IMG/VR virus record: IMGVR_UViG_3300036861_000610
Span: 83,890-147,889 of that record
Length of the DNA: 64,000 nt
Source of the DNA: a virus
Strand: one strand, 5' to 3'
Shown: in pieces, positions 1-64,000 of the stretch
How positions within the stretch are numbered: the stretch's first letter is position 1
Layout of the letters: every line of letters starts with the position of its first letter
Notes under the pieces: generated by a model
Seen by the model: the letters and a program-made list of their open reading frames with translations, nothing else
Databases searched by the model: none
What the model was told of the DNA's origin: nothing
Made by a program: the position numbers and the translations under genes

Positions 1-3000
1 TTCCGTCTCGACCAGATCATTGACGTCAATGACCCAGATTTCCCTGACGACGGGATCCCTGTCCGGGGTTTCAGGGCACATGGGTATGACGTCAAAGAGG
101 GGCGCCTGACTCGGCACGACGGCGTCCTCTACCTCACCGAGGAAGGGGACGGGCCGAAAGACAAGGAGCACCGCGAGCGCACCTTGAAGCAGGTTCAGGA
201 GTGGCAGGACAGTCTGCCAGAGAACGAGAAAAAGTACGTCAAGTCCATCTCCTCCTTCAGCGGCAATAGCCCGGGGGACAGTTACTGGCAGCAGCGCCGT
301 GGGCTACAGGACATGGTGGCTTCCGCGAGCGCCGGCAACGGTGAAATCTCCATCTGGAGACACGGTGGGGACTACGGGCACGGCTCCAACCCGGCGACCC
401 TCGACCATGAACTTGGCCACCTGATTGACGACAGGTACCAGTACTCCGGCGATGGACGATGGGAACATGCGGGGCAGTCCGACAACATCGGACTCAAGGG
501 TCGCGCCCCCGGCTTCAGCGGATTCAATCGCCTCAGCGATGAGGAAGCGGACACCGGCGGGAGGGACACCTACCGGTACGGCATCAGCAGGTATGGCACC
601 AGTGACACCGGCGAGGACTTTGCGGAGGCGTATTCCGCCTACAAGCGTGGCTGGGTTGGCACCATCGACGACCCTGACAACCCGGGCCGTCGGCGGAAGG
701 TCCACTTCCGCGAGCTGTACCCAGCTCGTGCCGCGATTTTCGATGGACTTTTCCCCGAGAGGGGAGTGGCGCAGCGGCGTGAGATCGCTGAATACATGGC
801 CAGAGACCCGGACCTTCGGGAGCTGACCGACTTCCACGAAGACTTCCTGGCTCAGGGCCTGTTGCACAAGAAGACCCTTCCTGAGCTGCGTGCCATCGCG
901 AAGAAGGTCGGAAGGTCGAAGTACGGCGCCACTCGTGAAGGCTTGATGCGCCACATCCTGGAGGGCACGAGAGGCCCGCAGTACCGGCCGCGGTCAGGTA
1001 TGTACGACACCTTGAAGCGGCTTGGCACCCGTGACGCGGCCCAGGAGCGGATGAAGGCCTACTCCCCGAGCCTGCTCCGGGAGCTGCTGCACGAGCTGGA
1101 CGTGGAGAGCCCCGGCCGGCGCCGCAGCCGCGAAGAGAAGACCACCGCCATCCTGGACAAGCTGTACCCACAGGCTCCAGCCCCAGCGAAGAAGGCCGTC
1201 GCCAAGGAGGCGGCAGCCCCGGCGGCTAAGGCCGTGAAGAAGGCTGCCCCTGCAAAGCTGACGCCGGCTCGCCTGCGTCGCGCACAGCATGCCGCAGCAG
1301 AGGAGCTTGCCAAAACTGCAGCCGACCTTGAAGAGAACATCGACAAGGGCGCGTCGGACCGGGCGCTTCTGCAGTTGGTGCGGACGCGACTTGCCCGACT
1401 GAAGATCAAGGATGTTGGCGACGAGTACGTCTGGCAGCGCCCAGGCGGCGACGTTCGCCTGGAGTCAGACCTAACCCCCACCGAGGATGCCGACATCCTC
1501 TCGGCCCGACGTCTTGCGGGATTGGGCCGTGCGGTGCAGCAGAACATCAACGACCGGTCGGCCATGCGGACAGCCATCCGGAAGAACCTGGCCGAACACG
1601 AGCTGACACCCATTGGCGCGGCCGGCGACAAGGTTAAGTACGACCCAGCCATCCATCAGCCGATGCGATCACTGCCCAAGGGAACTGCGGTTCAGGTTGT
1701 GCACCCGGGATACCAGTGGCGCACACCTGAAGGTACGTCCGAAACTATCCTGCGACCACTGGTGATGGAGGCCCCGTCGCCACGGAAGGTCACGGGTGCC
1801 GCGAAGCCAACGATCAAACGGGCCGCCAAGAAAGCTGCACCGTCGGCAAAGGCCGCCCCCGAGAAGCCAACGATCAAGCGGGCGGCCAAGAAAGCGGCTC
1901 CAACTGAAAGGCCACGGCTGCGCCAGGCTGAAACGGAACCCACTGTCCTCACCGGCCAGCAGGGTCGGATCACCAGCGACATGGGTCCACGCATCAACAC
2001 CGGCCCCGAAGGCATCCCCGCGAGGGACTACACCCTGCGATCCGGGTACCACGTCGACAACGGCACGTTCTACCGCATCGACAAAATCCCGTACCTTATC
2101 GAGCACGACGACACTCCCGAAGGAAAGGCCTACGCTGACGGAGTCCAGAAAGCCCTGCAAGCTCACCGCGTATCCCTGCCGCTGGAACGACGTCGACTGC
2201 AACGCTCCTACGCCTGGGTCCGCGGCCGGAACCCAAAGGACGTGGAGGCAGCTCACCGCCGTGGCCTCAATCCGGACAAATGGTTGAGTGACGCAACCTC
2301 CGACAGTATGGGCGGGATCACGGTCTACAACCGAGACGAGTTCGGCTTCGAAGGCGTCGACCAGACCTTGGACCATGAGTTCGCGCACAGCTTCGATCAC
2401 GCCGACACCCAGGCTGGCCTCGTGGGGGCAAGTTCGCCGGAGTGGCTTGACGCAGCGGCCTCCGACAACGTGCACCGCGCGACCCTGTCCGATGTCACCT
2501 TCGACCAGGGGCCGGGCGCCAACAGCACCATCCGACTGGAAAAGGCCAAGCCCCACCCTGAAATCGAAGGCCACTTCCCAGACGGTGCAACCGACTACGC
2601 TCTTGTCGACTCCGCCGAAGACTTCGCCGAAGCTTTCCGCCTCTACCGCGCCGGTCCAATCGGCAAGGGGCGACGCACCAAGGGTGGACCTATTGAGCCA
2701 CTGTGGTTCCGGGATGTTTTCCCGGCCCGTGCCGCCATCTTCGACGAAAAGCTTCCCGACTTTGCCGAGCGACAGTTGCGTCAGATCGAGCAGGCCCGCG
2801 GCGGGGACCTGTCGACGGCGCAACGGCGGGCACTGATCCGGAAGCTGATCAAGGAGCGTGACAACAGCGAGCGCAGCATCGCCTTCCGGGAGCTGGCCAA
2901 GAGCGCGCCACCAGAACGGGCTCGACGCCGCCCGGCGCCCGAGCCGGCGCCAGTTCAACCCACGAGGCGTAGATCTCTTCGCTCTCCATCTTCATCTCAA

Positions 3001-3993
3001 TCGCCATCATCGGCTCGACCGGCCGGCAGGACTGCTAGCGAGCGTCAAGAGATTGAAGACCTGATCCGTGGAGAATCCACCGATCGCGTCCCTCGTGCAC
3101 GGGTCCGCGACGGTCGACTCACTGGCCGAGTCGGAATTCTCGACCGGCTAAACGAGACTCTTCGTGCCGATACTGGGCCCGAAGGCATCCTGGTCCATGA
3201 CCTGGAGCTGCAAAATATCAATGGCTATAAGGTTCGCAATGGACGTGCGTGGCGGTTCAATGGCGTTACCTATCTACTTGAGGATGGAGCCGACCCGGTA
3301 AAATCCGCGGAGCTAATGGACGCCATTTATGCCGAACACAATGCCCTGCCGGCCGAGATGCGTGGATTCCAGCGCGCCTACGCGCTGCTTCAGCACCCAG
3401 ACGCGACGGACGCATACGAGGACGCTAAGGCGCGAATGGAGGCGCGCAGACTCGGTAACCCTCGTCCTAAGCCGAGCACCTGGCAAACATTGGCAGCGGC
3501 ACGTGGCGGCGACATCTACATTTTCCGGTTGGGTGAACCGGCCACTCAACTGACACCAATTGATCGAGTTACAAAAACGGTGCGCCACGAGGGGGGTCAC
3601 AACCTCGACAATCAGGGTCACGACAGCGGGCTTGGGCCGATTTCGTCGTCTTCAAGTTGGTCGGCCGCAACTCGACCAACCGCGCAGCCAGTGTTCGACT
3701 TCGACCAAAACGATCGAGGCTCGATTTCGCCAATAAGATTTGCGCCAAATGATGACGCGCCATTCCCGGGCGGCGTAACCAACTACGGCACTGCAAGCCC
3801 CTCAGAGGACTTCGCCGAGGCGGTCGCCCTGTATACCGCAGGCATCATCGGCCGTGGCCGACTCACCGAAAACGGTCCCATAGTGGACATCTATTTCCGA
3901 GACCTGTTCCCGGAGCGAGCCGCCGAGCTGGACCGATACATGCCGAACTTCGGCGCTGACCAGATGGCCTCCATCCGGAGACTGCGAAGCTAG
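1..3993 (+). CDS. Giant protein with three HExxH metallopeptidase modules (5' end outside window)
   Basis: The frame is open from the first base, so the true start lies upstream; 1,330 codons are visible. Three copies of one module occur, each about 250-280 residues. Each has an HExxH zinc motif (HELGH at 406-420, HEFAH at 2374-2388, HEGGH at 3586-3600), followed 60-80 residues later by an EDFAEA(F/Y/V) helix carrying the likely third zinc ligand Glu, and then by FRD(V/L)FPxRAA. This arrangement resembles the anthrax lethal factor-like (ATLF) peptidase family. Modules 1 and 2 are separated by a SAP/Rho-N-like helical stretch (LPELRAIAKKVGRSKYG) and by Lys/Ala/Pro-rich repeats (KPTIKRAAKKAAP, twice) like those of histone H1-type linkers. 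The gene sits directly before the capsid genes, where portal/MuF/protease genes usually lie. I infer a virion-internal, possibly ejected, protease-effector or a MuF-effector fusion. All three motifs look intact. Confidence 0.85.
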   Translation, partial: FRLDQIIDVNDPDFPDDGIPVRGFRAHGYDVKEGRLTRHDGVLYLTEEGDGPKDKEHRERTLKQVQEWQDSLPENEKKYVKSISSFSGNSPGDSYWQQRRGLQDMVASASAGNGEISIWRHGGDYGHGSNPATLDHELGHLIDDRYQYSGDGRWEHAGQSDNIGLKGRAPGFSGFNRLSDEEADTGGRDTYRYGISRYGTSDTGEDFAEAYSAYKRGWVGTIDDPDNPGRRRKVHFRELYPARAAIFDGLFPERGVAQRREIAEYMARDPDLRELTDFHEDFLAQGLLHKKTLPELRAIAKKVGRSKYGATREGLMRHILEGTRGPQYRPRSGMYDTLKRLGTRDAAQERMKAYSPSLLRELLHELDVESPGRRRSREEKTTAILDKLYPQAPAPAKKAVAKEAAAPAAKAVKKAAPAKLTPARLRRAQHAAAEELAKTAADLEENIDKGASDRALLQLVRTRLARLKIKDVGDEYVWQRPGGDVRLESDLTPTEDADILSARRLAGLGRAVQQNINDRSAMRTAIRKNLAEHELTPIGAAGDKVKYDPAIHQPMRSLPKGTAVQVVHPGYQWRTPEGTSETILRPLVMEAPSPRKVTGAAKPTIKRAAKKAAPSAKAAPEKPTIKRAAKKAAPTERPRLRQAETEPTVLTGQQGRITSDMGPRINTGPEGIPARDYTLRSGYHVDNGTFYRIDKIPYLIEHDDTPEGKAYADGVQKALQAHRVSLPLERRRLQRSYAWVRGRNPKDVEAAHRRGLNPDKWLSDATSDSMGGITVYNRDEFGFEGVDQTLDHEFAHSFDHADTQAGLVGASSPEWLDAAASDNVHRATLSDVTFDQGPGANSTIRLEKAKPHPEIEGHFPDGATDYALVDSAEDFAEAFRLYRAGPIGKGRRTKGGPIEPLWFRDVFPARAAIFDEKLPDFAERQLRQIEQARGGDLSTAQRRALIRKLIKERDNSERSIAFRELAKSAPPERARRRPAPEPAPVQPTRRRSLRSPSSSQSPSSARPAGRTASERQEIEDLIRGESTDRVPRARVRDGRLTGRVGILDRLNETLRADTGPEGILVHDLELQNINGYKVRNGRAWRFNGVTYLLEDGADPVKSAELMDAIYAEHNALPAEMRGFQRAYALLQHPDATDAYEDAKARMEARRLGNPRPKPSTWQTLAAARGGDIYIFRLGEPATQLTPIDRVTKTVRHEGGHNLDNQGHDSGLGPISSSSSWSAATRPTAQPVFDFDQNDRGSISPIRFAPNDDAPFPGGVTNYGTASPSEDFAEAVALYTAGIIGRGRLTENGPIVDIYFRDLFPERAAELDRYMPNFGADQMASIRRLRS

Positions 3994-4157
3994 GCAGCGT
4001 CCTTGCGCCGCATAATGGTGCGTTCGACGCCGCCCCCTTTGAGGACAGTCACGACCTCGGCGGTGACAGCTTCGTCCTTGTTGGTGGTGGGGGTGCCATC
4101 AGCCTTATGCCAGGTGATGGTCTCGCTCTCAACGCCCTCGGGCAGTTCGTCGGCCAT
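3990..4157 (-). CDS. Small hypothetical protein (55 aa), antisense within the structural operon
   Basis: A complete frame begins MADELPEGVESETITWHKAD and ends VERTIMRRKDAA. It overlaps the stop codon of the metallopeptidase gene tail-to-tail by 4 nt. Composition looks coding: charged, balanced and without low complexity. Its C-terminal VVTVLKGGG recalls the small protein encoded on the other strand just downstream (YVVRKANGQ), but this is not strong homology. No Shine-Dalgarno sequence is visible; a TTGACG/TAGTGC promoter-like pair lies only 13-42 nt upstream, so the message would be nearly leaderless. Function unknown. It is the only leftward gene I find in the first 30.8 kb. Confidence 0.55.
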   Translation of the reverse strand: MADELPEGVESETITWHKADGTPTTNKDEAVTAEVVTVLKGGGVERTIMRRKDAA

Positions 4158-4169
4158 GCGGCAAGTATC

Positions 4170-4199
4170 GCACTACGCCACGCTTGCCCTCTACGTCAA
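4170..4199 (-). promoter_or_regulatory. Candidate promoter for the small leftward gene
   Basis: On the minus strand TTGACG and TAGTGC are separated by 18 nt. The start codon follows 12 nt after the -10 hexamer. Weak evidence; it overlaps the rightward promoter candidate. Confidence 0.25.
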
Positions 4200-4212
4200 G
4201 GTGATCTACAAA
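4184..4212 (+). promoter_or_regulatory. Candidate promoter before the capsid genes
   Basis: TTGCCC and TACAAA are separated by 17 nt in the only clear gap between the giant protein and the capsid block. It would drive the 51-aa cysteine protein and the capsid gene. Hexamers match the sigma-70 consensus only partly. Confidence 0.3.
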
Positions 4213-4244
4213 GTAACTATCAGTTCCAGGAGAGGGAGCGAAGG

Positions 4245-4400
4245 ATGGCTTGCGGATGTGGGAAAAGCAGCGGAGAGCCCGCTGAGACCTATGTGGTTCG
4301 TAAGGCTAACGGCCAGACCGAGGAGGTCACCTCGAAGGTCGCGGCCGATATTTTGGTGACCAAGTACGGCGGCACATACAGCGTGCAGCGAAAGAAGTAA
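4245..4400 (+). CDS. Small CGCG-motif protein (51 aa) upstream of capsid gene
   Basis: The frame reads MACGCGKSSGEPAETYVVRK and continues through TEEVTSKVAADILVTKYGG to KK. The ATG was chosen because AGGAGAGGGAG lies just upstream and because the Cys-Gly-Cys-Gly start is a natural N-terminus. Longer frames starting upstream have no ribosome site. It lies immediately before the major capsid gene in the same direction, so a minor head or decoration role is plausible, but no function can be read from the sequence. The two cysteines could bind metal or form disulfides. Confidence 0.75.
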   Translation: MACGCGKSSGEPAETYVVRKANGQTEEVTSKVAADILVTKYGGTYSVQRKK

Positions 4401-4499
4401 CACGGCAATACTGGACAAGAAGTCAATCTCCGACTTATCATCCAGCTAGATCTACAAAATCTCATTCTTCAGGGCAGCGCTGTGAGCCTCCTGGGGACT

Positions 4500-4516
4500 A
4501 AGGACTGTGCGTCCTT
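4500..4516 (+). promoter_or_regulatory. Small hairpin in the capsid leader
   Basis: AAGGAC and GTCCTT form a 6-bp stem around TGTGC, ending about 12 nt before the capsid ribosome site. It could modulate capsid translation or message stability; no U-run follows, so it is not a standard terminator. Confidence 0.35.
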
Positions 4517-4542
4517 CTTCCTTCCCAAGAGAGGTTCCAGCT

Positions 4543-6249
4543 GTGGAATTCGAGATTCCCGAGGTCAGTGACCTGCCTCGGTTCACCCTCCAGGCGCTGC
4601 GCGATCTTGGCCTTGAGGCCGCTGCCGCATATGACGCCCTCCGCGAGGTCCTGACCCCGGAGACCGCTTCCGACGAAGACCTCGACGACCTGGAAGACCT
4701 GAAGAGCTTCATGGTCCTGGTCGACGACGAGATGACTCAGCGCCGCGAGCGCCAGTCTCGCTTCAACGCCCTCCCCACCGCCCTCAAGGCTGAGGACGAC
4801 ATGGAGGACGAAGAGGCTGAGGCCGAGGAAGCCGCCGCTGAGGCCGGCGCCTCTCCTGACGCCAAGGTCAAGCCGCAGTCGCGTGGAGCCAAGGGCACCG
4901 ACACGACCTATGCGGTCGACACCCGGACCCCGTCGCTGGCGGACATCGCCAACAACTCCAACAGCAACGTGATCGAAGGCATCGTGGAAAACGGCGAGGA
5001 CAACAAGCCGCAGTTCAAGATCCTCGCCGCGGCCGACACCGGATTCTCCACCGGCCAGGTCCTCGACGGCTGGCTCGACGTGGCCAAGGCTTTCGTCGCC
5101 CGCAGCCGCACTCACGGTGGCGGCACCGCCCAGCAGTCCACCGTTGCCACGATCCGGCGCGAGTTCGGCAACGACTTCGCCGTGTCTGACGGCGACGACG
5201 ACGTGACCATCGCGCAGAAGATGGACTTCGTCCGCGACGAGTCCCGCCTGCCTGGTGGAAGCCTGCTGGCCGGCACCGGCTGGTGTGCTCCGTCCGAGAC
5301 GATCTACACCACCTGCAACGAGATCACCACCGACGGACTCCTGTCCGTGCCTGAGATTGGCGCCCGTCGCGGTGGCATCCGGCACAACCAGGGCATCCAG
5401 TTCGACACCATCTTCGGCAGCGGCACGGGCTTCAACATCTTGACTGAGGCCCAGGTCATTGCAGACACAACGAAGACCTGTGTCGCAATCCCGTGCCCCA
5501 GCTTCGTGGATGACCGGCTCAAGGTTGCGGCCCTCTGCCTCACCGGTGACATCCTGCAGAACCGGGGCTACCCCGAGTTCGTCTCGACCTTCGTGCAAGG
5601 GGCCATTGCTGCGCAAGCCCACAATGTCAACCGTCAGATCATCGCCGACATTGTCACCGACTCGACCGCGGTTGACATGACGGCCTGCCAGCCGTGGGTT
5701 TCGGACGGTTCGGTTGTCTCGCAGCTGATGAGTGCCATCGACACCGCAATTCTCGACATCCAGTACCGCCTGCGTCTGCAGCGCAACCAGACCGTCGAAA
5801 TCATCCTGCCGTACTGGGTGAAGGGCCAGCTCCGCGCTGACTGGATCCGCCGCAACGGCCCGATGGACCCGGACCTGACCGACGCCATGGTCGACGGCCT
5901 GCTTCGGACCCGCAACGCGCGGGCCCAGTGGGTCTACGACTGGCAGGACTCGTTCACCTCGACTGGTGTTTCTGGTGGTCCGTTCCCCGGTTCGGACACC
6001 CCGATCTGTGCTCTGCCGACCCAGGTCCGTTTCCTGGCCTACCCTGCGGGCACGTGGGTTGTCGCTCGGCAGGACGTTATCCGCTTGGACACCATCTACG
6101 ACTCAGTCAACTTGGCCACTAACAAGGTGACTCAGTTGTTCTTGGAGGACGGTTTCCGGGCGATGCGCTTCTGCCCGATCAGCCGCGTCTACACCATCAA
6201 CATCTGCTCGAACGGCTCGACCGGCATCCAGCGCGCAGTTACCTGCTAA
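4543..6249 (+). CDS. Major capsid protein with N-terminal acidic scaffold-like region
   Basis: The protein forms the icosahedral shell. Residues 1-115 are helical and very acidic (EDDMEDEEAEAEEAAAEAG), as in capsid proteins carrying a built-in delta/scaffold domain that is usually cleaved during maturation. The remaining 450 residues look like an HK97-type shell, with LPGGSLLAGTGWCAPSE, a long helix (YPEFVSTFVQGAIAAQAHNV) and a conserved central region. I chose GTG 4543 because AAGAGAGG lies 8 nt upstream; a GTG 12 codons earlier has no such site. A strong terminator follows directly, as often seen for the most highly expressed virion gene. Position between head and neck genes supports the call. 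Confidence 0.85.
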   Translation: MEFEIPEVSDLPRFTLQALRDLGLEAAAAYDALREVLTPETASDEDLDDLEDLKSFMVLVDDEMTQRRERQSRFNALPTALKAEDDMEDEEAEAEEAAAEAGASPDAKVKPQSRGAKGTDTTYAVDTRTPSLADIANNSNSNVIEGIVENGEDNKPQFKILAAADTGFSTGQVLDGWLDVAKAFVARSRTHGGGTAQQSTVATIRREFGNDFAVSDGDDDVTIAQKMDFVRDESRLPGGSLLAGTGWCAPSETIYTTCNEITTDGLLSVPEIGARRGGIRHNQGIQFDTIFGSGTGFNILTEAQVIADTTKTCVAIPCPSFVDDRLKVAALCLTGDILQNRGYPEFVSTFVQGAIAAQAHNVNRQIIADIVTDSTAVDMTACQPWVSDGSVVSQLMSAIDTAILDIQYRLRLQRNQTVEIILPYWVKGQLRADWIRRNGPMDPDLTDAMVDGLLRTRNARAQWVYDWQDSFTSTGVSGGPFPGSDTPICALPTQVRFLAYPAGTWVVARQDVIRLDTIYDSVNLATNKVTQLFLEDGFRAMRFCPISRVYTINICSNGSTGIQRAVTC

Positions 6250-6259
6250 GAGGCTCAGT

Positions 6260-6290
6260 AAGGGGCTGGGTCTTTCGACCCAGCCCCTTT
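6260..6290 (+). terminator. Intrinsic terminator after the capsid gene
   Basis: A perfect 13-bp stem (AAGGGGCTGGGTC with GACCCAGCCCCTT) closes a TTTC loop, 11 nt after the capsid stop codon. The U-tract is short, so it may be leaky and attenuate rather than stop transcription into the neck and tail genes. Confidence 0.85.
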
Positions 6291-6312
6291 GACCTCGAAA
6301 GGGGGTGAAGGC

Positions 6313-7152
6313 ATGGCAAGTCTGACCGGTCCGCTTTATGTCCCGCCGCCGAATCCAATCGTTCCGCGGTACGGGCTGTTCAACGTCGCCAACGGACCCG
6401 TTGACCTTCCCATTAACGCCCGCATCGGTGGCCTGCAGTACCAGATTTCGACGTGCAACCTTCCCCTTGAATACGAGGTGGAATGCCAGGACGCGCACAA
6501 CACCAAGGTCATTACCTCTGGCGTTACGACCGTCACCGGCGCGCCGTTCATCGTCTATTCGGCCATTCAATGCGGCACCGTCGGCCTGGTCGACTTCGGC
6601 CAGGAGCAGGTTAAGCGCTACCTGTACGACCAGCTCATTGCTGGCGAGCAGGCCACTGTCGAAAGCATCTTCTCGCAGGGCCTCGTCGGCCAGTTCCCGT
6701 CGCTGCAGACCGGCGCCGTTTCCCTGGGTGCTGCCCAGGGGCCAGTGCAGGCCGTCAGCATGCTGGAGGACTGGATTTACGCCCGGTTCGGGTCCAGGGC
6801 CGTTATCCATGCCCCGATGGAGGCCGCGGCCTACTTCAAGGCCGCACACCTGATTGAGCCTGACGGCAACGTCAATGCAGGTGGCGTCTGGCGCACGGAC
6901 GTCGGTACAGCAGTCAGTTTTGGCAACTACGCAGGCGTGGGGCCAACTGGACAGGCCGGTACATGGATCTATGTCACGGGACCGCTCACCATTTGGCGCA
7001 CCCCAGACACTGAACTGTTTGTGCCACCCATGGGTCAGGTCATTAACCGAACCACCAACGTCTTGACCATCGTCATGGAGCGGGAGTACGTGCTCGCCTT
7101 CGACTGCTATTCGGCGGCCGTAAACGTAACCCTCAATACGGTGGACCGATAA
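6313..7152 (+). CDS. Putative minor capsid or head structural protein (279 aa)
   Basis: Starts at ATG after GAAAGGGGGTGA, 23 nt past the terminator. The beta-rich sequence (GPLTIWRTPDTELFVPPMGQ, MEREYVLAFDCYSAAVNVTL) with few charged stretches resembles a folded shell or head-surface protein. It includes an encapsulin/capsid-like C-terminal pattern, but I cannot assign a fold with confidence. It has its own strong ribosome site and sits between the capsid and tail tube genes. Alternatives are a second capsid-like subunit or a vertex/decoration protein. Confidence 0.7.
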   Translation: MASLTGPLYVPPPNPIVPRYGLFNVANGPVDLPINARIGGLQYQISTCNLPLEYEVECQDAHNTKVITSGVTTVTGAPFIVYSAIQCGTVGLVDFGQEQVKRYLYDQLIAGEQATVESIFSQGLVGQFPSLQTGAVSLGAAQGPVQAVSMLEDWIYARFGSRAVIHAPMEAAAYFKAAHLIEPDGNVNAGGVWRTDVGTAVSFGNYAGVGPTGQAGTWIYVTGPLTIWRTPDTELFVPPMGQVINRTTNVLTIVMEREYVLAFDCYSAAVNVTLNTVDR

Positions 7153-7506
7153 ATGCCGCTGATGCGCGAGTGGGTTGAGATCCACGTGGATGAGGATTTG
7201 CTCATCCACGTGGTTCGCGAGCTGCTTTCGCTGGCAGTGAACCCGAACCAGGTTGAGGTCACGTACGGCACCGCCGGCCGCATCATCCTGGCCGAGATTC
7301 ACCTTGCTGATGCTTGGTACCAGATGCGTCTGGCCAAGGAAGAAGCCGAAGGCGATGGCACCGAAGTGCACGCCAGCGGCTTCGAAGTTGTTGATAGCGC
7401 GAAGATTGAAAATTCAAACTCTGCTGAGTCAACAACCGTCCCAACGCCCGCCAAGCGAGCGTCTGCACCAAAACCCTCCGCTTCTCCTAACGGCGAGGAT
7501 TCGTAA
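7153..7506 (+). CDS. Hypothetical head/neck protein (117 aa)
   Basis: The ATG follows the previous stop codon with no gap, which suggests coupled translation. Residues 1-70 predict helices and strands (EWVEIHVDEDLLIHVVRELL, TAGRIILAEIHLADAW); residues 75-117 are a low-complexity Ser/Pro/Ala tail. No family recognised. Its place between head and tail-tube genes suggests a neck or head-completion function. Confidence 0.65.
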   Translation: MPLMREWVEIHVDEDLLIHVVRELLSLAVNPNQVEVTYGTAGRIILAEIHLADAWYQMRLAKEEAEGDGTEVHASGFEVVDSAKIENSNSAESTTVPTPAKRASAPKPSASPNGEDS

Positions 7507-8201
7507 TGGCAACAGTTTGTTTCACCCCATTCAAGATCCCGCGGATCCGGGTGACGCGGCTGAACTCGTGCGGCCAGGTCGTTACGGGTAGCTGCTCGCA
7601 GGTCGTGTCCGACGGCATCATTTCCATCGAAATGACGAAGAACTACGAGGACCGTGAAGAGTTCTTCGTCAAGAACGGTGACGGTACGTTCTGTGTCCGT
7701 GAGACCAACCCGCCGATCCTGAAGTGGATCGACTTGGTCATCACCCTGTGCAATATTGACCCAGACATCGTCAACATCGTCGCGGCTGAACCGTTGTACA
7801 CGTCTAACGACACTGCGGCCACAAAGATCGGTTACTCGACCGACGAGAACTCGGCCCAGAACGTGAACTTCAGCCTGGAGGGTTGGACTCGTCTGGCCAA
7901 CACGGCGACGCTGTGCACGGGTGGCCAAGAGTATGGATACTTCCTCTGGCCGTGGGTCGTGGAGGGCACGATCGGCGACATGACGTTGGAGAACGGCGTC
8001 GCCAACTTCACCATCAACGCGCGTACTCATGGCAACTCGCTGTGGGGCGTTGGTCCATACAACGTCGACTACAGCGATAACCCAATCGGGTCTACGACGC
8101 CGGTACCGATGAACACACCCATCACATCCACGCAGCACAGCCGCATGTTTATTACGCGGCTGCCACCGCCAGCGGCTAGCTGTGGCTGCGCAGCAGTGTA
8201 A
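7506..8201 (+). CDS. Major tail protein (tail tube)
   Basis: Forms the tail tube. The sequence is beta-rich with many short turns (VSDGIISIEMTKNYEDREEF, VEGTIGDMTLENGVANFTIN), as in siphovirus tube proteins that bind 'tail tube plus Ig' folds. Length 231 aa fits the family. It ends in a Cys-rich tail (SCGCAAV). The start overlaps the upstream stop by one base. The gene precedes a pair of palindromes and sits several genes before the chaperones and tape measure, a common but not universal order. High copy number is expected. Confidence 0.7.
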   Translation: MATVCFTPFKIPRIRVTRLNSCGQVVTGSCSQVVSDGIISIEMTKNYEDREEFFVKNGDGTFCVRETNPPILKWIDLVITLCNIDPDIVNIVAAEPLYTSNDTAATKIGYSTDENSAQNVNFSLEGWTRLANTATLCTGGQEYGYFLWPWVVEGTIGDMTLENGVANFTINARTHGNSLWGVGPYNVDYSDNPIGSTTPVPMNTPITSTQHSRMFITRLPPPAASCGCAAV

Positions 8202-8223
8202 CGGAAACATCAATGAACTTTTA

Positions 8224-8283
8224 TTGCTTGCGCAAGCAACTTTTTGAGCAGGACAAGCTCATTTAGTTGCTTGCGCAAGCAAC
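8224..8283. repeat. Twin perfect palindromes flanking a small hairpin
   Basis: The 16-bp palindrome TTGCTTGCGCAAGCAA occurs at 8224-8239 and 8267-8282; the second copy extends to 18 bp (GTTGCTTGCGCAAGCAAC). Between them a 5-bp stem (TGAGC/GCTCA) sits at 8245-8261. The first copy is followed by CTTTTT and the second by CAAGTTTTT, so both could act as intrinsic terminators; alternatively they are paired sites for a dimeric regulator. The 113-nt gap holds no gene. Confidence 0.8.
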
Positions 8284-8314
8284 AAGTTTTTCAAGGAAGA
8301 GGGGGTGAGTCGAT

Positions 8315-9514
8315 ATGGCCAGGCTTCTCTACGCAGATCCGGGATCGCAGTTGGTCTACCGACCCATTGGCTCATCCCTAAGGTCGGCAATCGGCAGCCA
8401 GGCCATCGTGTACGCCGACGATGCCGCCACGGTTCTGGCTGATATCGCTGAGTACGATCCACTGAACCCTTCGACGCCGGGTCCGGTCATTCTTGACTCG
8501 ACGCTGACCGTGGACAGTAACTCACTGCTGCCTTGGTTTTGGGGCCCGCTTGCCGGCACGGATACGTTGTGGGTGGTAGCGGACGGGGGGCCGATCGCAC
8601 AGATCAATGCCTATTACGATCCGCGCATTGATGCCGCAGCAACAAACGCCGCTTTAGCTGCTGAAACTTCAGCTCGCGTAGCCGGCGACGCAGCAAGATT
8701 GCAGATCGCCAATAACCTCTCCGACGTTGCATCGACGTCCTCGTCGCGAACCAATCTGGGGCTTGGTGGGGCCGCGGTCCTTAATGTCGGCACTAGCGCC
8801 GGAACGGTCGCGGCCGGCGACGACTCGCGCATCACTGGCGCCATCCAGTCTTCCATCGCTGATGCAAAAGGCGACCTGATCGTCGGTACGGCCAATGACG
8901 CTGTAGCCCGATTTGCCGTAGGGACACCGGGCTATGTTCCATGGGCTGATCCGGCCGCTACTCCAGGAATCGTGTGGTTGCCCAGCGATCCGGACGCCCT
9001 CGCGGCAGGCACGACCACCATGGATCGGCGCTATGCCTCCGGCACTGTCAGCGTTACGAGCCAACAGATGCGGTTGTCCTTCTTCACTGCACCACGAGCC
9101 GAGACGATTTCTACTCTTGCTGTGGCTACGGGCAGCACTGCTGCTGCGGCAACACCGACGCTGTGTCGCATGGGTATCTACTCCGTTGCTGGTAACGGGG
9201 ATCTAACCCTCGTCGCTAGCACAGCCAACGACACGACCTTGTTTGCGTCTGCAAGCACCCGCTATTCGAAGGCGTTGTCGGCCAGCTACAACGCGATCCT
9301 CGGCCAGCGGTACGCCCTGGCGGTACTGGTCGTTACTGGCGTCGCCACTCCAACCCTCATTGGCTTCAGCCTGAGTTCCGCGATGAACGTCGCTTTGACA
9401 ACTAGCCCACGCCTAACGGCAGTCGTGGCTGGTCAGGCCGATCTTCCGAATTCAGTCCTGTCGGCTTCTCTTGGCACCTCTAACGCTGCTCCGTTCGGGG
9501 AGGTGCTGCCGTAA
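8315..9514 (+). CDS. Fiber-like structural protein (399 aa)
   Basis: Carries the collagen-free fiber signature common in phage fibers: NNLSDVASTSSSRTNLGLGG followed by SAGTVAAGDDSRI and by IADAKGDLIVGTANDAVARF. The N-terminal 110 residues could be the attachment part. The C-terminal 180 residues form a beta-rich, Ser/Thr/Ala-rich domain typical of a receptor-binding tip. Its position between tail tube and head-tail connector genes is unusual for a tail fiber, so a head or neck fiber is a real alternative. RBS AAGGAAGAGGGGG precedes the ATG. Confidence 0.7.
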   Translation: MARLLYADPGSQLVYRPIGSSLRSAIGSQAIVYADDAATVLADIAEYDPLNPSTPGPVILDSTLTVDSNSLLPWFWGPLAGTDTLWVVADGGPIAQINAYYDPRIDAAATNAALAAETSARVAGDAARLQIANNLSDVASTSSSRTNLGLGGAAVLNVGTSAGTVAAGDDSRITGAIQSSIADAKGDLIVGTANDAVARFAVGTPGYVPWADPAATPGIVWLPSDPDALAAGTTTMDRRYASGTVSVTSQQMRLSFFTAPRAETISTLAVATGSTAAAATPTLCRMGIYSVAGNGDLTLVASTANDTTLFASASTRYSKALSASYNAILGQRYALAVLVVTGVATPTLIGFSLSSAMNVALTTSPRLTAVVAGQADLPNSVLSASLGTSNAAPFGEVLP

Positions 9515-9515
9515 A

Positions 9516-10358
9516 ATGCCTATTCCAGCTGGGAGCATTCCCGCCAATCTGCCTGGGATGACATGTACGTGGCCCGACGTCGGACTCCAGTTGTGCTGCG
9601 AGGACTGGGACACGTACAGCGAGTCGCTGCAGACGCAAGCCACGGATTACGCGAGGATGATTCTGTGGGCTGCCACCGGCCGCCAGTTCGGGCTATGCGA
9701 ACTGACCGTCCGGCCTTGCGGCAAGTTCTGCGAGAACTGTGATGGTGGGGGCTGGTACTACGACGGCATGGGCGCCTGGATCCCATATATCAGTAACGGC
9801 CAATGGTTCAATTGTTATTGCGGCAATAACGGACCCGGAGGCTGCTGCACCTGCTCCCCTGACTGCCAGGTATACCTCCCAGGCCCTGTGTATTCCATCA
9901 CTTCTGTGCGGATTGGTGGCGAGAGTCTGATCGTCACCGGTGGCAGCGAAATTTTCGTGCTGGATCAGCAGTGGCTGGTCCGTGTCGACACCTCAAAATG
10001 TTGGCCCCAGTGTGCCGACCAGAACAAGCCGCCGGGTGACGCCGACGCCTTCGAGGTGACCTACCTGCGCGGACTGCCAGTCCCTGACGCCCTTGCTCAG
10101 GCCTATGCATCGCTCGCCTGCGAGTACGCCAAGGCCTGCCTCGGGTTGGTGTGCCGGCTGCCGTCACGAGTCTCTTCGATCAGTCGCCAGGGCGTAACCA
10201 TATCGATGGTCGATGTCGCCGAACTGCTCCGGAACGGGCTAACAGGACTCTGGGAAGTTGACCAGGTCATTTTGGCTCTCAATCCGTACGGCCTCAAAGG
10301 CCGTACGCGTTTCTACTCCCCGGAGCTAATGGAACCTCGCCAGATTACTTTCCCGTGA
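9516..10358 (+). CDS. Head-to-tail connector protein (280 aa), Cys-rich
   Basis: Start ATG lies one base after the upstream stop, with GGGGAGGT in front. The C-terminal helix-strand region (ELLRNGLTGLWEVDQVILAL and YGLKGRTRFYSPE) matches the pattern I know from actinophage head-tail adaptor proteins. An unusual internal insert of about 60 residues holds many cysteines (CENCDGGGW, CYCGNNGPGGCCTCSPDCQ), perhaps a zinc or disulfide knot. Followed by two more neck genes. Confidence 0.65.
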   Translation: MPIPAGSIPANLPGMTCTWPDVGLQLCCEDWDTYSESLQTQATDYARMILWAATGRQFGLCELTVRPCGKFCENCDGGGWYYDGMGAWIPYISNGQWFNCYCGNNGPGGCCTCSPDCQVYLPGPVYSITSVRIGGESLIVTGGSEIFVLDQQWLVRVDTSKCWPQCADQNKPPGDADAFEVTYLRGLPVPDALAQAYASLACEYAKACLGLVCRLPSRVSSISRQGVTISMVDVAELLRNGLTGLWEVDQVILALNPYGLKGRTRFYSPELMEPRQITFP

Positions 10359-10368
10359 GGAAGCGGAC

Positions 10369-10926
10369 GTGACTGAACCCGCCCCAGATCTTGCTGAGGT
10401 TCTCATGGACAAACTCCTCGAATGTCTGTGCACCTACTCGCAGGCGGCCGAGGGGGCGCCAGCCCATTGTTGTTTCCGGGTGGGTACCGAGATTGCTCAC
10501 GACGCCGGCATCCTGGAAGATCAGTGCTGCGAAGGTATCGCCTATGTCGCCCTTGGTGACACCTACCCTTCCTCAGACTCGTTCCCGGAGCAGGATATTG
10601 TTCGGCAGGCAGCCGCCCACTGTGCGCCACCGACTTGGGCCCAGGCGTTTAAGGTGGGAATTATCCGATGTGCCCCCACCGGGAACCAGTTCCTGCCGCC
10701 CAGCTGCACTGACTGGAATGCGGCAGCCCGACAGAACATCATCGACGCCAAGACGCTGCGCCAGGTGGCCTGCTGCATGCGCGACTTCGTGGTGAACAAC
10801 GACAATCTGTTCTTCGGTATGTCGTTAGTGATCGAGCGCCAGACGCAGGGCAACCCGCAGGGCGGGTGCGTCGAGCGGTCCATGACCCTGACCGCCCAGT
10901 TCCCCAATTACGACTGTGCCTGCTGA
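10369..10926 (+). CDS. Neck protein (head-tail stopper or tail completion candidate, 185 aa)
   Basis: GTG start preceded by GAGGAAGCGGAC. The protein is Cys-rich (CCFRVG, DQCCEGIAYV, QVACCMRDF, NYDCAC) and mixed alpha/beta. No specific family can be named. It lies between the connector and the gp10-like gene, the slot normally used by stopper or completion proteins. Confidence 0.6.
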   Translation: MTEPAPDLAEVLMDKLLECLCTYSQAAEGAPAHCCFRVGTEIAHDAGILEDQCCEGIAYVALGDTYPSSDSFPEQDIVRQAAAHCAPPTWAQAFKVGIIRCAPTGNQFLPPSCTDWNAAARQNIIDAKTLRQVACCMRDFVVNNDNLFFGMSLVIERQTQGNPQGGCVERSMTLTAQFPNYDCAC

Positions 10927-11405
10927 TGGGTGAGTACCAGGTCTACCAGGTGCGGCTGCGGGCGCAGACCATGTTCATTGCTCGTCGGCAGGCCGAAAAG
11001 GCACTGAGGGCGATGCAGGATGAGGCGAAGGCGAATGCAAGCAGGGGCCCGTACAGTAATGGGCGCCTGGCTGAAAGCATCTACCGCTCGGGGCCGCGTG
11101 TGGTGGGGTGGAGTGCCTCGGGATCAGTTGGCAGCCGACTGTCCTACGCCAAAATTGTAGAGAAGGGCGCCAAGATACACCCCATCTTCCCGAAGGGTGT
11201 CACCGTCTATCGTTTCGGGAAAGTGTCCCGGCCGGCATTGAAGTTCCAGTGGCGTGGACGGACTGCGTACTTCAACCAGATCCCTGGCGTTCCCGGGACT
11301 ATTGGTCGGTCGCATCCGGGGCAGCCCGGAAAGCACTACCTTGCCAGGGCCCTTCTAAGCGTGGCGGCACGGTACAACCTGCGGGTTATCGTTCGCGACA
11401 TCTAG
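10926..11405 (+). CDS. HK97 gp10-like tail completion protein (159 aa)
   Basis: An N-terminal helix (RQAEKALRAMQDEAKANAS) is followed by the pattern SYAKIVEKGAKIHPIFPKG and LKFQWRGRTAYFNQIPG, with a C-terminal helix (HYLARALLSVAARYNL). This is the layout of the HK97 gp10/Bacteriophage_HK97-like neck family that joins head to tail. The start shares TGATG with the upstream stop, so translation is coupled. I did not use an upstream ATG in this frame because it lies inside the preceding gene without a ribosome site. Confidence 0.7.
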   Translation: MGEYQVYQVRLRAQTMFIARRQAEKALRAMQDEAKANASRGPYSNGRLAESIYRSGPRVVGWSASGSVGSRLSYAKIVEKGAKIHPIFPKGVTVYRFGKVSRPALKFQWRGRTAYFNQIPGVPGTIGRSHPGQPGKHYLARALLSVAARYNLRVIVRDI

Positions 11406-11415
11406 TATCGGGCGC

Positions 11416-11769
11416 ATGACCACTCCTGATCCTGGACGAGAGACGCAGCCCGTTAATGTGCACGGACGTACGGTCATCGTCAGAAAGCTCCTCGACACGC
11501 AGATAATGCTCCTGGCCAGAGAGGCCAAGATTCTGCAGCGCGACGACATCAGCAACACCCGCAAGCTCGATGGAATCGACCGGATGTTCTCCATTCTGGA
11601 GTCGGTCGTCATCTCCGAGGACGACCAGATGTACATGCAGGACCTCATGGTGAAAGGCGAGCTAGATCTCCGTGAGTTGATCACCTTTGTGACTGCATTC
11701 AACACCGACGACGACGGCGTTGAGAAGCCAGCTCGGGTGCGTCGTGGCCGGACGCCGGCCAAGCGGTAA
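11416..11769 (+). CDS. Tail assembly chaperone, first frame (gpG-like)
   Basis: Small helical protein of 117 aa (VRKLLDTQIMLLAREAKI, MQDLMVKGELDLRELITFV) that lies directly before a longer overlapping frame and the tape measure gene. This is the standard place of the siphoviral tail assembly chaperone pair. The C-terminus is basic (ARVRRGRTPAKR). It is expected to be made alone and also as a frameshift fusion with the next frame. Confidence 0.75.
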   Translation: MTTPDPGRETQPVNVHGRTVIVRKLLDTQIMLLAREAKILQRDDISNTRKLDGIDRMFSILESVVISEDDQMYMQDLMVKGELDLRELITFVTAFNTDDDGVEKPARVRRGRTPAKR

Positions 11770-12361
11770 CCGTCCCAGCTCCGGCGGATTGCCCACGGAA
11801 CTGTCGACGGCACAAACGAGGCCTGCACCCACGCCCAAGCTGAATGTCGACCCAGTGTGGTCGCTGAAGCCATGGCCGGCGACGGTGCTTCTTGGGGCCG
11901 TAGAATTCACGATCCCCGCCATGGCGGCGGCGGACTGGCTCGCGTATCTGATGCAGCCAGCTCCCGACATCGACGGCATGATCTTGGACCTTTTCGACGG
12001 TGGTGAAGAACTTCTCTACACCGAAAAAGTGACGGTCGAAGACCTATACGAAACATGCCTTGAGCTGGTTGCCATGGTGTGTGCTCGGCCGTGGTGGGTA
12101 GCCCTTCGGCAGATCAACATTGCCCGGAGTTCGTGGCATATCTTGGGGCCCAAACTGCTGGAGCGCGTCGACCTGGAGCGCGTCTCCATCGCCGCCTTCC
12201 TGGACGTTCTTCTGGTCGTCACCCTGGAAAGCATGGAGCCGAAGGAGACGGCCATGTTCATCTTGAAGCTGGAGGCAGTCCCTGCTGAGTTGGCCACCGA
12301 ACAGCCAGCTCCAATCGATTCGATGGAAATGGACCGTGGCGCCTTCCTTTCTATGCAGTGA
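11720..12361 (+). CDS. Tail assembly chaperone, second frame (gpT-like extension)
   Basis: The frame is open from about 11692 and lies one base ahead (+1, or -2) of the first chaperone frame. A TTG at 11720 has no ribosome site, so expression by programmed frameshift near 11692-11769 is likely. The product is helical (MAAADWLAYLMQPAPDIDG, VTVEDLYETCLELVAMVC, RSSWHILGPKLLERVDL), as usual for the T part. An internal start at GTG/ATG near 11860-11920 is the alternative. The tape measure gene follows. Confidence 0.7.
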   Translation: MRSQLGCVVAGRRPSGNRPSSGGLPTELSTAQTRPAPTPKLNVDPVWSLKPWPATVLLGAVEFTIPAMAAADWLAYLMQPAPDIDGMILDLFDGGEELLYTEKVTVEDLYETCLELVAMVCARPWWVALRQINIARSSWHILGPKLLERVDLERVSIAAFLDVLLVVTLESMEPKETAMFILKLEAVPAELATEQPAPIDSMEMDRGAFLSMQ

Positions 12362-12433
12362 TCGTTAAACTGGTGCGCAGTGCCGCTTGCCCTGCCTGCG
12401 CACATCACATGAGCTTTGAGGGGTGATGTTGTC

Positions 12434-14560
12434 GTGAGCGGGCCGTTGGGTGCAGCCGATGCTGTTGGCGTTGCCTGGGCCGATGTACGTTTCCGCGGCG
12501 ACAAAGCTCCCAAAGACGTTGCCAACATCCTGGATGATGCCAGCGATGAGGGCGACGCCAAGATGGCGGACACGGGTGACAAGTGGGGCGAGACCCTCGA
12601 CGAACACCTAAAGAAAAGTACTAAGAATACAGGCCGAGACGTTGCCCGGGGCATCTCCGCCGGCATCGAACGCGAAGGCTTCGAGATCTCCCGAGCCACA
12701 TTGCGATTCGACCGCAACGGAAACGCCACATCCACCTGGGTGTCGTACGTCGCCAAAGACCTTGAGAAGGTAATCAAGGACAGCGGCTCCTCCGGTGGCT
12801 TTAACAAGGTCGGCGAGGCCCTTGGAAGCGCCATCGGTGCCGGCTTCAACGTTTCCGGCAAGTCCCCCCTCATCGCGTTCCTGATCCCCGTAATCGGTCT
12901 CATTGTCGAAGCTGTGGGTGCGGCTATTGAGGCCGTCGCTGCGCTCACCTCCCTGCTGGTTCCGGTCCCAAATATTCTCTTCGCCCTTGGCTTGCAGGCA
13001 GGAGTTCTGCTTCTGGCTTTCCAGGGCATGGGCGACGCCATCAAGAACGCGTTTGCTGCCAAAGATGCCGAAGAGCTAGACAAGGCATTGAAGGGGCTTG
13101 CGCCTGCGGCAGCGACTTTTGTCCGAGAATTGTTGCCCCTGCGAGATGTCTTCAAAAATCTGAAGAATGAGGCACAGCAAGGATTTTTCAGCGGACTGAC
13201 CGACCTGGGCGAGATCATCGGTCCTGACACTGCCTTGATCAAGACCCTTAACAGCCAAGTCGGCCCCCTGGCTGAGACATTGGGCAGTCTGGCAACGACA
13301 GTGCTGCGGTTCTTCAACGACCCAGTGTTCATCCAGTTCCTGAATACGGTTGTTCCCTCCACCATCGACTGGTTGAGGCAGCTCGGGCCAGCGATTGTCC
13401 AACTGCTGACCGGACTCTCTGAATTTGGTACGGCAGTTACGCCTTTCGTGAACTGGTTCGGCCAGGTTTTCAATCAGGCCATTTTTGACCTAGGTGTCTG
13501 GCTAGATGACCTGGCTCACAACACGGTGTTCCTCAAGTGGCTGGATGAGGTCAAGGGAGACCTGAGCGACGTTTGGGACCTGCTGACTCAGGCCGGCGAA
13601 CTCATCATGGCCTTCGTCCACTCTTTGAATGCTGCTGGCGAAGAGAATGGTGGCTTCATTGCCGCCCTTACAGAGCAGCTCAAAATGTTGACAGATTTCT
13701 TTAAATCGCCTCTAGGTGAAGGCGCCCTACGTGCTCTGATGAGCATTGCCGTTGTGTTGAGTCAGATTCTGATTGGCTCGCTTCTTACGATCAGTGTCAT
13801 CCTCGTCGCCATCGAAGGTCTTCGTATGGCGGTTGTCGACCTATTCCATGGAATCGGAGGATTCCTCTCAAGTCTCGGTGACAAATGGGACGAGTTTTGG
13901 GCCAAGGTCGAGTGGGCCTGGAATACGTTCATCGAAAACATCACCCACGGTTTTGCCTCGTTCCGGGACAGCGCGATTGCTGTCTTGACTGGATTCCGGG
14001 ACGACGTGTCCAACTACTTCACCAGTATCCGGGACAACATCATCGACTCTTTCAATAACACCATCGAAAGGGTGCGTAACTTCTTCGGCGGCCTCGGCGG
14101 AAATATTGCCGACGCTGTCGGCAACCTCGGCGGCGTGCTATGGAATGCAGGAGTTAACCTGATTCAAGGCCTGATCAACGGCGCCCTCGCCATGATCGGA
14201 CCACTGAAGAGTGCCTTCTCCTGGCTCATGAACAACGGTGTCTTGAGCTTCCTGCCGCACTCTCCCGCCAAGGAGGGGCCGCTGTCCGGTGAAGGTGACC
14301 CGATGATCGCTGGTGCCACCATCGTCCAGCGCATCGCCACCGGTATGGAAATGGAAGCCCCAGCCTTGCAGAGCGCCTCGGCCGTGGCTACCTCGAATGT
14401 TCTTCTGGGGACCGGTGCCGTACAGATGAACTTCTACGGCGCCACCCCGACCAACGCCCAAGCCGGCGGCATTGGGGCGGCTGCCGGCAACAGTCTCGCC
14501 ACCACCCTTGCTCAACGCAATACACGTCTGGCTGTTCGAAGCCTCGGATCGGGGATCTGA
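12434..14560 (+). CDS. Tape measure protein (708 aa)
   Basis: Sets tail length and is threaded through the tail lumen. It has long helices, hydrophobic segments near residues 145-205 and 430-465 (AVVLSQILIGSLLTISVILV) and the typical C-terminus (FLPHSPAKEGPLSGEGDPM) with Gly/Ala-rich helices. At about 0.15 nm per residue a tail near 100 nm is predicted. I chose GTG 12434 because GAGGGGTGA lies just upstream; the TTG six codons earlier overlaps that site. Confidence 0.85.
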   Translation: MSGPLGAADAVGVAWADVRFRGDKAPKDVANILDDASDEGDAKMADTGDKWGETLDEHLKKSTKNTGRDVARGISAGIEREGFEISRATLRFDRNGNATSTWVSYVAKDLEKVIKDSGSSGGFNKVGEALGSAIGAGFNVSGKSPLIAFLIPVIGLIVEAVGAAIEAVAALTSLLVPVPNILFALGLQAGVLLLAFQGMGDAIKNAFAAKDAEELDKALKGLAPAAATFVRELLPLRDVFKNLKNEAQQGFFSGLTDLGEIIGPDTALIKTLNSQVGPLAETLGSLATTVLRFFNDPVFIQFLNTVVPSTIDWLRQLGPAIVQLLTGLSEFGTAVTPFVNWFGQVFNQAIFDLGVWLDDLAHNTVFLKWLDEVKGDLSDVWDLLTQAGELIMAFVHSLNAAGEENGGFIAALTEQLKMLTDFFKSPLGEGALRALMSIAVVLSQILIGSLLTISVILVAIEGLRMAVVDLFHGIGGFLSSLGDKWDEFWAKVEWAWNTFIENITHGFASFRDSAIAVLTGFRDDVSNYFTSIRDNIIDSFNNTIERVRNFFGGLGGNIADAVGNLGGVLWNAGVNLIQGLINGALAMIGPLKSAFSWLMNNGVLSFLPHSPAKEGPLSGEGDPMIAGATIVQRIATGMEMEAPALQSASAVATSNVLLGTGAVQMNFYGATPTNAQAGGIGAAAGNSLATTLAQRNTRLAVRSLGSGI

Positions 14561-17500
14561 TGGGAATTTACAACCCCCGCAACCCACAGAACATCGGCCA
14601 GGAATGGGTGCCGATCCGCGATGAGGACTTGGTCCTCAACCCGTTCGCGAACACAATCGAACGTGGTTACAGCTTCCGGCTACCAACCTCCACAACTGTT
14701 GACAATGTTCACTTCTACCTGAAGCAGTGGCCGAATGAATTCGGCAGCAATATGGTCTACACGGCCAGCATTTATCCGAACGGACAGGAAGCGGCCTCAG
14801 GTCCTGTACGTTCGGTCATTATTCCATGTAACTATGCCGAGGTCACAGGGTCGGCAATCATTCAGACTTTTCCTGGTCTAACCACTGCCCAGAATTTGTT
14901 TGCCAATGGCGACAACTACTTTTTGTTCTGGACCATGGGGCAGGCCAACCCCGAAGAATGGGGTTTGTCAACATTTTTCGCTGTCAATAGTTATGCACCG
15001 CTACTGAATGGTAAGCGTATCCTCGGCGTTGACCTACTCGCGGGTATCAATGTACTAAATCAAGGTTTCAGCATCGAGGAATCTTTCCAGAGTGTTCGCG
15101 TAGATGTGGCAACAGACTTTGGCTACACCCCTCTCTCTTATGACACGATGCGTCTGCCGGACCTGATCACTAATCGGACCCCGGAGTCAACAAAAGAAAC
15201 TGTGCGCATGCACATGGGCGATGCTAACCGTTTCTTTGGGGTTGGAAGCGGGACAAGCGCCGGCATTAATCAAATCATGCCTTGGACCTTTTCTGAATTG
15301 GCACGATTTGAGGCCGGGGCAGTAAATAGACTTCGTGTCAGATTCGGGGAGTCTGGGGTTTCGGCTGCACTGGGACCACAGTTCCAGTTCGAATATTGTG
15401 CTCTGGAAGTGTTTTATTGCGAAGAGTCCCGGGTCGCCATGGGCTCGAAAATATTCAATGACGATATTCCTAATCGGCCCTCACGTGATCCTTTTGTACT
15501 GGGCGCCAATTCCATCACTGTTCGTAACCCATTAACTGCAGCCACTGGTCCAATTCTGCCCAATGGTGACTACACGGTCACTATCTCTGAATCGAACCTT
15601 GGCGACAACTACTACGCCAATCTATATCGCACCGTGGCCCAATTGAACGAAGTTCGACAGCTATACGAGCTGCCCTCGCACCCGGGCGTACAAATCAACC
15701 TACCGTTCCCGCTGAACGAGAATACGATTGGCTCCGAGTTCACGAGCCAGTCGACAGACCTAATTCCTCAGCTGACGATGCACACGTCCACGGGCGCACT
15801 GATCGAATACAGCCACGTCTATGGTCAGCAGTCCGCGGCGCAGGTCTACTCCACCAACACCGCCAGCCAGGAGGTCGACGACCGCTTCGTGGGGGCGGCT
15901 CGCCAGTGGCCGTGGGTAAGGTACTACGCCCGCCGGTTCGGCAAAACAACTATTCCACTGCGCTTGGACAGTGCGAGTCCCACCGTATCCGGGTCCGCCT
16001 TCGCGGTTCAGATCACGCCAACGGAATTTGACGCCCTCCCGGAAATCACCGATGGCTGGAAGGAGATCACGCTCCGATTCCCCACCCCTCCGACCATGGG
16101 TACCGGCTCGGTCCCCACCTGGCGCTGGTCGGCCACCAACGAAACCGCCGGCAACCGCTGGGAGGTGCTTGGTGCAACTGCCCCCGCCGTCTCAGGAATC
16201 GTGCAGGACGTCAACACCAACTTCTGGCTGCCTTTCGCCCAGGTTCCTACCCCCCAGCGGCTATACCTTGGCACTTATGGCTACCCCGTGTCCGGCGCAG
16301 CCATCAACGAGGACTGGCTTCCGCAGTGGGGGCCGTACGTCTCAGGTACAACCTTCGACAACGCTTCCGATGCAGTCATCATCTTCTCGCAGTACATTCC
16401 GCCAATCACCGGCTTCGGCGTCATCACTGCGAGCCAAGCAATTACGGGAATTGGGCAGAACTGCGGTATCGATCCCTGTGGAATACCAACAGATATTCTC
16501 TACAATCGACTGTTCTGGAGCCCTCCAGTAAACACTGGATCTGCGTGGGATGACTTCACTCGAACTGTGAGTAATAGCCTTGGGACGTCCTCGTCGGGAG
16601 GCACATACTCGACCACAGGGGCCGCCACGCAGTATGCCGTAAACGGAACCCAAGCGGTGTTTACGCCTGACACTACTGCCGTACAGGCTATTGGCACATT
16701 GCCCATTGGCCCTAACTTCGACGTAACGGTGAAGTTCTCTCTCAATGGAATTCTGAATGCCTCTAGCTCCGCCCGGGTGGGAGTCGTTGGTCGCTTTACC
16801 GACTCCAACAACTTCTATGACGCCACTATCACAACTATCGCCGGAAGTATTACGTCCGTATCAGTGCGAAAAGTCGTGGCTGGCGTTACTACAATCTTGG
16901 ATTCATTGTCACCGGCTGCACCGAGTTTTGACTATGGGAACATGGTCAATATTCGATTCATGGGATCGGGACCATTCCTGAAGGCGAAGGTGTGGAGTGA
17001 TCACGTCGATGAACCAACAATGTGGTTGCTGGAGTTCACCGACACCTCCTTGACGACCGGGAACGGGGCCGGGATCGCAGCGTCGGTCACCACCAACAGT
17101 CTCGGCTTGTCGGTTCTGTTCGACGACCTTCGGATTACGCCGCCGCAGTTCTGGTTCGGCTCCTACGAGCTGCAGCGCTCAGACGAGATCACCGACTGGC
17201 AAACAATCATGTTGGCCACAAATCCAGCTGTCACTGGCTTCAATGACTACGAAGCCCGCACCGGCATGATCAGCAACTACCGCATCCGAACCCTGGACCA
17301 CTATGACTTCCCAAGCGACTGGTCGAATACCGTCAGTATCAGTCTGGCCTCGCCAGGAGTCTCTGGCTCATGCCTGAGCCAGGCCCATGTCATGATCTTC
17401 ACAACGAACGAACATCAAAGCGGCTATTCTAACTTGGCTTACTCCAACGCATGGGAGGGCCAGGTAAACGAAGACTTCGCCTTCGCCGAGGCCGGATTCA

Positions 17501-17823
17501 CGCAGCTGCAGCCGATGTATGACCGCGATTTCTTCACTGCGTTCAGGCCAAGAGAGCGTGGCGGCGACCAGTTCGGTCGAACACTCCTCGTCCAGGCCGC
17601 AGCCATCGACCCGGCCACATTGCCCGGATTCAAGGCGCTGAGCGACATGGCCTGGGCGGACGTGTCCTACATCTGCGTCCGCGACGAAGACGGCAACCGC
17701 TGGTTCGCCAGCATCAACGTTCCCTCGGGCGTGGTGCAGAATCGCCGACAGCTTTATATGGCCACTGTTCAGATCGTGGAAGTCACTGACACGCCATCAC
17801 CGGTGGACCCGACATGGCCTTAA
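14560..17823 (+). CDS. Large minor tail protein with jelly-roll lectin-like and FN3-like domains
   Basis: Starts at TGATG overlapping the tape measure stop. Residues 1-290 look like a beta-sandwich distal-tail region. Residues about 660-870 match a LamG/ConA-like jelly roll (AWDDFTRTVSNSLG, GPNFDVTVKFSLNG, ARVGVVGRFTDSNNFYDATI, LLEFTDTSLTTGNGAGI), a fold that binds glycans. Residues about 870-935 resemble a fibronectin III domain (YELQRSDEITDWQTI, NYRIRTLDHYDFPSDWSN). The order after tape measure suggests a distal tail/adhesin that touches cell-wall sugars. Confidence 0.75.
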   Translation: MGIYNPRNPQNIGQEWVPIRDEDLVLNPFANTIERGYSFRLPTSTTVDNVHFYLKQWPNEFGSNMVYTASIYPNGQEAASGPVRSVIIPCNYAEVTGSAIIQTFPGLTTAQNLFANGDNYFLFWTMGQANPEEWGLSTFFAVNSYAPLLNGKRILGVDLLAGINVLNQGFSIEESFQSVRVDVATDFGYTPLSYDTMRLPDLITNRTPESTKETVRMHMGDANRFFGVGSGTSAGINQIMPWTFSELARFEAGAVNRLRVRFGESGVSAALGPQFQFEYCALEVFYCEESRVAMGSKIFNDDIPNRPSRDPFVLGANSITVRNPLTAATGPILPNGDYTVTISESNLGDNYYANLYRTVAQLNEVRQLYELPSHPGVQINLPFPLNENTIGSEFTSQSTDLIPQLTMHTSTGALIEYSHVYGQQSAAQVYSTNTASQEVDDRFVGAARQWPWVRYYARRFGKTTIPLRLDSASPTVSGSAFAVQITPTEFDALPEITDGWKEITLRFPTPPTMGTGSVPTWRWSATNETAGNRWEVLGATAPAVSGIVQDVNTNFWLPFAQVPTPQRLYLGTYGYPVSGAAINEDWLPQWGPYVSGTTFDNASDAVIIFSQYIPPITGFGVITASQAITGIGQNCGIDPCGIPTDILYNRLFWSPPVNTGSAWDDFTRTVSNSLGTSSSGGTYSTTGAATQYAVNGTQAVFTPDTTAVQAIGTLPIGPNFDVTVKFSLNGILNASSSARVGVVGRFTDSNNFYDATITTIAGSITSVSVRKVVAGVTTILDSLSPAAPSFDYGNMVNIRFMGSGPFLKAKVWSDHVDEPTMWLLEFTDTSLTTGNGAGIAASVTTNSLGLSVLFDDLRITPPQFWFGSYELQRSDEITDWQTIMLATNPAVTGFNDYEARTGMISNYRIRTLDHYDFPSDWSNTVSISLASPGVSGSCLSQAHVMIFTTNEHQSGYSNLAYSNAWEGQVNEDFAFAEAGFTQLQPMYDRDFFTAFRPRERGGDQFGRTLLVQAAAIDPATLPGFKALSDMAWADVSYICVRDEDGNRWFASINVPSGVVQNRRQLYMATVQIVEVTDTPSPVDPTWP

Positions 17824-18938
17824 CGAACTTCCCGTACGATCCGCTGCTCGACCTGGCTCCTTGGGTCGGGCAGCGGCAGTGCACCTACCGCTTCGTCCGA
17901 ATGAACAGCGTCACTGGCCAATTTATGGGTGAAGTTCATCCGATCCGATCCAGTCCGACAATCTCTCACGACACTACTCGGACAATCAAGCGGCAGCTCA
18001 ACTTGAGCCTAGGTGCCGAGGACACTCGCGACATCAATGTGATCCAGGATCGGATCATCCCGTACATGGTGTTCCCAAACGGCGCCGAATATCAGCTCGG
18101 GGTGTTCGTCTTCACTCAGCAGTCGAATCAGATCTTCACTAGTGGTGAATTGTCAAACGTTGTATTGAATGACGAGATGTACATAATCGACCAACAGATA
18201 ACCAAAGGATTTGACGCCTCAAATCTGTCACTAACGGCCACAGCTGGTGTTCCAAATGTTGTCATTGGAACGGGCATTGCCAACCGCGGCGCTTCTCTTA
18301 GTAGGGTATTGAACATCCTCCTAGAGGATTTCAATGTCCGTGTTGAAATCGAGTCATCTGAGTTCGTAGTTAATCAGTCCTGGTCGGCCGGGACGATGCG
18401 CGGTTCCATCATCGAGGCAGCTGCCCTAGTTACGGACTATTTCAGCCCATGGTTTGATAATCAAGGAATTTTCCAATTCATCCGGGCATTCAACCCAGCT
18501 TTGGCTATCCCTGATTTCGATTGGGACGCAGGCAACCAGGTGATGCGGTCCAGTATTCTGCAACAATCTGACGTACTTAACGCCCCAAATCGCTTCGTTG
18601 TTATCTCGAATGCCCCTGGAGAGCCTGGCGCCGCAGTCTTCGGTATTGCGGACGTTCCCGTCAATGCACCGAACTCGTTCGAGAACCGTGGATTCTACAT
18701 TCCAAGCGTTGTTGATATGCAGGTGCTGAACATCCCACAATGTCAGGCAATTGCTCGGAATTTGGCCGAACGTCAAACCATCGTAGAGACAACCACGCTA
18801 ACAACAGCACCAGACCCTCGCCACGACAGCTATAACGTAATTAAGTGGCGAGGCGAACAATGGTTGGAGCTTTCCTGGCAGATGACGCTGTCCGAGGGGC
18901 AGCCCATGTCGCACACGCTAAGAAGGTCGTACCACTGA
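17814..18938 (+). CDS. Minor tail protein, baseplate hub candidate (374 aa)
   Basis: Overlaps the previous gene by 10 nt. The start (LAPWVGQRQCTYRFVRMN) and the HDTTRTIKRQLNLSLGAEDT stretch followed by FPNGAEYQLGVFVFT resemble the hub-type proteins that follow the distal tail protein in actinophages. The rest is beta-rich with a helical segment (RGASLSRVLNILLEDFNV). No catalytic motif seen. Confidence 0.7.
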   Translation: MALTNFPYDPLLDLAPWVGQRQCTYRFVRMNSVTGQFMGEVHPIRSSPTISHDTTRTIKRQLNLSLGAEDTRDINVIQDRIIPYMVFPNGAEYQLGVFVFTQQSNQIFTSGELSNVVLNDEMYIIDQQITKGFDASNLSLTATAGVPNVVIGTGIANRGASLSRVLNILLEDFNVRVEIESSEFVVNQSWSAGTMRGSIIEAAALVTDYFSPWFDNQGIFQFIRAFNPALAIPDFDWDAGNQVMRSSILQQSDVLNAPNRFVVISNAPGEPGAAVFGIADVPVNAPNSFENRGFYIPSVVDMQVLNIPQCQAIARNLAERQTIVETTTLTTAPDPRHDSYNVIKWRGEQWLELSWQMTLSEGQPMSHTLRRSYH

Positions 18939-19639
18939 TGGAGTCCATTTTCAATGATCAAACGACGATAGCAAACATTATTTCCGCCGGAGCCAAGCAG
19001 CTTATTGACAATGCAAAAGCATTGGGGCTTACCTGGACTATTAGAATTAGCACAATAGTTAACTCGGGCCCCGACGCCATCACCGGAATTATGGACGGCG
19101 ACACCGTTCCTATTGGCCTCACCAATATGAGTGGTCTTGAAATACGATCCGGCGACCGCGTCTACGTCATCATCACTCCCCCGTCGGGAAACTTCATTTC
19201 CGGCAAGGTCGTTGTAGAAGACCTACGCCTCGGTGCCAACTGTGTCAACTTCGACAGCCTCACCGCCGGCTCCACCACTTCAGCGGTATATGTCGATCAG
19301 CCCGGATCGCCTTCGTTGGCCTTGACCAAGAAGTACGACGGCACCAGCCTAAGATTTGCCTGGGCTCAGACATACTACACGGGATCTCCGGTCAATGCCC
19401 TATTCGCCGTTACCACAGCAGCCGGAAACCAAGTGTTCTTGGCCAAGCATTTCGGTACCAACGGCGCGACCAACTCACATACCCCTATCAGTGGAGTGGC
19501 ATCGGCTGTAGGCATCCCCGCCGGAACGATGATATGGGTCGGAGCGTGGGCCACAGCCGGCGGCGGTGGCGGTGACCTCAAGGTTGATAGCGGGGATTTC
19601 TGGTCTTGCTGCATCGAAGAATTTTGGCCAACGGACTGA
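18938..19639 (+). CDS. Minor tail protein (233 aa)
   Basis: The ATG shares TGATG with the upstream stop, so I preferred it over an in-frame GTG 31 codons earlier inside the hub gene. The protein is beta-rich with Gly/Ser/Thr turns (GTNGATNSHTPISGVASAVG, WATAGGGGGDLKVDSGDFW) and a Cys pair (SCCIEEFW) near the end. Likely a tail-tip or adhesin component, judged by place and composition only. Confidence 0.65.
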   Translation: MESIFNDQTTIANIISAGAKQLIDNAKALGLTWTIRISTIVNSGPDAITGIMDGDTVPIGLTNMSGLEIRSGDRVYVIITPPSGNFISGKVVVEDLRLGANCVNFDSLTAGSTTSAVYVDQPGSPSLALTKKYDGTSLRFAWAQTYYTGSPVNALFAVTTAAGNQVFLAKHFGTNGATNSHTPISGVASAVGIPAGTMIWVGAWATAGGGGGDLKVDSGDFWSCCIEEFWPTD

Positions 19640-19666
19640 CCCCTGGTCAACAAGGAGGCACGAGGC

Positions 19667-19975
19667 ATGTCATACAACTTCACAGACCCACTGGTTGCGA
19701 GGCTGATCAACTCAACCCACACACCGACAGAAATACCCCCAGTCAGCGATGTGCTAGATCCAACTCGCCCGATCGAGCTGACTCTGATATGTGGTCGATG
19801 CCGCAATGTATGGCCATGCCCTCCCGTACAGCAGTATCGGGACTACATCACAGCGTCCCAGGCTGTTGCCGTCGCCCAAGCTAGGGATGCAGGGTCACAC
19901 ATTGCTCCAGGTAATGACGCCCGCATAACGCCGTCAGGTCCTTCGAAAGTTCGAGATGCCTTCAGTCGAGGGTGA
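19667..19975 (+). CDS. Small tail-region protein with zinc-knuckle-like motif (102 aa)
   Basis: Strong ribosome site CAAGGAGGCACGAGGC. The middle holds LICGRCRNVWPCPPVQQYRD, with CxxC and a third Cys that could bind zinc. Last gene of the tail block; function unknown. Confidence 0.65.
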   Translation: MSYNFTDPLVARLINSTHTPTEIPPVSDVLDPTRPIELTLICGRCRNVWPCPPVQQYRDYITASQAVAVAQARDAGSHIAPGNDARITPSGPSKVRDAFSRG

Positions 19976-20005
19976 CGGAGTGTCGCGTACATCCTTGAAG
20001 TGTTG

Positions 20006-20034
20006 CGCCGGTCACCCTGTTAATGTGACCGGCG
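20006..20034 (+). terminator. Hairpin between the tail and glycosylation blocks
   Basis: A perfect 10-bp stem (CGCCGGTCAC/GTGACCGGCG) closes a 9-nt loop. No U-run follows, so it is either a weak terminator or a regulatory or processing hairpin at the block boundary. Confidence 0.5.
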
Positions 20035-20082
20035 ATAGAAAGCTGGGGCAAATTTGAACGCCTGACCGAGGTAAAGGAGTCC

Positions 20083-20112
20083 GTGATGGATGCGGGTGAA
20101 GGTCAACAGTGA
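20083..20112 (+). CDS. Mini-ORF or leader peptide (8-9 codons)
   Basis: ATGGATGCGGGTGAAGG continues to a TGA (peptide MDAGEGQQ) and is preceded by a strong site, GTAAAGGAGT. Its stop overlaps the GTG start of the following glycosyltransferase (GTGA). It may serve translational coupling; it may also be a chance short frame that uses the ribosome site of the next gene. Confidence 0.35.
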   Translation: MMDAGEGQQ

Positions 20113-21204
20113 AGGTGTGCGTGATGCCGGCAGACACCGCTGGCTGCGGTTTTCTATAGGCTCATCTGGTCGGCTGAGTACCTGCAGAACCTTGGGTACA
20201 ACATCGAAATCCAGTACCCAAAGAACAAGGAGATGAACGACGGGAAGGACACCGGCCTAGAGGTTCACTTCCGGGGCACTGGGCTCTCTCAGGCTGACGC
20301 CGAAATTATCGACGTCAAAATCCCCAACGACGCCGACGTCTTGGTCATGCAGCGCCTAAGCCATAACTGGCACGCCAAGGTCATTGAGATCCTCCGAGCC
20401 AAAGGCGTGGCCATGGTTATCGATATGGACGATGACCTCAGCTGCATCCACCCTGACAACAAAGCCTTCGTCAACTACCACCCCAAAAATCCGAGGACGC
20501 CTCACTCGTGGAAAAACGTCGAGCAGGCGTGCAAGGCCGCCACGATGGTAACTGTCTCCACACAGCAGCTCATGGGGGTCTACGCCCGCCACGGCCGCGG
20601 GCAGGTCATCGACAACTACGTGCCCGAGCGTTACCTCCGGATCAAAGTCGATCAGGATAAGGTGTTCGGCTGGGCCGGGACGACGGACAGCCACCCGAAC
20701 GACTTGCAGGTGACTGGCGGGGCGGTTCAGGAACTTATCAACGATGGCTACGAGTTCCGCGTCATTGGTCCAGTCACCCAGGCCAAAGGCGCCCTTCGAC
20801 TGAAGGGGCAACCCGAGCACACTGGCGTCGTGCAGCTGGTGAACTGGGCCTCGGAGATTGCCCGACTACAGGTCTCTATCGCCCCGCTGGCAGCGACCTC
20901 GTTCAACACCGGAAAGTCTCGACTCAAGCTTATTGAGGCCGCCTCTGTCGGCGTGCCGTGGGTTGGTTCCCCACGCGCCGAGTACCGTCGCTTCCACAAA
21001 GAGTCGGGTTCAGGCCTCCTCGTCGATAGCCGTAAAGATTGGTACAAGGCTGTCAAGCAGCTGATGGATGACGCCCCTCTTCGTCAAGACCTGGGTGAGA
21101 GGGGACGCGAGTATATGCGGGACCAGACGATAGAGAAGAACGCCTGGCGGCTATGGGAAGCCTGGGAGCGGGCTCTCAACATTCAGCGGCACGGTGGGAA
21201 GTGA
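20109..21204 (+). CDS. Glycosyltransferase (GT-B-like), split by a 1-nt frameshift
   Basis: Read from GTG 20109 the protein begins VKVCVMPADTAGCGF and stops at TAG 20157. Skipping one base in the TTTT run at 20150-20153 gives CGFYRLIWSAEYLQNLGYNI and runs on to 21204 without a break. The homolog at 23096 has DSAGCWWYRLRLP in the same place, so the frame was once continuous. The intact downstream frame would begin at ATG 20233. The rest is a GT-B-like fold with DMDDDLSCI, FGWAGTTDSHPND and the C-terminal KLIEAASVGVPWVGSP donor-site pattern. A sequencing error, a programmed slip or a real inactivation are all possible. Confidence 0.8.
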
Positions 21205-21434
21205 GCAAGCTGAATCGGGAGCAGGCGCTTTCGGCCATCGAACGAGGTTTCCGCGAAGACCCAGACGACGATCCCCGCATGGGAGTCGACGGCGGCTGGT
21301 GGCATCCCGACAACGGTGACACATTCGTCACGCTGTTCGAGCTGCTGGTCGACAAGCATGGCCTGGACCCAGACGATGCTTACGGCATTCTCGGCGGAGC
21401 GTTCGGAGCGGCAGCCGATGAATACGGAGACTGA
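21201..21434 (+). CDS. Hypothetical acidic protein (77 aa)
   Basis: GTG start shares GTGA with the previous stop. Helical ends flank a DPDDDPRMGVDGGWWHPDNG loop rich in Asp and Trp. No family recognised. It travels inside the glycosylation operon. Confidence 0.6.
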   Translation: MSKLNREQALSAIERGFREDPDDDPRMGVDGGWWHPDNGDTFVTLFELLVDKHGLDPDDAYGILGGAFGAAADEYGD

Positions 21435-21717
21435 TCCGGCGGTCACGTTGGAGAACCTGACCGCTGGCTACAGGGAACGGCTCCAGCGCCACACCGAAGA
21501 GCTAGAGGTGATTGTCCCTCTGTGGTGGGTGGGGAAATGGGGGCATGAGGCTGTGGCTGCTGCAGCCGCCCGTCTCCACGTCAAGGTAACAGCGGTCGAC
21601 GCCTGGCAGGACGACAACGAAAGCCGCCTCACTGCACTCGTATTTGAAGCCGGCACCTGGCACGTCGAGCGCGGCCCGGCCATCGACCTATCTGGAGTAC
21701 AGCAGCATGGAATCTGA
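21418..21717 (+). CDS. Hypothetical protein (99 aa)
   Basis: ATG 21418 (MNTETDPAVTLENLTAGYRE) overlaps the preceding gene by 17 nt. Mixed alpha/beta sequence with VPLWWVGKWGHEAVAAAAAR. Function unknown. I discarded an upstream ATG in the same frame because that stretch shadows the previous gene. Confidence 0.55.
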   Translation: MNTETDPAVTLENLTAGYRERLQRHTEELEVIVPLWWVGKWGHEAVAAAAARLHVKVTAVDAWQDDNESRLTALVFEAGTWHVERGPAIDLSGVQQHGI

Positions 21718-22372
21718 GCCACGTGGGCGCGCAGCCTTCATCATGGCCCACAATCGCCAGGAGCTTCTCGACCAGACCGTTGCAGCAATCAGGCCACAGG
21801 TCGACACGCTCATGGTGATGGACAACGCCTCCAACCCTAAGCTCACGGTGCCAGAAGACGTGGGTCTCATGTACGTGCCAGACCAGCCGCCGAACCTGGC
21901 GCAGTTCTGGAACATGGGGCTGGACTTCTACAACTACTGGTACAAGGACCGCCCCTACGACGTGGCCCTGCTCTGCGACGATGCGATCGTTCCGGAGGGC
22001 TGGTTCACCGCAGTAACGCAAGCCATGCGGGAACACGACGTCACCGCCGGATCAACCAACCCATGGGGTCGACCGCACGCCCCCATCGTCAAACGGGACA
22101 TGGACAGCGACATCATGAACCGGATGTGCAGCTGGGCGTTCATCATCGACGGCAGCAGCCCCGTCCGGGCCGATGAATCGATGCACTGGTGGTGGGCGGA
22201 CTCCGACTTTGACATTCAATGTCGCCGCGAGCGTGGAACTGTCCTGATCAGTGGCCCTCCAGTTCCCAACGTTCAACCAAATCATTACACGAACATCAGG
22301 CCAGATCTTGCTGAACAGGCTGGTCGAGATCGGGAAACATTTGCCGCTAAATACGGTCGCCTCCCTTGGTAG
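21707..22372 (+). CDS. Glycosyltransferase family 2-like (221 aa)
   Basis: GT-A-type features: AAFIMAHNRQELLDQTVAAI, VMDNASNPKL, the nucleotide-sugar/metal motif CDDAIVPEGWF (DD in place of DxD) and an acceptor-loop MHWWWADSDFDIQCRRERG. Short compared with full GT2 enzymes but within the phage range. ATG overlaps the previous gene by 11 nt. Part of the sugar cassette. Confidence 0.8.
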   Translation: MESEPRGRAAFIMAHNRQELLDQTVAAIRPQVDTLMVMDNASNPKLTVPEDVGLMYVPDQPPNLAQFWNMGLDFYNYWYKDRPYDVALLCDDAIVPEGWFTAVTQAMREHDVTAGSTNPWGRPHAPIVKRDMDSDIMNRMCSWAFIIDGSSPVRADESMHWWWADSDFDIQCRRERGTVLISGPPVPNVQPNHYTNIRPDLAEQAGRDRETFAAKYGRLPW

Positions 22373-22902
22373 TCAAAGAAGAGCGTTGGCTGCCAGTACC
22401 CGGCCGCACCGGATATGAGGTTTCCGACCATGGACGCATTAGAAGTTATCGAAACCGTCAGGGTCACCCAATCCCGGAACCTCGCTTCATGACCCCAACG
22501 ATCGTAAATGACTACCTGTGGATAAAGCTAGGGCGCAATTTTCAGTGCGGGCTTCATCGACTGGTCGCACTAGCCTTCCTTGGGCCGGCCCCTGAAGGGA
22601 TGGAGGTTCGACATCTTGACGGTAATAAGCGCAACGCTCGGCTGGAGAATCTGACTTACGGCACGCAAGCCGAAAATTATGCCGACCGGCGAATCCACGG
22701 TACGGACAGCAGTGGTGATCGGCATGGCAACCGAAAGCTTGCCCAGCGAGGTGAGCCCGTGTCCTACAGACTAACCGCAGCCGACGTGGCGCGTATTAGA
22801 ACCACCTCAATCTCCGGACCAATCCTTGCGAAGGAGATGGGGGTATCGGCACACACAATTTACGCGGCACGACACAGAAGAACCTGGAAGCACCTGCCAT
22901 GA
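22366..22902 (+). CDS. HNH homing endonuclease with NUMOD4-like N-terminus (178 aa)
   Basis: NUMOD4 signature at the start (ERWLPVPGRTGYEVSDHGRI), then an HNH core (LHRLVALAFLGPAPEGMEVR, HLDGNKRNARLENLTYGT) and a C-terminal helix-turn-helix (VARIRTTSISGPILAKEMGV). Intact. TTG start overlaps the previous stop. Sits between sugar genes, as expected for a mobile homing gene; it nicks or cuts DNA to spread itself. Confidence 0.88.
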   Translation: MVVKEERWLPVPGRTGYEVSDHGRIRSYRNRQGHPIPEPRFMTPTIVNDYLWIKLGRNFQCGLHRLVALAFLGPAPEGMEVRHLDGNKRNARLENLTYGTQAENYADRRIHGTDSSGDRHGNRKLAQRGEPVSYRLTAADVARIRTTSISGPILAKEMGVSAHTIYAARHRRTWKHLP

Positions 22903-23099
22903 TTTCGACCATGGACCACCTGCCATTCCCGGGCATGACGGCCGACCAGAGGAGGGTCCTAATTCGGTGGCTGTACTCCGCGGCCGACCGGGAGACCCAT
23001 CGGCAGCGTCGAGCAACCCGGACACAGGACAGACTACGGCACTCTATCCGAGCCAGCGCCTTCCAGGACGCCATTGCCGAGCTGGAGCAGGAGTCGTGA
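22899..23099 (+). CDS. Hypothetical basic protein (66 aa)
   Basis: ATGA overlap with the HNH stop and GTGA overlap with the next gene show it belongs to the operon. Arg-rich helical sequence (RRVLIRWLYSAADRETHRQR). Function unknown. Confidence 0.6.
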   Translation: MISTMDHLPFPGMTADQRRVLIRWLYSAADRETHRQRRATRTQDRLRHSIRASAFQDAIAELEQES

Positions 23100-24055
23100 T
23101 CAAGAAGAAGCGGCGGATCTTCGTCATCGCCACCGATAGCGCTGGATGTTGGTGGTACCGGCTTCGGCTGCCGTTGATGGCACTGCATCCGGACGAGTTT
23201 GAGGTTGTCTGGGAGCCTCCGTTCAACAACTGGCTCCCAGGGGACATCGTCGTTGGCCAGCGGATCGCCGGCCGCAATACAGCATGGCTGGAGATGTGCG
23301 ACGCTCCTGGCCTGACTGCGGTCTACGACATCGACGACAATCTGCTGGAGATCGACCCCGGCAACACGGTGCCGTACCAGATCTTCTCTCCGATTGTGGA
23401 TGACACTGCGGCCAATATCTCGGCCGCACAGGTCGTGACGGTGTCGACTCCGAAGCTGGCGGAGCGCCTTGCACACCTGAACAAGAACATCGTGGTGCTG
23501 CCGAACTGTCTGCACGAGTCCTGGATCGCCCGCATCGAGTTCCCATCGCCGTACATCACGGTCGGTTGGGCTGGCAGCCCGTTCCACAGCCAGGACTTCG
23601 GGGGTGCGGCTGGCCAGTTCCGCATCTACGCGGAAGCTGAGCCTCGGGCTCGGTTCCACATGATTGGCGGAGATCCGACCTTTGGCATGGTGAATCGGAC
23701 AGTCTCTGGGTTCACGGACATGCATACCTACTGGAACAACCTTGACTTCGACATTGGGGTGGCGTTGTTGGAGGACAACGTCCAGAACCAATGCAAGTCA
23801 TGGATCAAGGTGTTGGAGTATGCCGGCAAAGGCGTCCCGGCCGTGGCTCCTCGGATCGGACAGTATCCCGAGTTCATCGAGGATGGGGTCAACGGATTCC
23901 TGTACGACCACGTCTCAGAATTGTCGACACACCTGTTGACCTTGTCCAAGGACGATCTTCGTTCGAGAATGAGCGAAGCAGCCATGTCCAAGGCGTCTGA
24001 GTACACCATCAGTCGCCAGATTCATCGCTGGGAAACCGTCTACCGAGAGGCGTGA
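23096..24055 (+). CDS. Glycosyltransferase (GT-B/GT4-like, 319 aa)
   Basis: Begins with IFVIATDSAGCWWYRLRLP, then DIDDNLLEIDPGNT, VVTVSTPKLAERLAHLNKNI, VGWAGSPFHSQDF and the C-terminal donor-binding KVLEYAGKGVPAVAPRIGQY with EFIEDGVNGFLY. It is a paralog of the frameshifted enzyme at 20109. GTG start shares GTGA with the previous stop; the long upstream extension of this frame shadows other genes and has no ribosome site. Confidence 0.88.
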   Translation: MIKKKRRIFVIATDSAGCWWYRLRLPLMALHPDEFEVVWEPPFNNWLPGDIVVGQRIAGRNTAWLEMCDAPGLTAVYDIDDNLLEIDPGNTVPYQIFSPIVDDTAANISAAQVVTVSTPKLAERLAHLNKNIVVLPNCLHESWIARIEFPSPYITVGWAGSPFHSQDFGGAAGQFRIYAEAEPRARFHMIGGDPTFGMVNRTVSGFTDMHTYWNNLDFDIGVALLEDNVQNQCKSWIKVLEYAGKGVPAVAPRIGQYPEFIEDGVNGFLYDHVSELSTHLLTLSKDDLRSRMSEAAMSKASEYTISRQIHRWETVYREA

Positions 24056-24056
24056 C

Positions 24057-24284
24057 ATGGCCGGCGATTCACAGCCACCACCCATCGCGACCCAGGGTCC
24101 CTTAGTGAAGGACCTACTTATCGCCGACATTGAAGAGCTGTGCGCCCGCCGACAGACGAAGTACGGCACCCACCTTCAGGCCGGCAACGGCCGCGACGCT
24201 CTTCGGGATCTGTACGAAGAACTGGTCGATGCCGCCCTCTACATCAAGCAGGCGATCATGGAAAGGGATGGTCATGCAGCGTGA
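24057..24284 (+). CDS. Small MazG-like or phage accessory protein (75 aa)
   Basis: The C-terminal half (RDALRDLYEELVDAALYIKQ) carries the EELVDA helix typical of MazG-like nucleotide pyrophosphohydrolase folds. The protein has only one such helix pair, so activity is doubtful. Starts one base after the previous stop. Confidence 0.6.
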   Translation: MAGDSQPPPIATQGPLVKDLLIADIEELCARRQTKYGTHLQAGNGRDALRDLYEELVDAALYIKQAIMERDGHAA

Positions 24285-25482
24285 AACATGCGGCAGCTGC
24301 CACTCTGCAGACCTGATCCAGGTCCTGGACCTGGGCACCTCGCCGCTGGCTGACGACTTCCCCCACTCTGCGTCCGAGGCCATGGAACAGACTCGGTATC
24401 CACTGGGACTGGTGACCTGTGCGCAGTGCTCGCTGCTCCAGCTCACCGAGATCGTGGACGACCAAGAGCTGTGGGGCGGTGACTACGGCTTCTACACCGG
24501 ATCGTCCTGGGTGGCCGTCCAGCAGCAGCAGCAGTATGCCGATGACCTTCTGTGGCGCTATCGAGACCTGACCAAGGGCCTCGTCCTGGAGATCGCCTGC
24601 AACGACGGGTCCATGCTGTCCCGCTTCGCTGAGGCTGGTTGCCGGACTTTGTGCGTGGATCCGGCTGTTGGGCCGACCACAAAGGCTCGACAGTCAGGCC
24701 TCGACGTCATCGTGAAGGGCTTTGGACGGGAGGCGGCCCAGCAGGTGCTCAACGAGTACGGCTGGGCGGATCTTGTGGTGGCCAACAATGTCATCGCCCA
24801 TGTAGCCGACCTGGACGATTTCGTCACGGGCCTGGCCATGGTGATGAGCCCCCAGGGCCGGCTCATAGTCGAGTTCCAGTACGCGGCCGACCTGATTACC
24901 GGCAACATGATCGACCACGTCTACCACGAGCACCGATCTTTCTTCTCTCTTTCTTCTCTCAGCTGCGCACTTGAGCGGCATGGACTCAAGGCTGTGGACG
25001 TCCAGCAGACAACTCCTCAAGGCGGCTCCCTGCGAGTGCACGTTGGCCGCATGGGCGATGAACTCGTCAACAGCAGCGTGACCACACTGTTGTTGGAGGA
25101 GAAATGGATGCTTGATCCCGGCAGTCTGGCCGGGATGCAGGGGCGCGCCAATCGGATCCGGCAGCGTTTGCGGGATCTGCTGTGGGAGCAGAGCCGTGCT
25201 GGGCGTCGAGTGGCCGGCTACGGCGCCTCAGCCAAGTCCACCACGCTGCTGAACTTCTGCGAGATCGAGTCGGGGCTGGTGCAGTACTTCATCGACTCCA
25301 CGCCGATGAAGCACGGACGGTTCACCCCCGGTACCGGTATCCCGATCATTGACCCACGGTCGGACTCGCGGGCGCCCGACACAATGCTCCTTTGTGTTTG
25401 GAATTACGCAGGGGCAATAATGCGACGTGAGCGATTTGATGGTCAGTGGATTGTCCCCATCCCGATTCCGGTAATGATGTAG
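24274..25482 (+). CDS. Sugar C-methyltransferase (NovU/TylC3-type, 402 aa)
   Basis: Three-domain layout of NDP-4-keto-deoxysugar C-methyltransferases. The N-terminal zinc domain has paired cysteines (CGSCHSADLIQVLDLG, VTCAQCSLLQLTEI). The SAM domain has GLVLEIACNDGSMLSRFAEA with ADLVVANNVIAHVADL, and IDHVYHEHRSFFSLSSL. The C-terminal domain has RVAGYGASAKSTTLLNF. I chose ATG 24274 because GGAAAGG lies 7 nt upstream. It adds a methyl group from SAM to a keto sugar, which fits the dehydratase and reductase downstream. Confidence 0.9.
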   Translation: MQRETCGSCHSADLIQVLDLGTSPLADDFPHSASEAMEQTRYPLGLVTCAQCSLLQLTEIVDDQELWGGDYGFYTGSSWVAVQQQQQYADDLLWRYRDLTKGLVLEIACNDGSMLSRFAEAGCRTLCVDPAVGPTTKARQSGLDVIVKGFGREAAQQVLNEYGWADLVVANNVIAHVADLDDFVTGLAMVMSPQGRLIVEFQYAADLITGNMIDHVYHEHRSFFSLSSLSCALERHGLKAVDVQQTTPQGGSLRVHVGRMGDELVNSSVTTLLLEEKWMLDPGSLAGMQGRANRIRQRLRDLLWEQSRAGRRVAGYGASAKSTTLLNFCEIESGLVQYFIDSTPMKHGRFTPGTGIPIIDPRSDSRAPDTMLLCVWNYAGAIMRRERFDGQWIVPIPIPVMM

Positions 25483-25484
25483 CA

Positions 25485-25715
25485 ATGGCCTTTGATGACA
25501 GCGAGGACTGGGCTCGCGCGAGCAAAGATTTCTGGTTCCGGACCTACAGCGAGGACGCGCCGTCACCGCGCCGTGCGACCATCGTGGCCCGCGGTGACCA
25601 GTACCTGCACGCGGCGGAGGAGCGGGCCGAGAGGGGCCTGGCCGCCATGGCCACCGCCTATGCCGCTATTGCACAGGCGCACTACTACAAGGCGACAAAG
25701 CTGGTGAGCCAGTGA
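25485..25715 (+). CDS. Hypothetical protein (76 aa)
   Basis: Helical, mostly C-terminal (RAERGLAAMATAYAAIAQAH). Starts just after the methyltransferase stop and shares GTGA with the next gene. Unknown function; perhaps a small scaffold of the sugar operon. Confidence 0.55.
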   Translation: MAFDDSEDWARASKDFWFRTYSEDAPSPRRATIVARGDQYLHAAEERAERGLAAMATAYAAIAQAHYYKATKLVSQ

Positions 25716-26353
25716 TCCTGCTGACCGGAGGTTCGGGGCAGCTCGGCAAGGAGCTGTGCAAGCTCAACGATTTCTATGCCCCGTCGCGGGCGGAACTGGA
25801 CATCACGAACCAGAAACAGGTCTACCGGACCCTGCAGGAACACGAGCCGGACCTGATTGTCCACGCTGCGGCCTACACCAACACCCTGGGTGCCGACCAG
25901 GATGTCGACCAGATGGTCACCTGCTGGCAGACAAACGTCCTGGGCACCCGGAACCTAGTCGATTATGCCCAGTGCCCCATCATCTACATCTCCACCGAGG
26001 CGGCGATCCATCCGTACTCGTTCTACATCCTTTCCAAGTTGCAGGCAGAGATGGAGGTTTCGCGGCACAAGTACGGCTACACCAACATCCGTACCTCGTT
26101 CCGCGAAGACCCATTCGAATACCCCCGTGCCTTCACTGATATGTGGACGATCGGGGACTACACCACAGTCATCGCCTGGATGATCAATGACCTGATCAAT
26201 GGGCGCCCCGTGCAGAACAAGACGATCTGGCTCGGCACCGGGGCAAAAACCGTGTTTCAGCTGGCTACCCGCACTCGGCCAGACGTGAAGCCTTGTCTGC
26301 GCAGCGACCACAGCCCATACCTGCCCTCACTGGAAGAACTGGTGGACCTATGA
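25712..26353 (+). CDS. RmlD-like NDP-sugar reductase (short-chain dehydrogenase, 213 aa)
   Basis: GG(S)GQLG nucleotide motif at the start, RAELDITNQKQVYRTLQ, DLIVHAAAYTNTLGADQD and the catalytic YxxxK (YILSKLQAE), as in dTDP-4-dehydrorhamnose reductases and related 4-keto reductases. Shorter than the usual 280-300 residues, with a compact C-terminal substrate domain. In this operon it probably reduces the 4-keto sugar made by the next enzyme. Confidence 0.85.
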   Translation: MILLTGGSGQLGKELCKLNDFYAPSRAELDITNQKQVYRTLQEHEPDLIVHAAAYTNTLGADQDVDQMVTCWQTNVLGTRNLVDYAQCPIIYISTEAAIHPYSFYILSKLQAEMEVSRHKYGYTNIRTSFREDPFEYPRAFTDMWTIGDYTTVIAWMINDLINGRPVQNKTIWLGTGAKTVFQLATRTRPDVKPCLRSDHSPYLPSLEELVDL

Positions 26354-27318
26354 CCCGCGTGCTAATCACTGGAATTTCGGGACAGGCCGGCGGCATCTTG
26401 GCCAAACAGTGTCTGGCCAAAGGGGACACCGTTTTTGGTCTGCTTCGGTGGGTGTCGACCAACAAGCGGCACCAGCTGCAGCTGCAGCTGCCTGGTATCG
26501 AGCTGCTCGACGGCGACCTCCAGGACCAGGCGTCACTGGAGCGGGCGCTGGCCATCGCCCAGCCCGATATCGTCTACAACCTCGGCGCTCTGGCCTCCTC
26601 TGGTCAGAGCTGGAACCAGCCAATGGCCATGGCCGAGATCAATGCGGTCGGACCGCTGAAGATGCTCGAAGCCATCAAGGTGCACAACAAGAACATCCGC
26701 TTCGTGCAGGCCTCGACGTCAGAGCAGTACGGCCGGGTCAATGAGCAGCCGCAGTCGGAGAAGACTCCGTTCGGCAGTCTCAACATTTACGGCGTTGCCA
26801 AGACGTTTGCCCACCAGGCCACCATCAACTACCGCGATAGTTACGGCATTCACGCATCTACATGTCTTATGCATAATTACGTTTCCTTGGACCGTAATCC
26901 ATATTTTGTGGACCGGAAAATCACACGCGCCGCGGCCCGCATCAAGGCGGGCCTCGATCACGAGTTGCGACTGGGCAACACCGACGCCTCCCGTGACTGG
27001 GGTTGGTGCGAGGAGTACATGCAGGCATGGCAGCTCGTTGCCGCGCATCACGAGCCCGGTGACTACGTCATCGCCACCGGCGAAACCCACACTGTGCAGG
27101 AGTTTGTCGACAGGGCCTTCGCCTACGTCGGCCTCAACCCGGCCGAGTATGTGGTGCACGATCCGGCCTTCATGCGACCAACCGACATCCTGGAGCTGCG
27201 CGGTGACCCTAGCTACATCAAGAAGACCCTTGGCTGGGAGGCCACCGTCAAGTTCGACCAAATCGTCGAGAAGCTGGTTCAGCATGACCTTGATCAAATC
27301 GGCGGCACTCGTGGCTGA
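26350..27318 (+). CDS. gmd: GDP-mannose 4,6-dehydratase-like enzyme (322 aa)
   Basis: Converts GDP-mannose to GDP-4-keto-6-deoxymannose. GISGQAGGIL nucleotide motif, catalytic triad regions STSEQYG and YGVAKTFAHQ, and the family-specific FVDRKITRAAARI with LRLGNTDASRDWGWCEEYM. The substrate loop after LDRNP is shorter than usual (family ESPRRG motif missing), so the donor sugar could differ. ATG shares ATGA with the reductase stop. Confidence 0.9.
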   Translation: MTRVLITGISGQAGGILAKQCLAKGDTVFGLLRWVSTNKRHQLQLQLPGIELLDGDLQDQASLERALAIAQPDIVYNLGALASSGQSWNQPMAMAEINAVGPLKMLEAIKVHNKNIRFVQASTSEQYGRVNEQPQSEKTPFGSLNIYGVAKTFAHQATINYRDSYGIHASTCLMHNYVSLDRNPYFVDRKITRAAARIKAGLDHELRLGNTDASRDWGWCEEYMQAWQLVAAHHEPGDYVIATGETHTVQEFVDRAFAYVGLNPAEYVVHDPAFMRPTDILELRGDPSYIKKTLGWEATVKFDQIVEKLVQHDLDQIGGTRG

Positions 27319-28090
27319 ACCTGAGCCCGAGTCGCCATTGGTCTCAGTGATCACGCCCACCTTCCCGGGTCGGGAGAAGGTGCTGCTGGAGCGGTGCATT
27401 CCGTCGGTGTGGGGTCAGAACTACCCAGGCCCCATCGAGCATGTCATCGTCACAGACGAGAACCCGAAGCTGGAGCTTCTTCTCGATGAGATCAAGTACC
27501 AGCGGTGGTGGCAGCTCGAAGAAGACCAAGTGGACCAGACCACAGGAGCGCGTCGTACGTCCCGGGTTGTTCAGATCAACGACATCTGGAAAAACCCGGC
27601 CGCACGGGCCGGCGAACGAGGTCTCCACGTCACCCAGAACAATGGGGCGTGGCCGTGGTTTCTTGGTAGCTTCCTGGGCCTCGGCCAATTCATGTCGTTT
27701 CTCGGCGACGATGACGAGCTGCTATCGCATCACGTGTCCGCCCACGTGCGGGCCATGCAAACAGCCAGTGCGATGTGGTCGTTGTCGAGAATCGAGTTCC
27801 GGGCTCACGGCGCGTTTTGGAACGTCATCGGTGACGAGTCCTACGCTGAAGGGCACCTTGATGCAACCGGCATCATGTGTTGGAAGGATGCGTTGACCAT
27901 AGCCAACTGGGACCCGTGGGCAGGTATTGCCGCCGTGGACTGGAAGCTTGTCAATGACTGGCGTCAGCATTCGCTGCCAGGGATATTCATCCCCGATATT
28001 ACTGGCGTCCATCACGACGGGTGGCTCACGGGCTCAACAGGAAAGCCCTATCATGATCCGCCACCACCGCTGGCGATCCCCTCCCCGTAG
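27311..28090 (+). CDS. Glycosyltransferase family 2-like (259 aa)
   Basis: ESPLVSVITPTFPGREKVLL and HVIVTDENPKLELLLDEI are the GT-A start; FMSFLGDDDELLSHHVSAHV supplies the DxD motif. I chose GTG 27311 for its 8-nt overlap with the dehydratase; ATG 27284 in the same frame is an alternative. The C-terminus is Pro-rich. Confidence 0.85.
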   Translation: MAEPEPESPLVSVITPTFPGREKVLLERCIPSVWGQNYPGPIEHVIVTDENPKLELLLDEIKYQRWWQLEEDQVDQTTGARRTSRVVQINDIWKNPAARAGERGLHVTQNNGAWPWFLGSFLGLGQFMSFLGDDDELLSHHVSAHVRAMQTASAMWSLSRIEFRAHGAFWNVIGDESYAEGHLDATGIMCWKDALTIANWDPWAGIAAVDWKLVNDWRQHSLPGIFIPDITGVHHDGWLTGSTGKPYHDPPPPLAIPSP

Positions 28091-28107
28091 GAGAGAGAGA
28101 AGGAACC

Positions 28108-28719
28108 GTGTCTAACCTTCGACCCGGTATCACGTGTCTTGTGGCCTGCCACCCGGAGCGTCTCTCCAACGGCCTAGCCGTGGAGTCGCTGGCTTCCATT
28201 GCCCGACAGACCATGCAGCCAGACACCATCATTCTGGTAAACGACATGGAACGGGCTGGAGCCGGCCGCACTCGCCAGAAGCTTCTGCGCATGGTAGAAA
28301 CCGAGTGGCTGGCCTGGTGCGACTCAGACGACCTTCTGCTACCTAAGCACCTGGAGACACTCTATAACCGGGCCCAGGAGACTGGCGCGGTGTTCGTCAA
28401 CGCCTGGTTCAATGCCCCTCACGACCCGCTCGGACACTTTGGCAAGCTTTTAGACCCTTGCAACCCACATCACACCACCATTACCTTCATGGTGAAAACC
28501 GAGCTGGCTCAGGAAGTTGGCTTCGAAGAATCCCTGGAAGACAGCCCATTTTCCGAAGAGGACTGGCGCCATATCGCCGGCATTGCAGCTCTGTGCTGTG
28601 AGCGCGGACTGAAAATGGAGCATGTCCCCGAGAAGACGTGGTGGTGGCGTCAGCAAGGACAGAACACGTCTGGCCTTCCACGGGGTGGCGACATAGTACA
28701 AAAGATTCTGCACCGATAG
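28108..28719 (+). CDS. Glycosyltransferase family 2-like (203 aa)
   Basis: TCLVACHPERLSNGLAVESL, DTIILVNDMERAGAG, WLAWCDSDDLLLPKHLETL (DSDD metal site) and WWWRQQGQNTS are GT2 features. GTG start preceded by GGAGAGAGAGAAGGAACC. Last gene of the sugar cassette. Confidence 0.85.
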   Translation: MSNLRPGITCLVACHPERLSNGLAVESLASIARQTMQPDTIILVNDMERAGAGRTRQKLLRMVETEWLAWCDSDDLLLPKHLETLYNRAQETGAVFVNAWFNAPHDPLGHFGKLLDPCNPHHTTITFMVKTELAQEVGFEESLEDSPFSEEDWRHIAGIAALCCERGLKMEHVPEKTWWWRQQGQNTSGLPRGGDIVQKILHR

Positions 28720-28728
28720 TCTGCCCTT

Positions 28729-29562
28729 ATGCCTACGTATGTGCAGCTGGGTTCCGAGGCTGTGTGGGGTGCTCAGTTCATCCCGCCGGTAATGAACGCT
28801 GGGCTGATCGGTCCGCTTCGAGTGTTCTATGGGCTGAGTTTCAATGCAGTGGGCTCCGCAGGAGACAACAACCACCTGTACGGCCGGCATCGCAGCTACA
28901 ACTGGGACGTGTTGTCCAGGTTCTGCACGGACCGCGCATACGGCACCACGGATTCACGAGACCAGGGCGGCGACCGTAACTGGTATCGCGCAGTAGACGT
29001 CGGAATCACGGGCCAGCAGCTTTTCGACGCCAGTCACCGCATGGACGCGCTAGCACGTTCTGGAGAATGTCCAGGCCTCGCGGAATGGTTCGGCACCTTC
29101 GACGGAGTAAACGTTGTTGGCTGGTTCCAGGGACAACCGGCCAGCTCCGACAGTTCGCACCTACTCCACCTTCATGCCGGAGTGTGGAACCAATACGCCA
29201 ATGACGCTGCCACCATGCAGCAGATTTATGGGGCCATCACTGGCACCGGAGGATCGCCACAGAAAGGCAAGGACATGTACGTCATTAGGGCGTGGCAAAC
29301 CGGCGGCACCTACAGCACCAATGGCACCACCTACTATCACCTCAGCAGTGGAGACCTAGTCGCCGCGGCCCTACGGATCGCCGGCCAGACCGAGCCAATC
29401 CCCATCGATGCGGGCGAGCTGCCCGCGTTTGGGGTAGACATTGAGTCGCTGCCGGTCACCTGCAACTGCGACTGCGGTGGAAGCGGCGGCGACGCAGGGC
29501 CCAGCGTGGCTCAGATCGCCGATGGGGTCGCAGACGAGCTGCGCCAGCGACTGGAGAGTTAA
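28729..29562 (+). CDS. Peptidase M15-like cell-wall enzyme, lysin candidate (277 aa)
   Basis: GRHRSYNWDVLSRF, GDRNWYRAVDVGI and SSDSSHLLHLHAGVWNQY give the His/Asp/His pattern of M15 (VanY/endolysin) zinc peptidases, which cut peptidoglycan cross-links. A linker leads to a C-terminal region with a Cys cluster (TCNCDCGGSGG) and a helix. Sits with a NlpC/P60-like gene and a holin-like gene, so a lysis role is likely; a virion-associated wall hydrolase is the alternative. Confidence 0.6.
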   Translation: MPTYVQLGSEAVWGAQFIPPVMNAGLIGPLRVFYGLSFNAVGSAGDNNHLYGRHRSYNWDVLSRFCTDRAYGTTDSRDQGGDRNWYRAVDVGITGQQLFDASHRMDALARSGECPGLAEWFGTFDGVNVVGWFQGQPASSDSSHLLHLHAGVWNQYANDAATMQQIYGAITGTGGSPQKGKDMYVIRAWQTGGTYSTNGTTYYHLSSGDLVAAALRIAGQTEPIPIDAGELPAFGVDIESLPVTCNCDCGGSGGDAGPSVAQIADGVADELRQRLES

Positions 29563-29563
29563 G

Positions 29564-30019
29564 TTGCCTATCACACGTTCCAGGGTCCTCGTCCGCGCTC
29601 GCTACGGCTGGCCGCAGAAGACGGTCCCCTTTCATAAGACTGCGTTCCATCAGCCCGACGGTTACCGGACGGATGCCGCGGGGTATGTCAGCATGTGCTG
29701 GGACATCCCGCTGGGTGCGAAAAATTCGTGGGGTGGCCTGTCGACGGTTTCCATGGATACCGACGGCTGGTGTCAGGAGATTGACCCGATGGACTTGAAG
29801 CCCGGCGATGCACTCGGGCTACTCGGACACGGGTCTGTTGGTCCCGACGGCGGAACGATCGTTCTGTTTGAATCGTGGCTGAATGGGGATTACACGACAA
29901 ACTACGCAATCACCTGGGAAATGCTCCCGGATGCATCTCCCGGGCCAGTCCGACGGCAACGTCCGTACGAGGGACACCGGTGGCACAGCTACAGGTATCG
30001 CGACATCATCGACGACTGA
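29564..30019 (+). CDS. NlpC/P60-like protein lacking its catalytic residues (151 aa)
   Basis: The layout matches actinophage NlpC/P60 proteins: GYRTDAAGYVSMCWDIP, MDLKPGDALGLL, GGTIVLFESWL and HRWHSYRYRDI. The usual DCSG motif reads DAAG (Ala38), and the usual HVxxF motif reads TIVLF, so the nucleophile Cys and the His appear lost. TTG start right after the previous stop. It may bind peptidoglycan without cutting it. Confidence 0.65.
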   Translation: MPITRSRVLVRARYGWPQKTVPFHKTAFHQPDGYRTDAAGYVSMCWDIPLGAKNSWGGLSTVSMDTDGWCQEIDPMDLKPGDALGLLGHGSVGPDGGTIVLFESWLNGDYTTNYAITWEMLPDASPGPVRRQRPYEGHRWHSYRYRDIIDD

Positions 30020-30067
30020 AATAGAGGAGACCGGAGCTTTTTGCGTCACCCTGGAACTTGAAAAGGA

Positions 30068-30081
30068 TCTCAGATCTGAGA
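30068..30081. promoter_or_regulatory. Palindrome before the holin candidate
   Basis: TCTCAGATCTGAGA is a perfect 14-bp palindrome 10 nt upstream of the start codon. It could be an operator or a translational control hairpin; no family of sites recognised. Confidence 0.35.
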
Positions 30082-30091
30082 CGATCTAGGA

Positions 30092-30442
30092 ATGCGGAAC
30101 GTGTCCTGGCCCTTGGCGGTGATGGTCTCCGTCGCAATGTTGGTCATTGGGGCTACGGCTCTACTTGATCGGGACATTGCGGGGGTGAGTGCGGCCATCA
30201 CCACGATCTTGATTGCACTGGGCCTGGCCGAACTTCGTGAGATCAAGACAAACACGAATGGAAACAACACTAGCCTGCTGGAACAGAACAAGGCGCTGAT
30301 GGCAGAGATTGCCCAGTACCGACGGGATGCCCTCGACATCACCAACCGGGCTCTGGACTCCCAGCCGCTGCCCCAGCCGCCGAACTCAACCACCACAACT
30401 ACGTCGCACTCCTCCAACGTTCCCAACCCGCCAGGCGCCTGA
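30092..30442 (+). CDS. Holin candidate (116 aa, two membrane segments)
   Basis: Two hydrophobic segments (WPLAVMVSVAMLVIGATALL and VSAAITTILIALGLAEL) are joined by a short charged loop, followed by a hydrophilic helix and a Pro/Thr/Ser tail. This topology and the place after cell-wall genes suit a holin that makes the membrane pore for lysis. No family-level match claimed. Confidence 0.6.
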   Translation: MRNVSWPLAVMVSVAMLVIGATALLDRDIAGVSAAITTILIALGLAELREIKTNTNGNNTSLLEQNKALMAEIAQYRRDALDITNRALDSQPLPQPPNSTTTTTSHSSNVPNPPGA

Positions 30443-30807
30443 TGGGCGGCTCGACGCGCACCTTTGAGTACGTGCTGCGACCCGGGGATACAGAGGGCGC
30501 TGAGAAGCTCCTGGGACGCGCCAAGAAGATCCTGGGCTGGGCCTGCGACGGCGACACCCGCATCGAATGCCATGGGATCACAGGTGAAGGGCTCGGCGTC
30601 ATCACCTTGAATCTGACAATCCGTCACCGTGATCAGTGGGCGTGCCGGCAGCTGGCCCAGGACATCTTGAGTCAGGTGATGTGGGGGCTAGAGAAGGGCG
30701 ACGCTACTCAGCTGGATCTGCAGAGTCGTCGACAAGAGCCGCACACAAGAAGAGGATATGCGGGTGGGCGCACCAAAACCTGGAGGGAGACCCGCAACAA
30801 CCCCTGA
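30442..30807 (+). CDS. Hypothetical protein (121 aa), last rightward gene
   Basis: Shares TGATGG with the holin candidate's stop. Mixed alpha/beta core (EKLLGRAKKILGWACDGDTR, ITLNLTIRHRDQWACRQLAQ) and a basic tail (RRQEPHTRRGYAGGRTKTWR). Unknown function. Confidence 0.65.
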   Translation: MGGSTRTFEYVLRPGDTEGAEKLLGRAKKILGWACDGDTRIECHGITGEGLGVITLNLTIRHRDQWACRQLAQDILSQVMWGLEKGDATQLDLQSRRQEPHTRRGYAGGRTKTWRETRNNP

Positions 30808-30813
30808 CCGATT

Positions 30814-31155
30814 CTACGACTCAGGACTCAGGTCATCGAGGCCGAACGTTGATCCGTGGTTCGCATGGACGAACGAAGACGTTTCGGGGACCTCGAACTC
30901 TACGGTCTCCACCGCCTCGTCCTCGTACTCCTCCTCGTCATCCTCCAGAAGCTCCTCCGCCTGACCCGTCTCCGTGAGGTAGTCCTCGTCGGTGATGGGC
31001 AGCGCGTAGACCCAGCCTCGGAACATGGCGATGACGGCGTCCTCTTCGTCCAAGACCTCAAGGATGCTGTCGTTCTCCCCTGAGGTGGAGACAGTGACGC
31101 CGTCCTCGACGTAGAAGACGTTGTCTGCGGGTCGATCGATCTTGACTTTAATCAT
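30814..31155 (-). CDS. Hypothetical acidic protein (113 aa)
   Basis: First leftward gene at the block boundary; it converges with the rightward operon after a 6-nt gap. N-terminal beta-rich part (NVFYVEDGVTVSTSGENDS) followed by a very acidic tail (EELLEDDEEEYEDEAVETVE). Possible DNA mimic, by charge only. Confidence 0.7.
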   Translation of the reverse strand: MIKVKIDRPADNVFYVEDGVTVSTSGENDSILEVLDEEDAVIAMFRGWVYALPITDEDYLTETGQAEELLEDDEEEYEDEAVETVEFEVPETSSFVHANHGSTFGLDDLSPES

Positions 31156-31167
31156 CGACCTATCATG

Positions 31168-31680
31168 TCATGACTGGTCGTACTTGAGCCGGTCCTCCTC
31201 GATGGATCGCGGAACCCACGTCCAATCTTCGTACTTCCTGGTCACGACATCCTCAAGGCCCCACCAGCACTCAAAGCCCCAGATGCTGCCACCCTCGTCA
31301 AGGTCGATCCTCGGGTTCTGGCCGATAGCTCTAAAAACCTGGGCAACTCGCTCAGACATAGGCACCGCACGCTGCAGCTCGTCCAGGTCCCGAGCTTCAG
31401 CACACCGCAGCTCATACTCGGCCTCGTCAAACTCCCCCTGCTCGAACTTCTGCTTGTGCATATCCAAGGACCACTGCAGCGACGAATTGGCGTCGTCGCT
31501 GCGCTGGATGATGGCAGCCCAGTACAGATAGCCGTCAGAGCCTTCGACGGGAACGTCTTCATGGCCAGGCCGCGGATGCTCTCCGGCATAGATGCCGGCA
31601 CCGTAGATGTCAACAGTCTTGGTTTCCGGTTCCGCGCAGGCCAGAGCAATGACCCGGGAGCCGATCTGGATAACGTTCAT
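31168..31680 (-). CDS. Hypothetical protein (170 aa)
   Basis: ATG shares ATGA with the upstream exonuclease gene's stop, so the two are coupled. Contains a Trp-rich C-terminus (GFECWWGLEDVVTRKYEDWT) and an acidic middle helix. No family recognised. Confidence 0.7.
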   Translation of the reverse strand: MNVIQIGSRVIALACAEPETKTVDIYGAGIYAGEHPRPGHEDVPVEGSDGYLYWAAIIQRSDDANSSLQWSLDMHKQKFEQGEFDEAEYELRCAEARDLDELQRAVPMSERVAQVFRAIGQNPRIDLDEGGSIWGFECWWGLEDVVTRKYEDWTWVPRSIEEDRLKYDQS

Positions 31681-32267
31681 GCGGTGACTTCCGCATCAAT
31701 GATGTCGAGGCGCTCGAAGGTGGCAGTGATGGCCAAGGAGCCGTCCTCGCCGGTGACTGCATTGAATGCATCACGAGCCCAGCGAGCATCGTCTAAAGCG
31801 TGGTGGATTTTCCACGGTTCCGCCGGCAGCTTGACCTGCGGGCGCACCTCGATGAGCTGCTGTACATCGTGGGTAAACATTGGCACGCCGGCCGGCAGCT
31901 CGGCCATGGAGCCAAACAGTTGACACAAGACGACGTGATCGTAGGCGCCGTAGTAAGCCCACAGCTCGACGTTGGGGGTGCCCTGGATGAAGGCCAGGAC
32001 GTCGGTGATGAGGTTGTCCAGGCTCATGGACACGTACTGGTATTCAGGGTGCTGCTCGTCCCATTCAAGGATTCCGGGACTTGCCTTGATGGGCAAATAG
32101 GGTCCGACGTTGACGGACAGCCAGGGGTGCTTGGACACGTTGGACAGGGACTCGGGGTTGATGCGATACAGCTCGGTCCCGTCTTCCCGGATCATGCCGA
32201 TGGAGACGAGCTGGATGGGTAGATCACGGCCGCGTTCAACAAATTCACAGTCATAGAATAGTCTCAA
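31677..32267 (-). CDS. DEDDh 3'-5' exoribonuclease, Rv2179c-like (196 aa)
   Basis: FYDCEFVERG (Asp, Glu), AYYGAYDHVVL (Asp) and HHALDDARWARDAF (His, Asp) supply the DEDDh catalytic set. Along with LVSIGMIREDGTELYRIN this matches the Rv2179c-like exonuclease family that trims RNA 3' ends in mycobacteria. TTG start with GGGAG 6 nt upstream. Likely acts in phage or host RNA turnover. Confidence 0.88.
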   Translation of the reverse strand: MRLFYDCEFVERGRDLPIQLVSIGMIREDGTELYRINPESLSNVSKHPWLSVNVGPYLPIKASPGILEWDEQHPEYQYVSMSLDNLITDVLAFIQGTPNVELWAYYGAYDHVVLCQLFGSMAELPAGVPMFTHDVQQLIEVRPQVKLPAEPWKIHHALDDARWARDAFNAVTGEDGSLAITATFERLDIIDAEVTA

Positions 32268-32278
32268 TGTCTACTCCC

Positions 32279-32323
32279 AAAAAAGGGACTGGTCCCCGCC
32301 AGCCGTAGCTGACAGGGACCAGT
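32279..32323 (-). terminator. Intrinsic terminator of the beta-helix gene
   Basis: ACTGGTCCC pairs with GGGACCAGT (9 bp, with further inner pairing) and on the minus strand is followed by CCCTTTTTT. It lies just after the secreted protein's stop codon and before the exonuclease gene. Confidence 0.85.
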
Positions 32324-32330
32324 GCTTTGG

Positions 32331-33596
32331 TCAAACCGTGGCGCCGCTGGCGTTCACAGTACGGCCATTTGCGTCGTTGATGTTTCCGGACCAGGCGATG
32401 TTGGGGTCGACGCACTCGTCCGTCAAGCCGTAGGTGGCCGAGTGCTCGTTGCCTGTCTTGGCTGGATAGAAACGGTTGTTCCGTACGATCCAGTTTTTGC
32501 CGTTTTCGCTGCAGTACAGCGTGTAGGCGCCCGCGGACAAGAAGTTGTTCTCGATCGTCCACCCGCTGTTCTTGTCCGGGTTAGTGATGATCGAGGAGGT
32601 GATTGGGTTGACTCCGGCGAATGTGTTGTGCCGGATGAGCACCCCATTGCCGCCTTGCGACTGGATGTCGTCGCCGTGCCCCTCAGAGGTTGCCTCGCGG
32701 GCCGACAGGTACGAGTCGATGACGGAGGAGCCTTCGCCCATCTCCAGTGCGTTCTCGCAGTCGTGGATGTACACCCGCGAGGCCGCGAAGCGCGCCCAGG
32801 CGATGCCGGTTCCACGACCGTCCTTGCAGTTGACCTCGGAGTCACTGATGGTCAAGCTGCCGTTGCCAGTCATCTCCACGCCGTAGAAGCATGGCCCAAT
32901 GATTCGGCTGTTGCGGATGATGACGTTGGGCGCCGCGACAGTGATGCAACCCATCGCCTTGCCGTCGATCACCGTGTTGGCGGTGGTGATTCGCTGCGGC
33001 CCCGTGTATGGGGTCAGCGTCAGCACCTTCACGCCAGTTGAGCCGCCGGGTCCGGCTGTGGGGTAACCACAGGCCGCGAGCCGGTCGAAGCAGCCGGTCA
33101 GCACCGTTCCTGGCGGCGTGGTGGCTGGGGGTGTAGTCGCCGGGGGTGTGGTGACCGGTGGTGTTGTTGCCGGCGGGGTGGTGACCGGTGGTGTTGTTGC
33201 CGGCGGGGTGGTGACCGGTGGTGTGGTCGTGGGTGGTGCTGTAGTTGTGGGTGGCGGCGTGGTTGCCGGCGGCGTAGTGGGCGTTGCCGTGGGGCTGGTG
33301 GATGGAGTCGGCGAAGCCGTGGGGCTTGCCGACGGGCTGACCGTCGGGCTGGTGGACGGTGCGGCAGGCGGTGGACCGATGCAGGTCAGCGTCACCGTGA
33401 ATGTGCCATCGGGCGCCACGGGGGCACTGACGGGCTTGTCGCATTCGACGGTGGGCTGTGCGCTGAACGTCCGGGCCGCGTACCCAGCGGTGGCTGGACC
33501 GGCAATGAACCATGCGACCGCGAGGGCTGGGATGAGCCAGCGCGGTGTAGTAATTCGCCGATACCAGGGCTCTGGTGCTGCGTGTCTTGGTGCCAT
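32331..33596 (-). CDS. Secreted or anchored right-handed beta-helix protein (421 aa)
   Basis: Short basic start, then a membrane/signal segment (WLIPALAVAWFIAGPATAGY). A long Thr/Pro linker follows, with repeated TTPPVTTPPATTPP units (residues about 90-160), and then a pectate-lyase-like parallel beta-helix (ITTANTVIDGKAMGCITVAA, VIIRNSRIIGPCFYG, VEMTGNGSLTISDSEVNC, WTIENNFLSAGAYTLYC). ATG follows GGAAGGAAAAGTACCGACA; the frame is open a little further upstream. It would be exported and could bind or degrade extracellular polysaccharide. Unusual cargo for the early region of a phage. Confidence 0.8.
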   Translation of the reverse strand: MAPRHAAPEPWYRRITTPRWLIPALAVAWFIAGPATAGYAARTFSAQPTVECDKPVSAPVAPDGTFTVTLTCIGPPPAAPSTSPTVSPSASPTASPTPSTSPTATPTTPPATTPPPTTTAPPTTTPPVTTPPATTPPVTTPPATTPPVTTPPATTPPATTPPGTVLTGCFDRLAACGYPTAGPGGSTGVKVLTLTPYTGPQRITTANTVIDGKAMGCITVAAPNVIIRNSRIIGPCFYGVEMTGNGSLTISDSEVNCKDGRGTGIAWARFAASRVYIHDCENALEMGEGSSVIDSYLSAREATSEGHGDDIQSQGGNGVLIRHNTFAGVNPITSSIITNPDKNSGWTIENNFLSAGAYTLYCSENGKNWIVRNNRFYPAKTGNEHSATYGLTDECVDPNIAWSGNINDANGRTVNASGATV

Positions 33597-33643
33597 TGTC
33601 GGTACTTTTCCTTCCAATTCTTACTTCACGGCATGTGCTCCGT

Positions 33644-34309
33644 TTAGGCCGTGGCATCACCCGCTTCTGCCTGATCAATAGTTCCCTGGACAATGCCAGA
33701 AACGGCGACGCTCGTAAACGTTGAGCGCTCCGCTTCTTCGGCCTCCAGGTAGTCAATGGTTGACCGGGTGCGGCCGTCGTAGGCGGCCCGGGTGCCGCCA
33801 CTGCTGCGGGAATTGCTGGTGGAAGTCGACAGGCCCATGCTGCGGCTCTGCTCGTTCCAGTCGCCGGGGCCGGTGCCGGAGAAGACGAACGCCCACTCTT
33901 TGGCTTCCAGCTCCTTGATGACGGCGGCGACGGAGGCGTTGTTGTATTCCGTCGACGAGTTCTCCAGACCGTCGGTCTGGATGTAGACGAACACCTTGTC
34001 GCCGGGCTCCAGTTTGGTCTTGGCCAGGAACTGCCGCAGGGTCTGGCCGACGGCGTCGAGCAGAGCGGTCATCCCGTCGGGCACGTAGTTGTGCTCATCG
34101 AAGCGCGTGGCCTGAGCCACGGGAACTGCGTTGTCGATGATGGTGACGGTGGTGTTGAAGACGGTCGAAGTGATCAGCACGTCTTCGCCGGCTGAGCCCA
34201 CCTTGGCCGTCACCTGGTCGAGGTAGGCGTTGTGGCCGCCGCGGACGTCGCTGGCGAGGAAGTTCATCGAGCCCGACGCATCGGTGATGAACAGGGCATG
34301 AACTGTCAT
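33644..34309 (-). CDS. VWA-domain protein (221 aa)
   Basis: Begins with ALFITDASGSMNFL, a DxSxS MIDAS metal site, with the later GMTALLDAVGQTL and VFVYIQTDGLENSS completing the von Willebrand A fold. C-terminus is Ser/Thr-rich. GGGAG precedes the ATG. VWA proteins in phages are thought to mediate protein contacts; partner unknown. The upstream in-frame extension belongs to another gene. Confidence 0.85.
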   Translation of the reverse strand: MTVHALFITDASGSMNFLASDVRGGHNAYLDQVTAKVGSAGEDVLITSTVFNTTVTIIDNAVPVAQATRFDEHNYVPDGMTALLDAVGQTLRQFLAKTKLEPGDKVFVYIQTDGLENSSTEYNNASVAAVIKELEAKEWAFVFSGTGPGDWNEQSRSMGLSTSTSNSRSSGGTRAAYDGRTRSTIDYLEAEEAERSTFTSVAVSGIVQGTIDQAEAGDATA

Positions 34310-34313
34310 TTTG

Positions 34314-34733
34314 TTACTCCCATTCGGTGTCGCAGATGCATTGGACTTTTCCAGGACGTACCAGTTCCAGCTGGCAGTCCTGGTGGCAGCGCAGCCAGCC
34401 GCCGCTGGGGTTGTCGTAGTCCTCAACGTGGCCGAAGTCTGGCGGCGGCGGCTGAGGTCCCTGACCCCAACTGCGACGGACTCGGCGCTCGTTGAGCTTC
34501 TGGTTGTGCAACTTGGTCGCATGGCAGGCGGTGGCCAGGTCAATGAAGTTGGCGACGACGGGGACGCCTGAGCTGGCCGACAAGGGCAGCAGGGTAATGC
34601 ACCAGCCACCGATGGTGTCGTCTTCTGACACATACCAGGGGTTGTTCATCACGTACCTGATCAGCTCGGGACCCTGGAGCTTGCGCAGCTCGTCAAGCTG
34701 CTGGACCAGCTCCTCGTTCATTCCGGCAGTCAT
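34314..34733 (-). CDS. Hypothetical protein with C-terminal Cys cluster (139 aa)
   Basis: Excellent ribosome site TAGGAGGGGGT. N-terminal helix (NEELVQQLDELRKLQGPELI), a middle ATACHATKLHNQKLNERR segment and a Cys/His C-terminus (LRCHQDCQLELVRPG, QCICDTEWE) that may bind zinc. Directly upstream of the VWA gene with a 4-nt gap, so likely a functional pair. Confidence 0.75.
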   Translation of the reverse strand: MTAGMNEELVQQLDELRKLQGPELIRYVMNNPWYVSEDDTIGGWCITLLPLSASSGVPVVANFIDLATACHATKLHNQKLNERRVRRSWGQGPQPPPPDFGHVEDYDNPSGGWLRCHQDCQLELVRPGKVQCICDTEWE

Positions 34734-34754
34734 TGTGACCCCCTCCTAGGGGTG

Positions 34755-34783
34755 AGCCTAGACAGATGAAGGGCGCTTGTCAC
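34755..34783 (-). promoter_or_regulatory. Promoter for the VWA gene pair
   Basis: On the minus strand GTGACA and TAGGCT are separated by 17 nt; a TAGGGGT element (read on +) overlaps the ribosome site. It overlaps the terminator of the upstream gene. Confidence 0.55.
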
Positions 34784-34812
34784 CCCCCGTTGTGGGTAAC
34801 AAGCGCCCCTTC
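34768..34812 (-). terminator. Long hairpin terminator
   Basis: GAAGGGCGCTTGT pairs with ACAAGCGCCCCTTC (one bulged base) and an inner ACCC/GGGT stem. It lies 5 nt after the stop of the gene at 34818 and before the promoter of the VWA pair. Confidence 0.8.
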
Positions 34813-34817
34813 ATGCG

Positions 34818-35294
34818 TCAGCTGTTGACGCGCGCCGCCGCGATGGCGCTGACGATGACCCGCTGAACAGACTCCAGCGCCAGGTACTCGGGCATCAGCT
34901 GCCCCGGCATGGGCGCGGGCGGCTGGTGGCCCATGATGAGGCCCCGCAGGCCACGTACCGGCTCCAGCGGCATTGTGTACCGCCCCAGAGCGTTGATCGC
35001 GGCGGCCACCTCGTTGAGCCTGGCCTGGACGATCTGGTCGACCAGTTCCATCAGTTCCTTCGACGCGGTGAGCGTGACGCCGACGGCGATGTCCTGCACC
35101 CGGCCGTGGAACTTCGAAACGGCCGCCTCGGTCATACCGCGGGCGCCGGCCGCCGCGCCCAGCTGCAGCAGCTGGACGGCCTGGTGCTGACTGCCGGGCC
35201 CCATGGCGTCGGGGGGCATGTACCGCACCGGCTGCTCCGGGAACATCGGCGCCGGCTGCTCTGGCCGCGTGGGCTGAACCATGTCGCCGCTCAT
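34818..35294 (-). CDS. Hypothetical Pro/Met-rich protein (158 aa)
   Basis: ATG shares ATGA with the preceding gene. N-terminal region is Pro-rich (TRPEQPAPMFPEQPVRYMPP), then two helices (ELMELVDQIVQARLNEVAAA; ALESVQRVIVSAIAAARV). No family seen. Confidence 0.7.
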   Translation of the reverse strand: MSGDMVQPTRPEQPAPMFPEQPVRYMPPDAMGPGSQHQAVQLLQLGAAAGARGMTEAAVSKFHGRVQDIAVGVTLTASKELMELVDQIVQARLNEVAAAINALGRYTMPLEPVRGLRGLIMGHQPPAPMPGQLMPEYLALESVQRVIVSAIAAARVNS

Positions 35295-35590
35295 CGGTCG
35301 GTCCCCAGCGTCTCGTCGTTGCCGTAGCCGCCGAACTGGACACCTGAGGGGCGGCCGGTGGCTCGGGGCTTGTCTTCGGTCTGGTCCTCGGCGCCCTCGG
35401 CGAACTCGGCCACGATGCGCTCGGTCACTTCGGTCGCCTTGGCGGTCAGCCACTCGGCACCCTTGGCGGCCTCCTCCACGCCCTGCTCGAACAGGGCCGC
35501 ACCCTTGTTCAACAGGTCGTAGCGGCGGACCGCGGCAACAGCGACGGCAGTGCCGGCCGTGGCGACCAAGACCTTAGTCAGAAACTTCAT
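35291..35590 (-). CDS. Hypothetical membrane-anchored protein (99 aa)
   Basis: N-terminal hydrophobic segment (LTKVLVATAGTAVAVAAVRR) suits a single membrane anchor or signal, followed by an amphipathic helix (EEAAKGAEWLTAKATEVTER) and an acidic tail. Function unknown. Confidence 0.7.
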   Translation of the reverse strand: MKFLTKVLVATAGTAVAVAAVRRYDLLNKGAALFEQGVEEAAKGAEWLTAKATEVTERIVAEFAEGAEDQTEDKPRATGRPSGVQFGGYGNDETLGTDR

Positions 35591-35644
35591 GGTGGTTGCT
35601 CTCTTTCCAGGTTGGGGTTGATTTTTGGAACTTCTGGGAGGGAA

Positions 35645-35797
35645 CTATCTACAGCTCTGGCATCTCTCCCAACGAACGCCCGAGCCGTTGCAGACCGGAC
35701 AAGTACTTCTCCGGTCAGGGCCTTTGCCGCTGCCGCCGCAAATACATCTCACGGCTTTCTGGCCAGAACCGCTGCAGTTGCTGCAGGTGCCAGCCAT
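35645..35797 (-). CDS. DnaJ-type zinc-knuckle microprotein (50 aa)
   Basis: Contains repeated CxxCxGxG-like motifs: MAGTCSNCSGSGQKAVRC, CGGSGKG and CPVCNGSGVRWERCQSC. AAGGAGAA lies just upstream. The motif is the zinc-binding module of DnaJ chaperones without the J domain. A second such protein lies at 59848. Confidence 0.8.
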   Translation of the reverse strand: MAGTCSNCSGSGQKAVRCICGGSGKGPDRRSTCPVCNGSGVRWERCQSCR

Positions 35798-35833
35798 CGT
35801 CGTTCTCCTTGCGATGTGAAGCTTTAGGAACCT

Positions 35834-35914
35834 TTAATCCTTGGAGTTTGGCCAGCAGGCCATTACCAGGACAATGATGCCGACAACGACGAGGGCTATG
35901 TACGCGAATCCCAT
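35834..35914 (-). CDS. Single-pass membrane microprotein (26 aa)
   Basis: MGFAYIALVVVGIIVLVMAC followed by WPNSKD is a single membrane helix with a short tail. It starts one base after the stop of the upstream membrane protein. Ribosome site weak. Confidence 0.5.
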   Translation of the reverse strand: MGFAYIALVVVGIIVLVMACWPNSKD

Positions 35915-35915
35915 C

Positions 35916-36089
35916 TCAGCCTGCCCCGAATCGTCCACCGGAACTGCAGCAGACCCAGACGATGAACCCAATCAGGCCGAAGAAACCGAGCATGGTCAAT
36001 GCCCCGGGCCAGCTGCTTTGAGTCGGAGTGGGCGCATTAACCTGCAGGTCGACCTGCAGGTCGTCATCATCATCGTCCCTGCTGTTCAC
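35916..36089 (-). CDS. Small membrane protein with acidic N-terminus (57 aa)
   Basis: VNSRDDDDDDLQVDLQVNAP leads into a hydrophobic helix (ALTMLGFFGLIGFIVWVCCS). GTG 36089 was chosen because GAAGGAG lies 6 nt upstream; an ATG 11 codons earlier is possible. The LQVDLQV repeat reflects a short DNA direct repeat. Confidence 0.65.
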   Translation of the reverse strand: MNSRDDDDDDLQVDLQVNAPTPTQSSWPGALTMLGFFGLIGFIVWVCCSSGGRFGAG

Positions 36090-36198
36090 GTCTGCTCCTT
36101 CGTTCGCTGAGACGGAGTTCAAGGCGGTGGCGGCCCCACTCCAGGAGACCCATCAGGGTCACCACCACCAGGTCGAACAGTGCGTTCTGCCAGGTCAT
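36070..36198 (-). CDS. Small hypothetical protein (42 aa)
   Basis: Reads MTWQNALFDLVVVTLMGLLE followed by an Arg-rich tail (RHRLELRLSERRSRREQQ). A hydrophobic helix plus a positive tail suggests membrane association. No clear ribosome site, and it overlaps the next gene by 20 nt, so support is moderate. Confidence 0.45.
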   Translation of the reverse strand: MTWQNALFDLVVVTLMGLLEWGRHRLELRLSERRSRREQQGR

Positions 36199-36225
36199 GT
36201 GCTGAGACTACGGACAATCGCTCGG

Positions 36226-36870
36226 TCAGGAGTCGAGCAGCTTGTTGTCGTAGAGCGTGTAGTCGCTGCGGTAGATAAGCAGATACTTGCCATCGATGCG
36301 CAGCAGGGTGCTCTTCGGGATGTTGGTCGCGAAGTACTCAACCTGGTTGCCGCCGAAGATGGCGATGGGGGAGCCGTTCTGCGACCGAACCATGATTGTG
36401 CGGCTGGTACCGGCCCAGAAGTTGCGGAAGTTCTGCCGCAAATAGTTCAAGAACGGCACACCACGTTCAGTGTTCTCGATGTCGACGGTTGGCGGCAGCT
36501 GGGCGGTGATGTCGCTGAGGCCGTCTTCGACCATGAGCAGCGTCGAGCCAACGTGGTTGATAACACCGCCGCCGACGCTGACTTTGACCACCGATGAGTC
36601 CGCGTTGCTGGTGCCGTCGGGGTTGACCGAGTCGAACGTCCCATCGCGCTGGATGTCGATGGCCGCACCATGGACCCGGTCGAGTGGCTGGCCGAACACG
36701 TTGTAAGTGAGAATGGTGGCCTGACGACCCTTCATCAGCGAGACGAAGTTGCTGACGCTCTTGTCGAAGAGGGCGCAGCCGCCGAGGGTCAGCAGCATGG
36801 CCATAATCGTCAGGCCGGCGACAAACAGGAGGGTCTTGCGCTGTCGCGCCTTACGGAGCAGATCATTCAT
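36226..36870 (-). CDS. Lipoprotein, DUF5052-like (214 aa)
   Basis: Basic start, membrane segment and lipobox (LLTLGGCALFDKS). The rest is beta-rich (VNPDGTSNADSSVVKVSVGG, LLIYRSDYTLYDNKLLDS) and resembles, from memory, the DUF5052 family. AAGGAG precedes the ATG. It would be displayed on the outer face of the host membrane; superinfection exclusion is one possible role (inference). Confidence 0.7.
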   Translation of the reverse strand: MNDLLRKARQRKTLLFVAGLTIMAMLLTLGGCALFDKSVSNFVSLMKGRQATILTYNVFGQPLDRVHGAAIDIQRDGTFDSVNPDGTSNADSSVVKVSVGGGVINHVGSTLLMVEDGLSDITAQLPPTVDIENTERGVPFLNYLRQNFRNFWAGTSRTIMVRSQNGSPIAIFGGNQVEYFATNIPKSTLLRIDGKYLLIYRSDYTLYDNKLLDS

Positions 36871-37099
36871 GGGGAAACTCCTTCTCTAGTTCTGAGAGCC
36901 TGTCCTGCAGGTTCTCGACGACGCCAGCCAGGTAGCTGACGGCTTCTTTCAGGTCGCCCAGTTCCATTTCCTGGGCGTGGATCTTTTTGTGTGCTTCGTT
37001 GAGGTCGACCCACAGGTTGGTCACTGGGGATGGCGACGGGGGCCGGCGCTTAGCTGCAGTGGCCCTGACGTAGGCCCACATCAGCTCAACGAGAGTCAC
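36863..37099 (-). CDS. Small coiled-coil protein (78 aa)
   Basis: Long heptad region (NEAHKKIHAQEMELGDLKEA, SYLAGVVENLQDRLSELEKE). GTG start shares GTGA with the upstream gene. Could be a trans-acting partner for the neighbouring membrane proteins. Confidence 0.7.
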   Translation of the reverse strand: MTLVELMWAYVRATAAKRRPPSPSPVTNLWVDLNEAHKKIHAQEMELGDLKEAVSYLAGVVENLQDRLSELEKEFPHE

Positions 37100-37689
37100 G
37101 CCGCGTCCTCGTCGTCGTAGTTGTTCCAGCGCCCTTCCAGGTGGTCAGCTACGGCGCTGACCTTGGCTCTGATGCGACGCTGTTGAGGCGGCTTGGGGTG
37201 GACCCAGGGCTGGCCGGCGGTGCGCTTGATGAGGTCGGCTGCAGAGTCAAAGGCATCGGCCGCGGAGGTCCACCCGAGAGCGAGCTGTGCTGGCTGGGTT
37301 TCAGCCAGCAGCACCTCACCCGGAGCCCAAGAACTGATGAGTTCCTCAGCCTCCCGTACGCGGACGAGGAGGGTTTCCTCGTCCTCCTTACGCTGCCTGG
37401 CGGCGGCCTCGGCAGCCGCCTTGGCCTCCTGCTCCTTGGCGAACTTGGATTTGATGCCGCGCGGGAAGAGCAGGAACTTGGTAACGGCGAAGGTGGTGAT
37501 GAAAGGTGCCAGTATCGTCCACATGATGACGGTGGGGACGCCTTGACCACCTGGCCCCCAGTGGACGGTGTCTTCGGTTTTGTCGACGCCGGCTGCTACC
37601 CGATCCGTGCCTTCCTGAACGTGAAGGACCGCGATGCGGAGGTTGATGAGGGCGTTGGCGGCGAGGCCGGCCCACAGAAGCGTGTTCAT
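37096..37689 (-). CDS. Membrane protein with coiled-coil domain (197 aa)
   Basis: Two hydrophobic segments (LLWAGLAANALINLRIAVL; VIMWTILAPFITTFAVTKFL), then a charged Ala/Glu/Lys helix (KEQEAKAAAEAAARQRKEDE). TGGAGGGGGACACGCAC precedes the ATG. Unknown function. Confidence 0.7.
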   Translation of the reverse strand: MNTLLWAGLAANALINLRIAVLHVQEGTDRVAAGVDKTEDTVHWGPGGQGVPTVIMWTILAPFITTFAVTKFLLFPRGIKSKFAKEQEAKAAAEAAARQRKEDEETLLVRVREAEELISSWAPGEVLLAETQPAQLALGWTSAADAFDSAADLIKRTAGQPWVHPKPPQQRRIRAKVSAVADHLEGRWNNYDDEDAA

Positions 37690-37735
37690 GTGCGTGTCCC
37701 CCTCCAGGGCGACAAGGATCGGGTAGCGAAGACGG

Positions 37736-38329
37736 TCAGGCGGCGGCCGGAGCCGGTTCCTCGATGGTGGTGTCGGCGGTGGTGGGGGTCTCCGCCGTCT
37801 CGGCGGCCTTGGCGGCGGCGGCTTCCTGGCGGGCGGCGAGCTTGACCATAACGAGCTTCAGGTGCTCCTCGGTCCAGCCTTCGACCGTTGCGGCGGCGGC
37901 CTCGGCGCGGGTCTGGCCGGCGCGGTTGAGGCCGTCCTTGTTGAACCCGTCCTTGTTGAAGCCGCGGTAGTTGTAGCCCTCCGCGTTGTACCCCTCGCGG
38001 TTGTACCCGCTGCGGTCGTACCCGTCCTTGTTGTAGCCGTGGCGGTTGAAGCCCTGCGTGTTGTAGCCCTCGACGTTGCGGCCGTTGATGTCGAAGCCGG
38101 CGGCATTGTAGTACTTCTCGTAGCCGGTGGGCCGCGTGCCGGTGATGATCTGGGTGAGGGCGTAGTTGACGGTGTCGCAGTGCTGGTTGCTGTGGGCCCA
38201 GCTGATGGTCCGGTCGAACAGCCAGGGCAGCACGGCGGCGAGCTGCTCGTCGGTGGGCTTGGGGGCGTCGTAGGTGTGCTCCGGGTTCGCGTTCATGAAT
38301 GCGAGCAGCGGGTTGGTTTCGGTGGTCAT
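37736..38329 (-). CDS. [YF][ND]xxG pentapeptide-repeat protein A (197 aa)
   Basis: An N-terminal helical domain (EQLAAVLPWLFDRTISWAHS) is followed by about a dozen 5-residue units of the form GY/GF-N/D-x-x (GYNKDGYDRSGYNREGYNAE, GFNKDGFNKDGLNRAG). Then come a QTRAEAAA helix with EGWTEEHLKLV and an Ala/Thr tail. The first of three tandem paralogs. Repeats may form a regular beta-solenoid or a metal-binding surface. Confidence 0.8.
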   Translation of the reverse strand: MTTETNPLLAFMNANPEHTYDAPKPTDEQLAAVLPWLFDRTISWAHSNQHCDTVNYALTQIITGTRPTGYEKYYNAAGFDINGRNVEGYNTQGFNRHGYNKDGYDRSGYNREGYNAEGYNYRGFNKDGFNKDGLNRAGQTRAEAAAATVEGWTEEHLKLVMVKLAARQEAAAAKAAETAETPTTADTTIEEPAPAAA

Positions 38330-38399
38330 GCGCGTGGTCCTTCTCCTGGGGTTGTGGGTTGTTGGGTCGTGGCGCTGCGTGCCGAACCAACGGTCCGAG

Positions 38400-39104
38400 C
38401 TACGCAGCAGCAGCGGCCGTGCCACCGGCCTTGGCCGGCACCGCCTTCTTGACGGTGCCCTTCTTGGCTCCGGCCGCCGTCTTCTTGGGTGGTGTCTGTC
38501 GGGCGGTCTTCTTGGTCGGCGCCTCAGCGACAGCTTCCATGACCTCCGCGGGCGGCTCCTTGGCCGCTTCGAGCTGCGCGAGGTGGGCGGCGATGGCGGC
38601 GGCGAACTCGTCGGACCAGCCGGTCACTTCCTTGGTGACGAGCTGCTCCCGGGTGTTGCCGTAGTAGTCGCGGCCGGCGGCGTTGAAGCCGTACTTGTCG
38701 AAACCGTCGCGGTTGTAGCCGTTCTTGTCGTAGCCGTCACGGTTGAAGCCGTAACGGTCGAGGCCGTCCTTGTTGAAGCCGTTGGGGTCGTAGCCGTCCC
38801 GGTTGAAGCCCTCGATGTTGCGGCCACTCTTGGCGTTGTAGCCGGACGAGTCGGGGAAGCCGTACCGGGGCGCGTTGATGCCGAGGATGTGAGCGAAGGT
38901 GATTTCGGCGTTCTCGCAGAAGTACTTCTCCCTAGCGAATCGCGCCATGCGGTCCATGATGTAGGGCAGTACCGCATTCATCTCGTCGGCGGTGGGGACC
39001 CGCGCCTCGTAGGGTCCGGTGGGGAGTGCGAGTTGCTTCCCCAGCTCCCGGGCCTTTTCCCAGGAGCGCGGGTCCCCGTTTGTGACGTCTGCCAAGCCTG
39101 CCAT
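38400..39104 (-). CDS. [YF][ND]xxG pentapeptide-repeat protein B (234 aa)
   Basis: Same plan as its neighbours: helical domain (ADEMNAVLPYIMDRMARFAR), repeat block (GYNAKSGRNIEGFNRDGYDP, GFNRDGYDKNGYNRDGFDKY), a TREQLVTKEVTGWSDEF helix, then a Lys/Ala/Pro-rich basic tail (KKTARQTPPKKTAAGAKKGT) that may bind nucleic acid. RBS GGGAGG upstream. Confidence 0.8.
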   Translation of the reverse strand: MAGLADVTNGDPRSWEKARELGKQLALPTGPYEARVPTADEMNAVLPYIMDRMARFAREKYFCENAEITFAHILGINAPRYGFPDSSGYNAKSGRNIEGFNRDGYDPNGFNKDGLDRYGFNRDGYDKNGYNRDGFDKYGFNAAGRDYYGNTREQLVTKEVTGWSDEFAAAIAAHLAQLEAAKEPPAEVMEAVAEAPTKKTARQTPPKKTAAGAKKGTVKKAVPAKAGGTAAAAA

Positions 39105-39142
39105 GCCGTGCCTCCCTGGGTGTCAGGTCGCTTGCGCGACGG

Positions 39143-39583
39143 TCAGGCCGCGTCCGCCAGGGCCGCCAGGCGGTCGGCGAGCAGGTTCAGGACGACGGCG
39201 GCGGTCTCCCCGTCCCAGCCCTCAACCATGGTCTCGATGACCTCCTCGCGGGTCTGGCCGGCGGCGTTGACGCCGTCCTTGTTGAAGCCGTCCTTGTCGA
39301 AGCCCTGGCGGTTGTAGCCGTCGGCGTCGAGGCCGGTCGCCGGGTCGTAGCCGCCGCGCACGCCCTTGGCGTTGCGGCCGTCGGAGTCGACGAAGCCGCC
39401 GACCGGCGTCCGGACGCCGAGGTCGCGCAGCAGCATCTCCAGGCCGACGTCGACGAGGTTGGCGTAGCCGTTGTCGCGACCGAGCCGCACGGCCCGGTCG
39501 ATGAGCCACGGGATGTACGGGGCGGCGTCGCGGGCATTGGGGGCGACGGGACGGTACGGGGCGGTGGGGGCGGTGATGGTCAT
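39143..39583 (-). CDS. [YF][ND]xxG pentapeptide-repeat protein C (146 aa)
   Basis: Shortest paralog. The repeat block (GYDPATGLDADGYNRQGFDK, GFNKDGVNAAG) has fewer units, preceded by the shared domain (AAPYIPWLIDRAVRLGRDNG) and followed by QTREEVIETMVEGWDGETA. First of the three to be transcribed, behind a palindrome and promoter-like region. Confidence 0.8.
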   Translation of the reverse strand: MTITAPTAPYRPVAPNARDAAPYIPWLIDRAVRLGRDNGYANLVDVGLEMLLRDLGVRTPVGGFVDSDGRNAKGVRGGYDPATGLDADGYNRQGFDKDGFNKDGVNAAGQTREEVIETMVEGWDGETAAVVLNLLADRLAALADAA

Positions 39584-39608
39584 GTTGGGTTCTCTCCCTC
39601 TTGGTTTT

Positions 39609-39624
39609 ACCCCTACGTAGGGGT
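39609..39624. promoter_or_regulatory. 16-bp palindrome, operator candidate
   Basis: ACCCCTACGTAGGGGT is a perfect palindrome 26 nt upstream of the start of repeat protein C. Half-sites TAGGGGT recur near other leftward promoters, so a phage or host regulator may bind it. Confidence 0.55.
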
Positions 39625-39634
39625 GCGATGACTA

Positions 39635-39663
39635 GTCTGCGCAACCAAGAGGGTGAGTGTCAA
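39635..39663 (-). promoter_or_regulatory. Candidate promoter for the repeat-protein genes
   Basis: A perfect TTGACA lies upstream on the minus strand; about 18 nt later CAGACT is a weak -10. The 16-bp palindrome lies just downstream, in an operator-like position. Confidence 0.35.
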
Positions 39664-39666
39664 GCG

Positions 39667-39852
39667 TCAGGGGAGAGGGATTTCCCCTGTTGCGGCCCAG
39701 TGCCGGTACTGCTCCCAGGTCATCTCCAAGTATTCGGGCAAATCCACCTGAGCGGCCAAGGATCCTATGGGCGCCTCATGCCACCGGGCAACATGGCTGT
39801 CGATCTCTTCCGCCGTAACGACGCCTCGGCGAAGGTCTTCTAGGAAGGTCAT
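39667..39852 (-). CDS. Small hypothetical protein (61 aa)
   Basis: Starts MTFLEDLRRGVVTAEEIDSH and ends with EYLEMTWEQYRHWAATGE. ATGA overlap with the upstream gene fixes the start. Helical; the TWEQYRHWA pattern recurs in actinophage small proteins. Function unknown. Confidence 0.75.
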   Translation of the reverse strand: MTFLEDLRRGVVTAEEIDSHVARWHEAPIGSLAAQVDLPEYLEMTWEQYRHWAATGEIPLP

Positions 39853-40205
39853 CTGTTCCCCCACAGACCTGTGGCCTCGTCCCAAATCCAGCCGTCCGGC
39901 GTGGTGGTCTCCAGGGGGGCGAGCACCACCTGGGCATCAAGACGCCACCTGCGGCCCACGTCCTGCTGTTCGGCCAGCTCAACAAAACAGATCGGGCAGA
40001 TGATTTCCTGCCAGCTCCAGGGACCTCCGATGGAGCCCCCACGCATCACGGCATTCCACAATGGGCTGGGGGCAGACCAGGAAACGTTGCGCCCTCCGCA
40101 GCGATGGCAGAAACGTTCTGGATGAACGCGGCGGACCCGCCACAGCGCGATGCGGACAGCCGCCAGGACACGGGAGAATCGGGAACGGTGCTCGGGAATG
40201 CTCAC
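39849..40205 (-). CDS. Zinc-ribbon hypothetical protein (118 aa)
   Basis: CHRCGGRNVSWSAPSPLWN and IICPICFVELAEQ give two CxxC pairs for a zinc ribbon. I have seen this arrangement in other actinophage proteins of unknown function. GTG start shares GTGA with the preceding gene. Confidence 0.75.
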   Translation of the reverse strand: MSIPEHRSRFSRVLAAVRIALWRVRRVHPERFCHRCGGRNVSWSAPSPLWNAVMRGGSIGGPWSWQEIICPICFVELAEQQDVGRRWRLDAQVVLAPLETTTPDGWIWDEATGLWGNR

Positions 40206-40714
40206 TGGTTGCCCACTGGCTGCACCATGGTCTCGTCCCAGCCTTCATCCCAGGGATAGCGATGCTCAGCGTCGGGCCACACGTACTGTGCCATCGGAAC
40301 GTCTCGGCCGTAGTAGGCGCGAGCGACGCCGACATGCAGTTCACCAGCCACGCGGGGCACGAAAATCTTGGACTTGAGAATGAACCCGTTGGCCATCGGC
40401 CATTCGGCTGGTGGGATGAGCTGCAGGTGGTTGAGCATGTGGCCGGCGATCTGGTTGATGATCTCGGCGCCTTGCCGGTAGGGCAGGCCGGCAATCATCA
40501 GCTCCGCGGTGCAGTTCCGTTCCATCAACCCAATGGTGTAGACGTAGTCGAACTTCTGCCAGCTGGTGAGGGTAGAGAAGACGGCCTGCATGGCCCAGCC
40601 GCTGTCTCGGATGGTGGCCTTTACCTGGTCCAGCCAGGCTTGAGTCTGTAGCTCTCCACCGCTGGGGGAGCCAATGTCGTCATGAAACGGCTTCGACACT
40701 TTCCGGATCTCCAT
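40202..40714 (-). CDS. DUF4262-like protein (170 aa)
   Basis: FDYVYTIGLMERNCTAELMI, followed by AGLPYRQGAEIINQIAGHML and later YGRDVPMAQYVWPDAEHRYP with GWDET, follows the DUF4262 pattern. Function of the family is unknown. The start overlaps the upstream nuclease gene by 35 nt; GTG five codons later is an alternative. Confidence 0.75.
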   Translation of the reverse strand: MEIRKVSKPFHDDIGSPSGGELQTQAWLDQVKATIRDSGWAMQAVFSTLTSWQKFDYVYTIGLMERNCTAELMIAGLPYRQGAEIINQIAGHMLNHLQLIPPAEWPMANGFILKSKIFVPRVAGELHVGVARAYYGRDVPMAQYVWPDAEHRYPWDEGWDETMVQPVGNQ

Positions 40715-41276
40715 ATCCAGCGGCTCGCAGGAGCCGCGTCATGTGGTGCAGGGTCATTACTCGATACCAGCGCTCGGGGGCATCCTTCGTGCCGGGCGGC
40801 TTTAAGGCCAGGGCGAAGACTTCTCTTGGGGCCAGGTTCAAGGTACGGATCGAGCCCGAAAACTCCAGGGCCAATGTCCGAGCGCCATAGGGTCCAGGTT
40901 GTCCATTGACGACGAACATGGGCGTTACGGCTGCGGCGGCCTTGGCCACCAAGGCATCGAAGTCGTGGGCCACCATCACCGCATAGAAGGAGCCGACGCT
41001 CTTCTCGCCCATGCCGAACGGCTTCACGACCAAGACGCCATGGTCGGCTCCTGCGTTCAGTCGTTCAATGCCTGTCTCCGTGAGCCACGGGCCGATCTTC
41101 AGGGTGCCGTTGCCGTACTTCACCTCAACCGCTATCCCTGGCATCCCAGCAATGTCACCCTTGTCGAGATTCCCAGACAGGGCCCGGCGCTCACAGTGCG
41201 GCCATCCGTTTTCGCGGAGGTAGTTAACAACCAGCGTTTCGGTGCTGGTGCCCTTCTGCTTCGACCTGTTGACCAT
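40680..41276 (-). CDS. PD-(D/E)XK nuclease, Holliday-resolvase-like (198 aa)
   Basis: The N-terminus has KGTSTETLVVNYLRENGW, then NLDKGDIAGMPGIAVEVKYG, giving the Glu, Asp and ExK residues of the resolvase/restriction-like fold. Residues 100-198 are an added domain. Likely cuts branched DNA during phage recombination or packaging. Confidence 0.75.
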   Translation of the reverse strand: MVNRSKQKGTSTETLVVNYLRENGWPHCERRALSGNLDKGDIAGMPGIAVEVKYGNGTLKIGPWLTETGIERLNAGADHGVLVVKPFGMGEKSVGSFYAVMVAHDFDALVAKAAAAVTPMFVVNGQPGPYGARTLALEFSGSIRTLNLAPREVFALALKPPGTKDAPERWYRVMTLHHMTRLLRAAGYGDPESVEAVS

Positions 41277-41285
41277 GTCGGGACC

Positions 41286-41861
41286 TTAGCTGCCCTTGAC
41301 TCTGTTTTTGCGATACCACTCCCTCTGATAGGTCCGCCATTTCTCAGGATCGGCGGCAATGGACCTACGGCGGGATTCGCGGGAACATGTCTTGCAAGCT
41401 CGTCTATTCCCTCCGCCAGGACGGTAGGTGTTCGTCTTGCTGTACGGATGACCCTGGGGGCAATGCGTAACCTTTTCGACCCAGTTGCAATAAGCGTGAG
41501 GGTAGGCACGTCTAAGATTCTCCCCCTGCGACACTGGATCCAGGTGGTCCGGGTTAACACACGGCGGGTTCCGGCACAAATGATCAAGTACTAGCCCCTC
41601 TTCGATTGGCCCGATCAAATGCTCTTAGGCCCATCGATGGGCCGCCCAGTCCTTTTTCGATCCCCTTGGGCCAACGGAAAATCTGCCATGCCCATGAGGC
41701 CCACGGGCCCCATTCCAGATCCAACAATCCCCAGTCGCATCAACCTTCTCCCAGAACCGGACCTCCTTGGTTCGATGGAAAGGAAGGTATCTAACGCTGA
41801 CGGTTCGCACTCTTCCTTCGCACCCGCAAAAACAAATTCGGTCTGGGTTTATCGGGGCCAT
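41286..41861 (-). pseudogene. HNH endonuclease interrupted by an in-frame TAA
   Basis: Two pieces lie in the same frame: RFWEKVDATGDCWIWNGARG to HRWA, and [20 protein letters not shown] followed by [11 protein letters not shown]. Intact relatives read through a Tyr between them (HRWA-Y-EHL), and here the codon is TAA at 41625-41627. The single stop cuts the N-terminal part from the HNH core. The pieces total about 190 aa. Possible causes are true decay of a homing gene or one sequence error. Confidence 0.85.
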
Positions 41862-41863
41862 CT

Positions 41864-42238
41864 CTAAACTGTGTACTCATTCCGCATCGTCCGGACACGA
41901 AATTCTTCGTACTGTTCAGGTCGCGATGCCCTGAACAGGGCCAGATCGAACTTCTCCTCGGTTACTGGACGCACGAAGGTCCGCCATGTGTCAGGGAACT
42001 TCTTCTTGAAGTCTGAACCGCGGAACCGGTCCTCGTACCGGTAGGTAAGAACCTTCACCCCATCGACGGTGCCTATGGTCGCGTCGCCCATAACCTCACT
42101 GAGTGCGTCCTGCGCCTTGGCGTACTCCTTCTGCCAGAACTTGATGTTGTCTGAGCACTCGGCCAGTTTCTTCAGCTTAGACACGTGGGCATCGAGGGCA
42201 ACGACTTCTTCGTCGGGAACCGGTACTTCGTCGATCAC
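41864..42238 (-). CDS. Hypothetical protein, DNA-metabolism-associated type (124 aa)
   Basis: N-terminal coiled segment (EVVALDAHVSKLKKLAECSD), then VDGVKVLTYRYEDRFRGSDF and a helical C-terminus (EEKFDLALFRASRPEQYEEF). The pattern of 'DGVxVLTY ... DFKKKFP' recalls the domain downstream of YqaJ/Cas4-like exonucleases in actinophages. No catalytic residues recognised. Confidence 0.7.
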   Translation of the reverse strand: MIDEVPVPDEEVVALDAHVSKLKKLAECSDNIKFWQKEYAKAQDALSEVMGDATIGTVDGVKVLTYRYEDRFRGSDFKKKFPDTWRTFVRPVTEEKFDLALFRASRPEQYEEFRVRTMRNEYTV

Positions 42239-42474
42239 TCTTGCTCTTCCTCTCGTGGTTGAAATTCAGTGCATTCGTAGTTCTGTAGACCGATCTCGAC
42301 CCACTCCTGGGGTGTGGTGTCACCGAACATGGCCGCCAAGATGATCGGACAGTCTTCGTTGATGTCGTTGCGACAGTTCTCGCACCAGCGGTAGGACCAC
42401 ATGTCCCAGGAGGAGCCGCTGGAGAAGGCCCTGCCCGGCCGCCCGGTGGTCTGGATCTCGTGAACGTTGCGCAC
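42235..42474 (-). CDS. Small hypothetical protein (79 aa)
   Basis: RWCENCRNDINEDCPIILAA carries a CxxC and a third Cys, a possible zinc site. GTG start with GAAAGG upstream. ATGA-type overlap with the next gene. Unknown function. Confidence 0.65.
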   Translation of the reverse strand: MRNVHEIQTTGRPGRAFSSGSSWDMWSYRWCENCRNDINEDCPIILAAMFGDTTPQEWVEIGLQNYECTEFQPREEEQE

Positions 42475-42484
42475 CTACAGCCTT

Positions 42485-42733
42485 TCAGAACAGTGGAACG
42501 TCTTCGTCCAGCGACTTTGCCTGCGTCTTGATCGCCGAGCGGCTGGTCCCAACGCAGATGGGGCACAGGTGTACGTCCAGTGGTTTGCCAGTCAGGCTTT
42601 TCCCGTGGAACAGGTGCCAGTTCTTCGCGCGGGCGGCGTTGGCTACCACAACACGGGGGCCGGGGTGATTGAACTCCTGACCGCAGGTGTCGCAGGCAAG
42701 GTCGCCAGTTTTCTGCCACATCAGCCATGCCAA
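42485..42733 (-). CDS. Zinc-finger hypothetical protein (82 aa)
   Basis: CDTCGQEFNHPGPRVVVANA plus HLCPICVGTSRSAIKTQAKS give two CxxC knuckles and a His. Overlaps the upstream membrane gene by 13 nt. Probably binds zinc; role unknown. Confidence 0.7.
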   Translation of the reverse strand: MAWLMWQKTGDLACDTCGQEFNHPGPRVVVANAARAKNWHLFHGKSLTGKPLDVHLCPICVGTSRSAIKTQAKSLDEDVPLF

Positions 42734-42990
42734 GCGCTCATGAAACGCTGGCGGGCAGCAGCGGTGAACATGAGCTTGTCGCCAGGTAGGCGCGAGCTGG
42801 CGTGCCGCGGCTCGTACCTATGAGCCTTGACTACGGCTGCCGGCCACATCTTCAGCCAGAAGTAGATGGTCCAGTACACGTCTCCGAAGAACAGACCTAG
42901 GTCACGGTATGACTGTGGGTTCCGACGCACGTCCATTCCAATAACAGTGGCTACAAAAACGATGAAGGCAATGCCCATAACAGTCCACAT
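42721..42990 (-). CDS. Small membrane protein (89 aa)
   Basis: N-terminal helix (MGIAFIVFVATVIG) and a second hydrophobic stretch (LGLFFGDVYWTIYFWLKMWP). AAAGGAGGACTCCA is a strong ribosome site. Function unknown. Confidence 0.7.
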   Translation of the reverse strand: MWTVMGIAFIVFVATVIGMDVRRNPQSYRDLGLFFGDVYWTIYFWLKMWPAAVVKAHRYEPRHASSRLPGDKLMFTAAARQRFMSAWHG

Positions 42991-43008
42991 TGGAGTCCTC
43001 CTTTACTG

Positions 43009-43290
43009 CTACTTCACTGGCTCGTAGGCAGTCTTCTGTACTGCCTGCATGAGCATCAGCTCCACCTCCTCGCCTTCGTCGTCGAAGGAGCTGTAGTCGC
43101 CGTCGCCGCTGGAGTGGCGGTAGTAGTAGCCGTAGATTTCTTCGGATCCGATCGCCCGGAGGATCAGGGTGTGCTCGGTGCCCCATCTCCAGGTACCGTC
43201 GACTTCGTTGGATAGGACAACCCAACCGTCCATCTCGTCGCCAGCCGACTGGCAGCTAAGCTCCTGGAGTAGTTCTTTGTCGATCATCAT
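43009..43290 (-). CDS. Hypothetical protein (93 aa)
   Basis: Starts MMIDKELLQELSCQSAGDEM. Beta-rich middle (GWVVLSNEVDGTWRWGTEHT), an aromatic run (EEIYGYYYRHSSGDGDYSSF) and an acidic end. The ATG pair follows GAGAGG; longer upstream frames shadow the neighbour. Confidence 0.7.
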   Translation of the reverse strand: MMIDKELLQELSCQSAGDEMDGWVVLSNEVDGTWRWGTEHTLILRAIGSEEIYGYYYRHSSGDGDYSSFDDEGEEVELMLMQAVQKTAYEPVK

Positions 43291-43508
43291 GGGTTCTGGC
43301 CTCTCATTCTTCGAAGAGTGCGACGGTCGAAGTCGCCCATGCGAACAGCCGTGGGCAGATGGCCGAAGTGCCACAGTTCATCGTCCACGGGACATCGGTA
43401 GGGTCGACACTTGCGGTCGACGGTAGCCGCGGCCTTTTTCGCGTCGCTTCTGCTGCGGTAGCACAGCTTGTCGCAGTATTCGCAGGACCAGACGCTGAAG
43501 GTACTCAC
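43287..43508 (-). CDS. Small zinc-knuckle protein (73 aa)
   Basis: WSCEYCDKLCYRSRSDAKKA and CRPYRCPVDDELWHFGHLPT hold CxxC and C/H motifs like those of small actinophage proteins with a split zinc finger. GTG start shares bases with the preceding stop. Confidence 0.7.
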   Translation of the reverse strand: MSTFSVWSCEYCDKLCYRSRSDAKKAAATVDRKCRPYRCPVDDELWHFGHLPTAVRMGDFDRRTLRRMRGQNP

Positions 43509-43879
43509 GATGGCTCTTGCGGGCGCAGCTCCTTCGCCAGCCGAAGCATCGTGTCAGCAACACGGTCCTGGGTCTGTCCGATGGAGTCGTTCCAGCAGTC
43601 CGAATTTTCTCCCACGTAGGTCGACAGAGCCTTACAGGCGCTCGCCCAGAGGTTGCCCTTGAGGGTGGTCCAACCAAGGGTGATGGCGCCATCCTCAGGT
43701 TCACGCTCCACGGCCTCCATGCCGGCGGCGAGCCAGATGGCTCCGTTGGCGCAGCAGTAGACCTTCCCGTCCACAAATTCAAACGGCCGACCCTGGGTCC
43801 AGCCGGCACGGATGTGCTCGGCGGCGATCTCCAGGACGTCGGCCGTGGTTGCTGTGGCGGGATCCAGAACTGATCTCAT
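43505..43879 (-). CDS. DUF6197-like protein (124 aa)
   Basis: VLEIAAEHIRAGWTQG, YCCANGAIWLAAGME and CWNDSIGQTQDRVADTMLRL match the DUF6197 pattern known from actinomycetes and their phages. Function unknown. Confidence 0.75.
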   Translation of the reverse strand: MRSVLDPATATTADVLEIAAEHIRAGWTQGRPFEFVDGKVYCCANGAIWLAAGMEAVEREPEDGAITLGWTTLKGNLWASACKALSTYVGENSDCWNDSIGQTQDRVADTMLRLAKELRPQEPS

Positions 43880-44184
43880 AGGTCCTCCAGCGTCTTGTTG
43901 GCGTAGTTGCGGACCACCGCCTCGAACCAGAGCTGGAGGGCTGAGAACATCTCGGCAGGTGTCCCGTCCACGCGATTGTGGTAGTGGGCCATCAACTTGT
44001 TAGGACTCTGCCGGTCCAGGCGCCGAACAACGTCTTCGGCAGCTTGGACCTGCAGGTAGTGGCGACGCTCCGGGGTCAGGAGGAGTTGTGCCCGGTCGAG
44101 TACCTCGATAAGGGACATGCCAAGTTCTTTCGCCCTCTGTTCAGCGAGCAGAAACCGTGCATACGTCTGTGGATCAACGGGCAC
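43876..44184 (-). CDS. Hypothetical helical protein (102 aa)
   Basis: All-helical sequence (YARFLLAEQRAKELGMSLIE, MFSALQLWFEAVVRNYANKT). GTG start within the operon overlapping the upstream gene by 11 nt. No family recognised. Confidence 0.65.
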   Translation of the reverse strand: MPVDPQTYARFLLAEQRAKELGMSLIEVLDRAQLLLTPERRHYLQVQAAEDVVRRLDRQSPNKLMAHYHNRVDGTPAEMFSALQLWFEAVVRNYANKTLEDL

Positions 44185-44476
44185 CGGCAGCGGTCCCCAC
44201 CGTCGTCATGGCCATGGTGACGGCGACCTTGGCCAACTGGCCAGCGGGGCCGGCGAGCGCGACTAAGGCCTCGTTTTCGACCTCGTCGTGCGTGGTTGTG
44301 ACGAGCACCTGGAAGGAGTCGGCGGCGATCTTGAGGTTGTCCAGCTCGCGCTGGACGCTGTCGCCGGACACGTGGAGGCCGCCGATCACCATGTGGGTGG
44401 TGACCGGGTGATCAGGTTCATACCCCTCGAACACCTTCTGCAGCTGCTCGTACGAGTTCGATCTCTGTGCCTCCAT
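44174..44476 (-). CDS. Hypothetical protein (100 aa)
   Basis: Helical N-terminus, VTTHMVIGGLHVSGDSVQRE, then an Ala-rich hydrophobic C-terminus (LAGPAGQLAKVAVTMAMTTV) that could touch membrane. Strong ribosome site ACAGGAGACGCGC and a good promoter 80 nt upstream. Confidence 0.7.
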   Translation of the reverse strand: MEAQRSNSYEQLQKVFEGYEPDHPVTTHMVIGGLHVSGDSVQRELDNLKIAADSFQVLVTTTHDEVENEALVALAGPAGQLAKVAVTMAMTTVGTAAGAR

Positions 44477-44556
44477 GCGCGTCTCCTGTCGTAGAAAATG
44501 ATGCAGGCGCCGGCCGCGACCTTGTGTGTCATACGGCCGGCGCCGCCCTACCTCCC

Positions 44557-44585
44557 AGTATCAGGGGAGGGTAGGGGTACGTCAA
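44557..44585 (-). promoter_or_regulatory. Strong leftward promoter
   Basis: TTGACG-17-GATACT on the minus strand, with TAGGGGT (on +) inside the spacer. It drives the run of genes from 44476 leftward. Best-matching promoter in the window; it overlaps the end of the DUF2493-like gene by 4 nt. Confidence 0.65.
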
Positions 44586-45004
44586 GGGTTGATCAAAGAA
44601 AGTTGCTGGTCAAGGCACCTCGGCCGCCAGGGCGTGCTCCGCACCTCGATGCCGGCCCGGCGGGCCAGATTCATGCAGTTGATCGTCCCCCGAGACCCGG
44701 GCCCCGGGAACCCGAGACAGACCGCGGCCCCCAGGTTGACCATCTTGGCGTTGCGCTCGGGCCCCAGGATGCGGCCGTTTACCTTGCGGGCTGGGTGAGG
44801 TTCAACCTTGAAGCCGTGGGCGATGGCCCACTGCTCGGACCAGAGATCGGCACCGCCGTACTCACACTGGCCGTGGACCAGAACGAACTCAGCTGGAAGT
44901 TGGCAAGCTACTACAAATTCGTCGAGTTTCTGCCAGACGATGTCCTTGTCGGCCTCGGGCCAGTCCCTCCAGCCGGTGGTCAAAATTCTTACAGGAAGTT
45001 CCAT
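44582..45004 (-). CDS. DUF2493/YspA-like SLOG-family protein (140 aa)
   Basis: VRILTTGWRDWPEADKDIVW, VHGQCEYGGADLWSEQWAIA, ERNAKMVNLGAAVCLGFPGP and GTINCMNLARRAGIEV match the DUF2493 member of the SLOG nucleotide-binding superfamily. SLOG proteins bind nucleotides or their derivatives, often in stress or defence systems. Bordered upstream by a short pentamer array. Confidence 0.85.
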   Translation of the reverse strand: MELPVRILTTGWRDWPEADKDIVWQKLDEFVVACQLPAEFVLVHGQCEYGGADLWSEQWAIAHGFKVEPHPARKVNGRILGPERNAKMVNLGAAVCLGFPGPGSRGTINCMNLARRAGIEVRSTPWRPRCLDQQLSLINP

Positions 45005-45025
45005 CGTCGCACCCCTTCCTGAAAT

Positions 45026-45093
45026 CCCTAACCAGACCATGCCCTGCCGTGCCACGCCGGACCTAACCCGACCGAACCTGACCCCACCGAGTT
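45026..45093. repeat. Degenerate pentamer array A (short)
   Basis: About 68 nt of GCCNN/ACCNN units on the + strand (CCTAACCAGACCATGCCCTG, CCGGACCTAACCCGACC), i.e. GGNNN on the transcribed strand. It fills the gap between the gene at 45094 and the DUF2493-like gene. Confidence 0.8.
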
Positions 45094-45636
45094 TTACTCC
45101 TCGATGCCGTGACGTCGGAGCATCTCGACAAGGCGATCGAGGCGATCATCTTTGACCAAGGCATCCTTCTCCGTGAGAGCCTGGCGCTTGTCCAGCCGAA
45201 CAACCTGACGCTCGGTCTTTAACTGTCGCCGAGTGAGCTGGTTCATCATCTCTTCCTGTCGGGCAAGATGAAGCTCGATGGCGCTAAGCCGGCGACGTTC
45301 GGCCGAGTCGAGGCGAGTCTGGTCCACGAAGGTAACAAGTCGCTTAGCTCGACGCGTGCTTCGCCGAGACTTTGCCTGCTGATTCAGCCCCAGTCGCTCC
45401 TGCTCCCGTGACTCCACCATCCGATAGCCAACCTTGCGAACTCGGTCGAAGGCTCGCAGATGCTCCGTAAGCATGCGACCTGCGGCATAGTAAAAGGCCC
45501 CACGGACAGAGGCCTTCGGAGTACCGGGCAACAGGTTGTGCAGGGTCTCGTCTGAGACCACGTCGTCAATCTGCATGGTCCGCAGGTGGTCAAAGATGAC
45601 CTGCCACTGGGGCCGAGTTTCCTTGCTTTGGAACAT
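45094..45636 (-). CDS. Hypothetical basic coiled-coil protein (180 aa)
   Basis: N-terminus WQVIFDHLRTMQIDDVVSDE followed by a helix with GTPKASVRGAFYYAAGRMLT, which could be a winged-helix type DNA-binding part. From residue 85 it is Arg/Lys/Gln-rich coiled coil (ERQVVRLDKRQALTEKDALV). Flanked on both sides by pentamer arrays. RBS GGGAGG. Confidence 0.7.
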   Translation of the reverse strand: MFQSKETRPQWQVIFDHLRTMQIDDVVSDETLHNLLPGTPKASVRGAFYYAAGRMLTEHLRAFDRVRKVGYRMVESREQERLGLNQQAKSRRSTRRAKRLVTFVDQTRLDSAERRRLSAIELHLARQEEMMNQLTRRQLKTERQVVRLDKRQALTEKDALVKDDRLDRLVEMLRRHGIEE

Positions 45637-45646
45637 CTTTTGGCCT

Positions 45647-45931
45647 CCCCACCTAACCGAACCTAGCCCAACCTAGCCTTGCCCGACCTGACCCAACCGA
45701 ACCAAGCCAAGCCCGAGGCCCCTACCCAGCCCAACCCCACCAAGCCGGGCCTGACCGTACCGAACCACAGAAGCCTTACGGTACCCAACCTCACCGGACC
45801 GAACCGCGCCCAGCCAGGCCATAGAAGCTTGTGCCCCCCGACTCCCTACCAAACCCAGCCATGCCCCACCGGACAATGCCTGACCACGCCTAGCCTGACC
45901 GCACCAAACCACACCATGCGGAACCCAACCA
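45647..45931. repeat. Degenerate pentamer array B
   Basis: About 285 nt with a 5-nt phase of CC dinucleotides on the + strand (ACCTAACCGAACCTAGCCCA, CCAAGCCAAGCCCGAGGCCC). It has no convincing gene; frames through it are low-complexity Pro/Thr/Asn runs. It fills the whole gap between the stop of the gene at 45937 and the ribosome site of the gene at 45636. Confidence 0.85.
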
Positions 45932-45936
45932 AAAAG

Positions 45937-46527
45937 CTAGACGACTTCTACGGCAGCATCAAAGCGCCCATACTGCTGCCTGTAGTCGCCAAATCCATAA
46001 AGCTTTCCACCGATAACGGCAATATCGGTCAGTTCGTCGGCATCAATGACGCCAGGGTCGAGCACGATGTCAGATTCCATCGACCAGTTCTTGAACATGG
46101 GCCGGCAGCGGTCAATCTTCGCCTGGCCGACACGGGCGGAGCGGAAGTCAACAAACTCACTGGCCCCACTGTCACCCCAGAGCCCTTCAATGGTGCGTGG
46201 GCCTTTGTATAGCAGCGGATGGACAAGTTCGACGATGACGATGCCGCCCTCGATCTTCTTGCCGCGCCGGCCCGATCGAGCAGCTTCGAGAAGGTTCTTG
46301 AAGATCCAGCTGGCCGGGATGTACGGGCCGATGCCTTCCTCGAAGTACAGGCCGCCCTCCCACTCCACGCGCGCAATCTCCAACCGATCCTCGTCAGTGC
46401 GCTTGCTCGACGGCTTGGCCTTGTTGAGGCGCGACATCTCCTTGGCGAAGGGGTCGAGCGGTGAAGCAAGGCGCACGTTGTGCATGAGCAGTGGACGTGT
46501 GCCGGTCGCCGTCAGTCTGACCTTCAT
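45937..46527 (-). CDS. GTxPLLxH family protein 1, RAMP-like candidate (196 aa)
   Basis: Begins KVRLTATGTRPLLMHNVRLA, middle region YIPASWIFKNLLEAARSGRR and IVIVELVHPLLYKG, and a C-terminus IDRCRPMFKNWSMESDIVLD with a glycine-rich loop GGKLYGFGDYRQQYGRF. The same blocks occur in the protein at 53243 (GTSPLIIHR, RYRPEFSEW, GVGEWRPEKKGDMG). The glycine-rich loop after a beta-strand resembles that of RAMP/Cas7-type folds; I infer a nucleic-acid-binding role but no family search was done. ATG chosen over upstream Pro-rich frame. Confidence 0.8.
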   Translation of the reverse strand: MKVRLTATGTRPLLMHNVRLASPLDPFAKEMSRLNKAKPSSKRTDEDRLEIARVEWEGGLYFEEGIGPYIPASWIFKNLLEAARSGRRGKKIEGGIVIVELVHPLLYKGPRTIEGLWGDSGASEFVDFRSARVGQAKIDRCRPMFKNWSMESDIVLDPGVIDADELTDIAVIGGKLYGFGDYRQQYGRFDAAVEVV

Positions 46528-46555
46528 GATGGTTCTCTCTCCAGGAGCTGGTGAA

Positions 46556-46867
46556 CTAGTAGGGTCGACTTTCGGTGAGTAGCCTGGCCACGGTGGCGGC
46601 CGTCTGGCCGGTCTCCCGGGCAATGTCTTGGGGCATCATGCCGTTCTGCCTGGCAGCCCTGGCAGCAGAGCGACGAATGGTGGCAGTTCCGCCCATTAAC
46701 TGATCTCGCATCAGGGCAATAACTTCGCCCGCAATAACGATGGTTTGCACTTCGTCGTGGCCGGTGAGGATAGTGGTCAGGCACGCCCGTAGCTGGGCTT
46801 GGGCTGGTGTGTCGACCCACTCGTCCGGTGGCCTCAGTGTGTCTTCGACGAGTTGGTCTTTGATCAT
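46556..46867 (-). CDS. HTH protein (103 aa)
   Basis: C-terminal helix-turn-helix (MPQDIARETGQTAATVARLL) of a sigma/Xre-like type preceded by a helical domain (ACLTTILTGHDEVQTIVIAG). Probably a DNA-binding regulator for this region. RBS AGGAGGTCCACCAC. Confidence 0.75.
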   Translation of the reverse strand: MIKDQLVEDTLRPPDEWVDTPAQAQLRACLTTILTGHDEVQTIVIAGEVIALMRDQLMGGTATIRRSAARAARQNGMMPQDIARETGQTAATVARLLTESRPY

Positions 46868-46914
46868 GTGGTGGACCTCCTGGTGGTGCGCTAACGCTCT
46901 TGGCGGATGCGAAG

Positions 46915-46943
46915 ATCGTAGCTTAGGGGGACGTCCGGGTCAC
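46915..46943 (-). promoter_or_regulatory. Leftward promoter before the HTH gene
   Basis: GTGACC-17-TACGAT on the minus strand. TAGGGGG (on +) sits in the spacer, as in the promoter at 44557. The 118-nt gap between genes holds nothing else. Confidence 0.55.
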
Positions 46944-46985
46944 GATCCTGACCTGCGGTTTTCCCTAGTCCTCCTCGTCGTCACA

Positions 46986-47438
46986 TCACCATGGCGCGGC
47001 CTCATACAGCAGGTCGAACCCGTCGTACTCGGGCAGTAGCTGAAGGTCGCAGCCAGTGCAACTGAGTCCTCGTGGATCTTCCAGATGACACTGGCCGCAG
47101 TCGCACTGGCCCTGCCTGTCCTCGCGCTCCCACCGATGTTCGTGTGGCGGCGCCGATACAGCACTGCCCCCAGCTACGGCGCGCTGTTCCTCGCGGTAAG
47201 CAACCTCATCGGCGTAGTCCCCCAGAATGTCCATGTGGGCAAGAAGCCGGAACCCCCACTGGGCATGCCACTCCCACTGCCAGGATGGCCTCTTGATCCA
47301 CGCAATATCGTCCAGTTCCCCCTCGTACGGCTCAAGGATGTAGTAGCGGCTGTACCCGGGGACCCAGTTCAAGGTGTACATCACCGCGCCGCAGAACCAG
47401 AACCAGAACGGCTTCATCCGCGGCTGGTAGCGGGTCAC
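46986..47438 (-). CDS. Hypothetical protein with membrane-like N-terminus and Cys cluster (150 aa)
   Basis: FWFWFCGAVMYTLNWVPGYS is an amphipathic or membrane-touching segment. CDCGQCHLEDPRGLSCTGCD near the end holds four or more cysteines for zinc. GTG start shares bases with the upstream stop. Confidence 0.65.
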   Translation of the reverse strand: MTRYQPRMKPFWFWFCGAVMYTLNWVPGYSRYYILEPYEGELDDIAWIKRPSWQWEWHAQWGFRLLAHMDILGDYADEVAYREEQRAVAGGSAVSAPPHEHRWEREDRQGQCDCGQCHLEDPRGLSCTGCDLQLLPEYDGFDLLYEAAPW

Positions 47439-47779
47439 CCTTCTGCTCCTTCAGCCTCCGACTGTCGCAGCCAGTTCTCGATCATGTCTTTGAGAAGGAC
47501 AGTGAGCATCATGCGCAGGTCGTTTTCGTCCATCACCTGAAGGAAGTAGGCCAGCTGGCCGGGTACACAGTAGGGGGGACAGTCATGTCCGTCTTCACGG
47601 TGGTCTTTGACTATGACCAGGAAGACGTTGATGGCGTCGCGAACAGCCATCACGTTGGAGGTGGCGATGATCTGTTCTTCCAGGTCCAGGTCACGGGTAC
47701 GGAAGTGCGACGCATCCACCAGGGGCGGAACAACCGGCTCTGGACCTTCATTTCGGCGGCGACTCCATGGCCACTTCAT
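47435..47779 (-). CDS. Hypothetical helical protein (114 aa)
   Basis: Begins MKWPWSRRRNEGPEPVV; ATG 47779 fits the GGGAGG site 8 nt upstream better than an earlier GTG. Helical C-terminus (LAYFLQVMDENDLRMMLTVL). Unknown function. Confidence 0.7.
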   Translation of the reverse strand: MKWPWSRRRNEGPEPVVPPLVDASHFRTRDLDLEEQIIATSNVMAVRDAINVFLVIVKDHREDGHDCPPYCVPGQLAYFLQVMDENDLRMMLTVLLKDMIENWLRQSEAEGAEG

Positions 47780-48023
47780 CGTCTTCACCTCCCGGGAAAC
47801 GCAGGATTGTGGGCCAGTTCTGCTTCAGTTCTTCAATGTCTTCCGGCGTGAGCGTTCCGTGCCGCTTGCAGTCCCGACATTCTTTGCCTGGATTGTGGCC
47901 CACGGAGTACAGCACGTCGGTATGCCGATTGAACCAGCGACATCGCAGCAGAAATGCCGAGCGAAACACCCGGTCACGCCACCGGGTGTCCCACTCGATC
48001 CGTACATTGCGGAAAATTCTCAT
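47748..48023 (-). CDS. Hypothetical basic protein (91 aa)
   Basis: Arg-rich start (RIFRNVRIEWDTRWRDRVFR), then ECRDCKRHGTLTPEDIEELK with a CxxC. Overlaps the next gene by 32 nt. No family recognised. Confidence 0.65.
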   Translation of the reverse strand: MRIFRNVRIEWDTRWRDRVFRSAFLLRCRWFNRHTDVLYSVGHNPGKECRDCKRHGTLTPEDIEELKQNWPTILRFPGGEDDEVAMESPPK

Positions 48024-48304
48024 GGACTGACGTCCTGGATCATGGCCTCTAGCTTGCGCAAGGTGGCCAACATTGCGTCGTGTTGTTCAATGGGCGTTGG
48101 CGGTTCGTATGGGTCCCGCTGGCACCGGGCGCAGTCACTGACCGGATGGTCATAGACCGTTACGAGGTGGTAGCAGTCAGGTCGGCCGGCAACATTCGGG
48201 TGGCATAGGGGTAGCAAATTATGTTCCCCGAAGCCGCCCTCATAGTCGCCCATCTGGCGTCCACAGTGGGTGCAGACATTGGGCCGGATGAACTCCACCT
48301 CCAT
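48020..48304 (-). CDS. Zinc-binding hypothetical protein (94 aa)
   Basis: VCTHCGRQMGDYEGGFGEHN, CHPNVAGRPDCYHLV and DCARCQRDPYEPP give three Cys/His pairs. ATG 48304 is preceded by GGGGGAC; an ATG four codons earlier is possible. Confidence 0.7.
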   Translation of the reverse strand: MEVEFIRPNVCTHCGRQMGDYEGGFGEHNLLPLCHPNVAGRPDCYHLVTVYDHPVSDCARCQRDPYEPPTPIEQHDAMLATLRKLEAMIQDVSP

Positions 48305-48325
48305 TGCGTCCCCCATTTCCGGGTT

Positions 48326-48520
48326 TTAGTCGAACTCGCCGGCCTTCACGCCGACCAACCACGCCTTCCATTCCGCGGACGTGAAACGCAGAAGTGGGCC
48401 ATTTGGGTCCTTCGAATCACGCACCAGTCGATCGGTGCCATCGAGTGCAACTTGGACGCATTCCGAGCTGGTGGCACTGTCGCTAGACTTGCGCCACTCC
48501 AGGTCGGTTTGTTCGTTCAT
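48326..48520 (-). CDS. DUF397 protein (64 aa)
   Basis: LEWRKSSDSATSSECVQVAL, then VRDSKDPNGPLLRFTSAEWK and AWLVG match the DUF397 family. It is abundant in Streptomyces, where members such as BldB pair with Xre regulators in developmental control. ATG 48520 follows AAGGAGG. Rare as phage cargo. No Xre partner sits beside it. Confidence 0.9.
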   Translation of the reverse strand: MNEQTDLEWRKSSDSATSSECVQVALDGTDRLVRDSKDPNGPLLRFTSAEWKAWLVGVKAGEFD

Positions 48521-48533
48521 GAATTCCTCCTTG

Positions 48534-48989
48534 TCACAGGTTTTCTTGAATAATCTTCTTGGCTTCGGCCACCATGCCACTGACCTCGTGCACCGCATTG
48601 CGCAGCGTGCGGTGCGGGTTGCTCGGCAGCTCCAGTTCGGTTACCAGAGTCTCGATGGATTCCCTGATCTCGCTCTCCAGGCCGATGAGCTTGGCGATCT
48701 GCAGGTCAATCTGGTCGCGCTGCCCGGCCATGGTGCGAACCAGTTCAGCACTAGCAGCCTGGCTGGCCAGAAGGGCCTCTTCGATGACCACCCGCAGAGT
48801 CATTGCCTCATTACGATCCAGGCCGAAAGAGTCTTGAATCTGCCGGACGGCGCTTCGATTGGCCCGGTCCAGCTCTTCAGCCTTGGCTTCCAGGACCCGG
48901 ATGCGGTCCTTCTGGCCAATCTCATCGCGGGCCCACTTGGACAGCGTTGCCTGGATATCCTCCAGGCGAACTTCAATCGCCACAGTCAC
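48534..48989 (-). CDS. Hypothetical coiled-coil protein (151 aa)
   Basis: Long helices (VLEAKAEELDRANRSAVRQI, LRVVIEEALLASQAASAELV, LESEIRESIETLVTELELPS). GTG start. Structural or adaptor role possible. Begins inside the small membrane gene that precedes it. Confidence 0.7.
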   Translation of the reverse strand: MTVAIEVRLEDIQATLSKWARDEIGQKDRIRVLEAKAEELDRANRSAVRQIQDSFGLDRNEAMTLRVVIEEALLASQAASAELVRTMAGQRDQIDLQIAKLIGLESEIRESIETLVTELELPSNPHRTLRNAVHEVSGMVAEAKKIIQENL

Positions 48990-49128
48990 ACTCCGACTTC
49001 CTGAAAACGAACACGCCTACGAAGATCAATAGTCCAACGCCAAGGGCCATCAGTACCAGTCCCAGGACCTTGAACGCATCAACGTAGTCGACGGGGTTGA
49101 TAGCGCTGAGGCTATCGAGTACGTTCAT
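48973..49128 (-). CDS. Single-pass membrane protein (51 aa)
   Basis: Reads MNVLDSLSAINPVDYVDAFK, then a membrane helix (VLGLVLMALGVGLLIFVGVF) and FRKSECDCGD. ATGA coupling with the gene at 49125 fixes the start. Overlaps the next gene by 17 nt. Confidence 0.7.
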   Translation of the reverse strand: MNVLDSLSAINPVDYVDAFKVLGLVLMALGVGLLIFVGVFVFRKSECDCGD

Positions 49129-49529
49129 GGTGCCATCACCGGTAAAGCTGTCACGTTTATCGCATTCACCCAGGCTGGTTTGGTTCGCTTCTTATTGGAC
49201 CAGGCGCCAGACGTTTTCTCGGTGAGGACCTGGACCTCAATTTCCCAGCCGGTAGGGGTATCGGACCTCGTACGAGTCGCCTCTACCCAGGTGTAGTTGT
49301 AGGTTTCCCGGGCACGAATGAGGCGGACTTCACCGATGGCCATGACCTGGCCGCGGCCGGCGCCGATGCAGTACAGGACTTTGCCGCCGACGGTGAACCG
49401 CTGACCTAGCCAGTCAACCGCGGAGGTGACGTGGGTGAGCCAGGGGCTGCCCCCGTAGGTGCCTTCAACGAAGGCAGGGATGGGGCCGAACTCGGGAGAG
49501 TGTGGCCACCGGAGCTGTTCCTGGGTCAT
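49125..49529 (-). CDS. Hypothetical beta-rich protein (134 aa)
   Basis: Begins MTQEQLRWPHSPEFGPIPAF; a barrel-like central part (GQRFTVGGKVLYCIGAGRGQ, VRLIRARETYNYTWVEATRT). Starts within TGATG after a short gene. Function unknown. Confidence 0.7.
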   Translation of the reverse strand: MTQEQLRWPHSPEFGPIPAFVEGTYGGSPWLTHVTSAVDWLGQRFTVGGKVLYCIGAGRGQVMAIGEVRLIRARETYNYTWVEATRTRSDTPTGWEIEVQVLTEKTSGAWSNKKRTKPAWVNAINVTALPVMAP

Positions 49530-49630
49530 CAGCCGCGCCGGTGTCCTTCGCCGTCAATGCCTACGTCGCCATTGACCCAGACGGCATCCCCGACTTCAAC
49601 GACTGGCCCGGCGGCGTTTGTTGTCGACAC
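49529..49630 (-). CDS. Small protein (33 aa)
   Basis: VSTTNAAGPVVEVGDAVWVN followed by GDVGIDGEGHRRG. GAAGGAGCAGGAAC precedes the GTG; its TGA overlaps the next ATG. The only support is ribosome site and coupling. Confidence 0.5.
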   Translation of the reverse strand: MSTTNAAGPVVEVGDAVWVNGDVGIDGEGHRRG

Positions 49631-49988
49631 GTTCCTGCTCCTTCACCTTCTTCACCATGTCGTCCAAGGTGAGTTCTGTTTGCTCGCTGCGGCCGATGAT
49701 CCCGGCTTGGCAGAGGTGGTCGTAGGCGCCGATGATGCTGGCGTAGCAGATGCCCAGCTCGGCTGCCTTCTGGGCCCGATAGGTGTAGTGCTGGGCTACC
49801 TCAAACCGTTGGTCTGTAAGCACGGCCCACGCCAGGTTCATGCGCTCATGTGCCTCGTCCAGCACAGTGCTGAGTGCTCTGGCGGTGCCGGCCAGCCGAC
49901 TGCGGCCAGAAGAGAAAGCGCTGATGGCTTTCTGCGCCTGCTCGACCCGACGGACCATCGACTGGTACTCAGCGTCACGGTCGATCAC
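49596..49988 (-). CDS. Hypothetical helical protein (130 aa)
   Basis: Helix-rich (QAQKAISAFSSGRSRLAGTA, RMNLAWAVLTDQRFEVAQHY, ELTLDDMVKKVKEQERVDNK). GTG start overlaps the upstream gene by 4 nt. Unknown function. Confidence 0.65.
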   Translation of the reverse strand: MIDRDAEYQSMVRRVEQAQKAISAFSSGRSRLAGTARALSTVLDEAHERMNLAWAVLTDQRFEVAQHYTYRAQKAAELGICYASIIGAYDHLCQAGIIGRSEQTELTLDDMVKKVKEQERVDNKRRRASR

Positions 49989-50476
49989 CGGACCAGTTCC
50001 TCAATTTCACGGGCCAAGTTGCCTCCACGGGGTGTGTTGCGTTCATGCCATCCGGCTGCGTGCGCGTCTCGTTCCGGCCACTCGATCTGTCGGCGAACCT
50101 TCTCGGCCAACTCCAACAGCACCACCAGGATCTCGTCGTCGTCGCGGCTCTCTTCAACGATGGCGAGCATCCAGTCAGCCACTACACCGAGGACACGGTT
50201 GATGCGCTTCTCCAGCAGCTGCGGCATGCCCGGCGGCGGGTCCACGCCGGGGGTCAGTCTGCTCCACGGCTCGGAGGCGTACAGCATCTCCCGCAGGGTC
50301 TTCACCTGAGCTTTCGTCTCAGGGTCTTCGGCGGGCGCAGGAACCAGCTCGATGATGAAGCCACCGATCTCGACGCCGGCTGAAGCGCTGCCGGCGCCAC
50401 CTGGGTCGTCAGGGTCGAAGCTGTGACGGCTGGTTGGTCCCAGGAGCAGGTCGCCAGACTGGTCTTCCTCAAACAT
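49985..50476 (-). CDS. Hypothetical protein (163 aa)
   Basis: Starts MFEEDQSGDLLLGPTSRHSF; contains a hydrophobic strand (GVEIGGFIIELVPAPAEDPE) and helices (RINRVLGVVADWMLAIVEES). Strong RBS GGAGAGAAACAC. No family recognised. Confidence 0.7.
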   Translation of the reverse strand: MFEEDQSGDLLLGPTSRHSFDPDDPGGAGSASAGVEIGGFIIELVPAPAEDPETKAQVKTLREMLYASEPWSRLTPGVDPPPGMPQLLEKRINRVLGVVADWMLAIVEESRDDDEILVVLLELAEKVRRQIEWPERDAHAAGWHERNTPRGGNLAREIEELVR

Positions 50477-50696
50477 GTGTTTCTCTCTCCAGGATTGCTG
50501 TGCACTGCTTGCATGGCTCGCGTTCAGCGAGGCCCTCGGGATCTGAATGCCACTTCGCTCGGGGCGGGAGTGCGGCCAGGACCTGGCAGCCGCAGACGGC
50601 CGATTCCATGGGCTCGCCGGGTAGGTTTTTGTCGGCCAAGATGATGAGGTGCTTCTTCTTGCCGGTGCGCAGGTAGAACCAGGCGCGCGGGCTCAC
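50469..50696 (-). CDS. Hypothetical protein (75 aa)
   Basis: GTG at the overlap with the upstream gene (GTGA) gives VSPRAWFYLRTGKKKHLIIL, then CGCQVLAALPPRAKW and CKQCTAILERE with CxC/CxxC cysteines. Longer upstream frame shadows the neighbour. Confidence 0.65.
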   Translation of the reverse strand: MSPRAWFYLRTGKKKHLIILADKNLPGEPMESAVCGCQVLAALPPRAKWHSDPEGLAEREPCKQCTAILERETHV

Positions 50697-50929
50697 GGCT
50701 TTGGCCTCCCGGCGGCTCGGCGGCCGGCGACAACCCTGCGGGCTCGCTTCGGACCATCCAGAGAAACCGAGTCGTCGTCGACCATGAAGACGACAGGCGC
50801 GGAGACGGAGGGGCTGTCGCTGGCGAGCATGATGATCTGGATGGGGTTGTTGATCTTGTGTTGGCAGTCGCACCAGGTGCCACCGCGGCAGTCATCATGT
50901 AACTGTTCCCTGCATTTCGGACAAACCAT
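50693..50929 (-). CDS. Zinc-ribbon-like protein (78 aa)
   Basis: MVCPKCREQLHDDCRGGTWC and DCQHKINN carry several Cys/His; the C-terminus is basic (PKRARRVVAGRRAAGRP). ATG 50929 or GTG 50935 as start. Nucleic-acid binding plausible. Confidence 0.65.
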   Translation of the reverse strand: MVCPKCREQLHDDCRGGTWCDCQHKINNPIQIIMLASDSPSVSAPVVFMVDDDSVSLDGPKRARRVVAGRRAAGRPKP

Positions 50930-50992
50930 GACCACCTAGTCCTATCTTGTAGAGGGGTTGGGTAGATCTTCCCTCGTCGAGCCCCAACTACG

Positions 50993-51484
50993 CTAGGGGG
51001 TGGTGGGGGTGTTATTTCCGTGTGCCTGGCAGTCGCCGTCCTCGCTGTGCTGACTGAAGAGGTGACCGCAGGGGCAACGCTGCGTGGGGGTCAGGTGCAG
51101 CGGCACAGTCTTCGGTATCTTCGTCGGCTCGTCGAGCGTCTCCTCCGAACTGTGCCAAAAATTGAACCTCCAGATCGTCTCATTGAGACAGGTGCACTGG
51201 CCGTTGGCGATCTTCTCCTGGTGCTTGAGCCAGCGCTCAGCCTCCAGGTCGTAGGTCTGCTGGCGCATGGTGTGACAGCACTGCTTCCAGCAGGTCCGGT
51301 ACGCCCAGGAGAGGTACCCGATCCAGCTGAGGCCGACGGTGACGACCATGCGTCCCCACTCGTCGGCGCCGAACTGTGGCCAGCCGAACTTGTGGCGCCA
51401 GTGCGGATCCCAGTCGTGGCGGCTGTTCGTCCAGACTCGATCGGAGGTGTACCACTGGTCTTCTTTTCTGGGGCGGTGAGTCAT
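50993..51484 (-). CDS. Hypothetical protein (163 aa)
   Basis: Trp/His-rich N-terminus (TSDRVWTNSRHDWDPHWRHK), a hydrophobic segment (MVVTVGLSWIGYLSWAYRTC), then CTCLNETIW and a C-terminal CPCGHLFSQHSEDGDCQAHG zinc-knuckle. ATG follows AGGGGGTC. Immediately downstream of pentamer array C. Confidence 0.65.
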   Translation of the reverse strand: MTHRPRKEDQWYTSDRVWTNSRHDWDPHWRHKFGWPQFGADEWGRMVVTVGLSWIGYLSWAYRTCWKQCCHTMRQQTYDLEAERWLKHQEKIANGQCTCLNETIWRFNFWHSSEETLDEPTKIPKTVPLHLTPTQRCPCGHLFSQHSEDGDCQAHGNNTPTTP

Positions 51485-51782
51485 TGTTAGACCCCCTATT
51501 TCCAAATTTTCTGGGAGGCGATTTTCAAATCAACGCATCGATGTACTTAGACTCATGTATGCCTGCCAAGCCAAGCCCCACCTAGCCGAACGTTGCCCTG
51601 CCTGCCGCACCGCGCCTACCGGACCGTGCCGAGCCATGCCATCCCCACTATGGCCTCACCGTGCCTGCCCTGCCGTACCAAGCTTCAACAGACCCAGCCC
51701 CGCCTCACCTGCCCCGCCTCACCGTGCCTGACCAAAACACACCTCGCCTGCCGTGCCTTGCCTAGCCCCGCCTTACCTACCT

Positions 51783-51811
51783 AGCCACACCTTGTCGTTG
51801 TGGACCCCGCC
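51783..51811. repeat. 29-bp exact direct repeat inside array C, copy 1
   Basis: The segment starting AGCCACACCTTGTCGTTGTG is repeated exactly at 52062-52090. It contains an inverted pair (CCACA/TGTGG). Recent duplication inside the array is likely. Confidence 0.85.
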
Positions 51812-52061
51812 ACGCCTGCCCTGCCAAGCCGAACCATTCCACGCCTGACCGTGCCTGCCGGGCCGCACCTTGCCATGCCAAAGGACGCCGAGCCCTGTCA
51901 CGCCGAACCTGCCGTACCCCACCATTCCCCGCCGAGTCCTACCTCGCCTGCCATGCCACGCCGGGCCGTAACCAACCTTGCCGGATCTTGCCCTGCCTGC
52001 CACGTCATGCCATGTCGAACCTCGCCAAGCCCATCCGAAACTCGCCTGCCCCGCCGCACCC

Positions 52062-52090
52062 AGCCACACCTTGTCGTTGTGGACCCCGCC
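52062..52090. repeat. 29-bp exact direct repeat inside array C, copy 2
   Basis: Second copy of the segment at 51783; both end in GGACCCCGCC and are followed by different pentamers. Confidence 0.85.
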
Positions 52091-52781
52091 TTGTCACGCC
52101 GTGCCATGCCTGCCCTACCACACCTAGTCGGACCCGAACTCGCCTAGCCGATACCCACCGCGCCTGCCCCGCCGTACCTTGACTTGCCGCGCCATGCCAG
52201 AACTAGCCCTCGCCTCGCCTGCCACGCCTTGTGAAACCTAACCCCACCAAACCGAGCCGGACCCCGTCTTGTTAAACCCAGCCAAGCCCTACCCCAGCCA
52301 CGCCTGCCACACCATGCCCCGCCGAGCCTTTCCTCACCACACCGCACCGGGGCTGCCGCACCTAACCTCACCGCGCCATGTCTCGCCATGCCTGCCCAGC
52401 CGTAACGCCCCTCACCGTGCCCAACCTCGCCATGCCTGCCGAACCTTGCCTCGACGTACCCAGCCCTACCGGGTCCTACCGCCACCTCACCGCGCCTGCC
52501 GAACCTGGCCATATGCTGCCGTGCCGAACCCCGCCACGCCTGCCTAGCCATACCTCGCCGAGCCCCGCCCCCCCCTAGCCTGCCTAGCCGCGCCTCGTTT
52601 CACCCCACCGAGCCTTGTCACAACGCGCCACACCTGCCTCACCCAACCGCACCATGCCATGCCATGACGAACCACGCCTGCCGCGCCCTACGATGCCTTG
52701 CCACAACCGGTATTTCCCTGCCATGCCTGCCTTGCCTTGCCGCACCATGCCTAGATAGCCGAGCCGCACCTGCCATGTCCT

Positions 52782-53219
52782 TCAGGCTTCAATCAGGACA
52801 CCGACCCGAACTTCACTCTCAACGAGATCCCAGAATTCCTCGAAGTTCTCGTAGCGACGCTTCAAGGCCTCCCAGTCACGTCGCATCTCTGCCCTAAGTA
52901 GGCGCATGATCATTGGATCCTGGATAACGACCGCGGCCGGCTCGTAGGCGTACTTCCTCGTCCCATCGTCCTTTTTCACTGCATGGAAGGCGCGAATGGA
53001 GATGGGGTTCCCCGTCTTGGGGCTGGTGTAGTTCACCCGCACGGACCTGATCAGGTCGTGCGCTTGGACACGGCGGTACTTTTCCGCCGCGATGGTGTTG
53101 TTCCACTCGAACCTTGTGTGGAGTGGGTGACGGTTGTCGCGGGCAACATCCACAACAAGCGCGGGAGTCAGTTCCCCGCGCTCGTCGTAGATGGCCTGCA
53201 GGTGATCCCGCAGACTCAT
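52782..53219 (-). CDS. Hypothetical protein (145 aa) beside the pentamer arrays
   Basis: SLRDHLQAIYDERGELTPAL, then VRVNYTSPKTGNPISIRAFH and a C-terminal helical part (RLLRAEMRRDWEALKRRYEN). Strong RBS AGAAGGAG. Its 3' end abuts array C and its neighbour upstream is the GTSPLIIHR protein, so the two form a small operon between two arrays. Function unknown. Confidence 0.7.
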   Translation of the reverse strand: MSLRDHLQAIYDERGELTPALVVDVARDNRHPLHTRFEWNNTIAAEKYRRVQAHDLIRSVRVNYTSPKTGNPISIRAFHAVKKDDGTRKYAYEPAAVVIQDPMIMRLLRAEMRRDWEALKRRYENFEEFWDLVESEVRVGVLIEA

Positions 53220-53242
53220 GGAACTCCTTCTACTGCCGTGTT

Positions 53243-53887
53243 CTACTTCTGGACGTCCTTGTTGGTGAGGACCTCGATGTCACGCTCCGGGTCGATCATG
53301 TAGGTGCCCATGTCGCCCTTCTTCTCCGGCCGCCACTCCCCGACGCCGACGCCCATGCCTCCGGCGTCGATGAGGGACAAGACGGAGGCCTGCGTCAGCT
53401 GTGAGGTCACGTAGGTGACCCGCAGCTCGGTCTTCCACTCCGAGAATTCGGGGCGGTAACGCAGGTCGGTGCCGCCGTTGCCGACGCGCACGACGTCTTC
53501 GCGCTTCTTGGGCTCGCCTTCGATGATGGCGAGCTGCTGCCCATCCACGCCGACCTCACCGCGGAAGAACAGCACCTGCCGGAGCAGGGTCATCGTGACT
53601 CCGGCGAAGAACCGTGCGCCGCCGATGGTCGATGCCTTGAAGGCGATAACCGGAAGCCCGTACGCGCCATCGTTGGTGCGGTAGAACGCCGCCTCGTACT
53701 CGGCGTCGGGGTCCTTCGGCTGCTTGGGGGTCTTGCGCCCCTGCATCGCGTCGAGCATCTGCTTCTTCGCCTTCTCGGAGAAGCGGTGGATGATCAGCGG
53801 CGACGTCCCCACGATGGGGACGATGAGCGTCTCCGCGTCGATGCGAGGGATCTCGATGATGTTGGTTGTCTTTGCTGCCGTTGCCAT
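53243..53887 (-). CDS. GTxPLLxH family protein 2, RAMP-like candidate (214 aa)
   Basis: IVPIVGTSPLIIHRFSEKAK starts the fold; GLPVIAFKASTIGGARFFAG, LRYRPEFSEWKTELRVTYVT and GGMGVGVGEWRPEKKGDMG repeat the blocks of the protein at 45937. The glycine-rich loop near the C-terminus recalls RAMP proteins. Strong RBS TGGAGGAG. Preceded on the transcript by array D. Confidence 0.8.
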   Translation of the reverse strand: MATAAKTTNIIEIPRIDAETLIVPIVGTSPLIIHRFSEKAKKQMLDAMQGRKTPKQPKDPDAEYEAAFYRTNDGAYGLPVIAFKASTIGGARFFAGVTMTLLRQVLFFRGEVGVDGQQLAIIEGEPKKREDVVRVGNGGTDLRYRPEFSEWKTELRVTYVTSQLTQASVLSLIDAGGMGVGVGEWRPEKKGDMGTYMIDPERDIEVLTNKDVQK

Positions 53888-53925
53888 GGGTTACTCCTCC
53901 AGGAGTGTCTACTTAGGACGTTTCC

Positions 53926-54853
53926 CATGCCGTGCCGCACCATGCCTTCCTCTCCGAGGAGAGGCTGTACCTTTCCTGACTCGCCTGCCTAGACGTGCCA
54001 AGCCTTCCCGGGCCGGGTCTCACCGAGCCAAGCCACACCTCACCTGCCCCACCCCGCCTAGCCTGCCAAACCGCGCCGTGCCACGACGAACCACGCCTGC
54101 CAAGCCATGCCCTGCCTTCACGTACCCCGCCAAACCGAGCCTGCCCTGCCGGACCAAACCCCAACTCCCCGAACCTGGCCACGCCACGCCCCGCGATGCC
54201 TGCCGAACCCCGCCTTACCCGAAAGAGCCGGGACTTGCCACGCCTGCCCTGCCTCGCCGGACGGTGCCTTACCCAAACGAAACGTGCCGTGCCGCGCCTG
54301 CCTTGCCCTACCATTGCTTGCCGCACCGGGCCTAGCCACAACACACCTCACCTGCCGTACCGAACCGCACCGGATCGAGCCGGGCCCTACCTGCCATGCC
54401 TCTCCTAGCCACACCCCGCCTCGCCTGCCATGCCCGACCCAGCCCCTCCTAACCCCTCGGCGCCGTGCCCCACCTGCCCTACCGCTCCGGACCATTACAC
54501 GCCTGACCGTGCCTAGCCACATCCCGCCTGCCTCACCACATCAAGCAAGCCTCGCCACACCTCGCCCTGCCTGCCATGCCACATCGCGCCAAGCCCAGCC
54601 TTACCATTCCTGCCGGACCGAGCCTTGCCAAGCCCCACCTGACCCCTCCTGACCAGACCGTGCCTGCCGGGCCGCACCCCGCCTCGTCCAGCCTCACCTC
54701 ACCTGCCATGTCGTGCCGCATCACGCCACGCCTCAACTCGCCCCACCTGCCATGCCGAGCCGTGCCATTACTAACCACTCCGAGCCCTACCTCACCTGCC
54801 CAGCCCTGCCTAGCCACATGAAGCCGCGCCCTGTGAAGCCCAACCCCACCACG
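53926..54853. repeat. Degenerate pentamer array D (0.93 kb)
   Basis: Same unit as the other arrays (CCTGCCAAACCGCGCCGTGC, CCTCGCCACACCTCGCCCTG). No gene; frames through it are low-complexity. It fills the gap between the stop codon of the gene at 54855 and the leader of the gene at 53887, where a short hairpin breaks the pattern. Confidence 0.9.
53949..53964. repeat. Hairpin at the array D end next to the gene leader
   Basis: CCTCTCC and GGAGAGG form a 7-bp stem around GA, separating the array from the leader of the downstream gene. It may stop array structure spreading into the ribosome site. Confidence 0.5.
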
Positions 54854-54854
54854 C

Positions 54855-55016
54855 CTATTGCCGAGTGTCGATGCTGAACGAGAAGCGGCCAAGACTGATC
54901 ATGAAGGTGAACATGTCGCCGCCCCAGCTGATCCAGACCCAGCCGTTGTCACTTTTGTAGGCGGGTCCCTGCTCGGGACTGCGAGTGAGGATGCGGCGGG
55001 GGATGAAGTTTTTCAT
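54855..55016 (-). CDS. Small hypothetical protein (53 aa)
   Basis: MKNFIPRRILTRSPEQGPAY, GWVWISWGGDMFTFMISLGR and FSFSIDTRQ. ATGA coupling with the next upstream gene fixes the start. Beta-rich; unknown function. Followed at once by array D. Confidence 0.65.
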   Translation of the reverse strand: MKNFIPRRILTRSPEQGPAYKSDNGWVWISWGGDMFTFMISLGRFSFSIDTRQ

Positions 55017-55201
55017 GCGGCGGCCTGGTCCTGGACGGTCTGCCACTGGGCCAGCTGCTGCTCGTGCAGCACCTTCCATAGTGGTTCCTCGCCGGCCGTC
55101 CACACCAGGTGTCGGGGTACCTCGTGGGCGCTGTGAATGGCTTGAATGTGGAAGCCGCCGAACTCCCGGCAGACGGGGCACGGTGATGGCTGCGCGGTCA
55201 T
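55013..55201 (-). CDS. Small protein with CxxC (62 aa)
   Basis: MTAQPSPCPVCREFGGFHIQ and a C-terminal helix (HEQQLAQWQTVQDQAAA). AAAGGAGGAGAC precedes the ATG. Unknown. Confidence 0.7.
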   Translation of the reverse strand: MTAQPSPCPVCREFGGFHIQAIHSAHEVPRHLVWTAGEEPLWKVLHEQQLAQWQTVQDQAAA

Positions 55202-55377
55202 GTCTCCTCCTTTGGTTCGCCTTTGCGGGCGATGATTGCCCTGATTTCCTGACAGGAGCGCTTCCACTTCCGAGCCAGACTCAGGCGCAGGGCGCCGATT
55301 CCGTAGTCGTGGACGAATTCGCCGTGCCGCCTCGCCCGGTACTCCAGGTAGATCCTCTTCTCGGGCGTCTGCCCCAT
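55198..55377 (-). CDS. Small basic protein (59 aa)
   Basis: MGQTPEKRIYLEYRARRHGE, then LRLSLARKWKRSCQEIRAII and ARKGEPKEET. Helical with an HTH-like QEIRAIIARKGE end; may bind nucleic acid. ATGA overlap with the next gene supports it. Confidence 0.7.
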   Translation of the reverse strand: MGQTPEKRIYLEYRARRHGEFVHDYGIGALRLSLARKWKRSCQEIRAIIARKGEPKEET

Positions 55378-55389
55378 GTCCGTACCCTT

Positions 55390-55866
55390 CTAGTTTTCTG
55401 GCTCTCCAACGGCCTCGATCAGGGTGCCGAGGGCAGCGTCAATGCGCAGGAGCTTGGCTTTCTGGTCGGCGACCTTGACCCGCAGTGCCCGGCTCTCTTC
55501 TCTGATGCGACGCAGCTCCGCCGCCTGGTCGAGGCTGCCTTGGGTCTGGCGAACGATGAGGGATTCGCCCAACTCCTGAATCAAAGTCCTCAGGGCATCG
55601 GCAGTGCTGTCGACCCATTTTCCGCGGAAAACCCTAACTCCTGAAGCTGTTTTAGTGACAAGGGCGGCGCGGACGAGGGTGCCGTCGGTGCCGTTGCCCA
55701 CCTCGTAGCGCAGTTCGATGGTCTCGTCGTTCACCTCGCGTTGCATATCCTCTCCTTCGCCGTTCATTGCTCGACGCATTGCTTCCACTTCTTCGGGAGG
55801 AAGTCGATGAACAATCAGCGGCTTGGTGCCGATGAGGATAAGCGGATCGTCTGGGCCCTTACTCAC
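55390..55866 (-). CDS. GTxPLLxH family protein 3, divergent and shortened (158 aa)
   Basis: LILIGTKPLIVHRLPPEEVE aligns with GTSPLIIHRFSEKAK; AMNGEGED and KTASGVRVFRGKW match AMQGRKTP and STIGGARFFAG. The C-terminal half is replaced by coiled coil (ELRRIREESRALRVKVADQK), and the RPxFxxW and glycine-loop blocks are absent. GTG 55866 shares GTGA with the upstream stop. Confidence 0.7.
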   Translation of the reverse strand: MSKGPDDPLILIGTKPLIVHRLPPEEVEAMRRAMNGEGEDMQREVNDETIELRYEVGNGTDGTLVRAALVTKTASGVRVFRGKWVDSTADALRTLIQELGESLIVRQTQGSLDQAAELRRIREESRALRVKVADQKAKLLRIDAALGTLIEAVGEPEN

Positions 55867-56531
55867 GCTTGACCCACCTTCTGGGTGCACAGGTGCTTGG
55901 TGGAGGCCTCAACGAGGTCAGCGACGCTCATGCCTGGAGTAATGGTCATGACGTCGCAGACGGGCTCATCGTCGCCGCGGTCGTGTACCAGGTAGGCGTG
56001 CCGGGAGGTGAACACGTACTCGTCGAGGCCTTCCAGGTCGATGTGGTGGGGGCCCAGGTCGGCTTCGTCGGCGATGAAGAAGTCGTCGAGGAACCGACGT
56101 TCCTCTTCGGCGACTTCGTGCTCGAATTCGTCGGGCCAATAGTCGGCCATCTCGGCTTCGGTGCCGCCGGCCTCGACTGCCTTGGTTTCCTGCTTACCGG
56201 TCATGGGGGCTCCAGTGATGGGGGTCGAGGCGGCAGCCAGTGACGCAAACGATTGATCGAGTCTGATGAGACGTTTGATGTCGTCCATGCGGTAGAAGCC
56301 TTTGATGCCGGCGCAGAGGAACACGATGAACGGCAGCATCCACCAGCCGTAGTCGTCGATGTACCGGACGAAGCCGAAGAAGAGCGCGAAGAAGAAGCTC
56401 ATGCCCGTCGCGATGATGCTGCAGTTCTTCCACTCCTCGCGCACAGGGATGGCGCTGGCCAAAAGAAAGGCGGCCAGCCCCAGCACAGTGGCAAGGATAA
56501 GGAGGACGGTGCGGGTCAGCAGGATGCCCAT
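55863..56531 (-). CDS. Membrane protein with acidic cytoplasmic domain (222 aa)
   Basis: Three hydrophobic segments near the N-terminus (VLLILATVLGLAAFLLASAI; CSIIATGMSFFFALFFGFVR; WWMLPFIVFLCAGIKGFY), followed by an acidic region (EFEHEVAEEERRFLDDFFIA) and a DDEPVCDVMTITPGMSVADL end. Unknown function. Confidence 0.7.
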   Translation of the reverse strand: MGILLTRTVLLILATVLGLAAFLLASAIPVREEWKNCSIIATGMSFFFALFFGFVRYIDDYGWWMLPFIVFLCAGIKGFYRMDDIKRLIRLDQSFASLAAASTPITGAPMTGKQETKAVEAGGTEAEMADYWPDEFEHEVAEEERRFLDDFFIADEADLGPHHIDLEGLDEYVFTSRHAYLVHDRGDDEPVCDVMTITPGMSVADLVEASTKHLCTQKVGQA

Positions 56532-56532
56532 G

Positions 56533-56856
56533 TCACTTCTTTCCCTTGTCGTCGTCTTTGATGATGGGCGGGTGCCAGAGCCCTGACGTCAGCGGGTCGG
56601 GGCCGACGTACAGCCGGCAGGCGCAAGCGCCGATCTTGTCGTCGTACTTGTTGAAGACGTCGACCTTGCACTTGTAGCCGCCGTTCTCGTGGGCGCCATA
56701 TACGTGGCCACACAGGCATTTCGGCGGAGGGGTTGGAGGGGCTGGTCGCTTAATGTCCCGGGTGTAGATGCGCCCCAGGAGATAGCCCAAAAGCGCCGAG
56801 AAGATCGAGAACACAGCCTGCATTAAGCCAATGGCAATGACGATGCCGACATTCAT
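56533..56856 (-). CDS. Membrane-anchored Cys-rich protein (107 aa)
   Basis: An N-terminal anchor (GLMQAVFSIFSALLGYLLGR), Pro-rich linker, then CLCGHVYGAHENGGYKCKVD and IGACACRLYVGPD with several Cys/His. GGAGACACATC precedes the ATG. Looks like a membrane-tethered zinc finger. Confidence 0.7.
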   Translation of the reverse strand: MNVGIVIAIGLMQAVFSIFSALLGYLLGRIYTRDIKRPAPPTPPPKCLCGHVYGAHENGGYKCKVDVFNKYDDKIGACACRLYVGPDPLTSGLWHPPIIKDDDKGKK

Positions 56857-56866
56857 GATGTGTCTC

Positions 56867-57292
56867 CTATGCCTTGTAGGAGCATTCGACGGCGCCACCG
56901 GCGTAGCTTTCGCCTTCGCCGCCGGATGAATCACGACTCAGCCGTGTGCCACCGGGCGTTTCGGCGGTCCAGGTGCACTTGAGAACCACGTCCGGGTTCG
57001 GCTCGACCAGTTGGGCTACGACGTAGACCTGCTTCGAGGCAGAGGGGTACTGGGCGCTGTTGATGGTGAACCGGGCTGGTGCCGGGACGTTGTCGCTGAT
57101 GGTGCGGGATGCGAAGCCGGGAATGTCGGCGGTGATGTCGATGAGGGGCACGACTGGGTCCAGGGTGAGCTGGTGGTAGGCGTTGATAGTAAATGTAATC
57201 TCGGTGTGGACCGTGTCAATCTCACCTTCACGGCAGGCCGTGGCGCTGAGCGCTGCGACGAAGGCGAACAGTGCGAGGAACAGTTTCTTCAT
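56867..57292 (-). CDS. Predicted lipoprotein (141 aa)
   Basis: KKLFLALFAFVAALSATACR is a signal peptide with a weak lipobox Cys. Beta-rich mature part (ITFTINAYHQLTLDPVVPLI, ADIPGFASRTISDNVPAPAR), ending in PGGTRLSRDSSGGEGESYAG. Exported to the cell surface. Confidence 0.7.
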   Translation of the reverse strand: MKKLFLALFAFVAALSATACREGEIDTVHTEITFTINAYHQLTLDPVVPLIDITADIPGFASRTISDNVPAPARFTINSAQYPSASKQVYVVAQLVEPNPDVVLKCTWTAETPGGTRLSRDSSGGEGESYAGGAVECSYKA

Positions 57293-57318
57293 GGCTTCTC
57301 CAGGGTTTGTTGAAAGTT

Positions 57319-57528
57319 TTAGTTCGGGAAGAAGGTGGCTACGGCGGACAGGAAAATGGCAAGGACCAGGAGTGCGCCACCACTCCAAAAGGCCGCCGCC
57401 CAGCGACGCTGCTGCTCCAGCAGAGAGACCAGAACGTTGAAGAAAAAGTTGAGGGCAACAACCCAGCCGATGACCATGGCAATGACTATGACGACAAGCC
57501 CCAATGTCCGGAAGAATTCGCCGATCAT
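57319..57528 (-). CDS. Small membrane protein (69 aa)
   Basis: Two hydrophobic segments (LGLVVIVIAMVIGWVVALNF; SGGALLVLAIFLSAVATFFP). ATGA coupling with the upstream gene. Holin-like topology, but far from the lysis genes. Confidence 0.7.
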   Translation of the reverse strand: MIGEFFRTLGLVVIVIAMVIGWVVALNFFFNVLVSLLEQQRRWAAAFWSGGALLVLAIFLSAVATFFPN

Positions 57529-57923
57529 GCCGCTGCCCGCAGTACGCCGTACAGCAGGCGACCATCCTCGGTAGTGATGGTCAGCAGGTCAGCGTCGTCA
57601 GCGCGCAAGGCCTGCTGCCAGGCGTGGCTGAGGAAGACGTCTTCCTGTTGCCAGCCGTGCTCATTGCTGACATCGAAACCGTGTTCCTGTGACCAGTCAC
57701 CAAGATAGATGAACCTGGACCGTTGACCCGGAGAGGTGAAGATCCGCCGAAGGGCACCCCCGTAGCTGGTCCCGCCGGCTTGAGCCAAAGGGCAGTAGAT
57801 CGGGTCCATGACGTGGACAGTTCGCGGGTCGATGCGGGTGTAGTCGAACCCGTGCGCCGGGCCGGATTCCTTCAGCCACGCCAAGCCTTTTTCGACCTTC
57901 TGTGTGGCGATGAGAAAGTTCAT
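57525..57923 (-). CDS. Hypothetical protein (132 aa), paralog of the gene at 61980
   Basis: NFLIATQKVEKGLAWLKESG, MDPIYCPLAQAGGTSYGGAL and SHAWQQALRADDADLLTITT. The same order (ATILAGRAQNGYDWLKEIGP, GDWCPLSHSD, LTQAWRDLI) occurs at 61980. GAGGAGCATCACC precedes the ATG. Function unknown. Confidence 0.75.
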   Translation of the reverse strand: MNFLIATQKVEKGLAWLKESGPAHGFDYTRIDPRTVHVMDPIYCPLAQAGGTSYGGALRRIFTSPGQRSRFIYLGDWSQEHGFDVSNEHGWQQEDVFLSHAWQQALRADDADLLTITTEDGRLLYGVLRAAA

Positions 57924-57952
57924 GGTGATGCTCCTCCAGGAGTGTTGGGTAA

Positions 57953-58507
57953 TTACTGGGGCAGTCGCAGGAACATGACGGCCACCTGGGCGTCCTGGCA
58001 GTCGCGGACGTCGGTCTCGGTGACCCATTCGCAGGTGGCGTTGATGTTGACCAGGTCGTCCGGGTCGTAAGGGATGGCCTCGCCGCGGGGGACGTCGGTC
58101 AGGTCGACGGTGTAGAGCCAGTACAGGGTGTCGCTGGACTTGGACGCTCGGCAGGAACCGAGGGACCTCACGTCGTCGTAAGGGGACGGAAGAACGTATC
58201 CAGCCTCTTCGTGAAGCTCGCGAATTACATCGTCGAGGGGGTCGTCCCCCTCCCAGCCGCCGGTGAGGGCAGACAGGGTGGGCGTGATGTGACCCTGAGA
58301 AAGCCCGTGAATGTCCCAGCACGGCGTGAATTCCCGGCGCAGCAGATATTCGCGGCCGTCGGGCGTCTCCCGGTAGGGCAGGATCGCAACGATGTGACCC
58401 TGGCATCTGGTCTCGTGGGAGTAGACGTGGCCGTTGATGTTGTGCTCCGGCGCCACGATGCGGCGCAGAGATACCCAGCGATTGTCGTGCAGATGCTGAA
58501 TCTCCAT
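57953..58507 (-). CDS. Nudix hydrolase (184 aa)
   Basis: Nudix box GGWEGDDPLDDVIRELHEEA followed by GYV, with RELxEExG intact and the first Glu replaced by Asp. Flanking strands and SSDTLYWLYTVDLTDV fit the fold. It hydrolyses nucleoside diphosphates linked to other groups; in phages it may cleanse nucleotides or alter caps or NAD-type metabolites. GGAAGGTAATCAT precedes the ATG. Confidence 0.85.
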   Translation of the reverse strand: MEIQHLHDNRWVSLRRIVAPEHNINGHVYSHETRCQGHIVAILPYRETPDGREYLLRREFTPCWDIHGLSQGHITPTLSALTGGWEGDDPLDDVIRELHEEAGYVLPSPYDDVRSLGSCRASKSSDTLYWLYTVDLTDVPRGEAIPYDPDDLVNINATCEWVTETDVRDCQDAQVAVMFLRLPQ

Positions 58508-58511
58508 ATGA

Positions 58512-58913
58512 TTACCTTCCCTTTACGACGATGACGGGGTCGAGGTTGTCCCACGCCGGCTGGGTGCCGAGACAGATCGCGGTGATGGTTCGGTAGGTCC
58601 AGCTGGCCTCATGTGGACTTGGGGCCAGATCGATTTCTGGCCACAGAGTCTCGTAGGGGCGAGGCAGCACGTCCAGGTTCAGAGACAAGCGGCCAAAAAC
58701 GGGTCCGTTGCCGTAGAGGCCGCCTCCGCCGGCTCCCCAGACCCAGTCGAGGGTGCCGAGGTTCTCGCGCTGATCGTGAGACAAGCGGCTGGGGTTCAGC
58801 CAGTACACCGGCGTTCGGATCTGGGCGAGCAGTCCGTCGTAGATGGTCCGACCATCCACAGTTGGTTCACCGACGATGGCGATGCGGCCTTCCCAGCGAA
58901 TCGTGTGCGTCAT
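58512..58913 (-). CDS. Hypothetical protein (133 aa)
   Basis: Begins MTHTIRWEGRIAIVGEPTVD; Gly-rich loop (VWGAGGGGLYGNGPVFGRLS) and WTYRTITAICLGTQPAWDNL. Beta-rich. No family recognised. Confidence 0.65.
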   Translation of the reverse strand: MTHTIRWEGRIAIVGEPTVDGRTIYDGLLAQIRTPVYWLNPSRLSHDQRENLGTLDWVWGAGGGGLYGNGPVFGRLSLNLDVLPRPYETLWPEIDLAPSPHEASWTYRTITAICLGTQPAWDNLDPVIVVKGR

Positions 58914-58917
58914 TCGG

Positions 58918-59265
58918 CTAGTCCCTCACCACGGCCAGGATCAAGTCGGCTGCGGAGCCCCGGTAGCGGTACCAGACGCGGGTGCCGTCGAGCAGAAACA
59001 GCTCCAGGTCCATGCCGTATACAGTTTCATTCCCGCCGAAGGTGCCGCCGAATTCTGTCCAAACCCCTTCTTCGGGCTTGGGGGTGTTGGCGTAGTCGAT
59101 GCCCACTGCGGCGACCCGGGGGCCGATCTCGACCCAATTGTTAGGCAAGGTCGAGCCGTAGAATCCGTCGAATCCGTCGCGGGTTGGGTCGTGCGGGCTT
59201 CCTTCACGGATGATGGCGTCGACCAGTGCCCGGTGGAACCCGACCTTCCAGTCGACGGCGTCCAT
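58918..59265 (-). CDS. Hypothetical protein (115 aa)
   Basis: Starts MDAVDWKVGFHRALVDAIIR; then WVEIGPRVAAVGIDYANTPK and GMDLELFLLDGTRVWYRYRG. RBS AGGAGAAGAAC. Mixed fold; unknown. Confidence 0.65.
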   Translation of the reverse strand: MDAVDWKVGFHRALVDAIIREGSPHDPTRDGFDGFYGSTLPNNWVEIGPRVAAVGIDYANTPKPEEGVWTEFGGTFGGNETVYGMDLELFLLDGTRVWYRYRGSAADLILAVVRD

Positions 59266-59274
59266 GTTCTTCTC

Positions 59275-59580
59275 CTAAGACTGATCGATACGAAAGAACA
59301 CTTTGAGGTAGAGCTTGAAGCAGAAGACGTAGACCCAGATCATGAGCACGGCGTATGCACTGAGGGCGACGCCGCCCACAAGGAAGGAGGCCATGAGTCC
59401 GGGCAAGTAGTCGAAGACGTAGAAGCACATGACGGCGAAGAGACTGCTGCGGGTAACCAGGTTCAAGGCGGTCCGCCAGGGGCCTATCTGATCCCAAAAG
59501 GCTTGATACTCCTCGTATTCCTCCTCGTCCATCTCTTCGACCAGGGAGTCGAGCGCCTTTTCGGGGTTAAGGATCAACAT
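59275..59580 (-). CDS. Membrane protein with acidic N-terminus (101 aa)
   Basis: VEEMDEEEYEEYQAFWDQIG followed by two hydrophobic segments (SLFAVMCFYVFDYLPGLMAS; SAYAVLMIWVYVFCFKLYLK). Overlaps the upstream gene by 14 nt. Confidence 0.7.
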   Translation of the reverse strand: MLILNPEKALDSLVEEMDEEEYEEYQAFWDQIGPWRTALNLVTRSSLFAVMCFYVFDYLPGLMASFLVGGVALSAYAVLMIWVYVFCFKLYLKVFFRIDQS

Positions 59581-59845
59581 GCGGCGACACCCCCGTAAAC
59601 GCAGTTTCGACAACAGATTCCAGGCGCTTGAGCCCCCCGGAGATGAGACTCAGTGGCATGAGAGCGACCAGCAGGTTCAGGTTCTTGGGATCGAGTCCGG
59701 TAGAGAGCTGGGCGCCGGCTTCACGGATGTGGATGGCCAGGTCTGCGAGGATGCGGACCACGTCATCCGACAGCCCCAAGGGGTACGGCGGAACCGTGGA
59801 ATGAACCTCCTTCCACGCCTCGACCGGGAACTGGGACTCAGTCAT
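59567..59845 (-). CDS. Hypothetical protein (92 aa)
   Basis: Starts MTESQFPVEAWKEVHSTVPP; helical middle (DVVRILADLAIHIREAGAQL) and hydrophobic end (LNLLVALMPLSLISGGLKRL). Unknown. Confidence 0.65.
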   Translation of the reverse strand: MTESQFPVEAWKEVHSTVPPYPLGLSDDVVRILADLAIHIREAGAQLSTGLDPKNLNLLVALMPLSLISGGLKRLESVVETAFTGVSPHVDP

Positions 59846-59847
59846 GG

Positions 59848-60021
59848 CTAGAGCCTGCCGCTGCCGCCGCAGGTGTTGCACTTCCGGGTGGCGGTACCTG
59901 ACCCGGAGCAAACTTCGCATCGCCGGTCGACTGTGCGACCGGAACCATTGCAGTTACCGCAACGGTTCGAATAGCTGCCGGCACCCCCGCAGTCGTGACA
60001 AAACCTTTCGGTTCGTGCCAT
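59848..60021 (-). CDS. DnaJ-type zinc-finger protein (57 aa)
   Basis: Four CxxC(x)G modules in a row: CHDCGGAGSYSNRCGNCNGS, GRTVDRRCEVCSGSG and RKCNTCGGSG. GGGAGAA lies 6 nt upstream of the ATG. It is the central zinc domain of DnaJ without a J domain, so it may hijack or mimic the host chaperone. Confidence 0.85.
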   Translation of the reverse strand: MARTERFCHDCGGAGSYSNRCGNCNGSGRTVDRRCEVCSGSGTATRKCNTCGGSGRL

Positions 60022-60048
60022 TTCGATTTCTCCCATTTGGCTAGGAAA

Positions 60049-60480
60049 TTAATTGTTGACTTTATTCTTGCTGACATAAGAGGCCAGTTGCTTTTCGATG
60101 TCAGCAATCGTCTGGTCGATGTGTGCCAGGTGTTGACTAAACTGCCGGGCGACTCTGTCGATCCCGAAGAACGGGTCCAGGTCGGCGGGCACGTCGAGCG
60201 CGGCGGCCAGGGAATCGGCCCAGGTCCAGTGTTCCTCCAGCTCGGCCTTGGCCTCCTCCAGGTCGCCCTTGAGGGCACCCATGTCGACCCGCAGGTGCCG
60301 TTCCTGCTCTCGTAGCGCCTCGATTTCGGCGACGAGGGCTGGAACGTCTGCGACACTGGCACGAATTACATGCGCCACCGTCCCGGGCCACCTTTTGTCT
60401 TCCTTCTGGGAAAAGTCGTAGCGTTCCTTGACCGGCCCAAGGTCGAGGCCCGACGGCGGTTCAAAGGTTTTGTTGGCCAT
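60049..60480 (-). CDS. Hypothetical coiled-coil protein (143 aa)
   Basis: Begins MANKTFEPPSGLDLGPVKER; long coiled coil (EIEALREQERHLRVDMGALK, DLEEAKAELEEHWTWADSLA) and a helical end (QFSQHLAHIDQTIADIEKQL). Unknown role. Confidence 0.7.
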   Translation of the reverse strand: MANKTFEPPSGLDLGPVKERYDFSQKEDKRWPGTVAHVIRASVADVPALVAEIEALREQERHLRVDMGALKGDLEEAKAELEEHWTWADSLAAALDVPADLDPFFGIDRVARQFSQHLAHIDQTIADIEKQLASYVSKNKVNN

Positions 60481-60482
60481 GG

Positions 60483-60848
60483 CTACGACTCCTGTCCCGC
60501 GGGCACAACGACCAGGCGGCCGGCGCGCTCCTTGACCTTCTCGGTGAGCTTCTTCTTCCGACGCTTCCACCGGTCGTCGTTGTCGATGTCCTTGAACGCG
60601 AACCAGTTCAGCAACTGGAAGGCGTGGGAGAGGGAGTAGTCGAGCATCACTCCCTCCATGACGTGCTTGGCGATGAGGCAGCACACCATGGGCAGGTAGA
60701 ACGGTCGAAGCTCGGCCCAGATCGTCCTTGAGATCTGGAGAAGGCGCGGGTAGCGGCCCCACATCCTGAAGATCCAGATGAAGAACCCAGACCAGGCCCA
60801 CACGGTGGCTGTGATCCGAATGGCTACGAAGACAAGGTCCCAGGTCAT
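60483..60848 (-). CDS. Membrane protein with basic tail (121 aa)
   Basis: Hydrophobic segments (WDLVFVAIRITATVWAWSGF; LPMVCCLIAKHVMEGVML), then a basic tail (DDRWKRRKKKLTEKVKERAG). Starts at an overlap with the previous gene. Confidence 0.7.
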   Translation of the reverse strand: MTWDLVFVAIRITATVWAWSGFFIWIFRMWGRYPRLLQISRTIWAELRPFYLPMVCCLIAKHVMEGVMLDYSLSHAFQLLNWFAFKDIDNDDRWKRRKKKLTEKVKERAGRLVVVPAGQES

Positions 60849-61372
60849 GACAGGTCCACCTCCAGGAGCTGGAGGAGAACTCCAGCCCGACGAGTCAACT
60901 CGGCGTGGACTTTTGCCAGTTCCTGAGTGATCCGGAAGAGCCGTTCATTGATGGTGCTGAACAATTCCCCCGCCTTGGGTTCGACGTCGAGCAGCTTGCG
61001 GAGCTGTTCGATGCGGCCGAGCAGTTCGGCAGTGGTGCGCTGCTCCAGGGTGTGCTGCTCCCCCTGGGGGCGAGGGACCAGTTTGTTGATGTCGTACCCT
61101 GCTTCTGCCTCGTCGGCGAGCGCTGCCACCACGTCAGGTGTGAGTACGGTCCCCCCCTTGGTGGCGTGCGTAACCCCGATGCCCTGCGCGCGGAGTCGTT
61201 GCATTGCCGGGCGGAATGCTGTGCCGACCGTACTCATGGGTCGACCCTCGGCTACGTACTGGCGGGCGACGGACTCGATCCAGTGGTCGTGGTGGATGCG
61301 CCAGTTCTCGTCGGTTGTCGTCTGGCCGCAGGGGCAGACATCAGGTTCCCGGGTCTTTTTGCGTGATGGCAT
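60845..61372 (-). CDS. Hypothetical protein with N-terminal CxC/H zinc site (175 aa)
   Basis: MPSRKKTREPDVCPCGQTTT then NWRIHHDHWIESVARQYVAE may bind zinc; the middle helix (MQRLRAQGIGVTHATKGGTV) and C-terminal coiled coil (LRKLLDVEPKAGELFSTINE) follow. Possible DNA-binding protein. Confidence 0.7.
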   Translation of the reverse strand: MPSRKKTREPDVCPCGQTTTDENWRIHHDHWIESVARQYVAEGRPMSTVGTAFRPAMQRLRAQGIGVTHATKGGTVLTPDVVAALADEAEAGYDINKLVPRPQGEQHTLEQRTTAELLGRIEQLRKLLDVEPKAGELFSTINERLFRITQELAKVHAELTRRAGVLLQLLEVDLS

Positions 61373-61577
61373 CGGGGCTGCCCTCCTTCGTATTGATGCG
61401 GATTTCGGTGACGACGGTGACGGTGTGGCCGGTGGCGGCAATGTGCAGCGCCGCCCACACGTTCCGGTCGACGGCGTTGTTGAACGGGATCGGCAGGATC
61501 GGTTCGCATTCCTTGCAGCCGGCGATGTGGAAAACATCCACGGTCGCCTCGCCCATGATGATGTGGACCTGTTTCAC
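61341..61577 (-). CDS. Small hypothetical protein (78 aa)
   Basis: KQVHIIMGEATVDVFHIAGC, then CEPILPIPF and ALHIAATGHTVTVVTEIRIN. Beta-rich. GTG start shares GTGA with the upstream stop. Confidence 0.65.
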   Translation of the reverse strand: MKQVHIIMGEATVDVFHIAGCKECEPILPIPFNNAVDRNVWAALHIAATGHTVTVVTEIRINTKEGSPDAITQKDPGT

Positions 61578-61795
61578 GCTGCGACCTCTGGCCGGTCCAT
61601 GCTGAACTCGTAGGGCTCGTCATTGTCGTAGATGACCCAGTGGTCCTGGACGCCGTCGGGGAAGATGACCTCGAAGCACGGCTGCGGTGGGTCCAGGAGG
61701 GTTGGCGTGAACATGCAGACGCCGACGATGATGGCCCATTCACCTGACCGGAGGCAGTTCGGGTGTGTCCCCCGGATCCAGGTGCCGTGGTTCAT
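61574..61795 (-). CDS. Small hypothetical protein (73 aa)
   Basis: NHGTWIRGTHPNCLRSGEWA and FEVIFPDGVQDHWVIYDNDE. Beta-rich, resembles a small barrel. ATGA overlap with the AbrB-like gene. Confidence 0.65.
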   Translation of the reverse strand: MNHGTWIRGTHPNCLRSGEWAIIVGVCMFTPTLLDPPQPCFEVIFPDGVQDHWVIYDNDEPYEFSMDRPEVAA

Positions 61796-61980
61796 GATTC
61801 CTGCCGAGGAGGCGGGAGTGGAACCAGGGGAACAACTACGGCTGGAGTGAGGATGATGACGCCGTCGGCCTCCAAGGTGGCGAAGTACCTGGTGTCCTGG
61901 GGGCGGGCGACCTTTCCCAGGGCTACCCGTCGCCGGTTGTCCAGTTCGACGAGCCGGCGCTCGTCCTGCTGGCCTTCCAT
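61792..61980 (-). CDS. SpoVT/AbrB-like DNA-binding protein (62 aa)
   Basis: RRLVELDNRRRVALGKVARP and YFATLEADGVIILTPAVVVP match the swapped-hairpin AbrB/MazE-like fold of antitoxins and transition regulators. ATG shares TGATGG with the upstream stop. No toxin gene sits next to it, so a stand-alone regulator is more likely than an antitoxin. Confidence 0.6.
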   Translation of the reverse strand: MEGQQDERRLVELDNRRRVALGKVARPQDTRYFATLEADGVIILTPAVVVPLVPLPPPRQES

Positions 61981-62468
61981 CAGTAGCCCTGGGCGCTGGC
62001 CGGGATGGTGACGTCGTCGGCCAGGACGGTGGCCTTCAGTCTCTCGGCGGTGATGAGGTCCCGCCACGCCTGGGTGAGAGCGTCGTAGTCCCGCTGGCTG
62101 CCGGCGCGGGTGATGAAGTCGTAGACGCAATAGCGCCACCGGCCGTTGCCAGGTTCATAGCCAAAGCCGAAGCCGTTGTTGATGGCGAAGGTGTCGATGT
62201 CCTCGATAGACAGGACCTTGCCGGTGCCGGGGACTTCGCGGCCGTTCTTCAGGCGCTGGCAGATGCCGTAGAAGTGGTTGTTCCGGGAGCCATCGACAGG
62301 ACCCTCGGTGTCGCTGTGAGACAGCGGGCACCAGTCGCCGTCCCAGACGTCGATGAGTTCGGGGCGCAGGTGCAGCCGGCGGTGGTCGAGGCCGAAGTAG
62401 GGGCCGATTTCCTTCAGCCAGTCGTAGCCGTTTTGGGCGCGGCCGGCAAGAATAGTGGCACGGATCAT
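61980..62468 (-). CDS. Hypothetical protein (162 aa), paralog of the gene at 57525
   Basis: IRATILAGRAQNGYDWLKEI, DVWDGDWCPLSHSDTEGPVD, FAINNGFGFGYEPGNGRWRY and LTQAWRDLITAERLKATVLA. The shared block order with the shorter protein at 57525 shows duplication. GAGGAAGCC precedes the ATG. Confidence 0.75.
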   Translation of the reverse strand: MIRATILAGRAQNGYDWLKEIGPYFGLDHRRLHLRPELIDVWDGDWCPLSHSDTEGPVDGSRNNHFYGICQRLKNGREVPGTGKVLSIEDIDTFAINNGFGFGYEPGNGRWRYCVYDFITRAGSQRDYDALTQAWRDLITAERLKATVLADDVTIPASAQGY

Positions 62469-62511
62469 GGCTTCCTCCAGGGGGAATTTGGTTTGGGGTA
62501 GAAGGGGCTAG

Positions 62512-62715
62512 TCAGGAACGGCAGATGCCCCAGATGGTGCTGAGGACAGAGCCGGGGATGACGAAGAGGGAGCCGGTCTGGATCCAGCGGTCGTCCTTGG
62601 TCCAGATCCCGAAAAGGAACGAAACGGCGGCGAGGACGACGAGCAGCAGCGCCACCATTCCGGTGACGGTCAGCCTCGAAGGAGTTCGTGGCTTCTTCGG
62701 AGGGGCAATGGTCAT
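62512..62715 (-). CDS. Small membrane protein (67 aa)
   Basis: TVTGMVALLLVVLAAVSFLF and TGSLFVIPGSVLSTIWGI are two membrane segments. CAGGAGAAGCC precedes the ATG. Confidence 0.7.
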   Translation of the reverse strand: MTIAPPKKPRTPSRLTVTGMVALLLVVLAAVSFLFGIWTKDDRWIQTGSLFVIPGSVLSTIWGICRS

Positions 62716-62738
62716 GGCTTCTCCTGGGGGAGTTGTGA

Positions 62739-63230
62739 TTACTGGGGGTGGGTGACGCGGATGTGGTAGCCAGTGCCGTAGAAGCCGTTGCCGTCGCCGC
62801 CTTCAAAGGTGACGAGGTTGATCATGTCGTGAGCGGCGTAAACGAAGATCTGGTACAGGCCATTGGTGTCATTGGGGGCCTCGAAGAATGCGGCGCGGGT
62901 GATGACGTTGTCGACGCCATTGAGCGCGGTCAGGTCGTACCGGCCGTTGTTGCAGCCGCCGCAGCCTTCGTTGCCGACGAGGGTGAGCTGGGTGCCGTCG
63001 TCGAGGGTGAGGGTGTTGTCGCCGACGACGGTGACGGTGCGACCGAGGAGCAGGCCTTCGATTTCGTCGGTGTTGCTGTGGAGCAGGACCTGGTTCTCGG
63101 TCATGTCGGTCTCCTTACTGCTGCTACGAGGGGCGGACTCCAGGGATGCGGGGGCCGGCTGCACCACGGGCAGGGGCATCGCTTCGAGGTGTTCCTGCAG
63201 TTCCCGCAGGTAGGAATCTTTGGCCGCCAT
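62739..63230 (-). CDS. DUF7448-like protein with N-terminal extension (163 aa; internal start at 63104)
   Basis: The C-terminal 121 residues (EIEGLLLGRTVTVVGDNTLT, LTLVGNEGCGGCNNGRYDLT, NVITRAAFFEAP) resemble, from memory, the DUF7448 family common in actinophages. An internal ATG (MTENQVLLHSN) at 63104 has a perfect AAGGAG site 8 nt upstream. The frame is open further to ATG 63230 (MAAKDSYLRELQEHLEAMPL), so two forms may be made. The short form is the more likely main product. Confidence 0.7.
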   Translation of the reverse strand: MAAKDSYLRELQEHLEAMPLPVVQPAPASLESAPRSSSKETDMTENQVLLHSNTDEIEGLLLGRTVTVVGDNTLTLDDGTQLTLVGNEGCGGCNNGRYDLTALNGVDNVITRAAFFEAPNDTNGLYQIFVYAAHDMINLVTFEGGDGNGFYGTGYHIRVTHPQ

Positions 63231-63232
63231 TT

Positions 63233-63424
63233 TTAGCTCTGTCCCTTCGTGGCTCGGTCCATGGCTTCCCCGATGTCGCGCAGTGCGCGCCAAGCGTCGC
63301 CGGATTCATGCGCCTCAGCGGCTTCGCAGTAGGACTGGTAGGGGTGGGGTCCGGTTCCGTGCTGCAGGTGGTGTTCGATCTCCCGGATGACCTGGGAGTA
63401 GTCGACCTTCTCGCGCTTTGCCAT
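63233..63424 (-). CDS. Small hypothetical helical protein (63 aa)
   Basis: AKREKVDYSQVIREIEHHLQ, then CEAAEAHESGDAWRALRDIG. Unknown function; begins the tight run of small genes at this end. Confidence 0.7.
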   Translation of the reverse strand: MAKREKVDYSQVIREIEHHLQHGTGPHPYQSYCEAAEAHESGDAWRALRDIGEAMDRATKGQS

Positions 63425-63441
63425 TCCCCTCCCCTCCTTCG

Positions 63442-63669
63442 TTACCGGTAGGCGCGGGCGTGCTGGTCGACGACTCCGGCGGTGTCGTAGGTGCCGGCCT
63501 CAGCGCGCTCCTTGAGCAGCTTGGCGTACTGCTCGCGGCGGCCCTCCCAGTAGCGGCGGTTGTCTTCCCACCTCGGTCCGGTGTAGTTGGGGTTGGCGAG
63601 GTCCTCGTCGAGACCCTGGATGATTTCCTCGATCCGGGCCGAGGTCATCTCGTGGGGCGACATGCACAT
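63442..63669 (-). CDS. Small hypothetical protein (75 aa)
   Basis: CMSPHEMTSARIEEIIQGLD and YWEGRREQYAKLLKERAEAG. RBS CTGGAGGAGAGCCACC fixes the ATG. Helical. Confidence 0.7.
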   Translation of the reverse strand: MCMSPHEMTSARIEEIIQGLDEDLANPNYTGPRWEDNRRYWEGRREQYAKLLKERAEAGTYDTAGVVDQHARAYR

Positions 63670-63695
63670 GGTGGCTCTCCTCCAGGTTGTTGTTC

Positions 63696-63827
63696 TTAGA
63701 GCTGGCTCAGGTACCAGATGCCGTAGGCGATGCACCCAGCTATCTGGACGAGAAGCAGCCCAAGAAGAATGAGGTGCCTACGTCGGTGCCGGCGGTTCAT
63801 CGCTTCGATCGTGGGGATCTTGGTCAT
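63696..63827 (-). CDS. Single-pass membrane protein (43 aa)
   Basis: MTKIPTIEAMNRRHRRRHLI then a membrane helix (LLGLLLVQIAGCIAYGIWYL). RBS CTGGAGGAAACCCG. First gene after the promoter candidate near the window end. Confidence 0.7.
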   Translation of the reverse strand: MTKIPTIEAMNRRHRRRHLILLGLLLVQIAGCIAYGIWYLSQL

Positions 63828-63863
63828 CGGGTTTCCTCCAGGGCCCCTACTTACACTCCCTCC

Positions 63864-63892
63864 ACTCTCCCACCCCCACCTAGGGGTGTCAA
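63864..63892 (-). promoter_or_regulatory. Candidate promoter at the right end
   Basis: TTGACA on the minus strand with GAGAGT 17 nt later; TAGGGGT (on +) lies in the spacer as in other promoters here. The flanking 64 nt up to position 63960 are C-rich on + with CCCC runs and no gene. Confidence 0.35.
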
Positions 63893-64000
63893 CCCCCATC
63901 CCCCAGCCCCAAAGCCCCCACCCCCAGAACCCAAGGACCAACCCTCAAGCCCCCTACTCCCAACCCCTGGGGGCTAATCCCCACGCGCGAGCCAGCCTCA

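What the first reader, a model, noticed from the sequence alone, without database searches (positions are those of the whole stretch)
45026..54853. Non-coding arrays of degenerate 4-5-nt units in leftward-transcribed gaps
Seen: arrays A (68 nt), B (285 nt), C (1,215 nt) and D (928 nt) consist of CC-phased units, mostly GCCNN, on the + strand. On the transcribed strand they read GGNNN/NNGGC. Units vary strongly, so it is not a simple satellite, yet the 4-5-nt spacing is held for over a kilobase. GG every 5 nt could form two-tier G-quadruplexes with short loops in the mRNA or in single-stranded DNA. The arrays fit exactly between stop codons and ribosome sites. In a phage with genes otherwise overlapping, 2.5 kb of such filler must have a cost, so a function (RNA decoy, replication or packaging signal, transcription pause, host-factor sponge) is likely. 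I do not recognise it from described systems.
Basis: partly seen in the sequence, partly recalled or inferred. Interest (0 to 1): 0.9.

Follow-up and report, generated by a model that had tools for sequence, protein, structure and literature searches.

The report
Phage guide-RNA arrays of VIPR type
The odd GG-every-five-letters stretches in this actinobacterial phage are arrays of guide RNAs for VIPR, a CRISPR-like system first reported in 2026 with which phages probably silence rival phages, and this phage carries two such systems side by side.

Summary
Arrays A-D hold CC every 5 nt on the + strand (lag-5 autocorrelation 0.45-0.67, background -0.01); a fifth array lies elsewhere in the phage. 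They are best read as vrRNA arrays of VIPR systems (preprint PMC13142463, 2026): GGY triplets on the transcribed strand are bound by the RAMP protein Vipr, and the random NN letters are a noncontiguous guide to DNA. Evidence: the window has two Vipr genes (53243-53887, 45937-46530) matching the solved SUSP1 Vipr with a Csm3/Cas7 fold. Vipr occurs in 73 of 87 viral loci found by array sequence alone, against 3 of 120 control loci. The two Viprs belong to different clades with different neighbour proteins. Array positions, more than sequences, are kept in a relative. One regularity is not in the preprint's main text: in C and D a 4-nt unit (GGCAGG in RNA) breaks the pitch about every 49 nt, and other phages use other breaks, probably marking guide boundaries. 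No convincing target was found for the guides searched. New member of a known kind.

The parts
45027..45091 (-). Array A: 13 YNNGG units in the RNA sense (- strand); the length of one vrRNA
45094..45636 (-). Family 3 protein (180 aa, phrog_5926 at 2.1e-8), probable vap of system 2; the family profile matches the gene after Vipr in phages wV8, LittleE and Trine
45647..45933 (-). Array B: 58 parsed units, 49 of them clean; no CCTG marks; GGU-rich (26 of 41 five-nt units)
45937..46530 (-). Vipr-2 (197 aa, phrog_4652); phmmer against SUSP1 Vipr 36pp_D E=5.1e-23
51562..52777 (-). Array C: vrRNA array with 23 CCTG pitch breaks, mean gap 53 nt
52782..53219 (-). Family 2 protein (145 aa, phrog_15946), probable vap of system 1
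53243..53887 (-). Vipr-1 (214 aa, phrog_4652), Cas7/Csm3-like RAMP fold
53925..54857 (-). Array D: vrRNA array with 19 CCTG pitch breaks, mean gap 45 nt
54154..54198 (-). Nine units in D whose 18 NN letters are all the same in relative L298, while the three differences fall on GGY positions; NN letters do differ outside these nine units

Best explanation
The arrays are vrRNA arrays of two VIPR (Viral Interference Programmable Repeat) systems in one actinophage. SHOWN HERE: the YNNGG grammar on the transcribed strand; random NN; two Vipr homologues with a RAMP fold beside the arrays; tight linkage of Vipr to such arrays across phages; a different neighbour protein for each Vipr clade. INFERRED from the preprint on SUSP1: the array is transcribed as guide RNA, Vipr subunits line up along it on the GGY motifs, and the exposed NN pairs specify a gapped DNA target (two read, one skipped); binding represses transcription of a rival phage, satellite or prophage. 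INFERRED by me: system 1 (Vipr-1, family 2, arrays C and D, probably E in trans) strings many guides of about 10 units without separate tails and separates them by a 4-nt unit that breaks the pitch; system 2 (Vipr-2, family 3, arrays A and B) is of the SUSP1-like clade and has no such marks.
For: Grammar: 4,947 five-nt units that begin with CC (of 5,612 parsed, 87 viral loci) have position 3 uniform (.26/.24/.25/.26) and position 5 G .87, A .10; the triplet in a slot between two clean units is GCC in 77.8% and ACC in 10.7% of 3,983. The preprint gives vrRNAs as 9-16 YNNGG repeats with conserved GGY and hypervariable NN. Protein: a profile of 42 family members hits PDB 36pp_D 'SUSP1 Vipr protein' at E=1.5e-36; Vipr-2 alone 5.1e-23 over its length, Vipr-1 alone 4.6e-5 over its C-terminal part. 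The Vipr-1 model (pLDDT 94.6) matches 76 PDB chains at E<=1e-3, and all 50 rows shown are from CRISPR effector complexes or their RAMP subunits; best Z 12.4, rmsd 3.3 over 155 residues, Csm complex. Linkage: Vipr in 73 of 87 loci with degenerate arrays, 45 of 51 with at least 1.5 kb on both sides; 3 of 120 bacterial-contig control loci, all three among the 4 that had a degenerate array. The 27 Mycobacterium records with an array hit are the same 27 with a Vipr-1 homologue; some phages count twice. Strand: 149 flanking genes GG-sense against 37; 48 of the 64 Vipr proteins lie within 200 bp of an array and all 48 are GG-sense. In 4 of 4 phages fetched through the protein outside the array searches (wV8, LittleE, Trine, ODay) an array lies beside Vipr.
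Against: No convincing DNA target: three window guides gave 0 exact one-skip hits in viral contigs and one of them 0 of 397 genomes of an actinobacterial order with up to 1 mismatch. A conserved F1 guide gave 2 hits in contigs of 37% and 49% GC with the skip base at the first codon position, so probably chance, and none in 4 genomes. In 2.5 Mb of local sequence, skip 1 gave the most near-matches (320 at 16 or more of 18 letters, against 251, 265 and 236 for skips 0, 2, 3), but not against unit-permuted guides (131 against 110.8, sd 12.8); skip 2 at 15 or more was the only excess there (904 against 830, sd 24). 14 of 87 degenerate-array loci show no Vipr, 6 of them with full context. In C some stretches between marks are 2 or 16-18 units long. 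No expression data.
Confidence: 0.93

Rival explanations
1. GG every 5 nt forms two-tier G-quadruplexes or R-loops in RNA or non-template DNA, which act as a pause, origin or stability element.
For: GG-sense orientation; many two-tier motif starts in A-D: 14, 51, 184, 146.
Against: Does not explain Y after GG, uniform NN, regular pitch breaks, or linkage to a RAMP protein. Three-tier motifs: 0, 2, 0, 1 in A-D.
Confidence: 0.02
2. The arrays are binding sites or a sponge for an oligomeric RNA- or DNA-binding protein (like TRAP sites or stoperators, both recalled), and NN is neutral.
For: Triplet plus two free bases, about 10 units per module; NN looks random; no target found for NN.
Against: The linked protein is a Vipr homologue, and for SUSP1 the preprint shows that NN specifies the target. 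In one block alignable with L298, 18 of 18 NN letters are kept while three changes fall on GGY (block chosen after the fact, and NN differs next to it).
Confidence: 0.04
3. Neutral degenerate satellite made by slippage.
For: Single-unit gain and loss between F1 phages BobaPhett and DRBy19.
Against: Adjacent units are no more alike than chance (450 against 440 expected); only 4 of 99 arrays from bacterial contigs are degenerate, against 89 of 152 from viral contigs (nine-unit and seven-unit patterns, both scans capped at 120 stretches); synteny.
Confidence: 0.01

Closest known systems
VIPR systems (Vipr + vap + vrRNA; Escherichia phage SUSP1, PMC13142463)
   Same: YNNGG vrRNA grammar on the coding strand, Vipr RAMP homologue, small accessory gene, phage-borne, intergenic arrays.
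   Different: Two Viprs of different clades in one phage; an orphan array E; C and D are long continuous arrays with a 4-nt pitch break about every 49 nt rather than separate ~100-nt RNAs with a 3' tail. The preprint mentions staggered and hammerhead-interspersed arrays in supplementary figures that I could not read, so C and D may be one of those.
F1 mycobacteriophages (Donkeykong, BobaPhett, Quico and others) and Gordonia phages UmaThurman, Pipp, ODay
   Same: Vipr-1 homologue (49-64% identity) with a GGY/NN array beside it; CCTG marks also seen in the F1, UmaThurman, Pipp and ODay arrays; records call the genes hypothetical.
   Different: One array in each region fetched; not described as VIPR in the records fetched.
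Class 1 CRISPR-Cas (Csm3/Cas7 RAMPs)
   Same: Fold of the backbone protein; multiple guides in an array.
   Different: No repeat-spacer structure: repeated 15-mers make up 3.3% of C and 0.2% of D; in VIPR the guide is read in NN pairs, not as an uninterrupted stretch (preprint).

Membership tests
VIPR | Vipr protein homologous to SUSP1 Vipr | tested here: met
VIPR | RAMP (RRM/Cas7-like) fold of that protein | tested here: met
   Vipr-1 only: model pLDDT 94.6; Foldseek and VIA, Csm3/Cas7 chains on top
VIPR | vrRNA of alternating GGY/NN on the transcribed strand | tested here: met
   for the grammar, 41 and 42 for the strand; transcription itself not tested
VIPR | 9-16 repeats per vrRNA | tested here: inconclusive
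   A has 13 units; C and D run on with marks at a mean gap of 53 and 45 nt (about 9-11 units), some modules shorter or longer
VIPR | accessory (vap) gene beside vipr | tested here: met
   families 2 and 3 beside arrays and Vipr; that these are the preprint's numbered vaps was not tested
VIPR type II (SUSP1 clade) | invariable structured 3' tail after the repeat tract | tested here: inconclusive
   the 30 nt after A-D look unrelated by eye, no alignment made; no Rfam match at 44-56 kb
VIPR | DNA target by the 1-nt skip rule | tested here: inconclusive
   no convincing target
VIPR | vrRNA expressed and bound by Vipr | not testable with these tools
   needs RNA sequencing and pull-down
CRISPR array | near-identical repeats separated by unique spacers | tested here: not met
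   repeated 15-mers 3.3% of C, 0.2% of D; tandem repeat finder sees only short local matches in A-D
Satellite / microsatellite | neighbouring units more alike than chance | tested here: not met
   450 against 440 expected at lag 1

The most novel reading that the evidence does not exclude
VIPR arrays carry punctuation: a phage-specific break of the 5-nt pitch about every 45-65 nt (CCTG, AACTGCCTTG, GACCGCC, CGAACCTTG, CGTTCCTYG, CCTGCGGTGCC on the CC strand) ends one guide and begins the next, so a single kilobase transcript holds about 20 guides with no separate tails or spacers. One actinophage runs two distinct VIPR systems (marked and unmarked) plus an orphan array in trans, giving it a guide repertoire of CRISPR size.
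Probability: 0.4. Interest if true: 0.65.

Novelty: new member of a known kind. Interest (0 to 1): 0.5.

Why it matters
VIPR is a months-old discovery proposed as the ancestor of CRISPR. This phage shows that arrays can be far longer than the four ~100-nt RNAs of SUSP1, that two Vipr clades coexist in one genome, and that long arrays have internal marks that small-RNA mapping could test as guide boundaries. F1 mycobacteriophages and Gordonia phages with the same Vipr clade offer culturable models in laboratory hosts.

Tried and rejected
Simple satellite, slippage and G-quadruplex readings: see rivals. TRAP-like ring sites and stoperator-like operators were my working ideas before the protein link was found; they rest on recall and were dropped. 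Coding: the GCCNN pattern allows few stops in any frame (my reading of the pattern), but steps of 4, 5 and 6 nt and single-unit gains and losses argue against a kept frame. An Enterobacter plasmid hit is a plain GCCAC repeat. My first clustering linked proteins through array-encoded residues; it was repeated with those residues masked. Substitution counts by unit position are biased by register-shifted, non-independent F1 pairs and are not used. Target search: local scan, the same with unit-permuted controls, four exact viral scans, 4 and 397 genomes; nothing convincing. The fold of family 2 gave no PDB match at E<=1e-3, and its profile only a weak sequence hit to an ssDNA-binding protein (E=0.007); family 3 gave no PDB sequence hit better than 0.5 and was not folded. 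Array RNA of the first 60 units of C and D folds slightly less stably than NN-permuted versions (-104.9 against -114.4, sd 4.0; -117.3 against -123.8, sd 4.8); not pursued. Paper searches for the repeat itself, before the protein link, gave no description of it (one search listed a paper on a quadruplex-forming repeat of Xanthomonas and Nostoc, PMC4692102, listing only). My early note of a tRNA cluster beside array E was wrong: ARAGORN finds none, the RNAs look YrlA-like.
Full report
OBSERVATION. A detector built on R-CC-N-N units finds four arrays in the window and no others at its lower threshold: 45027-45091, 45647-45933, 51562-52777, 53925-54857, scores 33 to 435 against at most 12.7 in 12 Markov-simulated strands. 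CC autocorrelation at lag 5 is 0.67, 0.50, 0.45 and 0.45 against -0.01 in background. A fifth array lies in the same phage record outside the window, about 61.3-61.6 kb, on the opposite strand. It has no Vipr gene nearby: the family model finds only two copies in the record, both in the window.

GRAMMAR. In RNA sense the unit is Y-N-N-G-G. Over 4,947 five-nt units that begin with CC (of 5,612 parsed in degenerate arrays of 87 viral loci), position 3 is uniform, position 4 is poor in G on the CC strand (15%), and position 5 is G 87% and A 10%; the loci's flanks range from 37% to 75% GC. GC at position 3 follows flank GC only in part (Spearman 0.31, P=0.009, slope 0.49; position 4 not significantly). 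Neighbouring units are independent draws: NN identity at lag 1 is 450 against 440 expected. So the arrays are not made by slippage of a repeat, although single-unit gains and losses are seen between close F1 phages, and repeated 15-mers are somewhat above unit-shuffled levels in most long arrays.

PITCH BREAKS. Between clean units, 4-nt spacing is TG in 181 of 190 cases, and 6-nt spacing is rare (11 cases). The CCTG marks recur regularly: 195 gaps in the 28 arrays with at least four marks have a median of 49 nt; in window C and D the coefficient of variation is 0.25 and 0.22 against 0.89 and 0.87 for random placement; 16 of 28 arrays have P<0.05, Fisher combined 1e-26. The marks were noticed before they were tested, so the size of the effect, not the P value, is the argument. 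A wider scan for regularly spaced features gave 21 hits at P<0.003 in 823 tests (2.5 expected), among them breaks of other kinds. Read by eye, L082, L075, L128, L261 and L047 carry their own break, and L050 and L021 none that I recognise.

WHERE ELSE. A nine-unit scan of bacterial and archaeal contigs also hit its limit, but only 4 of 99 arrays are degenerate; most of the rest are simple repeats. The same nine-unit pattern in viral contigs again reached the limit; with its new loci, 87 of 155 viral loci have a degenerate array. Named hits are F1 mycobacteriophages and the Gordonia phage UmaThurman. Three F1-type relatives fetched because they matched only the downstream flank (Firehouse51, Squirty, DosHalletts) lack the array and have other genes abutting there. 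In relative L298, whose Vipr-1 is 94% identical, arrays of 503 and 508 nt sit where C and D sit; the genes between them are 81% identical, but blastn aligns only 70 nt of array. Distant relative L299 (34% identical) has a 245-nt array at the same place. Position and grammar are kept while content turns over.

THE PROTEIN. Clustering 1,155 proteins of 95 array-bearing loci, array-encoded residues masked, gave one family in 63 loci, a second in 23 and a third in 10. With an HMM search added, the first family is present in 73 of 87 degenerate viral loci (45 of 51 with full context) and in 3 of 120 control loci, which are three of the four controls with a degenerate array. Of 68 viral loci without an array passing my strict degeneracy rule, 34 also hold it. 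All 42 aligned members match phrog_4652, of unknown function. Its profile hits PDB 36pp_D, 'SUSP1 Vipr protein', at 1.5e-36; the next hit is at 0.05. The predicted structure matches Csm3 and Cas7 subunits.

IDENTIFICATION. The preprint PMC13142463, whose whole main text I read in four parts (supplement not read), describes VIPR: Vipr, an ancestral RAMP; vap genes; vrRNAs of 9-16 YNNGG repeats; recognition of double-stranded DNA by NN pairs with one skipped base between them; repression of satellites and prophages; seven types. Grammar, protein and genomic setting agree with what is in the window. A search for its terms found no other paper in the library. The main text does not mention a 4-nt pitch break.

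TWO SYSTEMS. In a tree of 64 Vipr rows the window's two fall in different clades: Vipr-1 in a clade of 27 rows (18 with family 2; support 100/100), Vipr-2 in a clade of 12 rows (9 with family 3; 98/92); the tenth family-3 row, L256, lies elsewhere. The family 3 profile matches the gene after Vipr in wV8, LittleE and Trine, the family 2 profile that in ODay. At least two CCTG marks occur in 13 of 16 family-2 loci and 0 of 9 family-3 loci (Fisher 1e-4); of 60 loci with neither family, 22 have them. In the window C and D carry the marks and A and B do not. Vipr-2 is the closer one to SUSP1 Vipr. The marks are not confined to the family-2 clade: L085 and L106, inside the family-3 clade, have them too.

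TARGETS. None convincing. Three window guides, including the one kept in L298, have no exact one-skip match in viral contigs; one of them has none in 397 genomes of an actinobacterial order with up to 1 mismatch. An F1 guide has two exact matches that look like chance. In 2.5 Mb of local sequence skip 1 leads the raw counts, but real guides are not clearly above unit-permuted ones at skip 1, and the one excess is at skip 2. The portal protein's listed best matches are actinophages at 27-36% identity, so sampling of this phage's rivals is probably thin. The targeting step is therefore inferred from SUSP1, not shown here.

VERDICT. A well-spotted feature, now explained: a new member of a known but very recent kind, with a regular pitch break and a double system as the points worth testing.

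Noticed in passing
L312:407-2017 (-) and L011:761-1002 (-), same phage record, outside the window: A Ro60-like protein (Pfam TROVE E=1.9e-22, VWA) with YrlA-like RNAs upstream (Rfam YrlA 26 bits, below its cut-off of 69); by eye, tRNA halves appear in permuted order. Array E lies beside this locus.
   Followed up: partly
L011:1345-1640 (-), G000 about 61.3-61.6 kb: Array E, with CCTG marks at a mean gap of 48 nt, far from both Vipr genes: an orphan vrRNA array.
   Followed up: partly
L289:4048-4212, L007:5936-6322, L293:5814-6137, L297:4062-4250: Annotated hypothetical proteins in F1 and Gordonia phages (BobaPhett 51, Donkeykong 48, UmaThurman 40, Zizzle 53) lie in or on the arrays and are probably spurious genes.
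   Followed up: no
L087 contig (G008), flank GC 37%: A low-GC phage contig with GGY/NN arrays near both ends, on opposite strands.
   Followed up: no
window 38682-38810 and 33112-33265: Tandem repeats of 15/30 nt and 18 nt found by TRF, possibly coding.
   Followed up: no
window 44582-45004 (-): SLOG-family (YspA-like) protein directly downstream of array A.
   Followed up: no
window 45700-45935 (array B): By eye, array B is interrupted two times by a similar AGAAGC(C)TT stretch, perhaps its own kind of separator.
   Followed up: no

What the first reader, a model, noticed from the sequence alone, without database searches (positions are those of the whole stretch)
48326..48520. Phage-encoded DUF397 protein
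DUF397 proteins (BldB type) act with Xre partners in development and antibiotic control of Streptomyces. A phage copy without a neighbouring Xre gene could titrate or replace host proteins and shift the host developmental state during infection.
Basis: partly seen in the sequence, partly recalled or inferred. Interest (0 to 1): 0.65.

Follow-up and report, generated by a model that had tools for sequence, protein, structure and literature searches.

The report
Partnerless DUF397 gene in large actinophages
A large, apparently strictly lytic virus of soil actinobacteria carries a lone copy of a small bacterial developmental-switch protein without its usual partner, and many related uncultivated viruses do the same, so it may be a tool for tampering with the host's development and antibiotic switches during infection.

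Summary
Window 48326-48520 (-) encodes a complete 64-aa DUF397 protein (PF04149, E 4.9e-18) with a perfect AAGGAGG ribosome site. It lies in a 147.9-kb tailed actinophage record with no other DUF397, no Xre/HTH_31, no DUF5753 and no integrase. The orphan state is recurrent. Among 79 non-redundant viral DUF397 loci, 40 have no Xre/DUF5753 gene nearby, against 5 of 80 host loci. All cultured phages inspected carry the Xre-DUF397 pair. Phages sampled by portal homology carry DUF397 in 6-7 of 9-10 records of 50 kb or more, none with DUF5753. A sister phage (portal 85% identical) has a different DUF397 (44%) at a different place, so the gene is swapped or gained repeatedly. Orphan viral copies often carry 2-5 in-frame repeats of the N-terminal WxKSSxSxxxGxCVEV unit (16/40, versus 1/36 paired viral and 3/80 host); the window copy has one unit and an unusual CVQ in place of CVE. 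Best explanation, inferred: it acts in trans on the host's WhiJ/Scr1-type Xre and DUF397 network. Neither the direction (mimic or sponge) nor a Streptomyces host is shown.

The parts
48326..48520 (-). Orphan DUF397 CDS, 64 aa; one N-terminal W9-K11-S-S...C21-V-Q unit, RDSKDP motif 34-39, C-terminal helix 48-59
   Evidence: Pfam PF04149 E 4.9e-18; phrog_10815; AlphaFold2 model pLDDT 85, four strands and a helix; CVQ instead of CVE and W54 instead of F
48526..48532 (-). Shine-Dalgarno AAGGAGG, 5 nt before the DUF397 ATG
   Evidence: read from sequence
48534..48989 (-). Upstream neighbour, 151-aa protein of unknown family; stop 13 bp before the DUF397 start
   Evidence: no PHROG, only sub-threshold Pfam hits
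48020..48316 (-). Downstream neighbour, 98-aa Cys/His-rich protein, start 9 bp after the DUF397 stop; unknown family
46556..46867 (-). 103-aa protein with a weak helix-turn-helix-like C-terminus; the only DNA-binding candidate among the flanking ORFs scanned, not Xre-DUF5753
   Evidence: PF09339 E 0.002, below cut-off

Best explanation
The gene makes a stand-alone DUF397 protein that works in trans on the host. Filamentous actinomycetes carry many Xre-DUF5753 (WhiJ/Scr1-type) regulators, each paired with a DUF397 protein. The phage protein would enter that network by hetero-oligomerising with host DUF397 proteins and/or binding the DUF5753 part of the Xre regulators, and would hold some developmental, antibiotic or conflict-system loci in the state that suits phage growth. 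Shown here: the gene, the absence of a phage partner, the predicted family fold, the recurrence of orphan DUF397 in related lytic-looking actinophages, its rapid turnover between sister phages, and the frequent repetition of its N-terminal unit in orphan viral copies. Inferred: that the partner is a host protein, and that the effect is on host regulation. Not decided: whether it imitates the host subunit or soaks up its partners.
For: No Xre/HTH_31, DUF5753 or integrase in the whole 147.9-kb record, and none of the 15 portal-related or orphan records tested has DUF5753 (positive probe). Viral loci without Xre/DUF5753 nearby 40/79, host loci 5/80, Fisher p 1.6e-10. Portal-sampled relatives: 7 of 10 records of 50 kb or more carry DUF397, 6 of 9 without G031, whose portal was part of the query. 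Sister phage G048 (portal 85%) has a DUF397 only 44% identical, in a region syntenic to a different part of this phage: turnover as expected for host-interaction genes. Strong ribosome site and complete domain. Multi-unit proteins 16/40 in orphan viral loci versus 1/36 paired viral (p 7e-5) and 3/80 host. Literature: DUF397 paralogues hetero-oligomerise, BldB acts without binding DNA, and its loss activates WhiJ9-dependent genes (PMC10294661); Scr1 needs Scr2 (PMC6262351); Streptomyces development contains phage spread and 24% of analysed actinophage genomes encode WhiB-like regulators (PMC10117723).
Against: No binding, expression or phenotype data. The host is unknown. In cultured phages DUF397 was found only with its own Xre, so a partnerless phage function has no precedent. 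The window copy lacks the repeated units and carries CVQ where 69 of 72 relatives have CVE, which could mean changed or weakened function. The enrichment tests do not control for descent: the 62-column tree is unresolved and the paired test is powerless. Some IMG/VR contigs may be host fragments.
Confidence: 0.5

Rival explanations
1. Counter-defence: the phage DUF397 specifically jams host conflict systems that use DUF397 proteins (for example the VMAP-ternary systems) or Xre-DUF397 gated defence loci; the repeated units in other phages serve as a multivalent sponge.
For: DUF397 genes without HTH partners are linked to about 4% of VMAP-ternary conflict systems (PMC7159879). Rapid turnover and non-syntenic position between sister phages. 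Tandem genes and tandem units in orphan phage copies. In L003 the orphan DUF397 sits between QueC and QueD/QueE, the 7-deazaguanine genes that phages use for DNA modification.
Against: No defence target identified. The window copy has a single unit. The flanking genes are unknown and no known anti-defence gene was recognised among those scanned.
Confidence: 0.17
2. It works with a phage protein of another family, for example the HTH-like protein at 46556-46867, as a phage-internal transcription switch.
For: Weak HTH match a few genes downstream on the same strand; gaps of 13 bp and 9 bp to its direct neighbours suggest one transcript.
Against: The HTH hit is below the family cut-off and is neither Xre nor DUF5753. 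Orphan DUF397 in relatives lies in other neighbourhoods, such as next to the terminase.
Confidence: 0.12
3. Neutral leftover: an Xre-DUF397 pair was captured from a host or prophage, the Xre was lost, and the DUF397 drifts.
For: Loss of a conserved residue of the CxE motif; DUF397 is scattered across the tree among hosts.
Against: Intact domain with a perfect ribosome site; recurrence in 6-7 of 9-10 long records sampled by portal alone; duplicated genes and units in relatives. Drift would not produce these.
Confidence: 0.13
4. It is the toxin half of a type II toxin-antitoxin pair, used to kill or arrest the host.
For: DUF397-Xre was once predicted as a toxin-antitoxin pair (PMC2701414).
Against: Fourteen S. 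coelicolor DUF397 proteins and Scr2 were not toxic when overexpressed (PMC10364602; PMC6262351).
Confidence: 0.04

Closest known systems
DUF397 partners of Xre-DUF5753 regulators (Scr2/SCO4442, SCO4542, BldB2-BldB11)
   Same: Same Pfam family over the whole domain, same size (63-91 aa), RDSKDP motif, W-K-S-S...C unit, four strands and a helix predicted
   Different: No Xre-DUF5753 gene beside it or in the phage; CVQ for CVE; phage gene
BldB (canonical, Streptomyces)
   Same: A DUF397 protein encoded without an Xre neighbour that is thought to act through other DUF397 proteins
   Different: BldB has an extended N-terminus and few DUF397 consensus residues (PMC10294661); the window protein is a short, canonical DUF397
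Xre-DUF397 pairs of temperate actinophages (Picard, Mojorita, Samy, PIS 136, Ididsumtinwong, Austintatious, Success)
   Same: Phage-borne DUF397, 38-51% identical to the window protein where compared
   Different: Those lie directly behind an Xre gene, mostly with an integrase in the same region; this phage has neither
WhiB-like proteins of actinophages
   Same: Small host-type developmental regulator carried by phages
   Different: Unrelated family (iron-sulphur transcription factors)

Membership tests
DUF397 (PF04149) | Profile match above gathering score over the full domain | tested here: met
   65.5 bits versus 24, positions 1-55/55
DUF397 (PF04149) | CxE motif in strand 2 (as given in PMC7159879) | tested here: not met
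   C21-V22-Q23; E in 69 of 72 aligned relatives. A family hallmark but not absolute: Q also in L018 and L098, which pass the profile
DUF397 (PF04149) | RDS motif at end of strand 3 | tested here: met
   R34-D35-S36
DUF397 (PF04149) | Four beta-strands and a terminal helix | tested here: met
   E9-11, E22-27, E30-35, E43-46, H48-59; pLDDT 85
Xre-DUF397 pair | Adjacent Xre (HTH_31) - DUF5753 gene | tested here: not met
   None beside it or in the record
BldB proper | Extended N-terminus and divergent DUF397 consensus | tested here: not met
   64 aa, canonical consensus; BldB description from PMC10294661
BldB-like function (hetero-oligomerises with DUF397 paralogues) | Binding to host DUF397 proteins | not testable with these tools
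   needs two-hybrid or pull-down
Type II toxin-antitoxin | Toxicity relieved by an Xre partner | not testable with these tools
   no partner encoded; literature negative for 15 relatives

The most novel reading that the evidence does not exclude
Uncultivated, integrase-free actinophages have repeatedly turned a host regulatory subunit (DUF397) into a partnerless viral effector, and in many of them multiplied its N-terminal beta-strand unit (up to five copies, plus tandem genes) to make a multivalent decoy for the host's whole Xre-DUF397 network; the window phage carries the single-unit form.
Probability: 0.3. Interest if true: 0.8.

Novelty: new variant of a known kind. Interest (0 to 1): 0.55.

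Why it matters
What BldB and its many DUF397 paralogues do biochemically is a long-standing open question in Streptomyces development. Phages that keep only the DUF397 half give naturally separated, evolution-tested versions of this subunit, some with several copies of the presumed interaction unit. They could be used to learn which host proteins DUF397 touches, and whether the Xre-DUF397 network takes part in phage containment, which Streptomyces development is known to affect.

Tried and rejected
- DNA-level relatives of the region in named phages: none.
- A solved homologue: none by sequence or by fold. The best fold hit is AcrF1 at E 0.2, TM 0.52, which is not significant and not used (viral library).
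- Phylogeny of 159 DUF397 domains: 62 usable columns and 4 starred branches, so no placement of the window copy. Phylogenetically independent pairs test powerless.
- A structure of a natural Xre-DUF397 fusion (L082) to read the interface: the mixed alignment misplaced the DUF397 rows (A5), so it was not folded.
- The five-unit protein L034: the extra N-terminal units fold with low confidence (pLDDT 31-51), so no claim on their structure.
- Toxin reading: rejected on published overexpression data.
- Repeats as a phage-only invention: rejected. Three host proteins (L113, L116, L150) have them too.
- Integrase-free versus integrase-bearing orphans differing in repeats: not significant (12/25 vs 3/15, p 0.10).

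Full report
Observation. The window is bases 83,890-147,889 of a 147,889-bp virus record. At 48326-48520 on the minus strand lies a 64-aa ORF whose whole length matches Pfam DUF397 (E 4.9e-18) and phrog_10815. Its start carries AAGGAGG five bases upstream, the strongest ribosome site among its neighbours. The neighbours on either side, 13 and 9 bases away on the same strand, belong to no known family.

The phage. The record encodes a portal (phrog_776), major head protein (phrog_777), tape measure, primase and an RNA-binding protein (phrog_850), and a T4-type terminase. Its portal is at most about 36% identical to portals of named Arthrobacter and Actinoplanes phages among the best hits, and no named phage matches the region at the DNA level. 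It is thus a tailed actinophage without a close cultured relative. No tyrosine integrase or serine recombinase was found, which suggests a lytic life style, although the record may be incomplete.

Orphan state. The record has one DUF397, no HTH_31 and no DUF5753. The DUF5753 probe works, because it rings in three other viral records. In the named phages inspected the DUF397 gene directly follows an Xre gene: PIS 136, Picard and Samy, Success and Ididsumtinwong. Austintatious and Bioscum show an HTH gene under the same match. All phage DUF397 proteins found in the named collection thus appear to be paired.

Recurrence. A profile scan of IMG/VR brought 80 viral loci and of GTDB genomes 80 host loci. 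After removing duplicates, 40 of 79 viral loci had no Xre/DUF5753 gene within the fetched flanks (about 4 kb), against 5 of 80 host loci within 3 kb (p 1.6e-10). Nine orphan records also encode a homologue of this phage's portal; eight of these have no integrase. To avoid choosing by DUF397, I sampled IMG/VR by the portal. Of ten records of 50 kb or more, seven carry DUF397; six of nine if G031, whose portal was in the query, is left out. None has DUF5753. The closest relative, G048 (158 kb, portal 85%), carries a DUF397 only 44% identical to this one, just downstream of its terminase. That region is syntenic to this phage's 30-41 kb, not to 132 kb where this DUF397 lies. The gene is therefore gained, moved or replaced often within one phage group, the pattern of accessory host-interaction genes.

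Shape. AlphaFold2 gives four strands and a C-terminal helix at pLDDT 85, as described for the family (PMC7159879). No solved structure is related by sequence or fold. Against 72 relatives the window protein differs at two near-invariant places: Q23 for the E of the CxE motif, and W54 for F. The two relatives in that alignment that share Q are also orphans (L018, a related phage, and L098, a metagenome bin).

Repeats. Many orphan viral proteins repeat the first 20 or so residues (WxKSSxSxxxGxCVEV) in frame before one complete domain: five units in L034, three in L041, L019 and L070, two in a dozen more. Several records have tandem DUF397 genes. Multi-unit proteins make up 16 of 40 orphan viral loci, 1 of 36 paired viral loci and 3 of 80 host loci (one host hit of the automatic count, L108, was spurious). 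Relatives found through the portal show the same, with further divergence of the RDSKDP motif to RNS. The extra units were not folded with confidence. The window copy has one unit.

Mechanism. Published work shows that DUF397 paralogues hetero-oligomerise, that BldB does not bind DNA, and that its loss activates WhiJ9-dependent genes (PMC10294661). Scr1 (Xre) needs Scr2 (DUF397) to activate antibiotics (PMC6262351), and overexpressed DUF397 proteins are not toxic but change pigment and development (PMC10364602). Streptomyces development limits phage spread and phages carry other developmental regulators (PMC10117723). The most likely reading is that the phage protein acts in trans on host DUF397/Xre proteins. 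Whether it imitates the host subunit or sequesters its partners cannot be told. This step is inferred.

Limits. The host is unknown. IMG/VR records can be host fragments and are mostly incomplete. Unit counts rest on a pattern. The tree of 62 columns resolves almost nothing, so the associations are not corrected for descent. No paper in the held library describes orphan phage DUF397, but most subscription papers and all preprints are missing from it.

Verdict. A real, well-formed member of a known family in an unusual setting, and one case of a recurrent viral class that seems undescribed. Interest is moderate to good: the family's function is an open question that these viral versions could help to answer.

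Noticed in passing
L034:3803-4195, L041:3908-4165, L019:3887-4192, L070, L018, L029, L044, L055, L057, L061, L072-L074, L275, L279: Viral orphan DUF397 proteins with 2-5 in-frame repeats of the N-terminal WxKSSxSxxxGxCVEV unit before one complete domain; some in tandem gene arrays (L029, L057, L275, L278).
   Followed up: partly
G000:C1 72016-87882 (reaches into the window, 1-3993): A single 5,288-aa ORF between the portal region and the major head protein; no Pfam match except a sub-threshold zinc-peptidase-like stretch near the C-terminus.
   Followed up: partly
L274:6320-8554 (sister phage G048, 158 kb): The terminase large subunit holds an in-frame insert that begins with Cys and ends in HN-C, with an HNH-endonuclease-like ORF (7066-7545) nested in another frame: looks like an intein with a nested homing endonuclease gene.
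   Followed up: partly
L003:5100-8013: An orphan DUF397 sits between QueC and QueD/QueE-like 7-deazaguanine genes in an integrase-free phage contig.
   Followed up: partly
window 53243-53887 and 55390-55890 (minus): Two proteins with a shared N-terminal stretch (GTxPLIxHR, BLASTP E 4e-7 for the pair); 45937-46527 (phrog_4652, unknown function) looks similar by eye (TRPLLMHN) but matches only weakly elsewhere.
   Followed up: partly
window about 45660-45930, 51550-52780, 54000-55000: Strand-skewed, low-complexity GC-rich stretches (GCCTCACC-like words) between gene blocks of the right arm; only weak tandem repeats by TRF, strong C/G skew at 52151-52400 and 54301-54800.
   Followed up: no
L082:1897-2937: Natural fusion of an Xre-DUF5753 regulator with a DUF397 domain in a viral contig, useful for modelling the interface.
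   Followed up: no
window 44582-45055 (minus): YspA/cpYpsA-like SLOG-family protein (PF10686, E 7.6e-9), a nucleotide-ligand family often linked with conflict systems (the link is from general knowledge).
   Followed up: no
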